64,000 bases of DNA from contig PKUD01000204.1 of the NCBI GenBank assembly GCA_002869695.1, positions 62,001-126,000 on the forward strand, written 5' to 3'. Both the position numbers and the translations under genes were made by a program. The stretch is from Desulfuromonas sp. (GTDB lineage Bacteria > Desulfobacterota > Desulfuromonadia > Desulfuromonadales > Geopsychrobacteraceae). Under the pieces are notes generated by a model that was not told the origin of the DNA, did not search any database, and saw only the letters and a list, made by a program, of their open reading frames with translations. Shown here piece after piece: positions 1 through 64,000 of the stretch. Position 1 is the stretch's first letter; each line of letters opens with the position of its first letter.

Positions 1-861
1 TGGAAACCCAAAAACTATGAGGAAAAATTTTACGGGCCGACAACCTTCCGGCAGGCACTAGCCCATTCCCGCAACGTCGTCACCGTCAAGATCCTTGAAG
101 ATATCGGGGTCGGCTACGTGGCCAACTATGCACGCAAGCTGGGCATCGAGACGCCACTGAACCGTGACCTGACCCTGGCGCTTGGATCGACAGCGGTGAC
201 TCCGTTGGAGATGTTAACCGCTTACAGTGTCTTTGCCAGCGGCGGCATCCTCGCACCTCCGACCTACATCACCAGAATCCTAGACCGCGACGGACGCATC
301 CTTGAATCGATCGATCCGGCGGACTTCCCGGACGGTATGGCGGACGACCAACGCCTGATCCGGCGTCCACCCCGGCGGGTAATCTCTCCCGAGACCGCGT
401 ATCTGATAACCAATGTGATGGAAAGTGTCGTTCAGGAGGGGACCGGCTGGCGGGCCAGAGCCATCGGCCGGCCGTCGGCCGGTAAAACCGGAACCACCAA
501 TGATTTGAAGGATGCCTGGTATATCGGCTACATTCCCCAGTTGGCTGCCGTCTCCTGGACCGGCTACGATCAGGAACGGCCATTGGGCAAAAGTGAGACC
601 GGCTCCCGAGCTGCCGCCCCCGCCTGGGTCAGCTTTATGCAAGCAGCGGTTCAGCAGTACCCGGTTGAAAACTTTCCTGTCCCGGACAGTATTGAATTTT
701 ATCCGATCGAAACCAAGAGTGGCCTGTTGCTGGAAGAAGATAATGAGCAGGCTTATTTTGAGGCTTTTGCCCCAGGAACCGCCCCGACCCGCTATGCCCA
801 TGATGAACAACAGCCGAAGGCAAGAGACTTTTTCCGCCTCGACCTTGAAGAGACCCTATAA
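1..861 (+). CDS. mrcA: Class A penicillin-binding protein 1A, C-terminal part (5' end outside window)
   Basis: This is the C-terminal 286 residues of a bifunctional peptidoglycan synthase, acting in the periplasm on the inner-membrane surface. The frame is open from base 1, so the start and the glycosyltransferase domain lie upstream. The transpeptidase SxN motif is SRN at fragment residues 23-25. The KTG motif is at residues 162-164, in the context AGKTGTTNDLKDAW that is characteristic of PBP1A/1B. The catalytic SxxK serine must lie before the window. The segment between SRN and KTG has the normal spacing and there are no internal stops. The gene ends with TAA and is followed by more than 300 bases without a convincing gene. 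Identification as PBP1A rather than PBP1B or 1C rests on general resemblance of the KTG region. Confidence 0.9.
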   Translation, partial: WKPKNYEEKFYGPTTFRQALAHSRNVVTVKILEDIGVGYVANYARKLGIETPLNRDLTLALGSTAVTPLEMLTAYSVFASGGILAPPTYITRILDRDGRILESIDPADFPDGMADDQRLIRRPPRRVISPETAYLITNVMESVVQEGTGWRARAIGRPSAGKTGTTNDLKDAWYIGYIPQLAAVSWTGYDQERPLGKSETGSRAAAPAWVSFMQAAVQQYPVENFPVPDSIEFYPIETKSGLLLEEDNEQAYFEAFAPGTAPTRYAHDEQQPKARDFFRLDLEETL

Positions 862-1179
862 AAAGACCTCCGCTCCTTGACCAGATGACCTTCCCGGTGA
901 TAGTTTAAAGACAATTCACGTGGTGCAATTATAGGTTCATGTTCTTGGCTTGCGGGAGTTGATCCGCTCCATTTTCTGGACCTCTTCAAATGAGTTTGTT
1001 GCCCGGAAGTGCCATCGGGGGCTACGGAAGCAACAGCAACCGACCCGGCTCTTTAATAATCCGGGTTTAGCCACACAGGAACACCACCTTTACCCCCCTG
1101 GTACCCAGCTGTCGTGGGAACCAAATGTACGGAGTGACAGTCTTTCTACCATCTGACAACCATGAAAGGAGGAACTCCC
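862..1179. other. Intergenic region, no recognised gene
   Basis: About 320 bases between the PBP gene and a possible small ORF. No long ORF with a credible ribosome binding site was seen on either strand. Two short inverted repeats are visible on reading: CCCGG/CCGGG around 1055-1075, and GGTaCCCA/TGGGaACC around 1100-1120. These could fold in a leader RNA for the small ORF at 1180. I compared the region with the conserved core of GEMM (cyclic di-nucleotide) riboswitches and did not find it. No promoter is clear. Confidence 0.4.
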
Positions 1180-1365
1180 ATGAAAAAATCATCGTTTGCC
1201 AACCGCACCCCGATCTTTCTGAGCCGCTCAGCAATCTGGCATCCAGCATCACAACTGAGTGTCAACATGGATGCGATCTCCGCGGACAATGTTAAAAACC
1301 TGCATGGATCACGCCCCCTCTCAACAAAGGTCCTGATTACCATAACCAACCGCCGAAGCAGGTGA
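1180..1365 (+). CDS. Possible small protein of 61 residues, function unknown
   Basis: The ATG at 1180 is preceded at 9 bases by a strong Shine-Dalgarno sequence (AAAGGAGG, 1164-1171). The 61-codon frame ends with TGA at 1363-1365 and is followed by a perfect 13-bp terminator hairpin. The predicted product is basic (KKSSF at the start, NRRSR at the end), has no cysteine, no obvious signal peptide and no membrane segment. I do not recognise it. A leader RNA followed by a short translated ORF and a terminator could be an independent small gene. Codon use gives no independent support, so this is a weak call. Confidence 0.3.
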   Translation: MKKSSFANRTPIFLSRSAIWHPASQLSVNMDAISADNVKNLHGSRPLSTKVLITITNRRSR

Positions 1366-1387
1366 AAGTTAAAAAATGAACCCAGAC

Positions 1388-1419
1388 AAAGCCCCTGATC
1401 ATCCCGATCAGGGGCTTTT
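1388..1419 (+). terminator. Hairpin terminator after the small ORF
   Basis: A perfect 13-bp stem (1388-1400 pairing with 1406-1418) encloses a 5-base loop and ends in TTTT at 1416-1419. The stem core is GCCCCTGATC/GATCAGGGGC. It lies 23 bases after the stop of the 61-codon ORF. The left arm begins with AAA, so it could also act on leftward transcripts from the convergent glycerophosphodiesterase gene. Confidence 0.65.
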
Positions 1420-1521
1420 CAGTTGCAGCAGAACCAGGGCAAAGGCGGAACCAGTTGAGCACTACAGTCGCTTTGAAAAAACTTAGCCGAAAACAACTCA
1501 GATTTGGCCCAGGTCTGGCAG

Positions 1522-2217
1522 TCACTGTCTCATCAGGATGGTCGCGAAGAAATCGGTGAAGACCCCGTCTACCCCGAGTTTCTCCAGGCGCTGCAGTTCA
1601 GAGTGTTGGTTCACAGTAAAAGCCAGCACCCGCAATCCGCGTCGGTGGGCCTCGGCAACCATCTCATCGGTAATCAGTGTACGTTCAAAGTGGCACGACC
1701 AAAGCCGCAGTGACTCGGCAAGGCCCCACAGGTTCTCCGGCAGTTGATCGCAGATGATCGCCAGGCGCAGTTCCGACACTCCCCTCCTGAAATGGAACAG
1801 TTCCGCCGGAGAGAAGGAAGAGATCAGCAGATTCTCGGGCTTAATCTGCCCCCGTTCCAACCATTCCTTCAGTAACATTGCCGTTACGCTCCCGGTCCCT
1901 TTCCCCTTCAGTTCAATATTGAGGGTATCCTTCTCGCCAAGCAGGGCCAGCACTTCCGCCAGGAGCGGAATCGCTTCCCCCCGGCCAGCATCCAACCTGC
2001 GCAGCTCCTGCAGACAAAAGTTCCCCACCAGACCACTGCCGTTAGTGGTCCGCTCCAGACTTTCGTCGTGTATCACAATAAGTTCACCATCGGCGGAGAG
2101 GTGAACGTCGAGCTCCAACCAGGTCGCCCCCGCCTCAAGCGCCCTGCGAAATGCGAGCAGGGTATTTTCCGGGTACTCACCGCTTGACCCGCGATGTGCC
2201 ACACAAATCATCATCAC
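1522..2217 (-). CDS. ugpQ: Glycerophosphodiester phosphodiesterase (GDPD family)
   Basis: 231 residues, the usual length of a cytoplasmic UgpQ-type enzyme, which hydrolyses glycerophosphodiesters to sn-glycerol 3-phosphate and an alcohol. The N-terminus carries the family signature: HRG in VAHRGSSGEYPENT (residues 6-19), then ELDV and HDESLERTT, which supply the metal-binding Glu, Asp and general-acid His. No signal peptide is visible, so it should be cytosolic. It is a single TIM-barrel domain that ends cleanly. It stands alone, convergent with the upstream small ORF and divergent from the transporter at 2332. The symbol indicates family resemblance; no ugp transport genes are nearby. The start MMMICVAHRG could also use the second or third Met. 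Confidence 0.9.
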   Translation of the reverse strand: MMMICVAHRGSSGEYPENTLLAFRRALEAGATWLELDVHLSADGELIVIHDESLERTTNGSGLVGNFCLQELRRLDAGRGEAIPLLAEVLALLGEKDTLNIELKGKGTGSVTAMLLKEWLERGQIKPENLLISSFSPAELFHFRRGVSELRLAIICDQLPENLWGLAESLRLWSCHFERTLITDEMVAEAHRRGLRVLAFTVNQHSELQRLEKLGVDGVFTDFFATILMRQ

Positions 2218-2331
2218 CTCCCCGGCGGATAAAGCACAGAAGGCTCCTGTGCCAAGCCATTTTTATCTGGCTGATTTGAATAAAGAGGACTATGGTGGCC
2301 GCTTGTTTCGATCATTCTTCAGGAGAGACCC

Positions 2332-3240
2332 TTGCTCGAGCAAAGATCGCTTTTACCTCAAATCAGCCTGCTCTTCGCGATGCTGCTCTGGTCGAGCTCG
2401 TTCGTTGCGCTGAAAATTGCCTTTCAAGGCTACCATCCCATGCAGGTCATCTTCGGTCGCATGCTGGTCGCCAGTCTCTGTTTTCTGCTCTTCATCCCCA
2501 GCTTCCGTCAGATAAAATGGCGCCGTCGGGACTTCAAATATCTTCTGACCATGGCCATCTGCGAGCCCTGCCTCTATTTTATTTTCGAAGCAAAAGCCCT
2601 GGAAAACACCTCCGCCGCCCAGGCGGGCATGATCACTGCCATGCTCCCGCTGCTGGTCGCCATTCTTGCCTGGGTATTCCTTGGCGAACGGGTCAGCAGG
2701 CAGACCCTGGTCGGCTTTTCTCTGGCGATAGCCGGTGCCTGCTGGTTGAGCCTGTCGAGTGAAACCACTGAAATGGCCCCCAATCCCCTGCTGGGCAACT
2801 TGTGCGAATTTCTCGCCATGGTCTGCGCAGCAGGCTACACTGTCTCACTCAAGCACTTGACCAGCAATTACCCCCCCCTGTTCCTGACCGCCTTTCAGGC
2901 TTTTCTCGGCAGCCTGTTCTTTTTCCCCTTCCTGCTGGTCCCCGCGATCGGTTTTCCCACCCAATGGTTCTCAACCCCCGCGCTGTCGGTAGTCTACCTT
3001 GGGACGTTCATTACCCTGGGAGCCTATGGGCTCTACAATTTCGGGGTCAGCAAGGTTCCCGCCAGCAAGGCTGCAGCATTCGTCAATCTGATTCCCGTTT
3101 TCAGCGTCCTGCTCGGCATGGCAATTCTCGGTGAGCACTTGACCACCGGTCAATGGCTGGCGGCCGGACTGGTCTTCGTTGGCATTTACATCAGTCGCGG
3201 TGGCGGAGCAAAAAAGGTTGAAGTTGCGACTCAAGGGTGA
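2332..3240 (+). CDS. EamA/DMT-family transporter with ten predicted membrane segments
   Basis: 302 residues with two tandem EamA repeats. Alternating hydrophobic segments run the length of the protein, with short basic loops such as FRQIKWRRRDFK near residue 65. The second repeat begins near residue 150 (GNLCEFLAMVCAAGYTVSLKHL) and contains the typical LIPVFSVLLGMAILGE near residue 255. Proteins of this family export metabolites, amino acids or drugs; the substrate cannot be read from sequence. The start is TTG at 2332, placed 5 bases after AGGAGA (2321-2326). It is transcribed away from the glycerophosphodiesterase gene and lies 51 bases ahead of trmO, so the two may share a transcript. Confidence 0.9.
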   Translation: MLEQRSLLPQISLLFAMLLWSSSFVALKIAFQGYHPMQVIFGRMLVASLCFLLFIPSFRQIKWRRRDFKYLLTMAICEPCLYFIFEAKALENTSAAQAGMITAMLPLLVAILAWVFLGERVSRQTLVGFSLAIAGACWLSLSSETTEMAPNPLLGNLCEFLAMVCAAGYTVSLKHLTSNYPPLFLTAFQAFLGSLFFFPFLLVPAIGFPTQWFSTPALSVVYLGTFITLGAYGLYNFGVSKVPASKAAAFVNLIPVFSVLLGMAILGEHLTTGQWLAAGLVFVGIYISRGGGAKKVEVATQG

Positions 3241-3291
3241 GTTTTTCGATCCTCTGTGCTAGTTTGTTCTCAAGTTCTTCCGGAGCATCCC

Positions 3292-4011
3292 ATGGAGATC
3301 AATCTGCAACCAATCGGCTTTCTGTGTTCCCCCTACCGGGAAAAATTTATCGTTCCCAGGCAGCCGGGACTGGTCAAATCAATCCACGCCAAACTGAACC
3401 TGGTCGCTCCCTACAACCGTGCCGAAGCAGTCCGCGGACTGGAACAGTTCAGCCACCTGTGGTTGATTTTCCTGTTTCACCAGAACCTCGGGCAGGGCTG
3501 GCAACCAACGGTTCGACCGCCGCGTCTGGGTGGGAACAAACGGGTCGGGGTCTTTGCCAGCCGCTCACCCTTCCGGCCCAACCCCATCGGCCTCTCGGCA
3601 GTCGAACTTGTCGCGATCCAGCAGACCGACACCGGTCCGGTGCTTGACCTCAGGGGGATTGACCTTGTCGACGGGACCCCGATTCTCGACATTAAGCCTT
3701 ATCTGCCCTACGGGGACAGCATCCCTGCGGCGACCGGTGGGTACGCGGATCAGCCACCCGCCATCGTCACGACCGTCCGGTTCAGTGAATCTGCCCAGCA
3801 TCAACTGATTGAACAACAGAAAGAGTACCCCCTTCTGCAGCAGCAGATCAGCGAACTTCTCGCGACAGATCCCCGCCCCGCCTATCGCCGCACGCAGCAA
3901 GACGGCAAGGAGTACGGTGCTTTACTTTTTGACTTCAACATCCGCTGGACCATGACCTCTGACTGCGTCCTGGTCCTGGCAGTCGATCCAGCGGACACCG
4001 CTAACGGGTAA
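3292..4011 (+). CDS. trmO: tRNA (adenine(37)-N6)-methyltransferase, TrmO/TsaA family
   Basis: 239 residues. TrmO uses S-adenosylmethionine to add the N6-methyl group of m6t6A37 in tRNA-Thr. The N-terminus PIGFLCSPYREKF fits the TsaA beta-barrel fold. The family motif RPNPIGLSAVEL is present near residue 97, followed by a DIKPYLPYGD motif. The C-terminal part includes the usual extension after the core domain. I chose ATG 3292 because the protein family starts at this position and an upstream extension from 3256 has no similarity to it. The stop overlaps the 3' end of the convergent patatin gene by 11 bases. Confidence 0.88.
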   Translation: MEINLQPIGFLCSPYREKFIVPRQPGLVKSIHAKLNLVAPYNRAEAVRGLEQFSHLWLIFLFHQNLGQGWQPTVRPPRLGGNKRVGVFASRSPFRPNPIGLSAVELVAIQQTDTGPVLDLRGIDLVDGTPILDIKPYLPYGDSIPAATGGYADQPPAIVTTVRFSESAQHQLIEQQKEYPLLQQQISELLATDPRPAYRRTQQDGKEYGALLFDFNIRWTMTSDCVLVLAVDPADTANG

Positions 4012-4882
4012 ATCCATCAAGCACCCGTTCCGTTTCTGCGCGACCTACCTCGATCAACTCCTTGGCCCGTTCAAATTCGTAGATCGTACAGATCGCCTTC
4101 GGAATTTCAATGACGATATCGGGCGAGTAGGCGGCCAGCTTGAAACTGGCAATAGTGCTCTGCATGGCGTCCAGGCTCTTGGAAATGACATCGAACAGTC
4201 CCGCCTCATCTTCCGCGACCCGGTGGTTTTTTTTCTGCAGGCTGTCAACAAATTCCACTACCATCTTGTGATAGCGGTTCATTTCCTTGCGACCCGGTGG
4301 GGCCGGGAGAGGCGGATGAATACTGCGTGACGGGCCACTTAAGCTCACGGCGATCGTGCAATCAGTCATATCCCGCAAGGTTGGTGCGATCGGAATCGGA
4401 TTCAGCAGTCCCCCGTCAACCAGCTTCTTCCCTTGCCAGGAAAATGCGGAAAAAACCGTGGGGAAAGCAATCGAAGCGCGAATGGCGTCAAACAAGGGAC
4501 CGCGCGACAACCAGACCTCTTTGCTCTTCTCAAGGTCGGTTGCCACTGCGGTATAGGAGATGGGCAGATCCTCGATGTTCTGATCCCCGGTGAGCTCCTT
4601 CAGGGTATTGATGATCCGCTCACCCTTGAACAGGGCCGTCCCGCTGAACGACAGATCCAGCAGCCGCAAAACATCAAGACGTTCCAAAGCACAGACCCAC
4701 TTGGCATAGGTCTCCAGCTCACCGGCGGCATAAATCCCCCCCACCAAAGCACCGACCGATGAACCGGAAATCGAGCGGATCGTAAAGCCTCTCTCTTCGA
4801 GAACCTGGATCACCCCGATATGCGCCATCCCCCGCGCACCGCCACTGCCGAGGACCAGCGAAATGCTCTTTGCTGCATGCAT
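4001..4882 (-). CDS. Patatin-like phospholipase (RssA-type serine lipase)
   Basis: 293 residues from the ATG at 4882. The patatin oxyanion motif is near the N-terminus (VLGSGGARGMAHIGV). The nucleophile elbow is GSSVG, and the catalytic Asp lies in VDGGLLNP. These give the Ser-Asp dyad used to hydrolyse acyl esters of phospholipids. There is no signal peptide, so it is probably cytoplasmic or membrane-peripheral. A TTG at 4900 overlapping the acnA stop codon is an alternative start, but the ATG has AAGGA at a better distance. It lies directly downstream of acnA on the same strand and is probably co-transcribed. The physiological substrate is unknown. Confidence 0.88.
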   Translation of the reverse strand: MHAAKSISLVLGSGGARGMAHIGVIQVLEERGFTIRSISGSSVGALVGGIYAAGELETYAKWVCALERLDVLRLLDLSFSGTALFKGERIINTLKELTGDQNIEDLPISYTAVATDLEKSKEVWLSRGPLFDAIRASIAFPTVFSAFSWQGKKLVDGGLLNPIPIAPTLRDMTDCTIAVSLSGPSRSIHPPLPAPPGRKEMNRYHKMVVEFVDSLQKKNHRVAEDEAGLFDVISKSLDAMQSTIASFKLAAYSPDIVIEIPKAICTIYEFERAKELIEVGRAETERVLDGFTR

Positions 4883-4896
4883 ACTGCCGTCCTTAA

Positions 4897-7554
4897 TCAA
4901 CCCTCCATCAACTGGCGCAGAACAAGATTCAGGATACCGCCGGCGAGGAAATAGTCGACCTCCTGAAGCGTATCGAGGCGCGAGAGAACATTAACAGACA
5001 GGGTCTCCCCGTTATCACGGCGTAACGTCAGGGGCAGCTGCTGTTTCGGCGACAGTGGCCCGGAATAATCGAGGTTGACGCTCTCGCTGCCATCAAGCTG
5101 AAGGGTCTCTGCAGAGGTTCCTGGGGGGAACTGTAACGGCAAAACCCCCATCCCAATCAGGTTCGACCGGTGGATCCGCTCATACCCTTCGGCAATAACC
5201 GCCTTGATGCCGAGCAACAGAGACCCTTTGGCCGCCCAGTCCCGGCTGGAGCCGGTACCGTACTCACGCCCGGCAATGATCACCAGCGGAGTATTGCTGG
5301 CAGCATAACGCTGGGCTGCGTCAAAGATGCTCATCTCTTCTCCGCTGGGGATATGGCGGGTAAAACCTCCTTCCAGTTTCGGGACCATGCGATTACGCAG
5401 GCGGATATTGGCGAAGGTACCACGCATCATCACCTCGTGGTTGCCGCGCCTTGAGCCGTACGAATTAAAATCTTCTTCGCGAATCCCACGCTCCGTCAGG
5501 TATTGACCGGCCGGGGAGTCCGCCTTGAACGAACCGGCCGGGGAGATATGATCAGTTGTGATACTGTCGCCCAGCAGGGCCAGAATCCGAGCCTCGGAAA
5601 AGCCGGAAAACATGTTACGGTCTGCTTGTCCGGAGAAAAAGCTCGGCAGGCGAATATAGGTCGAACCATCGTCCAAAGCGTAGGTCAGCCCTTCAGGAAC
5701 AGGCAACGCCTGCCAGTGTTCATCGCCGCTAAAAACCTCCGCATACTCCTTGCTGAACATCTGCGAAGTGACCAGCGCAACCTTCTCCGCCACTTCGGCA
5801 TTGCTCGGCCAGATATCCTTCAAATAAACCGGTTTGCCGCTGTTGTCCTCACCCAGGGGATCAGTGCTGAGGTCAATGCGGGTGGTCCCGGCCAGGGCAT
5901 AAGCCACAACCAGCGGCGGAGACGCCAGCCAGTTGGCCTTGACCTGCTGGTGAATTCGGCCTTCAAAATTTCGGTTTCCGGAGAGCACCGAAGAGACGGT
6001 CAGGTCCTGCTCTCTGATTGCATCAGCAATGGGTCCGTTGAGGGGGCCGGAGTTGCCGATACAGGTGGTACACCCGTAACCGACCACCTGAAAGCCGAGA
6101 GCATCCAAGGCGGGTTGCAACCCGGCTGCCGCCAGGTAATCAGTTACCACTTTCGATCCGGGAGCCAGCGACGTCTTGACCCAAGGTTTGCTGACCAAGC
6201 CAAGTGCTACCGCTTTTTCCGCCACCAGGCCGGCAGCCATCATCACCGCCGGGTTTGAGGTATTGGTACAGGATGTGATCGCCGCGATCACCACATCTCC
6301 CTGCTGCAGAGCATAGTCACTACCGGCCACTGCAGCTTTTTTATCCTCTTCCCCGTCCGGCAGAGCCGCTTCTAGAGCAGTTCGCAGTTGACTCATTGCG
6401 ACCCGGTCCTGAGGCCGTTTCGGGCCAGCCAGACTGGGTACGATATGACCCAAGTCAAGCTCAAGAACGGAGCTGTACTGAGGGTCCGCGTCCTCCGGGG
6501 AGCGCCACAGTCCCTGCGCCTTGCAGTATGCTTCAACCAGCTCGAGGGTTGCCTCATCTCGTCCGGTCAGCTTCAGGTATTCGAGCGTGACCTGATCAAC
6601 CGGAAAAAAGCCGCAGGTGGCACCATACTCAGGAGCCATGTTGGCAATCGTTGCGCGATCTGCCAGCGGCAACTGATCCAGTCCTGGGCCGAAGAACTCG
6701 ACAAACTTCCCGACCACACCATGCTTTCGCAGCATTTCCGTCACGGTCAGAACCAGATCTGTCGCGGTAATTCCCTCGCCAAGCGTGCCGGACAACTTAA
6801 ACCCGACCACCTCTGGAACCAGCATCGAAATAGGCTGATCGAGCATAGCCGCTTCCGCTTCGATACCACCAACCCCCCAACCAAGGACTCCCAGGCCATT
6901 GATCATGGTCGTGTGACTGTCGGTCCCAACCAGGGTATCTGGATAGGCCCAGAGTTCACCATCCAACTCGTCGGTCCAGACGGTGCGGGCCAGATACTCC
7001 AAGTTGACCTGATGGCAAATGCCGGTGCCGGGGGGGACTACTCGAAAGTTGTCGAACGCCGCCTGTCCCCAGCGCAGGAACGCATAACGCTCTCGATTGC
7101 GTTCCATTTCAACAGCCACATTGGCGGCATAAGCGTCATTGCTGGCATAATGGTCGACCATGACCGAATGATCTATAACCAGATCGACCGGGATCTGCGG
7201 ATTTATCTTAGCGGGATCGCCACCCTGCTGCTGCACTGCATCGCGCATTGCGGCAAGATCAACAACTGCGGGTACGCCGGTGAAATCCTGCATCAACACC
7301 CGTGCCGGACTGAAATCGATTTCCGGAGCCACACTCTGGTGCGGGCTCCACTGGGCGACTGCCTGAATCATTTGCGCGGTTATATTGCTACCGTTCTCTT
7401 TACGTAACAGGTTTTCCAACAGAATCTTGATGGTTTTAGGCAACCCGTGGACCATCTTCAGGCCATTGTCCGTCGCAGCCTGCAAACTGCAATAACGGTA
7501 GCTTCCATTCTTCAGCTTCAGTGTGGTCCGGCTGCTAAAAGTATCTCTGCCCAT
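4897..7554 (-). CDS. acnA: Aconitate hydratase A
   Basis: 885 residues, the normal length of the AcnA/IRP1 type. The enzyme isomerises citrate and isocitrate in the TCA cycle through a [4Fe-4S] cluster. Cluster ligands are visible in CTNTSNPAVM and in GCTTCIGNSGPL. The active-site regions GTDSHTTMINGLGVLGWGVGG and REYGTGSSRDWAAKG are complete. The C-terminal swivel domain is present. The start ATG is preceded by GAAAGGAACG. A complete oxidative TCA step fits an organism that respires organic acids. The patatin gene follows immediately. Confidence 0.97.
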   Translation of the reverse strand: MGRDTFSSRTTLKLKNGSYRYCSLQAATDNGLKMVHGLPKTIKILLENLLRKENGSNITAQMIQAVAQWSPHQSVAPEIDFSPARVLMQDFTGVPAVVDLAAMRDAVQQQGGDPAKINPQIPVDLVIDHSVMVDHYASNDAYAANVAVEMERNRERYAFLRWGQAAFDNFRVVPPGTGICHQVNLEYLARTVWTDELDGELWAYPDTLVGTDSHTTMINGLGVLGWGVGGIEAEAAMLDQPISMLVPEVVGFKLSGTLGEGITATDLVLTVTEMLRKHGVVGKFVEFFGPGLDQLPLADRATIANMAPEYGATCGFFPVDQVTLEYLKLTGRDEATLELVEAYCKAQGLWRSPEDADPQYSSVLELDLGHIVPSLAGPKRPQDRVAMSQLRTALEAALPDGEEDKKAAVAGSDYALQQGDVVIAAITSCTNTSNPAVMMAAGLVAEKAVALGLVSKPWVKTSLAPGSKVVTDYLAAAGLQPALDALGFQVVGYGCTTCIGNSGPLNGPIADAIREQDLTVSSVLSGNRNFEGRIHQQVKANWLASPPLVVAYALAGTTRIDLSTDPLGEDNSGKPVYLKDIWPSNAEVAEKVALVTSQMFSKEYAEVFSGDEHWQALPVPEGLTYALDDGSTYIRLPSFFSGQADRNMFSGFSEARILALLGDSITTDHISPAGSFKADSPAGQYLTERGIREEDFNSYGSRRGNHEVMMRGTFANIRLRNRMVPKLEGGFTRHIPSGEEMSIFDAAQRYAASNTPLVIIAGREYGTGSSRDWAAKGSLLLGIKAVIAEGYERIHRSNLIGMGVLPLQFPPGTSAETLQLDGSESVNLDYSGPLSPKQQLPLTLRRDNGETLSVNVLSRLDTLQEVDYFLAGGILNLVLRQLMEG

Positions 7555-7659
7555 TTATTCGTTCCTTTCTGCGGTGCGAAAGAGGTTTGCTCAGCATCTG
7601 CCCTATTATAGCAATGTAACCATGTTCTTGCAGCGCGGAATACGTGGGTGGGAACAGTT

Positions 7660-7689
7660 CAGGGCCTTGAAGAAAACTTCAAGGCCCTG
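7660..7689. terminator. Long perfect hairpin between the pseudokinase gene and acnA
   Basis: A 13-bp perfect stem (7660-7672 with 7677-7689) around a 4-base AAAA loop, extendable by two A-T pairs. It lies 35 bases beyond the stop of the leftward pseudokinase gene and upstream of acnA. There is no proper T run on either side, so it may terminate weakly, protect the 3' end of the transcript, or be part of the acnA leader. Confidence 0.5.
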
Positions 7690-7724
7690 AATTGCTGCTG
7701 CTTTTCTGACTGGTGATTCCGGCT

Positions 7725-9602
7725 TCAATTGAGTGACCGTTCCATCCAGATTTTCCACTGATTATTTTCCCGGACCAGGCTGAGTAATTTTCTTGTCCTG
7801 TCGCCGTAGGTGTCTGAGCGGTATTTCTGCAAGAGTTTTACTTCTGCCATATCAGCCCCCAAGAACTTGAAATCAAGAAAGTCCAGTTCGATTTCAATCC
7901 AAGCTGGCCCGCTCAATCGCCGCTGCCGTTCTTCGAGCCACTCCTGCCGGGACTGGGCGGCATCAGGCTGGTAGTCGCCGCTGTAATGGGCGAAGTAGGC
8001 GGAGATATCCTGATCGCTCCAGGCTTTCCCCCAGGCCTTGAGAAAGGCCTGAATGTTTGTCTTAGCAGCATCAGGCTGTTCCTGCTGTAAAACCTGCGGG
8101 TTCTCGGCGGCAGTTTCCGGAATCGGGTCGCTTGGTAACGATTCGATCTTGGTCGCAGCGGCTTTTTCTCCTTTTTCGGCACCTCCCACAGAAACGATTG
8201 CGGCCTGCACAGACTGGCTTGAAACGCCTGCCGCCTTTTCCTCAGCTCCCTTTTTCTGCTCAGGCAGAGTCACGCTCGTCACAGGTGCATCAACTGGCTC
8301 CGGCGTGACTGGACGAACCTTTTTTTGCTCCGTGGTCGATGCTGCAACAATCGGCATTCGCTCAACGCTCACCTTGTGTGCAACCTGATCCTGCGCTGGC
8401 ACCATCCAGACATTGAACAGAAAGTAGACCAGGCTGCCGGCAGCAGCCATCCCGACTAAGCAGCCGCCAACCAGCCAGACTGCGGGGTGACGCTGCTGCG
8501 GCTGATTATCCAGCATTTCCAGGGCGATATTTTTATCGATCTGTGTCTTTTTCAGCTGCTGCTGACATTGTTCAAACATCTCCCGGGTTGCTACCAGTTC
8601 CTGTTCTGCCTGTTTTTGCGCAGCAGCGGCCTCTTCTAATTGCGCATATAAACGAAGCTGCTCCTCGTGCTGCAGAATATTTTCCTTATCGGTTTTTTCC
8701 CCGGCAGGGGCTGGGACCTCTATCAACTGTTGAGGGGGACTGGCATTTTCAACAGTGGCCGGGACAGCAACGCTTTCCTCCTGGATCATTTCGTCAAGCT
8801 CCAGAGGGTAATCAAAATCATCCCGCTCTGCGGCTTGCGAGCTGCCCTTAGGGAGAGGCTCTTCCGGTGGGTCGAGAATCATATCGATAGATCTGATCAG
8901 CTCATCGTAACTGGGGATACCCTCTTGTGACAGCCCCAGCAACGCCGACATCAGCTCTTTTTCCCGATATCCCTTTAGCCTGACGACTAGGTCGACCAGC
9001 GAAACCGACTGGTCATCTTGCGGCAGAACCAGCGCCAGAAAGAGTTCGCCAAGACCAAAAGAGGACTGTTTCTGGGCCAGGCTCGGAGTCTGACTCGGTG
9101 CAGAGATATCGCTGGCAGAACCATAGAAAGATTCAAGCAATTCGGTAATACCGAAATTGGTCAAGACCGGCCTGCCCTGCTCATCCGCAAAGACCTCTTC
9201 GGCGGCAAGCATTCCGTGTTCAAACCCCTTACTATGGGCATAAGCCAATCCCTCGGCAAGCTGCCTGATCACTAGCAACCCCTCTCTTTCGCTCAGGGGA
9301 AGGGGCTGACTTGAGGAAAAACGACCCTGCGGAAAGAAGGTCGTCGTATAGAAGCAGGTGTTCTCTTCGCGGCCGATATCGAAAATGGGGGCCAAGGCAG
9401 GATGATCAAGTTCGGCGAGTTTTTCGAGCTGTTGTTCGAAAGTCTGCTGCTGCTGTGCATCAAATGCATCCGGCAACATAATCAGCTGCAGGACAACATC
9501 GGAACCAAGGAACGGATCCGCAGCTCGGCAGCAGACGCGCTCATCACTCACGGCAAGCTGTTCTTTGACAGTGTAGAGTCCATACTGGTCTTTGATCTTC
9601 AT
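7725..9602 (-). CDS. Membrane-anchored pseudokinase with C-terminal NTF2-like (Cds6-like) domain
   Basis: 625 residues. Residues 1-230 follow the layout of a Hanks-type Ser/Thr kinase, but the catalytic residues are replaced. The VAIK lysine region reads VVLQLIML, the HRD loop reads HGM (residues 129-131), and DFG reads NFG (149-151). Residues 305-360 are Glu/Gln/Lys-rich and likely form a coiled coil. A single membrane segment spans about 374-399 (WLVGGCLVGMAAAGSLVYFL). A Pro/Glu-rich linker follows. The last 110 residues look like the NTF2/SnoaL-like domain found at the C-terminus of some L,D-transpeptidase-type proteins (KAWSDQDISAYFAHYSGDYQ). Topology would put the kinase-like part inside and the NTF2-like part in the periplasm. 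The role is unknown; a signalling or scaffold protein at the envelope is my inference. The gene is monocistronic. Confidence 0.75.
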   Translation of the reverse strand: MKIKDQYGLYTVKEQLAVSDERVCCRAADPFLGSDVVLQLIMLPDAFDAQQQQTFEQQLEKLAELDHPALAPIFDIGREENTCFYTTTFFPQGRFSSSQPLPLSEREGLLVIRQLAEGLAYAHSKGFEHGMLAAEEVFADEQGRPVLTNFGITELLESFYGSASDISAPSQTPSLAQKQSSFGLGELFLALVLPQDDQSVSLVDLVVRLKGYREKELMSALLGLSQEGIPSYDELIRSIDMILDPPEEPLPKGSSQAAERDDFDYPLELDEMIQEESVAVPATVENASPPQQLIEVPAPAGEKTDKENILQHEEQLRLYAQLEEAAAAQKQAEQELVATREMFEQCQQQLKKTQIDKNIALEMLDNQPQQRHPAVWLVGGCLVGMAAAGSLVYFLFNVWMVPAQDQVAHKVSVERMPIVAASTTEQKKVRPVTPEPVDAPVTSVTLPEQKKGAEEKAAGVSSQSVQAAIVSVGGAEKGEKAAATKIESLPSDPIPETAAENPQVLQQEQPDAAKTNIQAFLKAWGKAWSDQDISAYFAHYSGDYQPDAAQSRQEWLEERQRRLSGPAWIEIELDFLDFKFLGADMAEVKLLQKYRSDTYGDRTRKLLSLVRENNQWKIWMERSLN

Positions 9603-9681
9603 CTCAACCGACCCCCTTCAGCAAAAACTCGCTTCTAATCAGCCCATAATGGAAGATTATTAATTATTTCTTATTATATTG

Positions 9682-10323
9682 TCAATAACTTCTTTCTACC
9701 CCGACACGCGGGCAGCTGTCTATCAGGGGGCACCGGCTACAATGGGGCACTGGTGCTTTGCAATATTCACGACCATGGGCAATCAGGATGTGCCCAGCTT
9801 GAGTCCAATAGTGCCGGGGCAACAGGCGCATCAACTCCTGTTCAATTTTTACCGGATCGGTCTGCCGGGTCCAGCCAAAACGGCGCGACAGCCTCTTGAC
9901 ATGGGTATCAACGACCATTCCCGGGATAGCGAAAGCATTACCGAGGACCACGTTGGCGGTTTTACGTCCAACCCCGGGCAGAGCGACCAGTTCCTCCAGA
10001 GATCTCGGCACCTGTCCGGCATGACGCTCCAAAACGGTTGCAGCACAAGCGATCAGGTTCCTGGCCTTGTTGCGAAAGAAACCGGTAGAGCGGATCAGGG
10101 CCTCCAACCGTCCTTGAGGGCATGCGGCCATCTCTTTCGGTCCGGGCAAAAGGACAAACAGGCCCTCTGTCACCAGGTTGACTCTTTTATCGGTGCATTG
10201 CGCTGACAGGATCGTCGCCACCAGCAATTGCCACGGGCTGTTGTATACCAGGGCACACTCGGCGTCCGGATGCAGCTCCTGTAAACGCATGAAAAGATTT
10301 TGAGCCTGGTCAGCTAAACTCAT
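9682..10323 (-). CDS. nth: Endonuclease III
   Basis: 213 residues, standard length. This base-excision repair enzyme removes oxidised pyrimidines and cleaves at abasic sites. The helix-hairpin-helix LPGVGRKTANVVLGNAF carries the catalytic Lys, and VDTHVKRLSRRFG the catalytic Asp. The C-terminal [4Fe-4S] loop has the C-x6-C-x2-C-x5-C spacing (CKAPVPHCSRCPLIDSC). The start motif LILSAQCTD-like region is present (ATILSAQCTDKRVN). The 79 bases between it and the pseudokinase gene are AT-rich. Confidence 0.96.
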   Translation of the reverse strand: MSLADQAQNLFMRLQELHPDAECALVYNSPWQLLVATILSAQCTDKRVNLVTEGLFVLLPGPKEMAACPQGRLEALIRSTGFFRNKARNLIACAATVLERHAGQVPRSLEELVALPGVGRKTANVVLGNAFAIPGMVVDTHVKRLSRRFGWTRQTDPVKIEQELMRLLPRHYWTQAGHILIAHGREYCKAPVPHCSRCPLIDSCPRVGVERSY

Positions 10324-10370
10324 TTTTCCTCAAAATGGAATGGTTTAGGGTGGCGGGTTGCGGAAGAGAA

Positions 10371-11105
10371 CTACCCCGTTGCGGGTTTCATCCTTCCGCG
10401 AGGGACCTCTTTCAAGCGCAGAAAATTACGATTTTCTGCCTGCTCAACGGTCAACACGAGAGGTAGGTGAGTCGAGGCGCGTCGCGCCTCCGGGGTCGAG
10501 ACAACGGTACCAGCCAACGCGGTAATACCGCCTCTGAAATAGAATCGATCCCGTCCCCAAAGTGGGAAATCAGCCGGGAAATTGGCCCTCCAGAGCGGCT
10601 GCGGAGCCCGCGTCAGGCAGCTGCCCAAACGAATCTGGCCCGCCCCCCAGAGCGGCAAGGAAAAATCACCGGCCACCAGTGCGGCACAGGGGAGCGCGGG
10701 GTTTCCAAGCAACTCTTCTCCAAGCAGGGCATCGATCTGCTGTTTTCGGTGCAGGGGGTTGAAACCGAGACTGACATTGAACAGGTGCAGCCGCTGCCCT
10801 GAATAATCAAGGTCCGCGCGCAGACAACTGCCATCTTCACCGAGGGAATAGTCCTGCAGACTGCGCAGGGGATGACGGGAGAGAAAACAACAGGCACGTT
10901 CCTGACCAAGCCCGAACGGTTTCATATTGAGCAGGTTTGCCAGCTGGTAAAGCTGGCAGGGATCTCGACGGCTGCCCACCTGCTGGAGAAAAACCAGGTC
11001 GGGAGACTGCGATGCAATAACCCGGGCACACAGGTCCGTTGTCGGCTCACCCCTGCCGCCGGTACAACAATTAACCTGATAGCTCATTACCCGTAAAGTA
11101 GACAT
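10371..11105 (-). CDS. Degenerate endonuclease/exonuclease/phosphatase (EEP) fold protein
   Basis: 244 residues. The order of motifs fits the EEP superfamily: MSYQVNCC at the N-terminus, PDLVFLQQV (residues 35-43), GDFSLP in the middle and ASTHLPLVL near the C-terminus. In active members these would be N, QE, GDFN and SDH. Here the Glu is Gln, the Asn is Ser and the Asp before His is Thr. The protein is therefore probably not a standard Mg-dependent phosphodiesterase. It lies between nth and the cyclophilin gene on the same strand, but 40-50 base gaps do not prove an operon. Function unknown. Confidence 0.65.
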   Translation of the reverse strand: MSTLRVMSYQVNCCTGGRGEPTTDLCARVIASQSPDLVFLQQVGSRRDPCQLYQLANLLNMKPFGLGQERACCFLSRHPLRSLQDYSLGEDGSCLRADLDYSGQRLHLFNVSLGFNPLHRKQQIDALLGEELLGNPALPCAALVAGDFSLPLWGAGQIRLGSCLTRAPQPLWRANFPADFPLWGRDRFYFRGGITALAGTVVSTPEARRASTHLPLVLTVEQAENRNFLRLKEVPRGRMKPATG

Positions 11106-11150
11106 CTGCCCCCCGTCCAGGCTGTTTCAGCGACGTCGGTGCGGAACCTA

Positions 11151-11723
11151 TTATTCCGACTTTTTTTCCGCCCGCCGGATAGTCTTGATCACCACCTCCG
11201 GTTTTGGCAGGTTCTGGTGCCCACCCCTTCTGATGGTGCTCACCTTGCCTATTTTTTCGACAACATCGATCCCTTCAACAACCCGGCCAAAGACCGCGTA
11301 CCCGTAAGTCTGGGAACTTTTGCCGCGATGGTTGAGAAAATCGTTGTTTTTCAGGTTGATAAAAAACTGGCTGGTGGCACTATCGACCACCGAGGTCCGG
11401 GCCATGGCGATCGTCCCTTTGTCGTTCTTAAGGCCATTATCCGCTTCATTGATAATTTCCGGATCGGTTTTCTTCTTTTTCAACCCCCGCTCAAAGCCCC
11501 CCCCCTGGATCATAAAGTTGTCGATGACCCGGTGAAAAATCGTTCCATCATAAAACTGACGATCAACATACCCGAGGAAATTCTTGACGGTCACCGGGGC
11601 CTTCTCTTCATCCAATTCCAGCATGATGGTCCCAAGACTGGTTTCCATGACCACCCGCTCTGCCGCAAGTGCGGGACCACCAAATATCAGAGCCACGAGA
11701 GCCACCAACCACAACTTTTTCAT
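11151..11723 (-). CDS. Exported cyclophilin-type peptidyl-prolyl cis-trans isomerase
   Basis: 190 residues. The N-terminus is a clear Sec signal peptide: KK, a hydrophobic stretch, then cleavage near GPALA-AER. The mature part is a small cyclophilin that catalyses proline isomerisation in the periplasm (PpiA-like). Family segments seen are VKNFLGYVDRQFYDGTIFHRVIDNFMIQGGG, which holds the catalytic FHRV arginine, and TSQFFINLKNND. I chose ATG 11723 because it begins the signal peptide; an upstream Met at 11783 would bury it. It is 34 bases downstream of gpsA. Confidence 0.93.
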   Translation of the reverse strand: MKKLWLVALVALIFGGPALAAERVVMETSLGTIMLELDEEKAPVTVKNFLGYVDRQFYDGTIFHRVIDNFMIQGGGFERGLKKKKTDPEIINEADNGLKNDKGTIAMARTSVVDSATSQFFINLKNNDFLNHRGKSSQTYGYAVFGRVVEGIDVVEKIGKVSTIRRGGHQNLPKPEVVIKTIRRAEKKSE

Positions 11724-11757
11724 CAGGCCTTTTCCTTTCCTGCCGGTTTCCGGCATG

Positions 11758-12783
11758 TCAGAGAGACTCCGCCTTAAGGTCACGCAACATCAGATCGGTA
11801 ACCGCCTGTGCAGGGTCCTTCTCCTGATAAAGAATCTGATACATCTGCTCGATAATCGGCGCCTCCACCCCCAGCTTCTGGGCCAACTGGTAGGCAGACA
11901 GGGTCGTCTTGACACCCTCCGCCACCATCTGCATCCCAGAGAGAATCTCGTTCAACTTGCGCCCCTTGCCAAGCTCGATCCCGACGCTGCGATTGCGCGA
12001 CAGATCGCCGGTACAGGTCAACACCAGGTCCCCCATCCCGGCCAGACCGGCGAATGTTTCTGACGTCCCTCCGAGGACCAGGCCAATTCGGTTCATCTCC
12101 GCCAGGCCACGGGTAATCAGGGCCGCCCTTGTATTGTGACCGAAACCGAGGCCGTCCGCAACGCCTGCTGCCAGGGCTATTACGTTCTTCATCGCCCCCC
12201 CCAGTTCCACTCCGATAATGTCGGTATGAGTGTAAACCCGAAACTTTTCCGTATTGAAGACCTGCTGAACAGTGACCGCAACCTGTTCATTGCGCGCCGC
12301 AGCAACGACAGCGGTGGGCATATGAGCTGAGACTTCCCGGGCGAAAGAAGGGCCGGAAAGATAAGCGAGCCGCGGGTGCAGGGACACCGGTAACAGCTCC
12401 TCCAGCACTTGCGACATCAGCATCAAGCTTTCATTTTCGATCCCTTTGGCTGCTGAAACAATCAGCACCTCGTCATCCAGCTGCCCGGCAAATTGACGGA
12501 CAACCTGACGCATCACCTGCGAAGGTGGAACCAGCAGGAGCAGTTTTTTTCCTGTGACCGCCTCAGTCAGACTGTCGGTAAAGGTCAGGTTTTCTGAAAG
12601 GGCGAAGCCGGGGAGGTAAAGATCATTTTCGTGCCTCCGCTGCATCCGTTCTACCAGGTCGGACTCATACCCCCAGAGCGTAACGGGGTAGCCCTTTTCC
12701 GCCAGAAGATTAGCGAGCGTTGTCCCCCAGCTGCCGGCACCGATAACAGAAATAGAATTAACGATAGCATCAGGATTCATCAC
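11758..12783 (-). CDS. gpsA: Glycerol-3-phosphate dehydrogenase [NAD(P)+]
   Basis: 341 residues. It reduces dihydroxyacetone phosphate to sn-glycerol 3-phosphate for phospholipid synthesis in the cytoplasm. The Rossmann motif GAGSWGTTLA is at residues 16-25. Other family segments are LSGPSFAREV, the catalytic-lysine region GGAMKNVIALAAG, and NTRAALITRGLAEM. Its ATG overlaps the stop codon of the TPR gene by 4 bases, so the two are translationally coupled. Confidence 0.97.
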   Translation of the reverse strand: MMNPDAIVNSISVIGAGSWGTTLANLLAEKGYPVTLWGYESDLVERMQRRHENDLYLPGFALSENLTFTDSLTEAVTGKKLLLLVPPSQVMRQVVRQFAGQLDDEVLIVSAAKGIENESLMLMSQVLEELLPVSLHPRLAYLSGPSFAREVSAHMPTAVVAAARNEQVAVTVQQVFNTEKFRVYTHTDIIGVELGGAMKNVIALAAGVADGLGFGHNTRAALITRGLAEMNRIGLVLGGTSETFAGLAGMGDLVLTCTGDLSRNRSVGIELGKGRKLNEILSGMQMVAEGVKTTLSAYQLAQKLGVEAPIIEQMYQILYQEKDPAQAVTDLMLRDLKAESL

Positions 12784-13655
12784 AGAACCTTCTTCTTTTT
12801 CGCAATCCGCGCTTCGAGCCGTTCTATTTTTTCCTGCACCAGCTCAGGCCGCGGGTAGTCCGACAACGTTCGATAGGCCTTGAGTGCATCCCGCAACCGT
12901 TCTTCTGCTTCCAGCAGCTCGGCCAAATTGAACCGGGCCTCGGCTGCATAGGTGGTGCCCGGAAACAGCTCGACCAACTCTCGAAACCCTGCCCTCGCCA
13001 CTTCCGGCGTTCCCTCCAGCAAAGCTGCGCTGGCTCGCCGATAAAGAACTTCGGCCCGCAAAGAACTCTCAGGGAACCGCTCAAGCAGAGCGTCAAGTTC
13101 AATACGAGCCTGAGAATAGTTGTTCAAGCGAAAGTAACAATCAGCGATTTCATAGAGAATGCGATCCCCGTCGTCCGTACCGCCATCAAGCAGTCTTTGA
13201 TAGATGACGACGGCATGGGCAAAATCATGCAGGCGATTCTTGGTCAGGTCTGCGGCTTCCCTTTGCGCCTGGATTACGTAGCCGCTCTCCGGATAGTCAT
13301 GCTCAAGTTGCAAAAAGAACAGGAGAGCCTGCTGGTCCTGGCGCAAATCGTAACGACAGATCCGGGCCGCGCGAAACAACGCCTCAGCAGCCAGCAGCGA
13401 ATCAGAATAACCACGGAACAGGCGCTGGTAGCTGGCCAGAGCCTGTTCCGGTCGATCCTGGCTTTCCAACGTCAACCCCTTGCTGTAGAGCCGCCCGGGA
13501 ACCGTCTGTTGATAAACCCGATAAGCGAAAACAGAGGCAATCAACAGAAGACAAACCAGCAGGGCCAGCAGAAACAGGTGGACCTGGCGCCGTCTACTCC
13601 TCTGCGCCTCCGGACCCTGTCTCCTCAACTCCTTCTTCAGCTTGTCCAGGTTCAT
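12780..13655 (-). CDS. TPR-repeat protein with N-terminal membrane anchor
   Basis: About 291 residues from ATG 13655. A basic N-terminus (KLKKELRRQ) is followed by a hydrophobic segment ([19 protein letters not shown], about residues 28-46). At least four tetratricopeptide-like helix pairs follow ([60 protein letters not shown]), ending in a Lys-rich tail. Such proteins usually scaffold complexes at the membrane. The chosen ATG has GAGG just upstream and lies inside the 3' end of gyrA, giving a 62-base overlap in a different frame. An earlier start at 13706 would overlap more. Function unknown; co-transcription with gyrA and gpsA is likely. Confidence 0.8.
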
Positions 13656-16092
13656 CCGCCTCATCCTTCTCCGCCAGCTTGGCGACCGAAACAATCCGTT
13701 CGTCATTCTCGAGCACCATCAACCTGACGCCCTGGGTGTTGCGACCGATTGAACGGAAATTGCCGGCCCTGGTCCGGAGAATTTTGCCCCGGTCGGTGAC
13801 AAACATCAGGTCGGTCTCGTCATCAACCAGGCGGATATCAACCACCGAGCCGTTGCGTTCTGAAGTTTTGATCGTAATAATCCCCTTCCCGCCACGACTC
13901 TGTACCCGGTATGCAGACAGGTCGGTCCTTTTGCCAAAACCGTTTTCGGTCACAGTCACCATGGTTGCCGACGTTGAATCGTTGACCACCTCCATGCCGA
14001 TCAGGCAGTCGTCTCCCTCCAGCATAATGCCCCGTACACCTCGAGCAGTGCGCCCCATTGGCCGGGCATTCGTTTCCGGGAAGCGGATCGACTTGCCGTG
14101 ACGGCTGGCCAGCAGGATATCCATCTCGCCATCGGTCAGTCGGGCAGCGATCAAACTGTCGCCGTCATCGATCGTCAAGGCGATGATACCTCCCTGCCGC
14201 GGGTTGGAGTAGGCCATCAGATCGGTCTTCTTAACGGTCCCTTTACGGGTCGCGGTGATAATATACTTGCCGTCGACAAACTCCTTGACCGGCAGAATGG
14301 TTGTGACTTTTTCGTCCGGCGCGAGTTGCAGCAGATTGACAATCGCTTTCCCTCGCGCAGCCCGGCCGCCCTGGGGAATTTCATGAACCTTCAGCCAGTA
14401 AACCTTGCCGAAACTGGTAAAAATGAGGATATAGGAATGGGTCGAGGCCACAAAAAGGTTCTCGACAAAATCCTCGTCCTTGGTCTTCATCCCGGTCTTC
14501 CCTTTGCCGCCGCGCCGCTGGGCACGGTAGAGGGAAACCGCATTCCGCTTGATATAGCCGCTGTGGGAAACGGTAACGACCATATCCTCTTCAACAATCA
14601 TATCTTCGAGGGTCAGGTCGGCGGTTCTGTCGATAATTTCAGTCCGTCGAGGGTTGGCGAATTTATCTTTCAGCTCCAGCAGCTCCTGCTTGATGATATT
14701 GAGAATTTCGACTTCGCTGGCGAGAATCTCTTTGAGGCGCTTGATCTGCTCCATGATCTGGGCCAGCTCTTCCAGGATCTTGTTCTGCTCCAGTCCGGTC
14801 AGGCGATGCAGACGCATATCAAGAATCGCCTGAGCCTGGATTTCAGAGAAGCTGAAGCGTTCGATCAGTCCCACTTTCGCCTCTGCCGGGGTCGCGCTCC
14901 CTTTGATGATCTGGATCACCTCGTCGAGGTTTTCCAGCGCCAGCTTCAGCCCTTGCAGGATATGGGCCCTGGCTTCCGCCTTTTTCAGCTCAAAAATACA
15001 GCGGCGGGTCACGATTTCGCGCCGGTGATCGATAAAAGAATCGAGAACCTCGCGCAGGGTCAGGACCTTAGGCTGGCCGGAAACTATCGCCAGCATGATA
15101 ATCCCGAAAGAGGATTGCATCGGGGTCATTTTATAAAGCTGATTGAGGATTACCCCGGGGACCATGTCCCTTTTCAGCTCAATGGAGATCCGCATCCCAT
15201 CGCGATCCGACTCGTCACGCAGGTCGCTGATCCCTTCTATCTTCTTTTCCTTGACCAGTTCGGCTATTTTTTCGATCAGCCTTGCCTTGTTAACCTGGTA
15301 GGGAATTTCGGTAATAATGATCGCTTCCCGGCCACTGCGACGGTCGACCTCCACCAGCGCCCGAGCCCGCATCTGAATGATCCCCCGGCCGTTGCTGTAG
15401 GCGTCTCGGATCCCCTCTTTGCCATTGATAAAACCGGCGGTCGGGAAGTCGGGACCGGGGACCTTATCGATCAGTTCATCAATACTCAGGCGAGGATCGT
15501 CGATCAACGCCACCAAGCCATCGATAACCTCGCCAAGGTTGTGCGGCGGAATCTTGGTTGCCATGCCGACCGCAATCCCCTCGGACCCATTAACCAGCAA
15601 ATTGGGATACTTGCAAGGCAGAACCAGTGGTTCCTGCAGTGACTCGTCGTAGTTGGGCCCGAAATCGACCGTCTCTTTCTCTATGTCGGCCAGCAGTTCA
15701 TGAGACAACTTGTCCATACGGATTTCGGTGTAACGCATGGCGGCAGCCGAATCCCCATCCACCGAACCGAAATTGCCCTGGCCGTCGACCAGCGGGTGAC
15801 GCATGGAAAAATCCTGTGCCATCCTGACAATCGAGTCGTAAACCGCAGAGTCACCGTGTGGGTGGTACTTACCGATTACGTCACCGACCACGCGGGCCGA
15901 TTTTTTATACGGCTTGTTGTAGTCGTTGCCGAGGTCGTGCATGGCGAAAAGAATCCGCCGGTGTACCGGTTTGAGACCGTCCCGGACATCCGGTAGCGCC
16001 CGCCCGACGATAACGCTCATCGCATAATCCATATAGGATTTACGCATTTCGTCTTCTATGTTAACGGTGACTTTATTCTGTTCTGTCAGCAT
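13594..16092 (-). CDS. gyrA: DNA gyrase subunit A
   Basis: 832 residues. GyrA provides the DNA-cleaving tyrosine and the DNA-wrapping domain of gyrase. The N-terminus [35 protein letters not shown] is typical. The active-site region is [14 protein letters not shown]. The GyrA box reads [12 protein letters not shown], which distinguishes it from ParC. The C-terminal six-bladed pinwheel repeats follow, and an acidic tail (Glu/Gly rich) ends the protein. In the quinolone-resistance region [17 protein letters not shown], positions 83 and 87 by E. coli numbering are Ser and Asp, as in sensitive wild types. It is 56 bases downstream of gyrB. Confidence 0.98.
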
Positions 16093-16148
16093 CTACGTTC
16101 CTCCAAAACTTCCAGGCTGGAAGCGGGGTTGATTGAATCAGCAAAATA

Positions 16149-18539
<2,391 letters not shown>

Positions 18540-19640
18540 TTAATACCTCGTGGCTTCGTTGAATTCGCCTATTTTACCGTTTTCAACTTTATAAAATTTG
18601 GCACCGGAAAAGTGCTTATTACTGAGTAAACCTGTGTCCGTACTGGTCACAAAGACCTGCCCGGCCTGATTGAGCAATGACTCAAAAAAAGAATTTTTTA
18701 GGTCATCATCCAACTCACTGGTCATATCGTCCAACAACAAAACCGGACGGATACCGCGGTGCTGTTTAAAGTCAATTATCTGAGCCGTTTTAAAAGCCAG
18801 CATAAAATAACGCTGCTGGCCCTGGGAACCGTACAGAGATAAAGCTTTTCCATTGAGTAAAAACTGAGGATCATCGCGATGAGGCCCTGTCAAGGTAGCC
18901 CCATACAAACGCTCTTTTCCCCTGTTAGATTTCAACCTTTCTGCCATCTTCAATTTACAACTTTCCGGATCTTCTGCCAAAACCGGATATTTTATTTGTA
19001 CGGATTCTTTGCACGGGTAAACGTCAGCGAAAAGTTTTACCAGAATTGCATTAATCCTTTCGATATAGGACAGTCGATAAAAAATTATTTTGGTCGCCAA
19101 ATCAGTAAATTGATCATCCCAAAGATCCGCAGGAATATCCGTTCTTTTCAAAGCGGCATTACGCTGCCTCAGACAACGTAAATAATTTTGAAAAAGAGAC
19201 AGATATTTGTTGTCCGTCTGGAATACTGCCCTATCAAGTAAACTTCTTCTTAAAGCAGGAGATCCTTTAACAATGAAAATATCATCAGGGTAAAAAAGAA
19301 CTGTGTCCAAAAATCCTAAACTATCAGAATTTTTATTTGGTTTTTTTTTATTCAAAAAAATACTTTTTATATCATTTTCTATTTCAAATTCTAAGTAATT
19401 TGATACCTCATTTTTTTTTACAATTATATTTATTTTAGTTCTTTTAGAGTTACTATTGATTACTTCTGAAATTTTTCTTCCTCTAAAACTTTTTAAATTT
19501 GCTAAAACATATATTGATTCAATAAAGTTTGTTTTTCCTTGTGCATTTTTTCCAATAATTAAGTTTATTCCCTTTGATGGTTTAATTTCTTCTTTAATAA
19601 TATTTCTAAAGTTTTCTATTTTAATTTTTTCAATGTACAT
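18540..19640 (-). CDS. recF: DNA replication and repair protein RecF
   Basis: 366 residues. RecF loads RecA at gaps as part of RecFOR. The Walker A motif is GKNAQGKT near residue 30. The ABC signature region corresponds to LYGSQGQQRYFMLAFK, and Walker B to LLLDDMTSELD. Base composition changes inside the gene. The first third (higher coordinates, above about 19,250) is very AT-rich and encodes many Lys, Asn and Ile. The C-terminal two-thirds approaches the rest of the window. Both parts align with the RecF family in one frame, so the gene is intact. It is 1 base downstream of dnaN and abuts gyrB. Confidence 0.96.
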   Translation of the reverse strand: MYIEKIKIENFRNIIKEEIKPSKGINLIIGKNAQGKTNFIESIYVLANLKSFRGRKISEVINSNSKRTKINIIVKKNEVSNYLEFEIENDIKSIFLNKKKPNKNSDSLGFLDTVLFYPDDIFIVKGSPALRRSLLDRAVFQTDNKYLSLFQNYLRCLRQRNAALKRTDIPADLWDDQFTDLATKIIFYRLSYIERINAILVKLFADVYPCKESVQIKYPVLAEDPESCKLKMAERLKSNRGKERLYGATLTGPHRDDPQFLLNGKALSLYGSQGQQRYFMLAFKTAQIIDFKQHRGIRPVLLLDDMTSELDDDLKNSFFESLLNQAGQVFVTSTDTGLLSNKHFSGAKFYKVENGKIGEFNEATRY

Positions 19641-19641
19641 T

Positions 19642-20751
19642 TTATAAGCGCATAGGCATTATTACTGAAAAGAAATCTTTATTTTTATCTGCTTCTATCA
19701 ATCCAGGGGACAGATTATCTTTTAAATGTAATTGAATAAATTCATCATTCATGACCTGAAGAATATCCAATATATATCTAGCATTAAATCCAATCGTTAT
19801 TTCAGGCCCGCTGTATGACATATCAAGTTCTTCATGAGCATCTCCAAGATCCGGATTTGAAGAAGATAGTTCTAAAATATTATTATCCAACTTAATTTTT
19901 ATACCCTTTGATTTTTCACTCGAAAGAACAGAAATACGTCTCAAGGCATGTAAAAATTCCTCTCTGTTAATAGAGGCTGGATTTTCCATTTTCTGTGGAA
20001 CGACCCTGCTATAATCAGGAAATTCTCCATCAACTAGTCGCATAACAAGAGTGGCATTTCCTGAATTAACAACAAAATTATTATCAGATATACCTATTTT
20101 AAAATCTTGATCATTTTCTTCTGTTAGTTTTTTTATTTCATAAATACCCTTTTTAGGTAATATGAAACCTTTAGAAAAATTAGAATTGAGATTATTTTTC
20201 AAGGATTTTTTTATCATTGACAATCTATGACCATCGGTGGAAACCATTGTTAAAATATTAGATTCTTCTGATTTGAAATAAATACCTGTTAAATTATATT
20301 TTGTTTCATCAGTAGAAATTGAAAAAATTGTTTTTTCAATCATTTCTTTAAAAATTACAGGCTCTATATTATTAAAATCTATATTGTTTATTTCTGGATA
20401 TTTTGGGAATTCATCCGGGGATAAACCAACTAAATTGAAAATTGATTTTCCGCATTTTATTTCTACCCAAAAATTTTCTTTAACATTAAATATAATTTCT
20501 TTATTAGGAAGTTCTTTTATTATTTCAAATATTTTTTTGGCTGAAATTGTTACTCTTCCCTCTTTTTTTATATTTGCTGTGTAATAGGATCTTACCCCTA
20601 CTTCAAGATCTGTTGCTGTAAAGAAAATATTATTATCAACTGCTTCAATAAGAACATTCGCTAATATGGGTATAGTGTGTCTTTTTTCAATTATTCCCTG
20701 AACCCTGGTTAAAGCTTTAAGGAAAGTTTCTCGTTCGATAGTAAATTGCAT
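19642..20751 (-). CDS. dnaN: DNA polymerase III beta subunit (sliding clamp)
   Basis: 369 residues from ATG 20751. DnaN forms the ring clamp that tethers Pol III to DNA. The N-terminus MQFTIERETFLKALTRVQG and the C-terminus SVIMPMRL are hallmark clamp sequences; the latter forms the partner-binding region. I chose ATG 20751 because the upstream Met (20763) precedes the GGAGG Shine-Dalgarno sequence that sits 5 bases before 20751. The whole gene is markedly AT-rich and its product is rich in Lys, Asn and Ile compared with the other proteins here, yet no frame damage is seen. Confidence 0.97.
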   Translation of the reverse strand: MQFTIERETFLKALTRVQGIIEKRHTIPILANVLIEAVDNNIFFTATDLEVGVRSYYTANIKKEGRVTISAKKIFEIIKELPNKEIIFNVKENFWVEIKCGKSIFNLVGLSPDEFPKYPEINNIDFNNIEPVIFKEMIEKTIFSISTDETKYNLTGIYFKSEESNILTMVSTDGHRLSMIKKSLKNNLNSNFSKGFILPKKGIYEIKKLTEENDQDFKIGISDNNFVVNSGNATLVMRLVDGEFPDYSRVVPQKMENPASINREEFLHALRRISVLSSEKSKGIKIKLDNNILELSSSNPDLGDAHEELDMSYSGPEITIGFNARYILDILQVMNDEFIQLHLKDNLSPGLIEADKNKDFFSVIMPMRL

Positions 20752-20975
20752 CAGGGCCTCCATTCACACAGCTTACTTATTATTATTTATTATTTTAAAA
20801 AAATAGTAGTAATAATAGAGTCTGTTTATATGTTTATAATTCTATAAATATATGAAATAGAATAATTTTTTTATGTTTCAAGGGTGTTTATAAATTATCC
20901 ATTTCTTTATAAAAATGTGGATAAGTCTCTTTTTTTATTTTAACCCTATTTATATTCATAATTTTATCAACAACT
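20752..20975. other. AT-rich dnaA-dnaN intergenic region, candidate half of oriC
   Basis: 224 bases made largely of A and T with runs such as TTATTATTATTTATTATTTT. It holds one perfect DnaA box (20916-20924). One-mismatch TTATCAACA lies at 20964-20972. Weaker matches are TTATCCATT at 20895-20903 and TGTTTATAA at 20885-20893. Clustered boxes next to an AT-rich stretch that could unwind are the usual composition of an origin. With the box upstream of dnaA, this suggests a bipartite origin flanking dnaA. Divergent gene orientation around this point supports it. Confidence 0.65.
20916..20924 (-). promoter_or_regulatory. DnaA box, perfect consensus
   Basis: TTATCCACA on the minus strand, a full match to the DnaA consensus, 52 bases beyond the dnaA stop codon. 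Confidence 0.8.
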
Positions 20976-22328
20976 TTACGGCTTCATATTATTCATCAAT
21001 TTTTCTATGGTTGCTTTTAACTGGATATCCTCTTCCATTTTCTTCTCAATTTTCTTAATCGCGTGGATTATGGTCGAGTGGTCTTTACCCCCGAATTTAC
21101 TACCAATTTCTGGAAAAGAAGAAGATGTCATTTTGCGAGAAATATACATGGATATCTGTCGAGGTAAAACCAGATTTTTTAGTCTTTTAGACGATTTTAT
21201 ATCTGATGTTTTTATGTGATAGTAATTGGCGACCGTTTTTTGAATTGCTTCAACCGTAATTTCCTTGTTTTGCTCAACCAGAATGTCCTTAAGCACCTCT
21301 TTTGCCATATCCAGAGTTATGGGTGTGGATGTCAAACTGGCATAAGCACCAATTCTTATCAAATACCCTTCAAGTTCACGAACATTACTGGTGATCGTAT
21401 TGGACAGGAAATAGGCCACATCTTCCGGAAGGCTAATTCTGTTCTGATCGGCTTTCATATTAAGAATAGCCTGTTTGGTTTCAATATCCGGAGCCTGAAT
21501 ATCGGCGATAAGACCCCATTCAAAGCGTGACCGTAACCTTTCTTCAAGGCCAGGCATTTCTTTAGGAAATTTATCTGAGGTTACAACTATTTGTTTATGC
21601 GATTCATATAATGCATTAAATGTATGAAAAAATTCTTCCTGAGTTCTTTCTTTACCCGCAAGAAACTGTATATCATCGATAAGAAGAACATCCATTGATC
21701 TGAACTTATTTCTGAAATCATCCATTTTGGCATATCTCAGTGAATTAATAAGTTCATTCATAAATTTTTCAGAGGAGTAATAACATACTTTGATATTTTT
21801 ATTTTTTGATATTATTTCATTTCCAATAGCATGAACGATATGGGTTTTACCTAATCCAACTCCGCCATAAATAAATAAAGGATTATATGTTGTTGCGGGA
21901 TTGTTTGCTACGGCCATAGCGGCGGCATGGGCAAATTGATTTGATGGTCCAGATACAAAACTTTCGAAAGTATATTTTTTATTTAAATTCTGAAAATGGT
22001 TTTCTTGCACAGGAATTTCTTTTTTTGATATTACTTTCTTTTTTTCTACCTGTTTTTTTTCATTTTTTTTAATAATGTTTTTTGTACTTTTTTCATTTAT
22101 TTTTATTTTAATTTTATAATTTGCAGCACCTATATCTGACAATGTTTCTTCAAGCAATGATCTGTAATTATCTTTTACCCAGTCAGAAATGAAACGGTTA
22201 GGTACTTCCAAATTTACGATATCTTTTTCAATATCAACAAAAACGAGAGGTTTTATCCATGTTGAAAAATTATGTGGACTCAATCTTTTTTCCAGAAGAT
22301 CCACTGTTTTTGTCCAGAGATGTTGCAT
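20976..22328 (-). CDS. dnaA: Chromosomal replication initiator protein DnaA
   Basis: 450 residues from ATG 22328. DnaA binds DnaA boxes as an ATP complex and melts the origin. Domain I is LWTKTVDLLEKRLSPHNFSTWI. Domain II is a Lys-rich linker (residues 85-120) encoded by very AT-rich DNA. Domain III has Walker A GGVGLGKTH and Walker B LLIDDIQFLAGKE. Domain IV carries the DNA-binding signature FGGKDHSTIIHAIKKIE. The Met at 22328 fits the family start and has AGGTGA 5 bases upstream; the longer frame from 22352 begins within a DnaA box. A DnaA box upstream and others downstream suggest autoregulation and proximity to oriC. Confidence 0.97.
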   Translation of the reverse strand: MQHLWTKTVDLLEKRLSPHNFSTWIKPLVFVDIEKDIVNLEVPNRFISDWVKDNYRSLLEETLSDIGAANYKIKIKINEKSTKNIIKKNEKKQVEKKKVISKKEIPVQENHFQNLNKKYTFESFVSGPSNQFAHAAAMAVANNPATTYNPLFIYGGVGLGKTHIVHAIGNEIISKNKNIKVCYYSSEKFMNELINSLRYAKMDDFRNKFRSMDVLLIDDIQFLAGKERTQEEFFHTFNALYESHKQIVVTSDKFPKEMPGLEERLRSRFEWGLIADIQAPDIETKQAILNMKADQNRISLPEDVAYFLSNTITSNVRELEGYLIRIGAYASLTSTPITLDMAKEVLKDILVEQNKEITVEAIQKTVANYYHIKTSDIKSSKRLKNLVLPRQISMYISRKMTSSSFPEIGSKFGGKDHSTIIHAIKKIEKKMEEDIQLKATIEKLMNNMKP

Positions 22329-22342
22329 TGAATCACCTAATT

Positions 22343-22351
22343 TTATCCACA
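22343..22351 (+). promoter_or_regulatory. DnaA box, perfect consensus
   Basis: TTATCCACA on the plus strand, 15 bases upstream of the dnaA start codon; it could serve both origin function and dnaA autoregulation. Confidence 0.75.
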
Positions 22352-22529
22352 AAATACCAACAGCTGTGAATTGTCTTTTAAGAGTTTTCGGAAGGCAAAA
22401 AAGTCAGCACTAGAAATTAGCAAACCACCCTTTTTTTTGCAAGCATTCTGAAGGATATCCTTACACAGTTTTTTTCTGACAAGGAGGTTGAGATTAATTC
22501 TGTATCGCCATGAAATATCGTTATTTATC

Positions 22530-22557
22530 TTGACTTGCTGATATTTTTGTGTATAAA
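22530..22557 (+). promoter_or_regulatory. Predicted sigma-70 promoter of rpmH
   Basis: TTGACT (22530-22535) and TATAAA (22552-22557) are separated by 16 bases and lie about 45 bases before the rpmH start. The -10 element overlaps a one-mismatch DnaA box (22548-22556), which would allow DnaA to influence transcription of the rpmH cluster. Confidence 0.55.
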
Positions 22558-22602
22558 AGTGCTTCTTTATCAAAACGAAGAAATCAAGAAGGAGATCAGA
22601 TA

Positions 22603-22755
22603 ATGTCTAAGCGTACATTCCAGCCCAGCCGGATTAAAAGAAAAAGAACCCACGGTTTCCGGAAGCGGATGCAGACCAAGAATGGTCGTCTGGTGATAAA
22701 CAGAAGGCGGTCACGTGGTCGCAAGTCATTAAGTGCTGCTATACCGCGGAAGTAA
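22603..22755 (+). CDS. rpmH: 50S ribosomal protein bL34
   Basis: 50 residues, very basic, matching bL34 end to end ([21 protein letters not shown], then [17 protein letters not shown]). It is a structural protein of the large ribosomal subunit. The ATG at 22603 follows AAGGAGATC at 7 bases. It is the first gene of the rightward cluster rpmH-rnpA-yidD-yidC, the classical arrangement next to oriC. Confidence 0.97.
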
Positions 22756-22759
22756 TTTT

Positions 22760-23107
22760 TTGCAGATAGTAGGTATAAATTCTTTTCCTCCCTCGGCTCG
22801 CTTGAGGAAGGCAAGAGAGTTTGGCATCGTAAGAAAGATGGGGTGTAGCATTCATACACCCCATTTTATTCTTTTAAAAATGCCTGCAGATGATAACTTT
22901 TGCAGGTTGGGTTTGACGGTCAGTCGTAAGGTTGGCAATGCTGTCTGTCGTAACCGGGTAAAGCGTCTGCTCAGAGAATATTTTCGGCGGCATCGCCATT
23001 TTTTTGATCCGCCCGTTATTCTCTCCGTGATAGCAAAAAAGAATTCAGGCCAGGTTACGGCAAGAATGATTGAGCAGGAGTTGAACATTCTTATAAAAAA
23101 GGGTTGA
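22760..23107 (+). CDS. rnpA: Ribonuclease P protein component
   Basis: 115 residues from a TTG start. RnpA binds the RNase P RNA and helps mature tRNA 5' ends. The RNR signature VCRNRVKRLLREYFR and the TVSRKVGNAV segment identify it, and LRKAREFGIVRK marks the N-terminal region. No ATG lies at a suitable place. The TTG at 22760 has GGAAG 7 bases upstream, overlapping the end of rpmH, and gives the normal family length. Confidence 0.93.
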   Translation: MQIVGINSFPPSARLRKAREFGIVRKMGCSIHTPHFILLKMPADDNFCRLGLTVSRKVGNAVCRNRVKRLLREYFRRHRHFFDPPVILSVIAKKNSGQVTARMIEQELNILIKKG

Positions 23108-23116
23108 TATTTCCCT

Positions 23117-23350
23117 ATGGCCGTAAAACCGCTGCTAATATTAATAGATATTTACCGTTATCTCATTTCTCCCCTATTTCCCCAGTCCTGTCGATTCTAC
23201 CCGTCCTGTTCCAGTTATGCTCGGGAAGCTCTGCTGACTTTTGGTCTTATCAGGGGTGGATATATGACAATTAAAAGGTTGTTAAGGTGTCATCCTTTTC
23301 ACCCTGGTGGTTTAGATCCTTTACCTCACACAGAAAAGCAGGAACATTAG
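23117..23350 (+). CDS. yidD: Membrane protein insertion efficiency factor YidD
   Basis: 77 residues. The signature [16 protein letters not shown] and the end motif [15 protein letters not shown] are diagnostic for this small membrane-associated protein, which assists YidC-dependent insertion. It lies 9 bases after rnpA and 3 bases before yidC, in the conserved order. Confidence 0.95.
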
Positions 23351-23353
23351 AAC

Positions 23354-24961
23354 ATGGAAAACAACCGGACTATCCTGGCTATTGCGCTGATAATTCTCGT
23401 CTGGTCGGGTTACAACATGCTTTTCCCGCCGCCACAGACTGAGGTTGCACCGCAGGCGACTGTCGAAAAGTCGGAGAGCGAAGCTGTGGCACAGCCTGTC
23501 GTCGTTGCCGCCAAAGAAGAAGAGCCGGCCGAAGCCAGTCAACCGCTCCCTGTGCCGTTGGCAGATAAAAGAATTCAGGTTGAGTCTGATCTTTGTCTGT
23601 TTGAGTTAACCACCAACGGTGCACGGCTTCGTCAGGCCTTTCTTAAAAATTACAAGGTCGAGAATCTTCCTGATGCCGAAAATGTGGCTATCATAAATGT
23701 CGATACTGCTCGCTTGGCGATGTTCAAGACGTCCGGCAAGGAGGGCCTCTTTCTTCCAGAGGACCTGTCTTATGCCCTTAAAGATAACCGTACCGAATAC
23801 CGACTCAGTGGTAATCAAAGCCAAGACATCGTTTTTGTCGCCAAAACTCCAGCCGGTTTGGAGGTTCACAAGACCTATACGTTTTACCCCGACAGCTACC
23901 GTGTTGACCTGAAAATAAAACTGATCAACCGCGCTGAACAGCAGGCCCGTGGAGTTTTAGATTTGTCGCTGATGACCCCCTGGGATGAGTCTATGGCCGG
24001 CGACATGCGTGAATTCGTTGGACCGACAACCCTGTCTGGGGAGGAAGTGGTCGAGGACGATCCTGAGGACCTGCAGACCTCGGCAAAGGTTTATGGCAAA
24101 GGCCTGGTCTGGTCGGGTTTTACCACCAAGTATTTCGTTTCGCTGGTTAGCCCTCAGGGGGGCGCCGCCAGCAAGGTTTATGTGGAGGCGGGTGAGGGAT
24201 ATGTAGAAAACCGGTTTTCTTCGGCGGGTATGACCCTTGAACCGAATGAAAGTGCTGGTTTTGAGTATGTCGCATATCTGGGCCCAAAGGATTACGATAT
24301 TCTGCAGGTTATCGGGTTTGGCTTCGATCAGGCGATAGATCTGGGGTTTTTCAGTATTATCGGACAGCCCCTGATGATCGTCCTTAAGTTTTTTCACGGC
24401 TACCTCGGTAACTGGGGGTTTGCCATTATTCTGTTGACGGTCTGTATCAAGGCCCTTTTCTGGCCTTTGACCCAAAAAAGCTACACCTCGATGCAGTCGA
24501 TGCAGAAGCTGCAGCCTCAGATGACTAAGTTGCGGGAAAAATATTCCAGCGACAAACAGCGCCTCAACCAAGAGATGATGGCTCTCTATAAAGAAAATAG
24601 GGTTAACCCTTTTGGGGGCTGTCTTCCTATCCTGATCCAGATTCCGGTTTTTTTCGCCCTGTATCAGGTGTTGTTGGGATCCATTGAGCTGCGTCATGCA
24701 CCCTTTATGCTCTGGATCACAGATCTTTCGGCAAAGGATCCTTATTATATTACCCCGCTGATTATGGGGGGGACCATGTTTCTGCAGCAAAAGATGACCC
24801 CAACCAATATGGATCCGACCCAGGCGCGAATCATGTTGATGATGCCTGTGGTCTTTACTTTTCTGTTCCTCAATTTCCCTTCCGGCCTGGTTATTTACTG
24901 GCTGATCAATAACGTGTTGACCATTGCGCAGCAATATCTGATCAAGCGCAAGGCGTCCTGA
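23354..24961 (+). CDS. yidC: Membrane protein insertase YidC
   Basis: 535 residues, Gram-negative type. An N-terminal membrane anchor (ILAIALIILVWSGYNMLF) is followed by a large periplasmic domain. The conserved five-helix insertase core begins near residue 340 (FHGYLGNWGFAIILLTVCIKALFWPLTQKSY) and ends with a short basic tail LIKRKAS. YidC inserts and folds inner-membrane proteins with or without SecYEG, including subunits of the F1Fo ATPase encoded 6 kb away. No jag/khpB gene follows it; mnmE comes next. Confidence 0.97.
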   Translation: MENNRTILAIALIILVWSGYNMLFPPPQTEVAPQATVEKSESEAVAQPVVVAAKEEEPAEASQPLPVPLADKRIQVESDLCLFELTTNGARLRQAFLKNYKVENLPDAENVAIINVDTARLAMFKTSGKEGLFLPEDLSYALKDNRTEYRLSGNQSQDIVFVAKTPAGLEVHKTYTFYPDSYRVDLKIKLINRAEQQARGVLDLSLMTPWDESMAGDMREFVGPTTLSGEEVVEDDPEDLQTSAKVYGKGLVWSGFTTKYFVSLVSPQGGAASKVYVEAGEGYVENRFSSAGMTLEPNESAGFEYVAYLGPKDYDILQVIGFGFDQAIDLGFFSIIGQPLMIVLKFFHGYLGNWGFAIILLTVCIKALFWPLTQKSYTSMQSMQKLQPQMTKLREKYSSDKQRLNQEMMALYKENRVNPFGGCLPILIQIPVFFALYQVLLGSIELRHAPFMLWITDLSAKDPYYITPLIMGGTMFLQQKMTPTNMDPTQARIMLMMPVVFTFLFLNFPSGLVIYWLINNVLTIAQQYLIKRKAS

Positions 24962-24981
24962 ACCTGTGCAGGTTTTTAGCA

Positions 24982-26346
24982 GTGAACTGCTCGGATACTA
25001 TTGTTGCCCCGGCAACCCCTCCAGGAGAAGGTGGGTTGGCTGTTGTTCGGCTCTCCGGCCCTGAGTCCCTAGCCGCGGTACGGAGTTTTTTCCGGCCCAG
25101 TGGCCATGTAAGAGAACTCGTTTCCCACCACCTTTATCACGGTTTTTTGGTAGATTCCACAGGCCGGAATGTTGATGAGGTGATGGTCGTTTATATGCAA
25201 CCTCCCCGCAGTTACACATGCGAGGAGGTTGTTGAGGTTCAGTGTCATGGCGGCCAACAGATCGTCCGGGCCATCCTTGACCTTTTTTTGTCGCATGGTT
25301 TACGCCTTGCGCAGCCAGGAGAGTTCACATATCGCGCCTTTATGAATGGTCGTCTTGACTTGGCCCAAGCCGAGGCAGTGGCCCGACTGATCCATTCCCG
25401 TTCTGATGCAGCGAGGGCTCTTGCGCTTTCCCAGGTTGAAGGCCGACTGAGCCGAGCGATCCATCTTTTCACCGAAAAACTCAGGCGAGAGCTTGTCCTG
25501 GTTGAGGCCTGGATCGATTTTCCGGAAGAAGATATCCCGACCCAGGACACCACCAGGATAAAATCACAAATATCTGAAATCATTAAAGAAGTTTCTGTTC
25601 TTCTGGATACGTTCGAGACCGGCCGGGTCTTTGTTGAGGGGGCCTCTATTCTGCTTATCGGACGGCCGAATGCTGGGAAAAGTTCTCTTTTAAATGCCTT
25701 GTTGGGTGAAGATCGGGCGATTGTCACTGATATTCCTGGCACAACCAGGGATCTTCTGGAGGAAGGTCTGACCATCGGCGGCATCCCTGTTCGCCTGATT
25801 GATACCGCAGGGTTTAGGGCGTCGGTCGATCCTGTTGAGTTGGAGGGGGTTCGTCGTGCAAGCGACAAGATCCACTCCGCAGATCTGGTTCTGTTGTTGG
25901 TCGATGGATCAAGGCCTTGTCACCAGGAGGATCTCCTGGCTTATCAGGCCTGTGCCGACGTTGATACCATCCTGGTGGCCACCAAGTCCGACCTCGGGCG
26001 CGCAGAGCTGGACCCCTCCTTGGCAAAAATGCACAGGATTGACGTGTCAGCAAAGACGGGAGAGGGTCTTGATCTTTTGCGTCAGGCGGTGGCGCGCAAC
26101 TTTGCTGCGGACGGTACTGAACTGGGAGAGTCTGTCGTTATTACAGAAAAACGCCACAACGACGCGCTGCTCAAGTGTAGAGAGTCTCTTCGGCGTGTTG
26201 CCGCCTCACTGGAGAGCAGGGCATCTCTTGAATTTTTGTCGTTAGACCTGCGTGACGCCCTTGATTCCTTGTCTTCAATTTCTGGCGAGATATCCACCGA
26301 GGATATCCTTGGCGATATTTTTTCTAATTTCTGTATTGGAAAGTAG
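24982..26346 (+). CDS. mnmE: tRNA uridine-5-carboxymethylaminomethyl modification GTPase MnmE
   Basis: 454 residues from a GTG start. With MnmG it installs the (carboxymethyl)aminomethyl group at U34 of certain tRNAs. The N-terminal folate-binding domain starts DTIVAPATPPGEGGLAVVRLSG. The G domain has GRPNAGKSSLLN, DIPGTTRD and the TKSD motif. The C-terminus ends in the essential CIGK. It is in the same tRNA-modifying cluster as mnmG and rsmG, with a parS site between mnmE and mnmG. Confidence 0.97.
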   Translation: MNCSDTIVAPATPPGEGGLAVVRLSGPESLAAVRSFFRPSGHVRELVSHHLYHGFLVDSTGRNVDEVMVVYMQPPRSYTCEEVVEVQCHGGQQIVRAILDLFLSHGLRLAQPGEFTYRAFMNGRLDLAQAEAVARLIHSRSDAARALALSQVEGRLSRAIHLFTEKLRRELVLVEAWIDFPEEDIPTQDTTRIKSQISEIIKEVSVLLDTFETGRVFVEGASILLIGRPNAGKSSLLNALLGEDRAIVTDIPGTTRDLLEEGLTIGGIPVRLIDTAGFRASVDPVELEGVRRASDKIHSADLVLLLVDGSRPCHQEDLLAYQACADVDTILVATKSDLGRAELDPSLAKMHRIDVSAKTGEGLDLLRQAVARNFAADGTELGESVVITEKRHNDALLKCRESLRRVAASLESRASLEFLSLDLRDALDSLSSISGEISTEDILGDIFSNFCIGK

Positions 26347-26350
26347 TTTT

Positions 26351-26366
26351 TGTTTCACGTGAAACA
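26351..26366. promoter_or_regulatory. parS: parS centromere site
   Basis: TGTTTCACGTGAAACA is a perfect 16-bp palindrome identical to the widely conserved chromosomal parS. ParB binds here and spreads, and ParA then segregates the origin region. It lies 4 bases after the mnmE stop, in the mnmE-mnmG gap, about 4 kb from dnaA and 3.4 kb from parB. I saw only this one perfect copy in the window. Confidence 0.95.
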
Positions 26367-26385
26367 TTTTTGAGGTGGTGTCAGG

Positions 26386-28248
26386 TTGGCTGACTACGGC
26401 AAAAAATATCAGGTTATCGTTGTGGGTGCCGGGCATGCAGGCTGCGAAGCTGCGCTTGCCGCCGCTCGAATGGGGTGTCATGTCCTGCTGTTGACCATGG
26501 GACTCGATACGGTGGCTATGATGTCGTGTAACCCAGCGATAGGAGGGTTGGCCAAGGGTCACCTTGTGCACGAGGTTGATGCGCTGGGTGGTGAGATGGC
26601 CTTAAATATTGATGCGACCGCAATCCAGTTTCGGCGTTTGAATACCAGGAAGGGCCCAGCTGTTCGTGCAACCAGGGCCCAGGCGGATCGTATGGCCTAC
26701 AGTGCTCGGATGAAGAGGGTCCTTGAGGCTGAGCCGTTGTTGGACCTGAAGCAGGGTGTTGTTGTTTCGGTAGAGACGATAGCTGGTCGAGCGGTTGGGG
26801 TGAAGACCAGGGAGGGGGTCGATTTTTACGGTGGTGCCGTTGTGTTGACCACGGGGACGTTTATGCGCGGCCTTATCCATGTGGGCTTGAATAACTATTC
26901 AGGCGGTCGAGCAGGTGAACCGGCATCGTTGGGTCTGTCAGATTGTTTGCGCGACCTGGGGTTTACTGTCGGTCGCCTGAAGACGGGTACACCGGCACGT
27001 TTGGCGGGTCGATCAATCGACTTTAGCAAGCTTGAGAGGCAGGACGGGGACACCAATATCCGACCATTTTCGTTTCTTTCGGGAACTCCTGAAATAGAGC
27101 AGGCGCCCTGCCATATTGCCTATACCAATGCTGCGACTCATGACATTATTCGCAGCAGTCTCGACCGGTCTCCGCTTTATTCGGGTGTTATTGAGGGTGT
27201 GGGGCCACGCTATTGTCCCTCAATCGAAGACAAAGTGGTGCGCTTTCCGGAGCGTAATGCCCACCAGACTTTTCTTGAGCCCGAGGGTCGCTGCAGTGAT
27301 GAGGTTTACCCGAGTGGGATGTCGACCTCTCTGCCTCCAGACGTGCAGCTGCTTTTCTATCGCAGCATGGTTGGGTTGGAGAGTGTTGAAATCATGCGGC
27401 CCGGCTATGCGATAGAGTATGATTTTGTTGAGCCGACTCAGATCCGACCGACCCTGGAAGCACGTGAGATCTCTGGTCTTTACCATGCCGGACAGATAAA
27501 CGGAACCTCTGGCTATGAAGAAGCAGCTGCTCAGGGTTTGCTGGCCGGGATCAACGCTGCGCTGCAGGCGACAGACCGTGCGCCGATTACTATTGGCCGA
27601 GACCAGGCCTATATCGGGGTGATGGTTGATGACTTAGTGACCCAGCCGACCCTTGAACCATACCGGATGTTTACTTCCCGCTCCGAATACCGCCTGTTGC
27701 TGCGGGAGGATAACGCCGACCAGCGATTGACGGAGTTAGGGCGAAGTGTCGGCCTGGTCTCGGATCAGCGCTGGCAGGTTTATCAGGAGAAGATGGAGGG
27801 GATTCTCCGGGGAGGGGCTCGCCTTGCTGAGCAGAAAATAAAACCCTCTGATCGCGAGACAACAGCCTCCTTGGGTTTGGATGGTTTGCGTAACGGAGTC
27901 TCGTTTGAAGACGTTTTGCGGCGCCCTGAAATTGGTATAGGTCAGTTGGTGGAGCTTGACGGCGACCTGGCGAAGCTTGCCCCGGCGGTCCTCGAGCAGT
28001 TGGAGATCTCGACCAAGTATGAGGGCTATATTCAGCGTCAATTGGAACAGGTTGCCCGTTTTCGCGAACTGGAGCAGGTAAAAATTCCCGGAACCCTGGA
28101 CTTTGCCACGGTCGAGGGACTGTCAAATGAGGTGCGCGAAAAACTGATAGAGGTACAACCTGAAACCTTGGGGCAGGCTGGCCGGATTCAGGGGGTGACG
28201 CCAGCGGCGTTGGCGGTGTTGAATATCCATCTGCGAAAAAAGCGCTAA
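26386..28248 (+). CDS. mnmG: tRNA uridine-5-carboxymethylaminomethyl modification enzyme MnmG
   Basis: 620 residues. This FAD-dependent partner of MnmE starts with the nucleotide-binding motif VIVVGAGHAGCEAALAAARMG. Also present are the signatures GGLAKGHLVHEVDALGGEM and LKTGTPAR, and the C-terminal helical domain that binds tRNA and MnmE (KYEGYIQRQLEQVARFRELE). The start is TTG at 26386, after GAGGTGGTGTCAGG. The parS site occupies its leader. rsmG follows with no gap. Confidence 0.97.
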   Translation: MADYGKKYQVIVVGAGHAGCEAALAAARMGCHVLLLTMGLDTVAMMSCNPAIGGLAKGHLVHEVDALGGEMALNIDATAIQFRRLNTRKGPAVRATRAQADRMAYSARMKRVLEAEPLLDLKQGVVVSVETIAGRAVGVKTREGVDFYGGAVVLTTGTFMRGLIHVGLNNYSGGRAGEPASLGLSDCLRDLGFTVGRLKTGTPARLAGRSIDFSKLERQDGDTNIRPFSFLSGTPEIEQAPCHIAYTNAATHDIIRSSLDRSPLYSGVIEGVGPRYCPSIEDKVVRFPERNAHQTFLEPEGRCSDEVYPSGMSTSLPPDVQLLFYRSMVGLESVEIMRPGYAIEYDFVEPTQIRPTLEAREISGLYHAGQINGTSGYEEAAAQGLLAGINAALQATDRAPITIGRDQAYIGVMVDDLVTQPTLEPYRMFTSRSEYRLLLREDNADQRLTELGRSVGLVSDQRWQVYQEKMEGILRGGARLAEQKIKPSDRETTASLGLDGLRNGVSFEDVLRRPEIGIGQLVELDGDLAKLAPAVLEQLEISTKYEGYIQRQLEQVARFRELEQVKIPGTLDFATVEGLSNEVREKLIEVQPETLGQAGRIQGVTPAALAVLNIHLRKKR

Positions 28249-28902
28249 ATGAAATCATTGCTGGAAGAGGGTCTGAAGCGATCGGGCTTGCGTCTCGGGG
28301 CTGAAACGTGTCGGCAATTGGATCTGTTTTTGTCGGAAATGTTGCGCTGGAACCAACAGATCAACCTGACGGCGATAGTTGACCCGGCGGAAGCGACCGA
28401 AAAACATTTGCTCGACTCTCTGTTGCTTCTCCCTTATCTCGAAGGCGAAAGTTCTTTGCTCGATATGGGGTCTGGCGCAGGGTTGCCTGGGATTCCTCTG
28501 AAGATTGCCATGCCGAGCCTGGGTGTCGTCAGCGTCGACAGTGTCGGCAAGAAGATACAGTTTAAGCGACACATGAAGCGACTGTTGACCCTTGAGTCCT
28601 TTTGCCCTTGCCATGTGCTTCTCGAAAATCTGGCCTCGAAAATAAAACGAACATCAGGGTTTGACCTGGTTACCGCGCGCGCCTTTTCCTCCCTGGAGAC
28701 GATCGGCCGGCTGGCTGCACCCTGGTTGAATGGCGAGGGGCGGATTCTGGCAATGAAGGGACCGGAGGGGGAGAATGAAGCCCGTGCGGCCGAAGCAGCA
28801 ATGGCACGATTGGGGCTGGTTGTGTCGACGGTCCACCGCTACGGGCTACCGTTCTCTGGCGCAGAACGTCAGTTGGTCGTCCTCTCAAAAAAGCCTGTCT
28901 GA
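28249..28902 (+). CDS. rsmG: 16S rRNA (guanine(527)-N7)-methyltransferase
   Basis: 217 residues. RsmG methylates G527 of 16S rRNA using S-adenosylmethionine. Family segments are WNQQINLTAI, the SAM-binding LLDMGSGAGLPGIPLKIA, and VTARAFSSLETI. Its ATG follows the mnmG stop codon directly, so the two are coupled. Confidence 0.95.
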   Translation: MKSLLEEGLKRSGLRLGAETCRQLDLFLSEMLRWNQQINLTAIVDPAEATEKHLLDSLLLLPYLEGESSLLDMGSGAGLPGIPLKIAMPSLGVVSVDSVGKKIQFKRHMKRLLTLESFCPCHVLLENLASKIKRTSGFDLVTARAFSSLETIGRLAAPWLNGEGRILAMKGPEGENEARAAEAAMARLGLVVSTVHRYGLPFSGAERQLVVLSKKPV

Positions 28903-29037
28903 TCTTCCGGGCGCTATAAACATGGCGGTTGATTGCACATTTCCTGACCATTTATTCTGGAAAGATTTAATGGTCTGTTTTTAGTGTCCGGCTTGTGTTA
29001 AAGTTTCGTGCTCATTTCGAGCTCAGGAGCGTATCGC

Positions 29038-29811
29038 ATGGCAAAAATTATTACGGTGGCCAACCAGAAGGGTGGGGTTGGTAAAACGACGACAGCGGTA
29101 AACCTGTCAGCCTCTCTGGCTGTGGCTGAAAAGCGCACCCTGCTGGTCGATATGGACCCCCAGGCCAATGCCAGTAGTGGCTGTGGTGTCGACAAAACAG
29201 AAGTAACTTCAACTATTTACAGTGCTCTTATCGGTGAGGAACCGGTTTCTGCGGTTGTTCATAGGACTGCTCTCGACTGTCTTGATGTTTTGCCGTCGAA
29301 TACCAACCTGATTGGTGCTGAGATTGAACTGATCAACAGTGAGCGACGAGAATTTCGCCTCAAGCAGGTATTGGAGGAGGTCGCCGATAATTATGAATAT
29401 ATTATTGTCGATTGCCCCCCTTCGCTTGGTGTGCTGACGGTCAACTCGCTGACAGCGGCTGATGGAGTCCTGGTTCCACTGCAGTGCGAGTTTTACGCGA
29501 TGGAGGGGCTCGGCCAGTTAATGCAGACGGTTCGCCTGGTCCAGCGTGAGTTGAACCCGGGCTTAGAAGTCGGCGGTATTCTGTTGACCATGTTTGATGG
29601 CAGGAACAACCTCTGTCATCAGGTCAGTGATGAAATTCGCAATCACTTCGGTGACAAGGTTTTCAAAACCGTGATACCGAGGAATGTTCGTTTGTCGGAA
29701 GCCCCCAGCTATGGTCAGCCTGTCCTCCTGTATGACATCTCCTCCCGCGGAGCTCTTGCGTATATGGACTTGGCCAGGGAGGTTATTGCAACGGGAGGTC
29801 ATTATGGCTAA
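29038..29811 (+). CDS. parA: Chromosome partitioning ATPase ParA (Soj)
   Basis: 257 residues. The deviant Walker A motif KGGVGKTTTAVNLSASLA is at residues 11-28, and the DCPPSLGVL motif is near residue 123. ParA binds DNA non-specifically as an ATP dimer and moves ParB-parS complexes. The ATG at 29038 is chosen over an upstream in-frame Met because AGGAGC lies 7 bases before it. The last 8 bases overlap parB. Confidence 0.96.
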   Translation: MAKIITVANQKGGVGKTTTAVNLSASLAVAEKRTLLVDMDPQANASSGCGVDKTEVTSTIYSALIGEEPVSAVVHRTALDCLDVLPSNTNLIGAEIELINSERREFRLKQVLEEVADNYEYIIVDCPPSLGVLTVNSLTAADGVLVPLQCEFYAMEGLGQLMQTVRLVQRELNPGLEVGGILLTMFDGRNNLCHQVSDEIRNHFGDKVFKTVIPRNVRLSEAPSYGQPVLLYDISSRGALAYMDLAREVIATGGHYG

Positions 29812-30667
29812 GGCGAAACGGCCAGCGCTTGGCAAGGGGATCGGCGCGCTTCTCAGTTCCGCGGCCCAGGAGGGGGGCAAAAAATATTTTGTCTGCCCGA
29901 TAGAGGAATTGAAGCCGCATGGTCAGCAGCCGCGCAAGGTCTTTGATGATGAGAAGATGGCCGAGCTGGTGGCGTCAATCAAGGAAAAGGGCGTGATTCA
30001 GCCTCTGGTTGTCCGACAGATGGCCGACCATTACCAGATTATTGCCGGTGAGCGGCGTTGGCGTGCGGCACAGAAAGCCGGCCTCGACAGGGTGCCGGTA
30101 GTTATCCAGAATGTCTCTGAGGACTGGGCTCTCGAGGTTGCGCTGATCGAAAATATTCAGCGGGAAGACCTAAACCCGATGGAAGAATCCGCCGCATACC
30201 GGCACCTGATGGACAGCTTTGACCTGTCCCAGGAGGAGGTTGCCAAGCGGGTCGGGAAAAATCGCTCGACCGTAGCAAACGCTCTCCGTCTGCTCAAGTT
30301 GCCGGAGCGGGTCAAGGACGACCTGCTGACCAATCGCCTGTCGATGGGGCATGCCCGTGCCTTGCTGTCGCTGGAGGATGAAAACGACATGCTCGAGGCC
30401 GGCGCTGAGGTTATCCGCAAGCGGCTGTCGGTACGCGAGACGGAAAAACTGGTCAAGAAGATTAAGACCTTTGGTGAGATGCCGCAAAAGAAAACCCAGG
30501 AAAAGGTGCTTGACCCCAACCTTGAAAGCTTGATGGGGGCGATGAAGCAGGCCCTGGGCACCCATGTCAAGCTGACCCCGAAGGGGAAGGGCGGGCAGAT
30601 CCTTATCACCTATCATGACCTAGAAGAGTTGGACCGGCTGCTCGATCTTTTCGGTGTCCGCTATTAA
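29804..30667 (+). CDS. parB: Chromosome partitioning protein ParB (Spo0J)
   Basis: 287 residues from ATG 29804. The CTPase N-terminal domain has the GERRWRAAQKAGLDRVPV motif, and ALIENIQREDLNPMEE follows. The helix-turn-helix LSQEEVAKRVGKNRSTVANALRLLKLP recognises parS. The C-terminal dimerisation domain ends the protein. The long upstream frame from 29684 is the parA gene read in another frame; GGGAGG before ATG 29804 settles the start. Confidence 0.96.
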   Translation: MAKAKRPALGKGIGALLSSAAQEGGKKYFVCPIEELKPHGQQPRKVFDDEKMAELVASIKEKGVIQPLVVRQMADHYQIIAGERRWRAAQKAGLDRVPVVIQNVSEDWALEVALIENIQREDLNPMEESAAYRHLMDSFDLSQEEVAKRVGKNRSTVANALRLLKLPERVKDDLLTNRLSMGHARALLSLEDENDMLEAGAEVIRKRLSVRETEKLVKKIKTFGEMPQKKTQEKVLDPNLESLMGAMKQALGTHVKLTPKGKGGQILITYHDLEELDRLLDLFGVRY

Positions 30668-30710
30668 ATACCAACTGAGGTCCGCCCTGAACGGGAGTGG
30701 GTAAAACAGA

Positions 30711-31118
30711 ATGTTCAGTCGTAAAAAACAGGAGCTATCGACCATGAAAAAACCAGTTTCAATCGACAAGGCGGATATTAAAGCATTCCTTGGACCCGGC
30801 AGTCGCTTTGAAGGCAAGCTCAGTTTCGATGAGATGGTCCGCCTGGATGGATTCTTTATTGGCGAGATCAATTCAAGTGATACGCTGGTGGTTGGCGAGT
30901 CCGCAAAGGTTGAGGGTGATATCCGGGTCGGAGCCCTGATTCTCAGCGGCACCTTCAAGGGCAATATCCAGGCTACAACGCTTGTTGATCTGAGGGCTCC
31001 AGCCTGTGTCGAGGGGAATATCGACACCCCGGTGCTGAAAATAGAAGAGAAGGTACAGTTCAACGGGCAGGTCTCTATGGCGACAGCGTCTCCCAAAGAA
31101 AACAAGGCTGGACAATAG
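30711..31118 (+). CDS. Bactofilin (polymer-forming cytoskeletal protein)
   Basis: 135 residues. The beta-helix core starts AFLGPGSRFEGKLSFDEMVRLDGFFIGEI, with repeated G-x-I/V turns (VEGDIRVG, FKGNIQA, VEGNIDTP), and both ends are short and polar. The N-terminus MFSRKK resembles other bactofilins, so I kept ATG 30711. The ATG at 30744 has a better Shine-Dalgarno sequence (AGGAG) and is an alternative. Bactofilins polymerise without nucleotide. In Myxococcus, bactofilins scaffold ParAB at the cell poles, so the position directly after parAB suggests a similar role here; that link is inference. Confidence 0.9.
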   Translation: MFSRKKQELSTMKKPVSIDKADIKAFLGPGSRFEGKLSFDEMVRLDGFFIGEINSSDTLVVGESAKVEGDIRVGALILSGTFKGNIQATTLVDLRAPACVEGNIDTPVLKIEEKVQFNGQVSMATASPKENKAGQ

Positions 31119-31182
31119 TACCGCATGGGGAAAAGACTGCCGCTTCCCGAGCAAAAGCATCAACACCAGAGAGCAAAACATC

Positions 31183-31210
31183 TTGACAAGATAGGGGCCT
31201 TGTGTTAGCA
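31183..31210 (+). promoter_or_regulatory. Possible promoter of the ATP synthase operon
   Basis: TTGACA (31183-31188) with TTAGCA (31205-31210) at 16 bases. The -35 is perfect and the -10 poor. The string TTGACAAGATA also occurs at the -35 of the GntR-type gene (39180-39190). A short hairpin with seven T (31222-31241) and the GTATAC-N-GTATAC operator lie between this and atpF'. Confidence 0.45.
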
Positions 31211-31221
31211 ATGCCCTGCTT

Positions 31222-31241
31222 TGGTCTAAGACCATTTTTTT
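31222..31241 (+). terminator. Short hairpin with T run in the atp leader
   Basis: TGGTC (31222-31226) pairs with GACCA (31230-31234) around TAA and is followed by seven T. The stem is only 5 bp. It could end transcripts from the bactofilin side or attenuate the atp promoter upstream of it. Confidence 0.35.
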
Positions 31242-31255
31242 GGTGCCCGATTAAT

Positions 31256-31268
31256 GTATACAGTATAC
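31256..31268. promoter_or_regulatory. GTATAC-N-GTATAC operator in the atp operon leader
   Basis: GTATACAGTATAC, identical in sequence to the two sites in the promoter of the GntR-type regulator gene (39192-39204 and 39219-39231, the former in reverse orientation). It lies 42 bases before atpF' and is flanked by GCCCG (31245-31249) and CGGGC (31272-31276). Inferred to bind the GntR-type regulator. Confidence 0.6.
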
Positions 31269-31309
31269 CGACGGGCGCAACTTCCCCGGCACAGAAGAGG
31301 TGACCTCAA

Positions 31310-31738
31310 GTGATCAGTCTTGACTGGACTCTTATTCTACAGTTTGCGAATTTTATGATCCTGCTTATCATCCTGAACAGGCTGCTTTACCGGCCGCTGC
31401 TCAGGGTGCTGGCGGAGCGCCGTGCTACGATTGACGGTTCGCACGAAAAAGCCGAAAGCCTGCAGAGTGAAATTGAAGCGAAGATGACACGTTACCAGGA
31501 GCAGTTGAGCGAAGCAAAGACTGCGGCAGGTCTGGAGCGGCAGAAATTAAAGCAGGTTGCAATGGCAGAAGAGTCGACCATTCTCGGTGAGGCGCAGCAG
31601 AAGGCAACGGTTCGCCTGCAGGCGATCAAGGAACAGGTTGCTGGTGAGGCCGCCGAAGCAGGCAAGATGCTCAAGTCTGAGGCCGAAGGGATGGCCGGTC
31701 AGATTGCGAGCAAAGTTCTGGGTCGTGAACTGGCTTAA
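31310..31738 (+). CDS. atpF': F1Fo ATP synthase subunit b' (short b-type)
   Basis: 142 residues from a GTG start. One N-terminal membrane helix (LILQFANFMILLIILNRLLY) is followed by a charged coiled coil. Subunit b' pairs with b to form the peripheral stalk. The LQFANFMILLIILNRLLYRPL pattern is typical of b/b'. It opens the operon b'-b-delta-alpha-gamma-beta-epsilon. Subunits a and c are absent, as in related deltaproteobacteria where atpB-atpE lie elsewhere. Confidence 0.9.
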   Translation: MISLDWTLILQFANFMILLIILNRLLYRPLLRVLAERRATIDGSHEKAESLQSEIEAKMTRYQEQLSEAKTAAGLERQKLKQVAMAEESTILGEAQQKATVRLQAIKEQVAGEAAEAGKMLKSEAEGMAGQIASKVLGRELA

Positions 31739-31758
31739 AAGTTTAGGAAGGGTTTCAC

Positions 31759-32337
31759 ATGCGCAATTATAAAGTGCTCGTAACTGCATTGGCGCTAGTC
31801 TGTCTGACTGCCGGTGTTGCCGCCGCGGCAGGTGGTGCCGGTCATGCTGACAGCGGCGTGCTGCTCAAGGACTTCCTCTGGCGCTGTCTGAACTTCGGGC
31901 TGATGGTCGCCTTGTTGGTCTATCTGTTGACCAAGCCGATTAAAAAAGGGCTGGCAGGTCGGCGTGAAGGGATCGAAAAGGCCTTGGATGACGCAAAGCG
32001 GGCCAAGGAAGAGGCCGAAGCAAAGTTTGCCGAGTACGATCAGAAGCTGGCGCAGGCCACCGAGGAGATCGAGCAGATCAGCAACGGGATCCGCCGCGAA
32101 GGTGAGCTGGAAAAACAGAAAATCATCGAACATGCCAAGGAAATGGCGATCAAGATCGAGCAGGATGCAGAAAAGGCGGCTGCTCTCGAAGTCGCCAAGG
32201 CACGCACCGAATTGCAGCGTGAAGCGGTTCAGCTGGCAGTGGAGCTGGCTGAGGATCTGCTGAAGAAAAACTTCACCAAGGAAGATGATACCCGTCTGAT
32301 CGACGAGTACATGAAGAAGGTGGGAGAGTTACATTGA
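31759..32337 (+). CDS. atpF: F1Fo ATP synthase subunit b
   Basis: 192 residues. A cleavable-looking N-terminal hydrophobic segment (VLVTALALVCLTAGVAAAAGG) precedes the membrane helix CLNFGLMVALLVYLLTKPI. A long charged coiled coil follows. It differs from the b' subunit by this extra N-terminal segment. Its last codons overlap atpH by 4 bases, which couples translation. Confidence 0.92.
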   Translation: MRNYKVLVTALALVCLTAGVAAAAGGAGHADSGVLLKDFLWRCLNFGLMVALLVYLLTKPIKKGLAGRREGIEKALDDAKRAKEEAEAKFAEYDQKLAQATEEIEQISNGIRREGELEKQKIIEHAKEMAIKIEQDAEKAAALEVAKARTELQREAVQLAVELAEDLLKKNFTKEDDTRLIDEYMKKVGELH

Positions 32338-32876
32338 GTAACAGTGCGATTTCCATAAGGTACGCCAAGGCGTTGCTCAACATGGCTGTGGAAAAGCAGC
32401 AGGTTGAGCCGTATGCCGAAGAGTTGGCGAAGGTTGTGTCGGTGATGCAGAGAGAAGACGTCCTGCGTCTATTACTCGACAGCCCGACATTTCCCGTGGA
32501 GAAAAAAGCCGCCATTGTGGGCGATCTTGCCGAATTGCTCAAGCTGAGCGAGGGTATGAGAAGCTTCCTCGGACTGCTGGTGGAAAAAGGTCGTATCGTT
32601 TATCTGCCACAGATTCAGACGAATTACCGCAAGTTTGCCGACGATCTGTCAGGTCTGGTCCGGGCCAGCCTTTCCTCTGCCGCAGAGCTGAGTTCCGAGC
32701 GGACAGAAGCGATCAAGCAGGGCCTGGAAAAGCAGACAGGCAAGCAGGTGGTTTTAAGTGTAGATGTTGATGAGTCGTTGATCGGTGGCCTGCAGGCCGA
32801 GATGGGCGGCAAACTTTTTGACGGTAGTGTGAAAACCCAGCTGAAACGTATTACAGATACCTTAGCAAAGGGGTGA
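32334..32876 (+). CDS. atpH: F1Fo ATP synthase subunit delta
   Basis: 180 residues, normal length. It joins the peripheral stalk to the top of F1. The N-terminal helix [19 protein letters not shown]-like region ([11 protein letters not shown]) and the C-terminal [35 protein letters not shown] are typical. The start is TTG, overlapping the atpF stop. Confidence 0.95.
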
Positions 32877-34394
<1,518 letters not shown>

Positions 34395-34424
34395 TTCTAA
34401 CCAGCCTGCAGAAGGTTTGAACGG

Positions 34425-35294
34425 ATGCCAAGTCTTAAGGACATAAAAAAACGGATCGGCTCGGTCAAGAATACCCAGCAGATCACCAAGGCAATGAAGA
34501 TGGTTGCTGCGGCAAAACTGCGCCGTGCTCAGGAAGCTGCAGTTGCCGCCCGGCCCTATGCCGAGAAACTACAATCGGTGCTGTCCAATCTGGCCATGCG
34601 AGAGGAAGGGGATTCCCATCCGCTACTCAGCCAACGGGGCAAGGGGCGAGCTCTGCTGGTTCTGATGACCGCCGATCGGGGCTTGTGCGGTGGTTTTAAC
34701 GCCAACGTTTCCAAGGCTGCCGAGCGTTTCATCAAAGAAAACGAGCAGGGGTTTGAGGCCATTGATCTGACCATTGTCGGCCGCAAGGGCAAAGAATTTT
34801 TGAAAAGTCGTGTGCCGGAGAACATCAAGCAGGTCCATGAGAATATCATGGCTGAAGCGACCTACAAAACGGCAGCATTGCTCGGTCAGGAGGTTGTTGA
34901 TGCTTATCAAGCGGAGACCTACGATGCGGTTTTTGTTCTCTACAATGCGTTCCAGAGTGCCATTGTCCAGATTGTAACTCTTGAGCAGGTCCTGCCGATT
35001 CAGCCCAAAGAGGTTGAAGAGGATACCGCGGACGCGATCGATTATATCTACGAGCCAACCCGTGGCGAGGTGCTGGCGGATATTCTGCCAAAGATGGTGG
35101 AAGTTCAGTTTTTCCGTGCGCTGCTTGAGTCGAATGCTTCGGAGCAGGGGGCTCGGATGTCAGCCATGGACAGTGCCAGCCGCAATGCTGCTGAGATGAT
35201 CGACAAACTGACCCTGCAGTATAACCGTGCACGTCAGGCAGCTATCACCAAGGAGCTGATGGAAATCATCTCCGGTGCTGAATCAATCAAGTAA
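34425..35294 (+). CDS. atpG: F1Fo ATP synthase subunit gamma
   Basis: 289 residues, standard length. The rotor shaft of F1. The N-terminal helix [36 protein letters not shown] and the C-terminal helix [33 protein letters not shown] are diagnostic. It lies 30 bases after atpA. Confidence 0.98.
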
Positions 35295-35312
35295 CTGAGT
35301 TTAAATAAATAA

Positions 35313-36764
<1,452 letters not shown>

Positions 36765-36806
36765 GGTCGAGAGCTTTTCCGAGAACAAGGATAAAGGACA
36801 GACACA

Positions 36807-37220
36807 ATGGCTGAAAAACTGAAACTGGAAATGGTCACACCCTATAAGCGCGTCTTATCTCAGGAAGTTGACGAGATTACCGCTCCGGGTTATCTAGGCG
36901 AGCTTGGCCTGTTGCCCGGCCACACCCCGCTGCTGACCACCATGAAGGTCGGCGAGCTGACGTATCGTCAAGACGGGGACCTGTTTCACGTGGCGGTCAA
37001 CTGGGGCTACCTTGAGGTTGAGAACGATACTGTAACAGTCCTGGTTGATACGGCAGAAAAGGCTGATGAGATCGACCTGGAGCGTGCCAAGGCAGCACTC
37101 GGACGCGCCGAGGAGGCGTTGAAAACGCTTTCCCAGGAAGATAAGAATTTTGCCGTCATGGAAGCTGCACTTGAAAGGGCAGTGATCCGGATTCAGGTGG
37201 CCGGTAAAAAAGTGCGTTAA
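36807..37220 (+). CDS. atpC: F1Fo ATP synthase subunit epsilon
   Basis: 137 residues. The beta-sandwich domain (EVDEITAPGYLGELGLLPGHTPLLTTMKVGEL) is followed by the helical hairpin (EKADEIDLERAKAALGRAEEAL), so the inhibitory C-terminal arm is retained. It ends the operon; a strong terminator follows at 37251. Confidence 0.96.
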   Translation: MAEKLKLEMVTPYKRVLSQEVDEITAPGYLGELGLLPGHTPLLTTMKVGELTYRQDGDLFHVAVNWGYLEVENDTVTVLVDTAEKADEIDLERAKAALGRAEEALKTLSQEDKNFAVMEAALERAVIRIQVAGKKVR

Positions 37221-37250
37221 CCTGTATCGTCAAGCTAAGATTAGATTCAA

Positions 37251-37278
37251 AGAGCGGCCCACTGGGCCGCTCTTTTTT
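37251..37278. terminator. Bidirectional terminator after atpC
   Basis: AGAGCGGCCC (37251-37260) pairs with GGGCCGCTCT (37264-37273) around a 3-base loop and is followed by six T. The T run overlaps the stop codon of the convergent isomerase-like gene. Upstream there is an A-rich stretch that would serve as the T run on the other strand. Confidence 0.85.
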
Positions 37279-38059
37279 ATATCTTCAATGCGTCGAGGTA
37301 GGGCCGCACAGCAGCAAGTGATTTTGTCAACTCCCTGAGCGTATGGGCTTCAAGGGTCATACTCGGAACCGGCTGTAACCTGTCAATCTGCTGAAAGAGT
37401 TCGCTAAAGTTGATGGTGCCCTGGCCGATCGGCAGGTGCTCATCTACTTTCCCGCGGTTGTCGTGCAGGTGAATATGTCGGGTATGGTGACCCAATCTGG
37501 TGAACCACTCCTTTAGTGAGACAGGCGAGAACAGGTTCCAGTGGCCGACGTCGAAACAGTGGCCGAGCCAGGGTGAGTCGAGCTGGTCTAGAAGTCTCGC
37601 CAGCGTCTCCGGTGAGTCTTCAAAGATATTCTCGAGAACCAGTTGGCAGTTGAGTTCTGCGGCGCGCTCGATCAGGGATGGCCAGAACTTACGGCTCTGC
37701 TCATGCCAGAGCTCCGGTTGACGGTCATAGCGCCAGCGATCAAAGCCGGGGTGAAACACGACCAGGGACGCCTGCAGAGATTCGGCAACATCCAGGGTCT
37801 GGTGGAATCGGCGCCGGGTGATCATTTCGATGGCGGGGTCATGGCTACCGGGGTTGAGGTCAAAAAATGGCGCATGGATGGTAAGACGCAACTGTTCTTC
37901 GGCCAGGCGCTTGCCGAGGAAGCGCAGGATTGTATGGTCGAGCTTATCCAGCTCTTTTCCCTGGCAGGCAACCTCCGGCTGAAAGCGATTTCTGAGCAGC
38001 CAGCGCAGGCGCTTTTTCAGCGCCCGTAAAGGCAGATGAACGTGGAGAACGTTATCCAT
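37277..38059 (-). CDS. Sugar-phosphate isomerase/epimerase-like TIM-barrel protein
   Basis: 260 residues. A xylose-isomerase-like/AP-endonuclease-2 type TIM barrel. Conserved metal-site elements are LTIHAPFFDLNPGSHD, LVVFHPGFDRW, CQLVLENIFEDSPE, LGHCFDVGHWNLF and TRHIHLHDNRGKVDEHLPIGQGTINF. These supply the Glu, His and Asp ligands of a divalent metal. The substrate is unknown. ATG 38059 fits the family N-terminus (MDNVLHVHLPL); a TTG at 38080 with GGAG upstream is the alternative. It overlaps the K+ channel gene by 8 bases and is probably co-transcribed with it. Confidence 0.82.
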   Translation of the reverse strand: MDNVLHVHLPLRALKKRLRWLLRNRFQPEVACQGKELDKLDHTILRFLGKRLAEEQLRLTIHAPFFDLNPGSHDPAIEMITRRRFHQTLDVAESLQASLVVFHPGFDRWRYDRQPELWHEQSRKFWPSLIERAAELNCQLVLENIFEDSPETLARLLDQLDSPWLGHCFDVGHWNLFSPVSLKEWFTRLGHHTRHIHLHDNRGKVDEHLPIGQGTINFSELFQQIDRLQPVPSMTLEAHTLRELTKSLAAVRPYLDALKI

Positions 38060-39065
38060 GGCGGGTCTGCCCGGACGCAATCAGCTCCATGTTTTTGATG
38101 GCCGGTGGTTTGCCCAGGGTGATCAGGATATCACCGCTCTCCATACAGGTCTCAGGCCCTGGGTTGAAGATCGGCTGCCCATTCCCCTTGTTGATCCCGA
38201 CAATAATGATCCCCAAATTCTTACTCACGTCCGCATCGATCAGGGCCTGTCCGGCAAGAACGGAGCCCGCAGTAATTTTGATTTCCTCGATCTGTAGCTC
38301 AAGATTTTCACTGCCGGTGGCAATGTCGATAAAGTCGACAACCGAGGGGCGTAATACCGCATTGGCCATCCTCGAAGCTCCAATGATATAGGGCGAGATG
38401 ACCTTGTTCGCGCCCGCGCGCTTGAGCTTCAATTCAGAGCTTTCATCGCTTGCGCGGGCCAGAATAAACATATCGCGGTTCAGTTCTCTGCCGGTCAGGG
38501 TGATAAAAACGTTGGCTGAATCTGAGGTAACGGCGGTAATCAATCCTTTTGCTTTGTCTATCCCTGCCTGGAGCAACACTTCATCCTGGGTTGCATCGCC
38601 ACAGACGTGAAGGAGGCCGGAGTCTTCCATCTGATTGCAGAGTTCGCGGTCCTGCTCAATAACGATGAAGGGGACCGGCTTGGCTCTGAAATCACGGCAG
38701 ATCAGGCGTCCGATCCGACCGTAACCGCAAACAATATAGTGGCTATGCAGCCGACTGATTTGTTTTTCCACTTTTTTTCTCCCGAGCAGGGTGCGGAGCT
38801 GTCCTTCAACCATAAACTGAATGAGGGTTCCGATCGTATAGGCAATCGTGCCGGCACCGAAGATAATGAGCAGGATGGTGAAAACCCGGCCCTCAAATGA
38901 AAGGGAATGGACCTCACGAAAGCCGATGGTCGACAGGGTGATGATCGTCATGTAGAGGGCTTCAATAGTCGTCCAGCCTTCTATCGCCATATAGCCGGCG
39001 GTGCCACTCCCGATCAGCACGATCAGGGTGATCAGGGAATAGCGAAATTTATGAAGAGGATCCAT
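38052..39065 (-). CDS. TrkA-domain potassium channel
   Basis: 337 residues. Two membrane helices flank a pore loop (about 10-30 and 62-86). A TrkA-N Rossmann domain follows (IVCGYGRIGR, residues 111-120), then a TrkA-C domain near the end. This is the layout of MthK/GsuK-type channels gated by cytoplasmic ligands such as NAD(H), nucleotides or Ca2+. The selectivity filter is TLSTIGFRE (residues 43-51) rather than T-x-G-Y-G-D, so K+ selectivity is uncertain. Located in the inner membrane. It is divergent from the GntR-type regulator, with that gene's promoter and operators in the gap. Confidence 0.88.
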   Translation of the reverse strand: MDPLHKFRYSLITLIVLIGSGTAGYMAIEGWTTIEALYMTIITLSTIGFREVHSLSFEGRVFTILLIIFGAGTIAYTIGTLIQFMVEGQLRTLLGRKKVEKQISRLHSHYIVCGYGRIGRLICRDFRAKPVPFIVIEQDRELCNQMEDSGLLHVCGDATQDEVLLQAGIDKAKGLITAVTSDSANVFITLTGRELNRDMFILARASDESSELKLKRAGANKVISPYIIGASRMANAVLRPSVVDFIDIATGSENLELQIEEIKITAGSVLAGQALIDADVSKNLGIIIVGINKGNGQPIFNPGPETCMESGDILITLGKPPAIKNMELIASGQTRHG

Positions 39066-39179
39066 GGCATCTCACATGAAAAGAATGGACAAATGATAGC
39101 GAGCAACGTCACAAAAAACAAGCGAACGATGAGCTGAACGGGCCTGTACTGAAGGTATGTGAAAAACACAAGAAAAGCG

Positions 39180-39207
39180 TTGACAAGATATGTATACTGT
39201 ATACAAT
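39180..39207 (+). promoter_or_regulatory. Promoter of the GntR-type regulator gene
   Basis: TTGACA (39180-39185) and TACAAT (39202-39207) at 16 bases. The operator at 39192-39204 fills the spacer and overlaps the -10, so binding there should exclude RNA polymerase. Confidence 0.65.
39192..39204. promoter_or_regulatory. GTATAC-N-GTATAC operator 1
   Basis: GTATACTGTATAC. An odd-length palindrome made of two GTATAC half-sites. It lies between the -35 and -10 of the regulator gene. Operator 2 begins 27 bases downstream. Confidence 0.75.
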
Positions 39208-39218
39208 TCTAAAAGTTT

Positions 39219-39231
39219 GTATACAGTATAC
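39219..39231. promoter_or_regulatory. GTATAC-N-GTATAC operator 2
   Basis: GTATACAGTATAC, the reverse complement of operator 1, ending just before the Shine-Dalgarno sequence (GGGGAG). Centre-to-centre spacing from operator 1 is 27 bases. The same string occurs in the atp leader at 31256. Confidence 0.75.
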
Positions 39232-39244
39232 GGGGAGATGTATT

Positions 39245-39955
39245 TTGAAGAATAAACCGATAGAACGTCATCAGACCTTGCGCGAGAAGATTTTGGAAAC
39301 CATCCGCGAGGCGATATTAAAAGGGACTCTCAAGCCTGGAGAAAAGGTTGCGGAGCCGGATCTGGCGGAACGGTTCGGGATCAGCCGGACGCCGATCCGC
39401 GAAGCTTTCCGTCAGCTTGAGTCAGAGGGGTATCTGACTGTAATTCCACGCAAAGGAGCGGTTGTCGCTGCTCTTTCGGAACAGGATGTCCAGGAGTTCT
39501 ACGCGATCAAAAGTATCCTCGAGGGTTATGCCGCTGAGCTCGCTGCCAGCCGTCTCGAAGAGAAGGACATCGCCAAGCTGGAACAGATCAACGAACGGCT
39601 CAAGAAGCTGGAAAAAGAGGGGGATGTAAAAACTTTTTTCCGGGTGCATAATGAGTTCCATGAGCTGTTCCTCAAAGCCTCCGGAAACAGAAAACTCTAC
39701 GATCTGGTCCAGCAGCTTGGGATGAAGTTCAATCGCTTGCGCATGGCGTCTCTTTCGGTGGACGGACGGATGGCGATTTCGGTTGCTGAGCATGAAAAAC
39801 TGATCCGGGCGTTCCGCAAACATGATGGTATCGAAGCGGAAAATTTGGTAAAGAAAACAGCAGCGATTGGTGGCGAGGTTTTGCTCGAAAGTTTGACGAT
39901 GGCTGAAGGGGGAAAGGGCAAAAAGTCGATCCTGCAACAGCGCATAGATGTCTAG
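39245..39955 (+). CDS. GntR-family regulator with FCD-type ligand domain
   Basis: 236 residues from a TTG start. The N-terminal winged helix is of GntR type (LREKILETIREAILKGTLKPGEKVAEPDLAERFGISRTPIREAFRQLESEGYL). Residues 85-220 form an all-helical FCD-type effector domain, with the histidine pattern HNEFHELFLKASGN and VAEHEKLIRAF that usually binds a metal and an organic acid. It is probably autoregulated by the two operators in its promoter. An identical operator before the ATP synthase operon makes that operon a candidate target. The Geobacter repressor HgtR is a known regulator of central metabolism, but I cannot tell whether this is related to it. Confidence 0.9.
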   Translation: MKNKPIERHQTLREKILETIREAILKGTLKPGEKVAEPDLAERFGISRTPIREAFRQLESEGYLTVIPRKGAVVAALSEQDVQEFYAIKSILEGYAAELAASRLEEKDIAKLEQINERLKKLEKEGDVKTFFRVHNEFHELFLKASGNRKLYDLVQQLGMKFNRLRMASLSVDGRMAISVAEHEKLIRAFRKHDGIEAENLVKKTAAIGGEVLLESLTMAEGGKGKKSILQQRIDV

Positions 39956-39973
39956 CCGATTGATAGGCAGAAG

Positions 39974-40540
39974 ATGATACAGAAAACAGTCTTAGTTGTT
40001 TTTCTCCTTTTGGTCGGGGTGAATATGGCCTGGGCCGGTTCTCTCGGAATCGGATTCAACGACGAGAGTGCCCAGATCGATTATCTCCATGTGCTCAGCC
40101 GGGAAACTTATGGCGAGTCCGAGGCCGGTCTGCGTTTGCTTTACAACGAAGAATCTGAAGTTGTGCTCGGAGGTCTCGGTGCCGGAATCAAGGGTGTGCC
40201 GGGAAATTTCCCCGGGTTGATGACCGGAGTGAGTGTCAACCTGACCGGTGCAGACACAGACTTTGAGGACCTTCTGGCTATCGGCATCGGTCTGCAGGTG
40301 GGATATATCCCACCCCGGATGCAGGGCCTCGGTCTGACTGCCGGAGTGCTTTATTCGCCTGATGTTTTCACCTTCATGGATGCGGAAGATTATCTGGAGA
40401 CCCGTGCGGGTCTGTTCTTTACCTTCATGCCACGAGCCGCCCTGAATCTCACCTACCAGAATATTCTGGTTGAGTTTGAGGAGTTTGGCGAAGTGCGCCT
40501 CGATGAAACGGTGCGAATCGGCATCCGGCTTGAGTTCTGA
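39974..40540 (+). CDS. YfaZ-like outer-membrane protein
   Basis: 188 residues. A Sec signal peptide (LVVFLLLVGVNMAWA-GS) precedes a mature part with alternating hydrophobic and polar residues and an end in aromatic Phe (GIRLEF), as in outer-membrane beta-barrels. The pattern YLHVLSRETYGESEAGLRLLYNEE and GLQVGYIPPRMQGLGLTAGVLYSPDVF fits the YfaZ family. Its function is unknown. It is 18 bases downstream of the regulator gene and likely shares its transcript and control. A terminator follows. Confidence 0.75.
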   Translation: MIQKTVLVVFLLLVGVNMAWAGSLGIGFNDESAQIDYLHVLSRETYGESEAGLRLLYNEESEVVLGGLGAGIKGVPGNFPGLMTGVSVNLTGADTDFEDLLAIGIGLQVGYIPPRMQGLGLTAGVLYSPDVFTFMDAEDYLETRAGLFFTFMPRAALNLTYQNILVEFEEFGEVRLDETVRIGIRLEF

Positions 40541-40566
40541 TTCTATTCTGATGAAATCAATTCAGT

Positions 40567-40603
40567 GCCCCCCTGCAAAGAAATTTGCAGGGGGGCTTTT
40601 TTT
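40567..40603 (+). terminator. Strong terminator after the YfaZ-like gene
   Basis: A perfect 13-bp stem (40567-40579 with 40584-40596) with a GAAA loop and seven T at 40597-40603. Separates the regulator/YfaZ unit from the secretion operon. Confidence 0.92.
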
Positions 40604-40685
40604 GTAAAAAATATGAAAGGAGACTAATCGATGACGGACTGTTAAACTGTTCCCCGGTGGACAGGAATGATATTGTTTGATTTCA

Positions 40686-40718
40686 ATAGTTTGGTGGACC
40701 CGCAAACTATGATATATT
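40686..40718 (+). promoter_or_regulatory. Promoter of the type II secretion operon with inverted repeat
   Basis: TTGGTG (40691-40696) and TATATT (40713-40718) at 16 bases form a possible promoter 41 bases before gspC. An inverted repeat, ATAGTTTG (40686-40693) and CAAACTAT (40703-40710), separated by 9 bases, overlaps the -35 and the spacer. A dimeric regulator could bind here. Confidence 0.45.
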
Positions 40719-40758
40719 GCATAATTCAGCGTGTTGTATTTTTTGTCGGGTATCATGA

Positions 40759-41649
40759 ATGATTGTTGATCTCCAGAAATCACTGAATGGCTTGTTATTG
40801 TTGCTGACGGTCTGTTTCGGTCTTCTGACGGGACTGTTGGTTGCCGATTGGATCGGTATATTCCTGGCACCGACTGATCATCAACCAGCCGTTGTTCAAA
40901 GCGAGCCGACCCGGGTCAAAACCTACCGGGTAGAGGACTTCAAGGTTATTACGCAGAGGAATCTCTTCGATTCAAATGCATCTCCGGCGGCGCTTGAGGA
41001 TTTGGCACCTAAAGGTCAGCAAGAGACAAAAAGTGCGCCGCCCCCAGCGGTGCAGACCAACCTCAAACTTCTCGGAACCGTTGCCGGCGGGCCAGACCCC
41101 TTGGCGATTATCCAGGCAGGAAAAGACACGGACGTCTACCGGCTGGGAGATTCGCTCCCGGGGAATCTGAGCTTGGCCAAGGTCGAACGGGACCGGGTTG
41201 TGGTGACATCTACTGACGGTCAAGAGACCGAGCTGGGACTGGTTGTAGAGACGGGACCGAAGAAACCGACAGCACGGTCGAGGCCCAGGGTCGCATCGGT
41301 AAGCACGAATAAAATAGTAGAGATCGGTGACAACCGCTGGGAAATTCCCAGAGAGGAAGCGGATAAGGCGCGCTCCAACCTGAATGCATTGCTGAAAACA
41401 GCTCGCATGGTGCCAAAAATCGAAAATGGTGAAACGATCGGTTTTACCATTGTCAATATCCAGTCGGGAACGTTTCTCGATCTGCTTGGTCTGAAAGTCG
41501 GGGATGTGCTCGTGCAGATCAACGAGGTGGAGTTGAACAGTCCGGAAAAGGCCCTGCAGATTTTCCAGCAGGTGCGCGAGGCAAACAATCTTACTCTCGG
41601 TTTGTTGCGCAACGGCAGCAGACAGACGTTTGAATATACAATTGACTAG
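40759..41649 (+). CDS. gspC: Type II secretion system protein C
   Basis: 296 residues. A single N-terminal membrane helix (LLLLLTVCFGLLTGLLVADWI) is followed by a linker, the homology region (DFKVITQRNLFDSN, LKLLGTVAGG) and a C-terminal PDZ domain (GFTIVNIQSGTFLDLLGLKVGDVLVQINEVEL). GspC links the inner-membrane platform to the secretin GspD. It is the first of twelve genes in the order C-D-E-F-G-H-I-J-K-L-M-N. No gspO prepilin peptidase is in the cluster. Its 3' end is close to gspD. Confidence 0.93.
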   Translation: MIVDLQKSLNGLLLLLTVCFGLLTGLLVADWIGIFLAPTDHQPAVVQSEPTRVKTYRVEDFKVITQRNLFDSNASPAALEDLAPKGQQETKSAPPPAVQTNLKLLGTVAGGPDPLAIIQAGKDTDVYRLGDSLPGNLSLAKVERDRVVVTSTDGQETELGLVVETGPKKPTARSRPRVASVSTNKIVEIGDNRWEIPREEADKARSNLNALLKTARMVPKIENGETIGFTIVNIQSGTFLDLLGLKVGDVLVQINEVELNSPEKALQIFQQVREANNLTLGLLRNGSRQTFEYTID

Positions 41650-41659
41650 GAGTCGGATC

Positions 41660-43756
41660 GTGGTGATGCGATTGAGCAAACTGGTAACATTGCTGTTGAC
41701 CTGCCTGCTGCTGTTCGGCAGCCAGGGGTGGACGGCCGAACCGAAAAAAAGCGTAGCAGACGGTGCGGGGATCACCCTTGATTTTCAGAATGTTGAGCTG
41801 GTCGATCTGATCAAGACGATCAGTGAGCTGACCGGGATCAACTTTGTATATGATGATCAGGTCAAGGGGCAGGTGACCATCATTTCTCCCAAGCCGATGA
41901 GCCTGGACGATGCCTACAACCTGTTTCGAACGGTTCTGAACATCAAGGGGTTCACCATTGTTCCGTCTGGCGCAGTCAACAAGATTGTCCCGACCCGGGG
42001 GGCCAAGGAAGAGAACCTGCCGATCGAATCAGGTGGCGAATTCGGCGAACAGTTCATCACCCGGTTAATCCCTTTGAAGAATGTCGATGCCGGTGTTCTG
42101 GCGAATACCGTGCTGCGTCCGCTGATACCGAAAACCAGCCATGTGGTCGCTTATGAGCCGACCAATACGCTGATCATTTCCGACAGTTCATCCAACACCG
42201 AACGCCTCTATCAGATCGTCAAGGAACTTGATGTCGCCGGTTCAGACGCCGACAATATCGAGATTGTCGATCTGGTTTATGCCGACGCAGAAGAGACTGC
42301 CGAGGTGGCCACCAAGATTCTCGGATCGCCGATTACCACCCGCCTCGCTGCCCGCCGCGCCGCCCGCAGAACGACCAAGGGTGCGGCAGCCAATACGGTG
42401 GCTGAGTCCAATGATGGCCAGATTATTCCCTATGCGCGAACCAATCGCCTGATTCTGGTCGGTAGCCAGGACTTCATCGACAAGATCAAGGATTTTATTG
42501 GCCGGATCGACCAGAAGGCGGATCAGGTCCGCGCCGGAATTCATGTCTATTACCTGGAAAATGCCGAAGCGGAGATCCTCGCCGAAACCCTCAACCAGAT
42601 TCTGACCGGGCTGAAGTCCGGGCAGAAAACGGTGCCTAAAGTGGCAGCAGCAGGGGCCCCTGTCGAAGAGACGATCGGCACGGTGACCATCACCGCCGAC
42701 AAGCCGACCAATGCGCTGGTGGTCAATGCCACTCCGAAGGATTACACGACGATCAGGGAGATTATTGCCAAACTGGATATCAAGCGTAATCAGGTGTATG
42801 TCGAAACCCTGATTCTTGAACTGGGAATGGATGCCCTGCTCGACCTGGGTGTTTCGTTGCAGGGTGCGGTGGATGTTGGTGATGACAGTGTCTCCTTCGG
42901 CACCAGTAACCTGAATACCGGTCCCGTCGGACTGTCAGATCTGGCCCCGATTCCGGGCAGTGACAGTAGTGTCCCGAGTCTGCTGACCCAGGCTGTAAGC
43001 GGCCTGATTGCCGGGGGCATGTTCAACCCGATCAAGACCATCGATGCGGATGGCAATGAGATCACCCTGCCGGCCCTGTCGGTCCTGCTTAACCTTTCCG
43101 AAACCGATACTGACATCAATGTCATTTCCGCTCCCCGGTTGCTGACGTCTGACAACGAGGAAGCTGAAATCGTGGTCGGCTCCAACGTACCGATCATCAC
43201 CTCCAAAGGCTCCGATAATGCCGGCAATGCCGTGAATGCGGTGGAGCGCCAGGATGTGGCGCTGACGCTCCGTTTTACCCCCCAGGTGACCGAGGGAGAT
43301 CTGGTCCGCCTCAAGGTCTATCAGGAGATCAGTGACGTTGCGCTGGCCAACGAGAATGTCGGTGATCCCACCGAGGTCGGACCGAGTATCGATAAGCGGC
43401 TGGTGCGGAATACAGTGCTTGCAGAGGACGGCCATACGGTTGTCCTCGGGGGGCTGTTTCAGACCAACCAGCAGGTACGGATTAGCAAGATTCCTCTGCT
43501 GGGGGACCTGCCTTTGCTCGGCTGGCTGTTTAGAAACAAAAAAGAGGAAGAGAGGAAGACCAGTCTGATGGTCTTTATTACCCCGACGATTATCCGGAGT
43601 CCGGAGGATCTGGAGGAGGTCACCCGCCGGAACCGCAAGAACCTGAAAATTTTCAAGGAAACCAACGGGAGCCAGGAAGTGTTCGGACCTTTGGCTACGG
43701 ATGTGGCCCCTGATGCGTTCCAGCCGGATGACGACCAAACCGAGGAGAAGGAATAA
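41660..43756 (+). CDS. gspD: Type II secretion system secretin
   Basis: 698 residues from GTG 41660, which has AGGAG 7 bases upstream; ATG 41666 is a near alternative. A signal peptide (LVTLLLTCLLLFGSQGWTA) is followed by N0 (LDFQNVELVDLIKTISELTGINFVYD), then N1-N3 repeats. The secretin domain holds INVISAPRLLTSDNEEAEIVVGSNVPI and TVVLGGLFQTNQQ. The N3 domain has an Arg/Ala-rich insert (AARRAARRTTKGAA). It forms the outer-membrane channel. The frame is intact. Confidence 0.96.
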   Translation: MVMRLSKLVTLLLTCLLLFGSQGWTAEPKKSVADGAGITLDFQNVELVDLIKTISELTGINFVYDDQVKGQVTIISPKPMSLDDAYNLFRTVLNIKGFTIVPSGAVNKIVPTRGAKEENLPIESGGEFGEQFITRLIPLKNVDAGVLANTVLRPLIPKTSHVVAYEPTNTLIISDSSSNTERLYQIVKELDVAGSDADNIEIVDLVYADAEETAEVATKILGSPITTRLAARRAARRTTKGAAANTVAESNDGQIIPYARTNRLILVGSQDFIDKIKDFIGRIDQKADQVRAGIHVYYLENAEAEILAETLNQILTGLKSGQKTVPKVAAAGAPVEETIGTVTITADKPTNALVVNATPKDYTTIREIIAKLDIKRNQVYVETLILELGMDALLDLGVSLQGAVDVGDDSVSFGTSNLNTGPVGLSDLAPIPGSDSSVPSLLTQAVSGLIAGGMFNPIKTIDADGNEITLPALSVLLNLSETDTDINVISAPRLLTSDNEEAEIVVGSNVPIITSKGSDNAGNAVNAVERQDVALTLRFTPQVTEGDLVRLKVYQEISDVALANENVGDPTEVGPSIDKRLVRNTVLAEDGHTVVLGGLFQTNQQVRISKIPLLGDLPLLGWLFRNKKEEERKTSLMVFITPTIIRSPEDLEEVTRRNRKNLKIFKETNGSQEVFGPLATDVAPDAFQPDDDQTEEKE

Positions 43757-43761
43757 GCCTG

Positions 43762-45459
43762 ATGGAGTGGCAACGCTTGGGAGATATCCTGACCCGGCAG
43801 TTTGCCGTCCCGGCCACTGCGATCGATCAGGCCCTGCAGGATCAGGCCGCCAGTGGTCTACGGATCGGCGAACAGCTGCTGGCGCAAGGCAACGTCCAGG
43901 AAGAGGACCTTGCCCAGGCGCTGGCGCTGCAGAGTGGTCTGGAGTATGTCCACAATCCGGAGCTGCAGCCCTCGGCGCTTGAAGTTCTCGAACTGGTCCC
44001 GATCGGCTATGCCAAGCAGTACCACCTGATCCCGTTGGAAAAAACAGCCCATAAAATAGTTCTGGCGGTGACCGACCCTTATGATCATCGCCCCCTGAAT
44101 GATCTCACCTCGCTGACCGGTTGTCGGATCTCCCTTTGCCTGGTGTCCGCCCGGTCTCTGCTGCAGACAATTCATCGCGGCTATGAAGAACTGGCCGGCG
44201 GTGCCCAGGAAGCGATCGAGGATATCGATCAGAGTAGCGATATCGATCTGGTCGGAGGGTTGGAGCCTGCCGACCTGATTGATGCCAGCGATGAGGCTCC
44301 GGTTATCCGCTTTGTAAACAGCATGCTGACCAAGGCGTATAAAGAACGGGCCAGCGATATTCATATCGAACCGTTTGAGCATGATCTGGTGATACGTTAT
44401 CGGATAGACGGGATCCTATACGAGGTCCTGCGGCCGCCGCATCGGGCGCAGGCGAGTATTGTTTCACGTTTAAAGATTATGGCCAATCTGGATATTGCCG
44501 AAAAACGCCTGCCGCAGGATGGCCGGCTCGGGGTCCGGATTGCCGGTAAAGAAGTTGATGTCAGGGTTTCGACCCTGCCGACGGCATTCGGGGAACGCGT
44601 GGTGCTGAGGCTGCTCGACAAAAGTGGCGGCCCCAGTTCTCTGAGTCGGATCGGTATAGACCGGACGATCCTGCCCCGCTTTGAGGCGATGATTCGCAAG
44701 AGTCACGGCATCGTGCTGGTGACCGGACCGACCGGTGCGGGGAAAACCAGTACCCTCTATTCTGCTCTCTCGCAGATCAATTCAAGTGAAAAAAATATTA
44801 TCACCGTTTAGGATCCCATCGAGTATCAGCTCGCCGGAGTCGGACAGATTCAGGTCAACCCGAAGATCGATTTGACCTTCGCCCAGGGACTACGTTCGAT
44901 CCTGCGTCAGGATCCGGATATTATCATGGTCGGGGAGATTCGCGACGGTGAGACGGCGAAGATCGCTGTTCAGGCGGCCCTCACCGGCCACCTGGTCTTT
45001 TCCACCCTGCATACCAATGATGCAGCAGGAGCCCTGGCGCGGTTGGTCGAGATGGGAGTCGAGCCTTTTCTCGCCTCTTCTGCGCTGATCGGGGTTCTCG
45101 CGCAGCGACTGGTACGGACGATCTGTCCGCATTGTCGGGAAGCCTGTCAGCCTGACCCGGCACTGATCGGTGAACTGCTCGGAGACCAGCCTCTTCCCAC
45201 CGGGGCAACCTTTTACCGGGGGCGGGGTTGTGACCGTTGCCAACAGCTCGGCTTTCTCGGTCGGACCGGGATTTACGAGCTCCTCGTGGTCGATGACAGT
45301 CTCCGCCGGCTGGTTACTGCCAATGCCGACGCGGCGACGATTCGACAGCAGGCCCTGGCCAATGGTATGCAGGTCCTGCGACAAAGCGGGCTGAATAAGG
45401 TCCTGGCGGGGGAAACGACCATTGAAGAGGTTTTGCGGGTGACTCAGGAGGAAGGCTGA
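43762..45459 (+). pseudogene. gspE: Type II secretion ATPase GspE, interrupted by in-frame TAG
   Basis: The frame spans 566 codons, with one internal TAG at 44809-44811 (codon 350). Apart from it, the product is a complete GspE. The N-terminal GspE domain is followed by the cytoplasmic ATPase core with Walker A GPTGAGKTS (Lys at 328), then [24 protein letters not shown] and a zinc motif (CPHC and CDRC pairs). The stop replaces the conserved Glu of the Asp box: the context reads IITV-stop-DPIEY, where relatives have VEDP. GAG to TAG is one G-to-T change. Without suppression the product would end just after the P-loop and the secretion system would lack its motor. Downstream genes are intact. 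It could be a real mutation or a sequence error; TAG serves as an ordinary stop elsewhere here, for example in mnmE and gspC. Confidence 0.9.
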
Positions 45460-45460
45460 G

Positions 45461-46669
45461 TTGGCTCTTTACGAATACAGCGCACTAGACAGCCGCGGAC
45501 GGCGCAGCAAAGGGACCATAGAGGCTTCGGGCCGACAGATGGCCAGCAGTCAACTGCGGCAGCGGGGTCTTTTCCCTGAAAAGCTGCAGGAAGTTAGCAG
45601 CCGTGAATCAAAGCAAAGCCGTCAGCTGTCCCGCCGGGTTCAGGTGCTGCAACTTGCCGTTGCGACTCGGCAACTGGCGACGATGCTGTCTGCTGGCATG
45701 ACGATTGATGAAGCCCTGGCGACTGTCGCCGATCAGCAGGAGCCTCCGGCTCTGGGGCAGTCCCTCGCCCGGGTCCGGGAAGAGGTTCTTCAGGGCGTCT
45801 CCTTCTCCCGGGCATTACAGGAAGACGCGCGCATCTTCCCGCAGATCTATGTCAACATGGTCCAGGTCGGAGAGGCGAGCGGCACCTTGGATAAGGTTCT
45901 GCACCAGTTGGCCGAGTTTCTCGAAGACCAGGCTCGTCTCGGCGCTCGTCTGAAGGCAGCGCTCAGCTACCCACTGTTAATGCTGGTGGTGGGGGGTGGC
46001 GTACTGGCATTTCTGATGGTTTTTGTTGTGCCGAAGGTAACCCGGATGCTAGAGGACCTGGATCAGGCGCTGCCTTTGCCGACCCTCTGGTTGATGGGGT
46101 TCAGCGCATTCCTGGCTGATTATTGGTGGTTGCTTGCAGCAGGTATGCTGATTGTAGCAGTCTTTGCCCGGCAGCAGCTTAAATCTGAGCGGGGGCGGCT
46201 CTGGTATGATCGGCAGAAGTTCCGCCTTCCCCTGTTCGGGCCGCTGTTGCTGCAGAGCGCCACCGCCCGTTTCGCCCGGACCATGGCGACGCTGCTGCGC
46301 AGCGGGGTCCCGATGTTAACGTCACTGGAGATCGTTACCGGCCTGCTGAATAATCGCCAATTGAAAAAGCTGCTCACCGAAGTCGGCAGTGCCGTCCGCG
46401 AGGGGTCCGGCTTGGCAGCACCGTTACGCAAGGCCAGTATCTTCCCTGCGATGCTGCCGCAGATGATTGCGGTCGGGGAAAAAAGCGGTGACCTTGAGGA
46501 GATGCTGCTCAAGGTGGCAGAAAATTATGAATATCAGGTGGAAACCAGGCTGAATGGCCTGATGTCGTTACTGGAACCGCTGATGATTCTGGTGATGGGC
46601 ACAGTTGTCGGTTTTATTGTGCTGGCGATCCTGCTGCCTATTTTCCAGGCCAGCCAGGGAATGGGTTAA
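45461..46669 (+). CDS. gspF: Type II secretion inner-membrane platform protein F
   Basis: 402 residues from a TTG start with AGGAGGAAGG upstream. Two repeats of the GspF domain are each about 120 residues ([50 protein letters not shown]). Three membrane helices are seen near residues 168-190, 210-230 and 370-395. It anchors the GspE ATPase to the membrane. Confidence 0.95.
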
Positions 46670-46730
46670 GTCGTCTTCTGCCATTATGGCGACAGGGGCG
46701 TGGTTTTTAGAATCAAGGAGAAAAACGGGA

Positions 46731-47165
46731 ATGAGACGAATTATCGATTCACGGGGATTTACTCTGATTGAAATTATGGTAGTGGTGGTGATTCTGGGCA
46801 TCCTTGCCGGAATCGTTGTCCCCCGCCTGCTGGACCGCCCGGAGGAGGCGCGCCGGACCAAAGCTGCGGTCCAGATCAAAAGTCTCGAGGAGGCTCTGGG
46901 GCTGTTCAAGCTTGATAACGGCTTCTACCCTTCGACTGAACAGGGCCTGGAGGGGCTGGTAAGCCAGCCGGAGACTGGCCGTATCCCGACCAAGTACCGT
47001 GCCGGTGGCTACATTAAAAAGGTGCCGCTGGACCCTTGGGGCAATCCTTATATCTATCTTTCCCCCGGAGCCAATGGCGATTTTGATCTGATTTCTTACG
47101 GGCCGGACGGGGAATCAGGCGGTGAAGGAGAAAATGCCGATATTGAAAGCTGGAATATCGACTGA
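46731..47165 (+). CDS. gspG: Type II secretion major pseudopilin
   Basis: 144 residues. The prepilin signal is [30 protein letters not shown], with cleavage after Gly and Glu at +5. The C-terminal part has the GspG signature [14 protein letters not shown] and [13 protein letters not shown], with Asp residues for calcium. It forms the pseudopilus shaft. ATG 46731 has AAGGAG upstream; the longer frame from 46605 is inside gspF. Confidence 0.96.
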
Positions 47166-47649
47166 TCGGGCGGGCTTTACCCTGGTCGAACTGGTGGTGG
47201 TGATCAGTCTGCTGGCGATCTTTGCCCTGCTCAGTCTACCTCTGTTGACCAACCAGGGCGATGGTGGTCAGCGCCGTGCGATGCGTCAACTGGCCGGGAA
47301 TATCAAGCTGCTTTATAACGAGGCCGCGCTGACCCGCGATGTTCACTTGCTGACGTTCGATCTTGACGAGGAGAGTTTTCGGACCTATCGCCTGGAGCGG
47401 AAGGGCGATCAGCTGGAAAAGGTGCCGCTGGCGGAAGACCGCTCGCTGGCGCCGTTGCGGATCGAACAGGTTCAGGTGGTGGGCAAGGGGCATTTCCGCA
47501 GTGGCGAGGTGACGATCCGAATTTATCCACAGGGCTGGATGGAGGAAACCTGGATCCAGCTGGTGAATGATGATAACCAGGTGAAAACCTTGAATTTCGT
47601 GTCGATGACTGGATCGACCAGAATTTATGATGGCCGTCGGGAGATATAA
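47134..47649 (+). CDS. gspH: Type II secretion minor pseudopilin H
   Basis: 171 residues. Prepilin signal [27 protein letters not shown], followed by a beta-rich domain. The start ATG 47134, 4 bases after AAGGAG, lies inside the last 32 bases of gspG, so they overlap. Assignment to GspH follows from position between gspG and gspI and from length. Confidence 0.85.
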
Positions 47650-48010
47650 AGAGCAGGGTTTTACCCTGCTGGAAGTGATGATCGCTCTGGCGCTGGTTTC
47701 GATCGCGCTGGTTTCGCTGCTGAGTCTGTCCAACCGTTCCATTTTGGTGCAGGAGCGTTTGCAGCGGGAAACCCAGGCAACTCTGCTGGCACAACAGGTT
47801 TTGAGCCGGGAAGAAGTTCTTGCCAGCGGGCGCAACAGCGGCTGGCAGGAGAAGGAAGAGTGGTTTGAGGAGCCCTTTGCCGATTATCGCTGGCGGGTGC
47901 GCTACGAAGATACCATTCTTTCCCAGGTCAAGCTGGTGACCGTCTCGGTCCTCTGGGGCGACGCAGCACGGAATGAACAGGTCAGCCTGGTTTCATTCCT
48001 GGAGAATTAG
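47627..48010 (+). CDS. gspI: Type II secretion minor pseudopilin I
   Basis: 127 residues. Prepilin signal EQG|FTLLEVMIALALVSIALVSLLSLSNRS. GspI usually nucleates the pseudopilus tip with J and K. The first codons overlap gspH by 23 bases. The two adjacent ATGs (47627, 47630) are equivalent choices. Confidence 0.87.
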   Translation: MMAVGRYKEQGFTLLEVMIALALVSIALVSLLSLSNRSILVQERLQRETQATLLAQQVLSREEVLASGRNSGWQEKEEWFEEPFADYRWRVRYEDTILSQVKLVTVSVLWGDAARNEQVSLVSFLEN

Positions 48011-48012
48011 CG

Positions 48013-48612
48013 ATGAGCGGCCAGCGGCAAAAAGGATTCACTCTGGTCGAGATTCTGGTTGCGATCGCAATCGGCTCTATTCTCCTGACAACGATTTATG
48101 GGGTATTCGGCGCAGTTTCAGGGGCGCGTGACAATCTGGAAGCGATCGGCGAGGAATACCATCAGGCGCGGGTTCTGTTTGATCGGCTCGCCTCGGAAAT
48201 CCGCAGTGGCTACTTTAATCCCGGCAGCAGCCAGACCCGCCTGGTTGGTGGTGAAAACAGCCAGGGATATCCGTTTCTGGAATTTTCCACCACCCTGGCG
48301 ACGCCCCTCTTTGGCGGCCGTTCGGGCGGCATTTCGCTGGTTCGCTACGAACAGGAAGAGGTGGAGCGAGAAGTCCGGCTCTCCCGGAGCGAATGGTTTT
48401 TGCTGAGTTCACAGCAGGAACTGGAACCGCAACACCTGATCAGCGGGTTGAAAACCTTTCAGGTGCGATACTATGGTGACGGCAGCTGGTCAGAGCAATG
48501 GGACAGTCGTCAGCAGGGTAAACTGCCCGAGATGATAGAATTGACCCTGGAGGTTGAGCTTGATCAGCGGGTCCACTCTTTTCAGTCAACCATTGCCCTG
48601 GTGGGAGGCTGA
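48013..48612 (+). CDS. gspJ: Type II secretion minor pseudopilin J
   Basis: 199 residues. Prepilin signal QKG|FTLVEILVAIAIGSILLTTIYGVF, and a C-terminal beta domain ending ELTLEVELDQRVHSFQSTIALVGG. The length and position fit GspJ. It is 2 bases after gspI and 1 base before gspK. Confidence 0.88.
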   Translation: MSGQRQKGFTLVEILVAIAIGSILLTTIYGVFGAVSGARDNLEAIGEEYHQARVLFDRLASEIRSGYFNPGSSQTRLVGGENSQGYPFLEFSTTLATPLFGGRSGGISLVRYEQEEVEREVRLSRSEWFLLSSQQELEPQHLISGLKTFQVRYYGDGSWSEQWDSRQQGKLPEMIELTLEVELDQRVHSFQSTIALVGG

Positions 48613-48613
48613 A

Positions 48614-49567
48614 ATGCCGCAGCTAAGGCAAGAAAAAGGGATGGCGCTGCTGCTGGTGCTGGTTGTCATTGCGCTGCTTGCGTCACTGCTGAGTGAATTT
48701 GCTTTTTCCACCCTGGTGGATTTACGTTTGACCGAGACCTACCGGGACCGGACTGCAGCATTTTACCTGGCCAGGGGGGGGATAGAGGCCGGTCGGATTA
48801 TCCTGCGGGAGGATCGTAACAACTACGATCATCCCTCGGAACTCTGGGGACAGGGGGTACCGAACTATCCGGTCGGAGAAGGAACAGTCAGCATCGTTAT
48901 CGAGGATCTCAGCGGACGTTTCAATCTTAACGGGATTGCTGACAACAAAGGGAATCCGCTGCCAGGGTTTCACCGTTTTGTCGCCCTCTGTGAGGAGGTG
49001 CTGGACCTTTCTACGGAAGAAGCGAGCGAACTGGCCAGCGCCCTGCAGGACTGGCAGAATGCGGATCCACAGTTCACATCAGTGGACGACAGCTATTATC
49101 TGCAGTTAGAGCCGCCCTACGCGCGCAAGGCCGGTGCACTGGATGCGGTGGAAGAGCTCAACCTGGTGCGCGGGTTCGATGCGGAGAAAGTGGATAAACT
49201 GAAGCCTTTTATCCGGGTTTTCGGCGATAACCGGATAAATCTCAATACGGCATCGGCAGAGCTGCTTTACGCCTGGCAGTCTTCGGCAGCTCCCGGAAAT
49301 GTGCAGATCATTCTGGAGCCGGCTGATATCCAGGAGATTATCGAGTACCGTGAGCAGCAGCCCCTGGAAAAGCTGGCGAACCTGGACCAGGTCAACGGTT
49401 ACATTCCCAGTTGGCTGAGCGCATGGCAGAACGCGGCGGTGGAAGGAACGGTCTACCGTGTTCGTGGAGAAGGACAGATCAACCAGGGCATTCGTGCCGT
49501 AGAAGCGATTGTCGAGAAAAACAAGCAGGCGAATCGGGTGAAACTGGTTTTCCTCAGGGTGGAATAA
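48614..49567 (+). CDS. gspK: Type II secretion minor pseudopilin K
   Basis: 317 residues. The prepilin signal is EKG|MALLLVLVVIALLASLLSEFAF, with Met at +1, and Glu at +5 is lacking, which is typical of the tip subunit GspK. Two helical SAM-like inserts follow (LDLSTEEASELASALQDWQNAD; RINLNTASAELLYAWQSS). ATG 48614 follows GGGAGGC; the longer frame from 48554 is within gspJ. Confidence 0.92.
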   Translation: MPQLRQEKGMALLLVLVVIALLASLLSEFAFSTLVDLRLTETYRDRTAAFYLARGGIEAGRIILREDRNNYDHPSELWGQGVPNYPVGEGTVSIVIEDLSGRFNLNGIADNKGNPLPGFHRFVALCEEVLDLSTEEASELASALQDWQNADPQFTSVDDSYYLQLEPPYARKAGALDAVEELNLVRGFDAEKVDKLKPFIRVFGDNRINLNTASAELLYAWQSSAAPGNVQIILEPADIQEIIEYREQQPLEKLANLDQVNGYIPSWLSAWQNAAVEGTVYRVRGEGQINQGIRAVEAIVEKNKQANRVKLVFLRVE

Positions 49568-49571
49568 CGAG

Positions 49572-50960
49572 ATGGCGAAACGATATATCGGCATAGATCT
49601 GGACGGGGAAACGGCGCGTGTCGCGCTGCTTACGGTCGAGGGCGCACAGGTCGCACTTGAGTTGCACAAGCGACACTATACCTCGCCGGAGGACGCACGT
49701 TCGGTTCTTGACGAATTGACTGGTGGCGCACGTCCGTTGGGGGACCACCTGGTAACAGCCCTTCCCGCAGGGGCCGGTTTTGTCCGCAGTTTGAGCTTTC
49801 CCTTCAAAGAGCGCAGTAAGCTGATGGCTGTGCTGGCCGCAGAACTGGAGGCTCAGGTGCCGGTTTCTCTGGCTCAGCATACCTGCGCCATGCAGTCTCC
49901 CCGGGAAGAGAATGGAACATACCGGGTCACGGCGGCGGCAGTCCGGAGTGCCCTGATCGAGGAGCTGCTGGAGCAATTCCCGGACCCAGCACAGCAGCCG
50001 CGGCGGATCGACCTGTTGCCCCACGCTCTGGTCGGTGGGCTTGGCGAACCTGATGGGTTGCTGGTTTATTGTGGTCGGCAGGAGACGGTGGTCGCCCTGG
50101 TGATCGATGGCCGGGTGGAAGAGTTCCGTCAGCTCCCCACGGATGATGACTTGTCAGAAGAGGAGATCTGTCGCTTTGTGCTGAATCAGTTGGCTCTGCT
50201 GGAGCGGTCGGCCGGTCGGGACAACCTCCCGCTCTGGATCTGCGGTTCGGCGGTGACAGAAGGTTTGCAGCGTTCGCTGGAGGTCGCAGGGGCTGTTTTG
50301 TCCGCTCTGGTACTGCCAGTCGACCAGGACGTTCCAGCGGAATTTCTGCCTGCGCTCTTAGTTGCCCTTAGCGAAAAAAAGGGCAATCGTCAGATTGGAT
50401 TTAACTTTCGCACCGGCTCTTATGCCCCCCGGGGCCAGCTGGAGATGTTGAAGAAAAAACTGATCGCAGCTGCGATCCTTGGGGTACTCTGCCTGCTGGC
50501 TTTTGCGGCCAGTGGATATTTTAATTATCACCGGAAAGCTGAACAGGCCGCGCTGCTCAAGCAGCACCTGGAAGAGGTCTTCCGGCAGACCATGCCGTCC
50601 GCGAAGGTCATTGTTGATGTTCCTTTACAACTGCGCAGTCGCTATCAGGAGCTGCAGCAGCAGGCTTTGTTGCTCGGTGTCGGTGGTCAGGGGACGGCGC
50701 TGAATGTATTGCAGACGCTGTCCAGCCTGATTGATGAGGGGATTAAAAGTGACCTGCAGGAGATGACCTACAGCGGGGACCAGGTCAGGCTGGACGGGTA
50801 TACCGATTCCTTTGATTCGGTGAACCGGATCACCCAGGGGCTGCAGAAGAGCACGCTGTTTTCCAAAGTTGAAATCAGCGAAGCGAAAATGGCCGCTGAC
50901 GGTGGCCGGGTCGATTTTCAGTTGCAGATCGATCTGATGCAAGCGGGAGAGGGGTTATGA
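49572..50960 (+). CDS. gspL: Type II secretion inner-membrane protein L (actin-like)
   Basis: 462 residues. The N-terminal part is an actin-like cytoplasmic domain of the PilM/GspL type (GIDLDGETARVALL, VTALPAGAGFVRSLSFPFKERSKL). One membrane helix follows near residues 295-318 (LIAAAILGVLCLLAFAASGYF), then a periplasmic ferredoxin-like domain. GspL binds GspE and GspM. It overlaps gspM by 4 bases. Confidence 0.9.
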   Translation: MAKRYIGIDLDGETARVALLTVEGAQVALELHKRHYTSPEDARSVLDELTGGARPLGDHLVTALPAGAGFVRSLSFPFKERSKLMAVLAAELEAQVPVSLAQHTCAMQSPREENGTYRVTAAAVRSALIEELLEQFPDPAQQPRRIDLLPHALVGGLGEPDGLLVYCGRQETVVALVIDGRVEEFRQLPTDDDLSEEEICRFVLNQLALLERSAGRDNLPLWICGSAVTEGLQRSLEVAGAVLSALVLPVDQDVPAEFLPALLVALSEKKGNRQIGFNFRTGSYAPRGQLEMLKKKLIAAAILGVLCLLAFAASGYFNYHRKAEQAALLKQHLEEVFRQTMPSAKVIVDVPLQLRSRYQELQQQALLLGVGGQGTALNVLQTLSSLIDEGIKSDLQEMTYSGDQVRLDGYTDSFDSVNRITQGLQKSTLFSKVEISEAKMAADGGRVDFQLQIDLMQAGEGL

Positions 50961-51475
50961 TCCAGAAGATGTCCCGCAGAGAACAGCTCATGGTCCTTGC
51001 GGCTGTGGTCGCGGTCGCCCTAGTGGCAATCTGGCTCGGCGTAGTTGAACCCTACCGGTCCGCACTCGCCAAACTGGACAGCCAGATCAGCAATCGCAGT
51101 AATAGTCTGGGCGAAGTGAAAAAATTGCAGCAGGACATTCTGCGCCTGCAGCAGCAGCTGGCCGGTACCTCGGACCGCAAAGAGATGGACGGGCCGCTCT
51201 TTTCCCATGTAGAACGAGTAACTGAACAGGTGGGGGTGAGGGTAAATCTACTTTCGATGCGCCCGCAGCAGACAACTCAGCAGGGTGAATATCGGCAACA
51301 GCTGGTCGAGTTGAAACTGGAGAAGCTGACTATTCCGCAGCTGGTTCGGTTTCTCTACGCGATCGAATACTCAGGGCAGGGAACCCAGGTCAAATCATTG
51401 CGGATCAAGCGCCGTTTTGACGATCACTCCAGCCTGGATGTAAATCTCACCGTGTTCAGTTTGGAAAAAAGTTGA
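50957..51475 (+). CDS. gspM: Type II secretion inner-membrane protein M
   Basis: 172 residues. An N-terminal helix (LMVLAAVVAVALVAIWLGVVEPY) is followed by a coiled coil and a small periplasmic domain. This is the GspM/PilO layout. Its ATG overlaps the end of gspL and its stop overlaps the gspN start by one base. Confidence 0.88.
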   Translation: MIQKMSRREQLMVLAAVVAVALVAIWLGVVEPYRSALAKLDSQISNRSNSLGEVKKLQQDILRLQQQLAGTSDRKEMDGPLFSHVERVTEQVGVRVNLLSMRPQQTTQQGEYRQQLVELKLEKLTIPQLVRFLYAIEYSGQGTQVKSLRIKRRFDDHSSLDVNLTVFSLEKS

Positions 51476-52353
51476 TGGGATTTTTCAGCAAGCATATTAA
51501 ACGCTCAGGGCAGGGGATGCCGGGACAGGGAAGGCTGGCAGCTCTTTGTCTGTTACTGTTTCTTGTCTCGCTGGCCGTCGGGGTTGTCAGCGGCTTTCCC
51601 TCCGAGGCGCTGCGCAACCGGATGGTTCAGGAAATCACCAGGCAGACCGGCTTGGCTGTCAGCAGCACCGCGATGGAGCTGGGGTTCCCGGCAGAGGTTC
51701 GCTTCGATCTGACGGTTGACCCCCATCATCCGCAGGTCGCACCGCTTGTCTTCCCTCAGCTGCAGCTCCAACCGGTCTGGACATCACTGGTCAGTGGCCC
51801 CAAAACAGCCAGTTTACAGGGTCGCTTCGCCGATGGAAAGGTCGCTGCAACGTTCAGCAGCGAAGACCATCTGCAGCTTAATCTGCAGGGGATTCGACTG
51901 GCGCCACTGCAAAAAACGGATAACCCCTATCGCCTGGACGGTGTCTTGCGGGGTGAACTGGATGGCCGGCAGATTTCGCAAGCGGGGAGTGCGGACGCCC
52001 TTTTTTCTGCTGAGGTAAGTAACCTTGTTGTTTTCGGCCTTGAGCAGTTGGCATTGCCGGAGAGTCTGGCGCTGGGGCAGCTTACGCTGCAGGGGCGATT
52101 GCGCGGACAGCGGCTGAGCCTGGAAAAAGTCACCCTCGCCGGGGATTTTGCTGGATTGACCGGCAATGGCACGATTCAGCTCGGCGTCAGCCCGCAGCGG
52201 ACCCGGCTGAACTTGCGCATCACCGCAACCCCGGGACGCTCCTTCCCCGAATCTTTGAAACCGCTGATCGAACTCTCCGGGGTAAAGCCGACTCCGGATG
52301 GCAGCTATCGGTTCCGCATTGCCGGAACGCTTGCCAGGCCTTTGTTTAGATAA
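51475..52353 (+). CDS. gspN: Type II secretion system protein N
   Basis: 292 residues. An N-terminal membrane helix (LAALCLLLFLVSLAVGVVSGF) precedes a beta-rich domain with the pattern of GspN (LRGELDGRQISQAGSADALFSAEV; LTGNGTIQLGVSPQRTRLNLRITATPG). GspN is an accessory protein of some type II systems. It closes the operon. The start is ATG 51475; TTG 51472 is alternative. Confidence 0.8.
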   Translation: MGFFSKHIKRSGQGMPGQGRLAALCLLLFLVSLAVGVVSGFPSEALRNRMVQEITRQTGLAVSSTAMELGFPAEVRFDLTVDPHHPQVAPLVFPQLQLQPVWTSLVSGPKTASLQGRFADGKVAATFSSEDHLQLNLQGIRLAPLQKTDNPYRLDGVLRGELDGRQISQAGSADALFSAEVSNLVVFGLEQLALPESLALGQLTLQGRLRGQRLSLEKVTLAGDFAGLTGNGTIQLGVSPQRTRLNLRITATPGRSFPESLKPLIELSGVKPTPDGSYRFRIAGTLARPLFR

Positions 52354-52382
52354 GGGCGAACAGGGCAATAAGGGTATTGATT

Positions 52383-52406
52383 GCTCGACAGAGAAATCCG
52401 TCGAGC
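52383..52406. terminator. Weak hairpin between convergent gspN and reductase gene
   Basis: GCTCGAC (52383-52389) pairs with GTCGAGC (52400-52406). A T-rich stretch follows on the plus strand. It lies 30 bases after gspN and next to the stop of the leftward gene. Confidence 0.4.
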
Positions 52407-52407
52407 C

Positions 52408-53310
52408 TTATTTACTTTTTTGCAGGTATGCCGAAACTCCCGCCGCAAATGTGTCCTGTTTGATCTTAAAAAAGTCCTGCCAAGGAGCCTGATCACAGCA
52501 GTTTTCTTCCAACAGCATCTGTAACTGATCTTTGGTGATCGGGAACAAACGGAATCCTTCCAGCATACTGACGAGTGGTTTCATCACCAGCAGGGGATGA
52601 TAAATTTTACAGACGGAAGATTTCCCCAGAGCTTTTCCGATTGTATCAATGACCTGATTATAGCTGAGTTGCTCGGGTCCACCACAGTGAAAGACCTGCC
52701 CGATGCTGTCCGGTCTTGAGAGGGCTTGGGCGAAACTTCGAGCAACGTCTGCGACGGCGACCGGCTGAAGGCGATAGCGACCATTGCCGATGACCGGCAT
52801 GACTGGAAGCTTGCGCATCATGTCGGCCAGCATGGTAACAAACTCGTCATTAGGGCCGTAAATGAGTGAGGGACGGAAGATGGTCCAGTCCAGCCTTGAG
52901 TTACGGACCGCCTCCTCTGCGAGCCATTTGGTTTGATGGTAAGCAGTGACCGCATCGGGGCGGGTCCCGTTGGCGCTCATCTGCAAAAAACGTTTAATCC
53001 CCTGCTCCTCGGCTCCGGCGAGGAGATTTTGAGTCGCTTCAACATGCATTCGTTGAAAGGTAATTCCCTGGCTGGGGAACTCTCGGATGATCCCAATCAG
53101 GTTGATGATCGCCTGGCAACCTGTAAGTCCGCCGCTCAGGCTGTCAGGGGAGGTGGCATCACCGCGGTGGATTTCCACCCCGGGCAGTTCCGGAAGTGTA
53201 GACACCGAGTCCGGCCGGACCAGGCAGCGGACCGAAATCTTTTCATCAACCAGCTGTTTCAGCAGTTCCTGCCCAACGAAACCGGTGGCCCCGGTCAGAA
53301 AAACTTTCAT
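52408..53310 (-). CDS. NAD(P)-binding epimerase/reductase, NDUFA9-like
   Basis: 300 residues from ATG 53310, which has GAGGAG upstream. An extended short-chain dehydrogenase/atypical SDR protein with the Rossmann motif TGATGFVGQELLKQL (residues 6-20). The catalytic Tyr-x3-Lys appears as YHQTKW. FRPSLIYGPNDEFV follows. Such proteins resemble the complex I accessory subunit NDUFA9 and plant and bacterial NmrA-like reductases. The substrate is unknown. It is divergent from the hydrogenase operon. Confidence 0.85.
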   Translation of the reverse strand: MKVFLTGATGFVGQELLKQLVDEKISVRCLVRPDSVSTLPELPGVEIHRGDATSPDSLSGGLTGCQAIINLIGIIREFPSQGITFQRMHVEATQNLLAGAEEQGIKRFLQMSANGTRPDAVTAYHQTKWLAEEAVRNSRLDWTIFRPSLIYGPNDEFVTMLADMMRKLPVMPVIGNGRYRLQPVAVADVARSFAQALSRPDSIGQVFHCGGPEQLSYNQVIDTIGKALGKSSVCKIYHPLLVMKPLVSMLEGFRLFPITKDQLQMLLEENCCDQAPWQDFFKIKQDTFAAGVSAYLQKSK

Positions 53311-53571
53311 GGTTAACTCCTCTATAGTAATCACTCCATTATATCATCCCGGTGCGAGCCATGAGAAATCAGGAAAAATAGCACAAGTTCGAGAGCGTTT
53401 GGCATGCAGCTGCTTGAGGGACATCAGGTTGACGTCAAACAGTGTTATGCTCAGCGTGGCAGCTAAATGCTCCAATTAAGGAAATTTGTAAGATTTCTGC
53501 TATAGTCACATAGCATAGTGAGCATATTTTCTGTTGTTTATGCGTTGCCTGAAATTGAAAGGAGAGATGTC
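53311..53571. other. Intergenic region upstream of the hydrogenase operon
   Basis: About 260 bases. TATAGT (about 53501-53506) could be a -10 for the hydrogenase operon, but no good -35 is at 16-18 bases. I checked for a -24/-12 sigma-54 element; two GG...GC pairs are one base too close. The Shine-Dalgarno sequence AAAGGAGAG precedes the small-subunit start. Confidence 0.4.
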
Positions 53572-54696
53572 ATGCAGAACCCTGAAACCAGACTGCCGGA
53601 AGGGTCTGTCCCGGAAGAAATCCTGCAGCAATGGGAGAAGAGAGGGGTTTCACGGCGGAGCTTTCTGAAATTCTGTTCCGCAATGACGGCAACCCTGGCC
53701 TTACCGGTCACCATGATGGGCCGAGTGGCGCAGGCACTCGAAGCGGATAGTAGCCCGCCGCTTATCTGGCTGGAATTCCAGGACTGCGCTGGTGACTCGG
53801 AGGCGTTTCTGCGCGCGAACCAACCGACCGCCGCTGAGATTATACTTGACTACCTGTCGGTCGATTATCATGAAACGATTATGGCTGCTGCGGGGCATCA
53901 GGCTGAAGCCGCCAAGCATCAGACTATAGAAAAATATAAAGGTAAATACCTGGTGGTTGTGGAAGGCTCGATCCCGATGGCCGATGGCGGTGTATATTGT
54001 ACGGTCGGCGGAGACTCGGCACTCAATATTGCCCGGCAGGTTTGTGGAAACGCTGCTGCGACCATTGCGGTGGGCTCCTGCGCCACCTTCGGCGGTATCC
54101 CAGCTGCGACGCCAAATCCGACTGGCGCTGTTTCGGTGAGGGAAGCAGTCCCCGGCGCAACAGTAATCAATCTTCCCGGCTGCCCGGTCAATGTACAAAA
54201 CCTGACCGCGACAATCGTTCACTATCTGACGTTCGGCAGGCTTCCCGCGACAGACCAGCTCGCCCGACCGAAGTTTGCATACGGCAAGCGGATTCACGAC
54301 AATTGCGAGCGGCGCTCGCATTTCGATGCGGGCCAGTACGCTGAAACGTTCGGTGACCCGGGCCATCGACAAGGCTGGTGCCTTTATAAGCTGGGGTGCA
54401 AGGGTCCGGAAACGTTCCACAATTGTCCGACGGTCCGTTACAACGAGGGTTCCAGCTGGCCGATTCAGGCAGGTCATGGCTGCCTGGGGTGCAGTGAACC
54501 GCAGTTCTGGGATGCCATGACTCCATTCTACCGGCGTCTGCCACAGGTGCCCGGTTTTGGAGTTGAATCGACTGCGGACAAGATCGGTCTTGGTCTGATT
54601 GCGGCGACGGGAGTGGCGTTTGCGGCTCATGCAGTTGCCAGCTCATTCCGCAAAGGCGACAAACTAGAAGCCGACCAAGTCGTGAAGGAGGATTAA
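53572..54696 (+). CDS. hyaA: [NiFe] hydrogenase small subunit with Tat signal
   Basis: 374 residues. The Tat signal SRRSFLKFCSA is at residues 27-37, so the folded heterodimer is exported. The mature part carries the Fe-S clusters that move electrons from the Ni-Fe site to the cytochrome b. In the proximal cluster motif the sequence is DCAGDSE (Cys72, Asp75), where most relatives have C-x-G-C; the second Cys is Asp by a two-base difference. The other cluster ligands are seen in SCATFGG and GCPVN, in NCERRSHFD and GWCLYKLGCKG, and in NCPTVRYN and GCLGCSEP. A C-terminal helix (IGLGLIAATGVAFAAHAVA) anchors it to the membrane. The gene is intact. The symbol is by analogy to hya operons. Confidence 0.93.
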   Translation: MQNPETRLPEGSVPEEILQQWEKRGVSRRSFLKFCSAMTATLALPVTMMGRVAQALEADSSPPLIWLEFQDCAGDSEAFLRANQPTAAEIILDYLSVDYHETIMAAAGHQAEAAKHQTIEKYKGKYLVVVEGSIPMADGGVYCTVGGDSALNIARQVCGNAAATIAVGSCATFGGIPAATPNPTGAVSVREAVPGATVINLPGCPVNVQNLTATIVHYLTFGRLPATDQLARPKFAYGKRIHDNCERRSHFDAGQYAETFGDPGHRQGWCLYKLGCKGPETFHNCPTVRYNEGSSWPIQAGHGCLGCSEPQFWDAMTPFYRRLPQVPGFGVESTADKIGLGLIAATGVAFAAHAVASSFRKGDKLEADQVVKED

Positions 54697-54699
54697 CTC

Positions 54700-56412
54700 A
54701 TGGCCAGAAAAATTGCAGTCGATCCGATTACCCGTATAGAAGGTCACCTGCGGATAGAAGCTCAGATCGAAGGAGGAAAAATCACCAACGCCTGGAGCTC
54801 TTCAACTATGTACCGCGGCATTTAGACCATCCTTAAAGGTCGTGATCCGCGTGACGCCCATCACTTTACTCAGCGATTTTGCGGTGTCTGCACGACGGTT
54901 CATTCCATGGCCAGCATTCGGGCAGTTGAAGACGCACTGAAAATCCAGATCCCCGATAATGCTCGGTTGATTCGCAATATCATCATGGGCATTCAGAACG
55001 TCCAGGACCATGTGATCCACTTTTACCATCTGCACGCCCTTGACTGGGTCGATATCACCGGAGCTCTCAAGGCTGACCCGCAGAAGACGGCACAGTTGGC
55101 GCAGTCTATTTCCAACTGGAAACTGTCGAGTGCCACGTACTTCAAGGGGATTCAGGAGCGCATCGGGGCCTTTGTCGGGACCGGACGGCTTGGCCCCTTT
55201 GCCAACGCTTACTGGGGGCACAGTGCCTACAAGCTGCCGCCGGAAGCGAACCTGATGGCAGTAGCTCACTATCTGGAAGCCCTGGAATGGCAGAAAGATG
55301 TCATCAGAATCCATGCAATCCTGGGCTCTAAAAATCCACACCCGCAAACCTTCCTGGTCGGCGGCATGTCGATTCCGGTCGATCCGGACAGTCAGAATGC
55401 GATCAACGCCGACAAGTTGGCGCTGATCGGCAAACTGCTTAAAAAAGCCCGCATCTTTGTCGAGCAGGTCTACATCCCCGACCTGCTGGCGGTGGCCTCC
55501 TTCTACAAGGAGTGGGCGGGCATCGGCGGCTGAGTCGGTAACTTCCTCTGCTATGGTGATTTTCCCATGGACAGCGGCGGCGGAACCGACAATCTCTACT
55601 TCCCGCGCGGCGTCATCATGGGCAAGGATATAGCTAACGTGATGGAAATGGACGAGCGCAAGATCACCGAGTACGTGACCAGTTCCTGGTACAGCTATAG
55701 TGCCGGTGACGACAAGGGGATGCATCCTTACGATGGAGAAACCACGCCGAACTATACCGGTCCGCCGCCCCCTTATGAGTTCCTTGATACCGACAGCAAG
55801 TACTCATGGGTCAAGGCCCCGCGCTATATGGACCAGCCGATGGAGGTTGGACCCTTGGCGCGCGTTCTGGTCGCTTACGCCAGTGGTAACGAAGATGCCA
55901 AAGCAATCGTCGGGCATGTCCTGTCAACTCTCGGCGTCGGAGCGGAAGCCCTCTTCTCGACCCTTGGCCGGACTGCGGCCCGGGGTGTTGACTGCCTGAT
56001 GCTGGCACGAAAGAGCGAGCTCTGGCTCAAACAGCTGGCAGACAACATGGGGCGCGGGATTCTCGAAGTCCACAACGGTGAGAAGTGGGATCCGGCAACC
56101 TGGCCGAAAGAAGCCCAGGGATTCGGCTATCATGAAGCGCCACGGGGTGCCTTAGGACATTGGATCCGGATCGAGAATGGAGCGATAGCCAACTATCAGG
56201 CGGTGGTTCCTTCAACCTGGAATGCCGGCCCCCGTGATGCGAGCGGACAGCTGGGCCCCTATGAATCGGCACTGATCGGTACGCCGATTACCAATGAGGA
56301 GCAGCCGCTGGAAATTCTGCGGACCGTCCATTCCTTCGACCCGTGCCTGGCCTGCGCGGTTCATGTCCTAGATGGTCGCGGCAAAGAGATTATCAAGGTG
56401 AAAGTCCTCTAG
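54700..56412 (+). pseudogene. hyaB: [NiFe] hydrogenase large subunit, two in-frame stops
   Basis: The frame has 571 codons, with TAG at 54823-54825 (codon 42) and TGA at 55531-55533 (codon 278), and no frameshift. The N-terminal L1 motif reads RGI-stop-TILKGRDPRD, followed by QRFCGVC. The stop is exactly at the conserved catalytic Glu of RGxE. The second stop is in GIGG-stop-VGNF, where Gly is expected. The C-terminal L2 motif is DPCLACAVH, so Ni ligands are Cys and no selenocysteine is expected there. A 15-residue C-terminal peptide awaits cleavage by HyaD. Both stops can derive from a G-to-T change (GAG, GGA). As it stands, only fragments would be made. The small subunit, cytochrome and protease genes are intact, which argues either for recent inactivation or for sequence error. 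Confidence 0.9.
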
Positions 56413-56429
56413 GAAGGGAGGCAGAAGCC

Positions 56430-57083
56430 ATGCTCGAAATACGTTATGTCTGGGAACTGCCCGTTAGAGTGTCTCATTGGGTCAATGCCGTTTGTGTTCT
56501 GGTGCTATCGGTGACCGGGTTCTATATCGGCAATCCGTTCTATCCTGCATCAGATACGGCGGCTTATATCATGGGCTGGAACCGTTTTATCCACTTTACC
56601 TTTGCCTATCTGTTTCTGGCATCTTTGATTGTCAGGTTTTACTGGTTTCTCTTTGGCAATCACCATTCGTCATGGCGGATGTTCTTTCCTTGGGCGACGA
56701 AATCCGGTCGCAAGGCAGCAATCACTTTCTTCCGCTATTATACGTTTACTGGTCCGAAATTGCCTTACGAAGTCGGACACAATCCGCTGGCTGCCATGGC
56801 CTATGCCGGAGTGTATTCGCTGTTTGTTCTGCAGCTTGTAACCGGCTTTGCAATCTACGGACAGTTTCAGCCCGATGGTTTCTGGTTCGGGATTTTTGGC
56901 ACTTTGCTGACCTGGATCGATGTGCAGACCCTGCGGCTGGTGCATCATCTGACCATGTGGCTCTTGGGCGGATTTTTCATCAACCACTTCTACAGTGCCT
57001 GGCTGATGGACGTGAAGGAGATGAACGGAGTCATGAGCAGTATTTTCAGCGGGTACAAGTTCGTTGAGCGGGATGACCTCTGA
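56430..57083 (+). CDS. hyaC: Hydrogenase-associated cytochrome b
   Basis: 217 residues. Four membrane helices (about residues 17-36, 52-72, 125-147, 165-190) with His pairs in VSHWVNA, RFIHFTF, and LVHHLTMW. It takes electrons from the small subunit and reduces quinone in the membrane. ATG 56430 has AGGGAGGC upstream; the longer frame from 56343 is inside the large-subunit gene. The stop overlaps the hyaD start by 1 base. Confidence 0.92.
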   Translation: MLEIRYVWELPVRVSHWVNAVCVLVLSVTGFYIGNPFYPASDTAAYIMGWNRFIHFTFAYLFLASLIVRFYWFLFGNHHSSWRMFFPWATKSGRKAAITFFRYYTFTGPKLPYEVGHNPLAAMAYAGVYSLFVLQLVTGFAIYGQFQPDGFWFGIFGTLLTWIDVQTLRLVHHLTMWLLGGFFINHFYSAWLMDVKEMNGVMSSIFSGYKFVERDDL

Positions 57084-57562
57084 TGTCGATCCTGGTGCTC
57101 GGGCTGGGAAACCTGGTGATGACCGACGATGCGCTGGGGAGTCTGGTGGTCAGAACACTCGCGCAGCGTTTCACCTTTCCCGAAGAGGTGGAACTGTTGG
57201 ACGGGGGAACCCTGGGACTGGACCTGCTGCCGCGACTCGAAGGGATAACAAAACTTCTGGTGGTCGATGCGCTGGAGATGGGCGCCGAACCGGGCACCCT
57301 TTTCCGTCTGAAGGGGGAGGCGGTGCCGCGGGCGTTTGCCAACAAGCTCTCGGTTCACCAGATGGGCTTGCAGGATCTTCTGGCGGTGGCTGAACTCCAG
57401 GGTCATCTTCCCCCGCAACTGGTCGTCTGGGGTGCCCAGTCGGCGTCGATTGAAATGGGTACGGAGCTGTCGGACCAGCTTGTCCCGGCCCTGGAAAAGG
57501 TTGTTGCCGCGGTGGTGGAGGAACTGGCCGGGTGGGGTGCGCTACCGGTGCAGGCAGCCTGA
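57083..57562 (+). CDS. hyaD: Hydrogenase maturation endopeptidase
   Basis: 159 residues. It removes the C-terminal peptide of the large subunit after nickel insertion. The family start VLGLGNLVMTDDALG has Asp where Glu is usual for the nickel-sensing residue. VVDALEMG and SVHQMGL supply the other ligands. The presence of an intact, specific protease supports that the large subunit was functional until recently. Confidence 0.9.
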   Translation: MSILVLGLGNLVMTDDALGSLVVRTLAQRFTFPEEVELLDGGTLGLDLLPRLEGITKLLVVDALEMGAEPGTLFRLKGEAVPRAFANKLSVHQMGLQDLLAVAELQGHLPPQLVVWGAQSASIEMGTELSDQLVPALEKVVAAVVEELAGWGALPVQAA

Positions 57563-57624
57563 ACGTGGGGAAACGAGGGCCGGGGCTCGCCGGCTGCCAG
57601 TCCATATTTCAGGAGACGCACAGG

Positions 57625-58038
57625 GTGCTGAGACTTTTTGTGTTGCTGGCTGGGGTGACATTCCTGTTGTTCGCTTGCAAGGACAGCTCCTATGAGGTTC
57701 CGCAGAGAACCGTCCCGACCTCCATGCTGGGCGAGGAACAGAGTCAACGCTGTGGAGAGGACCTGTTTTTCCGGATGTGTCAAGAATGTCATGGGACGTT
57801 AAGCGAGGGTCGCAACCCGCGCGCTGAACGGTTTGTCCCCCCTGCCCCCGATTTCCACGAACAGCATTATTCCCAGACAGATCCCGCCTACCTCTACTGG
57901 CGTATCGAAGAAGGCAAGCGGGCCGAGCCTTTCCGCAGTCGCGGATCGATAATGCCTGCCTGGAAACCACATTTATCCGAGCAGCAGATATGGTGCCTGG
58001 TGGCCTACCTGCAGTACCGCGGTGGACAGGAGAGATAA
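57625..58038 (+). CDS. Monoheme c-type cytochrome lipoprotein
   Basis: 137 residues from GTG 57625, with AGGAG 9 bases before it. The lipobox LLFAC at the end of a hydrophobic signal predicts a lipid-anchored protein. One heme site CQECH is present, and the Met of MPAW is a likely sixth ligand, as in class I cytochromes c (SIMPAWKPHLSEQQIWCLVAYLQ). It lies 62 bases after hyaD and may take electrons in the periplasm. An association with the hydrogenase is inferred from position. Confidence 0.85.
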   Translation: MLRLFVLLAGVTFLLFACKDSSYEVPQRTVPTSMLGEEQSQRCGEDLFFRMCQECHGTLSEGRNPRAERFVPPAPDFHEQHYSQTDPAYLYWRIEEGKRAEPFRSRGSIMPAWKPHLSEQQIWCLVAYLQYRGGQER

Positions 58039-58343
58039 TATCTTCTGAAACCAAACACTTTTTTAAATTCACTAAAATATCAGGTAACGCTTGCCCTCCT
58101 TTGGTTTCCCACTCACATCCTCCACCAATTCAGCGGTTCCCGAAATAGTCGAGTGTTTTCAGGGTATTTCTAAGGGAACTCGTTTTTTATTGAGAATAAA
58201 TTTGCGCCCAGGGAAAAAAACGTCCCTCAACCCTTGCCTTGATAACATCATTTGAGATATAGTCCGGCCGTTTAAACCGGCCGGTTTTGACGGAGACAAT
58301 CCTATATCCCAAGATGGAAAGAAAACCATCCATGGAGGCATTG
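58039..58343. other. Intergenic region upstream of pckA
   Basis: 305 bases without a gene. The first 190 bases show no clear feature. The promoter and palindrome at 58234-58284 are described separately. The leader to the pckA start is about 70 bases and holds the GGAGG ribosome binding site (58334-58338). Confidence 0.5.
58234..58284 (+). promoter_or_regulatory. pckA promoter with GC palindrome at the start site
   Basis: TTGCCT (58234-58239) and TATAGT (58258-58263) at 18 bases form a possible promoter. Directly after the -10, CCGGCCG (58264-58270) and CGGCCGG (58278-58284) are arms of a perfect palindrome around a 7-base AT-rich centre. With transcription starting near 58270, it sits on the start site, as an operator would. 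It could also be a terminator hairpin followed by TTTT. Confidence 0.5.
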
Positions 58344-59924
58344 ATGAGCGAGTTGAGTGCAGAAATTCTGGGGCTGAAGAGTGTGGGCAAGGTTTTTCGT
58401 AACCTCAGTTATGATGAGCTGTTTGCTTGTGAAACTGAGAACAAGGAAGGGGCTGTTTCACAAAACGGGACCATGATGGTCGATACCGGAAAGTTTACCG
58501 GCCGTTCACCCAAGGACAAGTATTTTGTCAAGCAGGCTCCCTCCAGCGACAACCTGGCCTGGGGCAAGATCAACCAGCCGGTTTCTGCCGAAATCTTTGA
58601 TGAGCTCTATGCCGAGGTCATCGATTATCTCTCAGGCAAGGATGTGTATGTGACCGACGGCTACTGCGGTGCCAACCCCGATACCCGCAAGCAGGTCCGT
58701 TTTATCACTGAAATAGCCTGGCAGTCTCATTTCACCAAGAACATGTTTATCCGCCCTGATGATGCCGACCTGCCCGGATTTGCTCCAGACTTCCGGGTCT
58801 ATAACGCTGCTGGCCTGTCCAACAAACGCTGGCAGGAGATGGGGCTGAATTCCGATGTCTTCGTTATTTTCAATATTGAAAAAAATGTGGCGATCATCGG
58901 CGGGACCTGGTACGGCGGTGAGATGAAAAAGGGCATCTTCACCATGATGAATTACTGGCTGCCGCTGGAAGGGATCCTGTCGATGCACTGCAGCGCCAAT
59001 ATCGGTCATGTCGGTGATGTCTGCCTGTTCTTCGGTCTTTCCGGAACCGGGAAGACCACCCTTTCGACCGACCCGCGCCGCAAATTGATCGGTGATGATG
59101 AGCATGGCTGGGATGCCGCCGGGATCTTCAACTTCGAAGGCGGTTGTTATGCCAAGTGTATCGATCTTTCCGAAGAGAGTGAACCGGAGATTTACCACGC
59201 GATCAAGCGGAATGCCCTGCTGGAGAACGTGGTTGCGGATGCTAACGGCGTGATTGACTTCAGCGATGGGTCAAAAACCGAAAATACCCGGGTCTCCTAC
59301 CCCATCGACCATATCCACAATCACGAGCCAACCCTGAAGGGCGGTCACCCGAAAAACATTATCTTCCTGACCTGCGATGCGTTCGGCGTGTTGCCGCCGG
59401 TCTCCAGGTTGAGCAAAGAGCAGGCAATGTACTATTTCCTCTCCGGCTACACAGCAAAGGTTGCCGGGACCGAGCGCGGTGTGACTGAACCGCAGGCCAC
59501 TTTTTCAAGCTGTTTCGGCGAAGCGTTCCTGCCCCTGCCTCCGACCGCCTATGCGAAACTGCTCGGTGAGAAGATGGAAGAGCATGGCGTTAACGCATAC
59601 CTGGTCAACACCGGCTGGGCCGGTGGCGGCTACGGCGTCGGCAAACGGATGAGTATCAAGGCAACCCGGGCCTGTATCAATGCCATTCTCGACGGCAGCA
59701 TCAATACGGTAGAGTTTGATACCACCCGCTTCTTCAAGCTGAATATCCCGAAAGAACTTCCCGGGGTGGATAGCCACCTGCTGAATCCGCGCAATGCTTG
59801 GGCTGACAAGGATTCTTTTGATGCGACTGCGGCTAAACTGGCCGGAATGTTCATCGACAACTTCAAGAAATACACTACCGGCAACGATGATTTCGACTTT
59901 ACTCAGGCAGGTCCCAAAGCCTAA
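58344..59924 (+). CDS. pckA: Phosphoenolpyruvate carboxykinase (ATP)
   Basis: 526 residues, close to the usual 530. It converts oxaloacetate and ATP to phosphoenolpyruvate, ADP and CO2, the first step of gluconeogenesis. The kinase-1a P-loop is [11 protein letters not shown], the metal site is in DDEHGWD, and substrate-binding [10 protein letters not shown] is near the N-terminus. The start ATG 58344, 5 bases after GGAGG, gives the standard length; an upstream Met at 58287 gives a spurious extension. Monocistronic, with a terminator at 59957. Confidence 0.97.
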
Positions 59925-59956
59925 GTTTCGGTTTGCAAGAATGTCCTGTGTGCCCC

Positions 59957-59987
59957 AAAGGCAGCCGGTTCCGTCGGCTGCCTTTTT
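59957..59987 (+). terminator. Terminator after pckA
   Basis: AAAGGCAGCCG (59957-59967) pairs with CGGCTGCCTTT (59975-59985) around a 7-base loop and runs into five T. Confidence 0.9.
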
Positions 59988-60080
59988 GTTTGCGCGGACG
60001 TGCTTGACAGTAGGTGAGAGAAAAATAATAATGGTCGTCTAAAGATTGCTCTTGCGTATCAGCAGAAGAGGCCATACAGA

Positions 60081-61091
60081 ATGGTGGCGAAAAAAGGACT
60101 TGCCGAGCTTGGTGAATTCGGCCTGATTGAAAGAATTCGGCAACAGGCTGTCCCTGCTCCGTATCTCCGGCTGGGGATCGGAGATGACTGTTCGATCCAG
60201 GCTGTTGCCGCCGAGGATGAGCTGATGACCAGCACCGACCTGCTTCTTGAGGGGGTTCATTTCAATCTGGAGTGGACCGATTTTGAGTCGCTGGGATACA
60301 AGAGTGCAGCTGTTAATATTAGTGATATTGCGGCAATGGGAGGTGTCCCCAGATGCCTGTATCTCGGACTTGCCGTTCCGGAAACGGTTTCAGTCGAACA
60401 ACTTGAACAGTTTGTTGCGGGCTTCGTTGCTGCCGCACAGGCTTACGGTGCGGTGCTCGCAGGCGGTGATACCTGTCGCTCCGGTGTCGCCCTGGTGATC
60501 TCGGTTACGGCCGAGGGAACGGCTCCGCAGGGGCAGGCGGTCTGTCGCAGCGGGGCCCGACCGGGCGACCTGGTCTTTGTTTCCGGGACTCTCGGCGACA
60601 GTGCTCTGGCTCTCCGTATGCTCCAGCAGGGAAAGCAGCCGTCAGCCCAGCTTGCCTTCCGGCATCATCGTCCTCAGGCCAGAGTCACTTTGGGGCGTCG
60701 CTTGGCTGAAACAGGTTTGGCCACAGCCATGATTGACGTGTCGGATGGCCTGGTGGCGGATCTGGGCCATATCCTGTCCGCGTCCGGCCTGGGTGCGGTT
60801 CTGCACCTGGAGGAGATTCCCCTCTCTTCGGGTTTCAGCGAGGTCCTGATTCGCCAACCGGAATGGCTCGAATTGGCTTTGACCGGTGGCGAGGATTATG
60901 AGCTGCTGTTTACCGTCGCCTCTGAAAGCGCGGGAGACATTGTCCGCCTGGCGGCAGAGCTCGCTCTTCCCTTGACCAGAATCGGCACCCTGCAGGCTGA
61001 ACCGGGCCTGCTGATTCTTCAGCAGGACGGAGGCCATTACCCCTTCCAGCGGAGTGGCTTCGATCATTTTTCCAGTGACAAGATTTATTAG
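60081..61091 (+). CDS. thiL: Thiamine-monophosphate kinase
   Basis: 336 residues. ThiL phosphorylates thiamine monophosphate to thiamine diphosphate. The AIR-synthase-like fold has GIGDDCS, the ATP- and Mg-binding residues in STDLLLEGVHF and NISDIAAMGG, GGDTCRS, and DVSDGLVADLGHI. The start ATG follows GCCATACAGA and lacks a strong Shine-Dalgarno sequence. It stands alone. Confidence 0.95.
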   Translation: MVAKKGLAELGEFGLIERIRQQAVPAPYLRLGIGDDCSIQAVAAEDELMTSTDLLLEGVHFNLEWTDFESLGYKSAAVNISDIAAMGGVPRCLYLGLAVPETVSVEQLEQFVAGFVAAAQAYGAVLAGGDTCRSGVALVISVTAEGTAPQGQAVCRSGARPGDLVFVSGTLGDSALALRMLQQGKQPSAQLAFRHHRPQARVTLGRRLAETGLATAMIDVSDGLVADLGHILSASGLGAVLHLEEIPLSSGFSEVLIRQPEWLELALTGGEDYELLFTVASESAGDIVRLAAELALPLTRIGTLQAEPGLLILQQDGGHYPFQRSGFDHFSSDKIY

Positions 61092-61216
61092 AGGTATCTT
61101 TTTCTTTCCTGTCCTAAAAGGTTAGAAATCGTTATAATCTGACACGGATATCAGCTCCAGAGAACAGTTTAAATACGAGGCAAGCCGGCTGGCGAGCTTG
61201 CGCGGGAGGGTTCAGC

Positions 61217-62485
61217 ATGCGTATTGAGATCAGTCACAAGTTTATTGTCGGATTCATTGTGGTGGTCGGCTCCATTGTCCTGCTCAATGGCCTGGTGCCT
61301 CATCTGGGGATCCCCGAACAATTGCAGCAGCTGGTTGCAACCCTGGGGGCGCTTCTGGTCGGTTTACTTTTTGGCTGGGCTTTCTCCAAGGCGTTTACCG
61401 CCAATATCGGAGTCCTGACTGCCGGGGCGTAACGTCTCAGTACCGGTGACCTGAGTCGGAAGATCCGCCTGCGCAAGGGAATTGCCAGTGATGAAACCGA
61501 GGATCTGGCCAATTCCCTGAACCTCGTCGTCGACAGTCTGCGCAATCTAGTCGGCCAGATCCGGGCTTCCTCGATCAGGGTCAACGAGTCTTCCCTGGGG
61601 CTTTCCGCGACAGCCGAGGAGATGACAACCACGTCGCATGAGGTGGCTGGAACCATTGAGCAGATCAGCCGCGGCGCCGAGACCCAGGTTGCAATGGTTG
61701 AGACGGTGCTGCGGGTGGTCAAGGAGATGGCCATGTCGATCGAGCTGGTGGCCGCTTCGGCAAAAAAGCTGACGGCTTCGGCCGAGGAAACGACCAGCAC
61801 GGCGCGCAGCGGCGAAGCGATGGCCGGGGCCTCAGTCGAAAACATGAAACAGGTCCTGGCGCAGGTCGATGAGAACGGAACCCAGATCGTTGCCTTCAGC
61901 GAGCATGTGCAAAAAATCGGGTCGATTGTCGATGTGATTACCCACATCGCCCAGAAAACCAACCTGTTGGCCGTCAATGCCACGATTGAAGCGGCCCGGG
62001 CGGGAGAATACGGACATGGTTTCGCAATCGTCGCCGACGAGATCAGCAAGCTGGCCGAAAGCGCAGGGGATTCGGCAGCAGAGATCAGCTCGTTGATTGA
62101 AAGAACCAAGCAAGAGAGCGTGCACGTCCAGCAATCGATGCAAAAAAGTCTCGAGGACATTAATGCCGGTCGGGAGTCGATCGGTACGATCAGCAGTGCT
62201 TTTCAGGCAATTACCGAGCGGGCGGAAAACTCCCAGACCAAGGCCATCAGTATCAATGAACTCGCGGAAAAGCAGAGCGACAGCGCCAGGGATATCGTCG
62301 AAGCAATCGAGGAAATTTCCCGGGTCGCTGAAGAGAATGCGGTGGCGACCGAAGAGGTCTCCGCTGCCACCGAAGAACAGTCGATGACGATGGAGCGGAT
62401 GTCATCGTCATCACTGAAGCTCGCCGAACTGGCGGATGAGCTGCTGACGTCAGTGAGCCGCTTCCAGCTTGGCGTTGAAGATTAG
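61217..62485 (+). pseudogene. Methyl-accepting chemotaxis protein, interrupted by in-frame TAA
   Basis: The frame has 423 codons with an internal TAA at 61430-61432 (codon 72). Two membrane helices (about residues 10-27 and 39-58) are separated by a very short loop, so there is no sizeable periplasmic sensor. The stop lies at the start of HAMP (AGA[15 protein letters not shown]), where Glu or another polar residue is expected; GAA to TAA is one G-to-T change. HAMP and the MCP signalling domain follow without damage, including the hairpin tip [41 protein letters not shown]. If the stop is real, only the membrane part would be made. It heads a cheW-cheY-cheA cluster. Confidence 0.88.
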
Positions 62486-62496
62486 GCGGATCGGCT

Positions 62497-62928
62497 ATGG
62501 TGCAGATATTACCGTTTCAGCTTGGCGAAGGCCTGTACGGCCTGGAGCTGACGCAGATCCAGCAGCTTGTCGATGAGCCCCGGGTTTTTTATCTGCCTGG
62601 CGCTCCGGAGGAAGTGCTCGGGGCGATCAATCTGCATGGCCGGATTCTGCCGGTATTGGACCTGCCGCAACTGTTCGGCTTTGCAAAAGGGGAACGGGCA
62701 AAACGGATGATTGTGCCCACCGATCAGGACGGGGTTCTGGCGCTTGCTGTCGACAGGGTCCATTCGGTGCTGAACGCGGCATCCCCCATGATCAAACCCT
62801 GTCAGAATGTCTTTGCCAAGGAATGTGTTACAGATGTGCTTGACTGGGACGGAAAACGGATTCGTCTGGTCGATTTGAACATGTTACGGGAACGGGTCGG
62901 ACAGTTGTGCGAACCCACAGGAGGATGA
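62497..62928 (+). CDS. cheW: Chemotaxis coupling protein CheW
   Basis: 143 residues. The two SH3-like subdomains of CheW are seen (YGLELTQIQQLVDEPRVFYLPGAPEEVLGAINLHGRILPVLDLPQLFG, and LALAVDRVHSVLN). CheW bridges receptors to CheA. It is 11 bases after the receptor gene and ends 2 bases before cheY. Confidence 0.93.
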   Translation: MVQILPFQLGEGLYGLELTQIQQLVDEPRVFYLPGAPEEVLGAINLHGRILPVLDLPQLFGFAKGERAKRMIVPTDQDGVLALAVDRVHSVLNAASPMIKPCQNVFAKECVTDVLDWDGKRIRLVDLNMLRERVGQLCEPTGG

Positions 62929-62930
62929 AA

Positions 62931-63293
62931 ATGGCAAATCGTGTACTGATTGCAGATGATGCTCAGTTCATGCGGGATCTTTTGCGGGACATATTTGAAC
63001 AGGCCGGCTGGGATGTGGTGGGCGAAGCGGAAAATGGCAAACAGGCCGTCGAGCAATATAAACTGCTGAAGCCGGACCTGGTCACCATGGATATCGTCAT
63101 GCCGTTGCGTAGCGGCATTGAAGCCCTCAGTGATATCATCGCGGCAGATCCCGGGGCCCGGGTCGTCATGTGCAGCGCGCTCGGCCAGGAGAGCATGGTC
63201 ATGGAGGCGGTAAAGGCGGGAGCCAGGGATTTTATCGTCAAACCGTTCCAGCAGGAGCAGGTTGAGCGGATTGTCCAGCGGGTCATGGCATAA
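62931..63293 (+). CDS. cheY: Chemotaxis response regulator CheY
   Basis: 120 residues, single receiver domain. The acidic pair is Asp9-Asp10, the phosphorylation site Asp54 (VTMDIVMP), a Ser at 82 and Lys104 in VKPF. It is a stand-alone CheY that carries the signal from CheA. The start ATG 62931 lies 6 bases after AGGAGG; the upstream in-frame ATG at 62925 overlaps that site. Confidence 0.93.
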   Translation: MANRVLIADDAQFMRDLLRDIFEQAGWDVVGEAENGKQAVEQYKLLKPDLVTMDIVMPLRSGIEALSDIIAADPGARVVMCSALGQESMVMEAVKAGARDFIVKPFQQEQVERIVQRVMA

Positions 63294-63351
63294 TTCCGTA
63301 GCGGTTCTGGCCGGGCCTCATCGCGGAGCGGTCGCCGGATTGGATTAACCG

Positions 63352-64000
63352 ATGGATATGGCTAAATTTAAATCGATGTTCCTCTCGGAAGCCGGAGAGC
63401 ACTTGAAGAACATGAGTGCGCAGCTGGTGACGATTGAGGGGGCTTCTGACGATCGAGACAGGATTAACAGCCTGTTCCGCGGGGCGCACTCGATCAAGGG
63501 GATGGCTGCATCGATGGGCTATGAAAAAATGGCCGAACTGGCTCACCATCTGGAGGATTCTCTCGACCATTTCCGCCAGGGGAAACCAATCTCCCCCACA
63601 GATGTTGATCGACTGCTGGACGGAGTGGATCTTCTGGAAGGGCTGCTGGAGGATATTTCACAGGACCTTCCGGAACGGGAAATCGCTGATTTTACGACCC
63701 GTCCGGTCGATCAGAAGCAAAGCGTCGAAGACCAGCCCCCAGCCGCTGCAGCGAATCCGGTAACCCATTATCTGCAGTTGATCCTGCATGACAATGTGGT
63801 TTCCCCTGCGGCGCGCTTGTTGTTGTTCTCCAAGTCCCTTGAAAGACTGGGGACCATCGATCGCCTTGTCCCTTCCCTTGAGCAGATCATGAACGGTCAG
63901 GAGCATCGTAGCCTGCAGCTCAGCCTCCAGTCCGACCTGACCGCCGCAGAGATTGAGCAGGCCTTTCAGGATTATCCGGAAATTTCCCAGCTTAGCATTT
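63352..64000 (+). CDS. cheA: Chemotaxis histidine kinase CheA, N-terminal part (3' end outside window)
   Basis: 216 residues in the window; the frame is open to the end. The P1 Hpt domain has the phospho-accepting His in FRGAHSIKGMAASMGY. A Pro/Gln-rich linker follows (residues 115-135), then the beginning of a further domain. The catalytic core is beyond the window. The start ATG has a poor Shine-Dalgarno sequence. It belongs to the mcp-cheW-cheY-cheA cluster. Confidence 0.9.
   Translation, partial: MDMAKFKSMFLSEAGEHLKNMSAQLVTIEGASDDRDRINSLFRGAHSIKGMAASMGYEKMAELAHHLEDSLDHFRQGKPISPTDVDRLLDGVDLLEGLLEDISQDLPEREIADFTTRPVDQKQSVEDQPPAAAANPVTHYLQLILHDNVVSPAARLLLFSKSLERLGTIDRLVPSLEQIMNGQEHRSLQLSLQSDLTAAEIEQAFQDYPEISQLSI

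Follow-up and report, generated by a model that had tools for sequence, protein, structure and literature searches.

The question raised by this locus is what a bacterial membrane protein can do when it joins a kinase-like domain that has lost its catalytic residues to an NTF2-like domain predicted to lie outside the inner membrane. Within the window (the whole 64,000-nucleotide stretch of a Desulfuromonas sp. contig analysed here), a 625-aa ORF with an ATG start occupies exactly positions 7725-9602 of the minus strand, as had been noted, with no strand given, in a preliminary description made from the sequence alone. The gene, referred to here as type A and delimited from the ORF and its orthologues, encodes a pseudokinase, a coiled coil, a transmembrane (TM) helix, and an NTF2 domain. 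Profile matches, structure prediction, and conservation all back the earlier reading of a transmembrane pseudokinase fused to a periplasmic NTF2-like domain. On either side lie minus-strand genes that we take to be nth, for an endonuclease III-like protein (9682..10323), and acnA, for an aconitase-like protein (4897..7554), an arrangement that is conserved.

The kinase-like domain spans residues 4-245 (8868..9593, minus strand; from profile, model, and alignment) and is matched at residues 43-157 by the Pfam family PK_Tyr_Ser-Thr (PF07714; E 2.1e-7, 31 bits against a cut-off of 23.1); the score for Pkinase (PF00069) is 25.4 bits, under the cut-off of 31.7. An AlphaFold model of residues 1-254, run with 16 orthologues, displays a two-lobed kinase fold (pLDDT 89.2, pTM 0.86), for which the closest solved structure in Foldseek is Stk1/PknB of S. 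aureus (E 1.1e-12, TM 0.71), and which aligns in VIA-align with 4eqm_D, the S. aureus PknB, at Z 22.1 with an rmsd of 3.3 over 229 residues. Structure prediction was the check that the preliminary description had put forward, with the lack of a kinase fold as the outcome that would speak against it, and the fold was present. A fold search with the full-length model returned mostly kinases and was uninformative on the NTF2 part. Residues 4-245 are thus confidently predicted to adopt a Hanks-type protein kinase fold. EssB/YukC and MviN were not among the 50 structural matches listed by Foldseek and VIA-align, which is no measure of kinship.

The residues of an active Hanks-type kinase, namely the VAIK Lys, the HRD Asp, and the DFG Asp, are absent from the window copy (Q39, M131, and N149), which reads VVLQ in place of VAIK, H129-G130-M131 in place of HRD, and N149-F150-G151 in place of DFG. 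Also missing are the Gly-rich loop, the alpha-C Glu (Q58 instead), and the activation segment with its APE motif. Across 17 orthologues, the window's included, the HRD Asp position holds Asp in just one (L065), the catalytic Asn is found in two, and the catalytic Lys and the alpha-C Glu in none; they also lack the helix-F Asp and the activation segment with its APE motif, and their Gly loop is degenerate. Retained residues are the beta3 Lys, in 14/17, and the DFG Asp, in 16/17, the window copy being the sole one without the latter. The earlier statement that all three catalytic elements are replaced therefore holds for the window copy but not for the family, in which the alignment shows a consistent loss of the catalytic loop and activation segment but retention of two nucleotide-site residues in most members. 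The type-A protein is a pseudokinase. GLW pseudokinases, as outlined in excerpts of PMC12599244, have GLW in place of HRD and a leucine/tryptophan run at beta3; neither feature was found here, the window copy having HGM and VVLQ and the family mostly xGx and VxLK.

At the other end of the protein, the Cds6_C (Csd6-type) NTF2 domain at residues 510-624 (7731..8075, minus strand), placed by profile, model, and pocket alignment, gives a Pfam match at residues 517-621 (E 1.3e-14, 54.9 bits against a cut-off of 27). The name "Cds6" refers to Csd6 (HP0518), an L,D-carboxypeptidase of H. pylori (extract of PMC12880188). For Pgp2 of C. jejuni, the available part of PMC8038945 describes an NTF2-domain pocket that binds peptidoglycan, residues that matter in vivo (K257, K307, E324, F242, and Y233), and the loss of sacculus binding in K307A; in Bd1075, a monomer with the same NTF2 domain, that domain directs the enzyme to the convex cell face (extract of PMC8938487). 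When the NTF2 segments of Pgp2, Csd6, and Bd1075 were aligned with those of the 17 orthologues, Pgp2 W225, Y233, Y237, F242, K257, and K307 fell on W528, Y536, Y540, Y544, R559, and K605, and E324 corresponds by continuation, one residue past the aligned Pgp2 stretch, to E621, which is invariant in the orthologues. Six of these seven positions are invariant, the seventh (Y544) being Tyr in 15 and Phe in two; given 21 invariant of 116 columns, the chance of at least six is 1e-4, a figure that treats positions as independent and concerns Pgp2 pocket residues chosen partly for their conservation. Pgp2 K257 is always Arg in type A (R559), and Pgp2 K268 is E570 in the window copy. By this alignment, the NTF2 domain of type A keeps a Pgp2-type peptidoglycan-binding pocket, and the protein may itself bind peptidoglycan. 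Of 247 genomes sampled across the phylum, 64 have Cds6_C, as do 41 of 136 in the order.

Between the two domains, the full-length AlphaFold model has a long helix at residues 301-365 (8508..8702), predicted as a coiled coil and conserved in orthologues, a single membrane helix at residues 373-399 (8406..8486; also placed by alignment), and disorder at residues 400-507, ahead of a confident NTF2 fold at 510-624, so that the coiled coil and one membrane helix reported earlier to precede the Cds6-like domain are both seen. With the alignment added, the disordered periplasmic linker was set at residues 400-508 (8079..8405); all three features are on the minus strand. G380xxxG384 of the membrane helix is invariant among the 17 orthologues. 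K and R are more numerous in the 15 residues before the helix than in the 15 after it in 13/17, equal in three, and fewer in one (L053), and the bias is weak in the window copy (1 K/R before the helix, 1 after); the N-terminus is probably inside. The linker of type-A orthologues carries a WWPxGxEF-like motif in which G474 and E476 are invariant. As a minor observation, this motif, which lies ahead of the NTF2 domain (e.g., L036 and L037), is doubled in genus g5 and mostly degraded in the window copy.

A search for the fusion in related genomes, as suggested in the preliminary description, found the same architecture, as full-length type A, in 19/44 genomes of the Geopsychrobacteraceae (f1), and the architecture is therefore not a product of chance. 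Across the order, 21/136 genomes match a model of the kinase part at E 1e-30, these being the 19 full-length copies of the family, a fragment interrupted by stop codons in G025, and two further kinase matches in G109. All three parts (kinase, coiled coil/TM, NTF2) occur in 16 of 78 named public loci, all under record titles naming Desulfuromonadales, Deltaproteobacteria, or a genus within that order; one of the 16 is Malonomonas rubra DSM 5091 (L062), assigned by NCBI to the family Geopsychrobacteraceae. The fusion survey drew on 217 NTF2-bearing ORF entries in fetched loci, many of them duplicates of one gene, and is no census of other phyla. Among these entries, 78 also match kinase models, all from f1 or from G056 of the same order, and 59 of at least 500 aa have no kinase match, some being cut by locus ends and one (L015) being merely the C-terminal piece of the G056 kinase.

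Most type-A copies whose surroundings were read lie, like that of the window, between nth and acnA and downstream of gyrA. In genus g5, type A sits elsewhere, beside an S1-domain gene or a gene for sulfate permease or phospholipase A1, and in G007 a two-component pair lies downstream. No conserved cytoplasmic partner gene was found at type-A loci in the gene neighbourhoods examined, and the attempt to name one by context was dropped, since the neighbours vary between the nth/acnA and g5 settings and no conserved feature indicates one. Purifying selection is indicated by kinase-domain dN/dS values of 0.16 and 0.23 for the two closest pairs, the others being too divergent for this measure. The type-A protein of the window shares only 37% identity with that of its genus mate (L051/G001), compared with 72-88% for nth, an endonuclease/phosphatase-like gene, gpsA, acnA, patatin, gyrA, and gyrB, and 56% for a TPR gene. 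Intact type A is missing from 25/44 family genomes and is therefore dispensable in the family. From the full-length orthologues, the synteny, and the purifying selection in two pairs, type A is a real, maintained gene and is not decaying.

The wall-binding module recurs elsewhere in these genomes. The window genome encodes a 451-aa TPR-YkuD-Cds6_C protein (LDT-NTF2; C55:5697-7052), whose nearest PDB entries are Bd1075 (E 1.9e-42), Csd6, and Pgp2, and whose gene overlaps a kinase-less TPR-NTF2 gene (7049-8161) by 4 bases. In G007, the gene overlapping LDT-NTF2 encodes a 697-aa Pkinase-TPR-Cds6_C protein ("type B"), a paralogue of type A. HGN, HGA, or HGG replaces HRD in the catalytic loop of the seven type-B sequences inspected, out of nine collected, and type B are therefore also pseudokinases. 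Two relatives occur in G056, which belongs to a different family of this order: one of 1,232 aa that retains HRDLKPEN and DFG but has His at beta3, and one of 703 aa that reads HQS and DFS. LDT-NTF2 is present in 36/44 f1 genomes, including all 19 with type A, and none of the eight f1 genomes without it has an intact type A; in G025, there is no LDT match and type A is decayed. This co-occurrence (P = 0.006 for 44 genomes and 0.14 for the 26 that are at least 90% complete, uncorrected for relatedness) is no more than suggestive of a link between type A and LDT-NTF2. A common origin of types A and B was considered and set aside, as the kinase-domain tree does not join them: type A is one clade (100/100) on a long branch, separate from type B, which (branch 92/84) clusters with ordinary kinases from this order. 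Resolution in the NTF2 trees is poor, and no single fusion event is claimed.

With regard to other kinases, no PF00069 match besides type A itself was found in the window genome (96.8% complete), and the sister genome G001 (100% complete) has no other above cut-off, with three weak sub-threshold matches. In at least seven of the 19 type-A genomes (G000, G001, G011, G019, G022, G033, and G105), all clear matches are type A or type B, the latter being assigned by size and place, with one further weak match below cut-off in G011; the remaining type-A genomes carry full-length Hanks-type kinases. With at least seven of 19 genomes lacking another clear kinase, the partnering of an active Hanks kinase is therefore no general role of type A.

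The reading that we favour, at a probability of about 0.5, is that type A is a dimeric, peptidoglycan-docked, non-phosphorylating pseudokinase that serves in the inner membrane as a receptor or scaffold of the cell-wall machinery. Outside, the Csd6-type NTF2 domain on its long, flexible linker would dock on peptidoglycan, probably on stem peptides; the GxxxG membrane helix and the coiled coil would pair two copies; and inside, the kinase-fold domain would provide, without phosphorylating, a platform for binding, with wall docking setting where it lies or how its dimer is arranged. Type A may be part of a family-specific toolkit built on a shared wall-binding module and centred on a Csd6/Bd1075-like L,D-transpeptidase/carboxypeptidase, and its likely job, given membership in such a toolkit, would be a phosphorylation-free one in wall editing (cell shape, growth sites), either positioning it or reporting on it. 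As a counterpoint, type A sits among housekeeping genes (nth, acnA, and gyrA), outside the LDT operon. Dimerisation, topology, wall docking, partner recruitment, and a role in cell shape are what we infer for type A, support being weakest for the step that would link wall state to a cytoplasmic response. The preliminary description had proposed inside-to-outside signalling or a scaffold; this is plausible, but no more so than wall anchoring or sensing from outside to inside, because the pocket of the outer domain's family binds peptidoglycan. A more specific and tentative proposal, which we consider possible but doubtful, is a wall receptor of PknB-like layout whose conformation or clustering, rather than phosphorylation, would report the state of the stem peptides made by the Csd6-like L,D-transpeptidase. 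If true, PASTA kinase signalling would have, in a Gram-negative lineage, a counterpart that needs no phosphorylation, in genomes without an active Hanks kinase.

SelO-type pseudokinases catalyse AMPylation, and the retention of the Lys and the DFG Asp in most type-A orthologues is consistent with some such residual activity. New enzymatic activities have been gained by some bacterial pseudokinases, according to excerpts of PMC12599244, but the family-wide loss of the alpha-C Glu, catalytic Asn, and activation segment, together with the lack of Lys and Asp in the window copy, makes residual catalysis barely credible here. The same two residues could instead serve nucleotide sensing, with the beta3 Lys (14/17) and DFG Asp (16/17) allowing most members to bind ATP/Mg and to relay their nucleotide state outward to the wall-binding domain, an ability that the window copy would have lost. 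We regard this as unlikely: the alpha-C Glu is found in 0/17 and the catalytic Asn in 2/17, the Gly loop has degenerated, both Lys and Asp are missing from the window protein, and the pseudokinases of EssB/YukC and MviN bind no ATP, as stated in parts of PMC12599244 and PMC9600267.

Like many eukaryotic pseudokinases, type A might be the allosteric partner of an active Hanks-type kinase, and full-length kinases of this type do occur in many family genomes; the window genome, however, has no other PF00069 match, G001 has none above cut-off, and at least seven of the 19 type-A genomes show no clear match beyond types A and B, which leaves the partnership highly improbable. A degenerating relic of a kinase receptor, heading for loss, would fit the very fast divergence from the genus mate (37% vs 72-88% for most neighbours), the decayed copy in G025, and the absence or breakage of the gene in 25/44 family genomes, but is improbable in view of the full-length frame, the synteny, the purifying selection in close pairs, and the invariant pocket and GxxxG. 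The association domain of CaMKII has an NTF2-like fold, and the NTF2 domain of type A could by the same token be an oligomerisation hub, making the protein a self-assembling membrane platform and no wall binder. The CaMKII holoenzyme is the first Foldseek row for the full-length model, at an rmsd of 32.6 and with no fitted superposition of the whole protein. We hold such a hub to be rather unlikely, as Pfam identifies the domain as Cds6_C and lists no CaMKII association domain up to E 10, its invariant residues fall on the Pgp2 peptidoglycan pocket, and Bd1075 is monomeric with the same domain (extract of PMC8938487).

No description of a kinase or pseudokinase fused to an envelope NTF2 domain was found in open-licence PMC papers, in agreement with the earlier remark that no system with this combination has been described. 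The nearest known kinds to the pseudokinase-NTF2 fusion are transmembrane pseudokinases (EssB/YukC) and PASTA kinases, neither with an NTF2 ectodomain. The nearest known working model, by analogy, is EssB/YukC of type VIIb secretion, which, in the available parts of PMC9600267 and PMC12599244, has a degraded Gly loop, a short activation loop, and no ATP binding, and provides a scaffold and dimer stalk. Like type A, it has an N-terminal cytoplasmic pseudokinase, one membrane helix, and an extracytoplasmic domain, but that of YukC is all-helical, in contrast to the NTF2 domain of type A; YukC is not among the four Pfam families matching type A up to E 10, and no type VII genes were recognised among the type-A neighbours examined. 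PASTA kinases (PknB/StkP/Stk1) share the order of kinase, TM helix, and wall-binding ectodomain and include the top structural match (PknB/Stk1), whereas type A lacks PASTA domains and catalytic residues; Pfam gave no PASTA match in type A, and NF033483 scored 34 bits against a cut-off of 450. The L,D-carboxypeptidases Csd6, Pgp2, and Bd1075 share with type A a C-terminal Cds6_C NTF2 domain and its pocket; unlike them, type A has no YkuD domain (no PF03734 match up to E 10 in Pfam) and bears its NTF2 domain on a membrane pseudokinase. Finally, in MviN (ActPs3) of Mycobacterium tuberculosis, a pseudokinase controls peptidoglycan synthesis by recruitment (excerpts of PMC12599244). PknB phosphorylates the pseudokinase tail of MviN, whereas no further kinase-family match exists in the window genome, and type A, with its one membrane helix, has no Pfam match to a MurJ/MviN transporter domain.

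Bacterial pseudokinases are common, and a ligand or job is known for very few. Here, the family of the outer domain has a mapped ligand pocket, and what a membrane pseudokinase senses is therefore directly testable, with a cultured member of the lineage existing in Malonomonas rubra DSM 5091. The finding also points to possible inner-membrane pseudokinase partners for Csd6-type wall editing, which is known from secreted enzymes.

Further carriers of Cds6_C include Lcl_C-NTF2 and outer-membrane efflux protein-NTF2 proteins. For example, G000:C13:2975-4729 (L032) encodes an OEP/TolC-like outer membrane efflux protein with a C-terminal Cds6_C, possibly a wall-anchored efflux channel, and a Chitiniphilus protein in L072 resembles it by eye. 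Proteins of about 900 aa with a C-terminal Cds6_C occur in L084, L091-L095, L097, L099, and L101 (Limnobacter and other Burkholderiales); that of L084 has, by eye, many hydrophobic stretches, and therefore another kind of membrane protein may use the module. In L066, L068, L083, and L100 (Salinisphaera and Endozoicomonas), a tandem pair of Cds6_C lies behind TPR-like repeats, the repeats being noted by eye in L066.

A separate observation concerns window positions 19200-22450 (the start of recF, dnaN, and dnaA; minus strand), where GC content is 25-38%, compared with about 50-57% in the flanks. The relatives L200, L201, and L202 show the same AT-rich island, with a GC3 of 10-37% for dnaA-dnaN-recF. 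The recF gene of G001 has 18.6% GC and the adjoining gyrB/gyrA 44-53%, and recF is just 39-41% identical, compared with 83-89% for gyrB.
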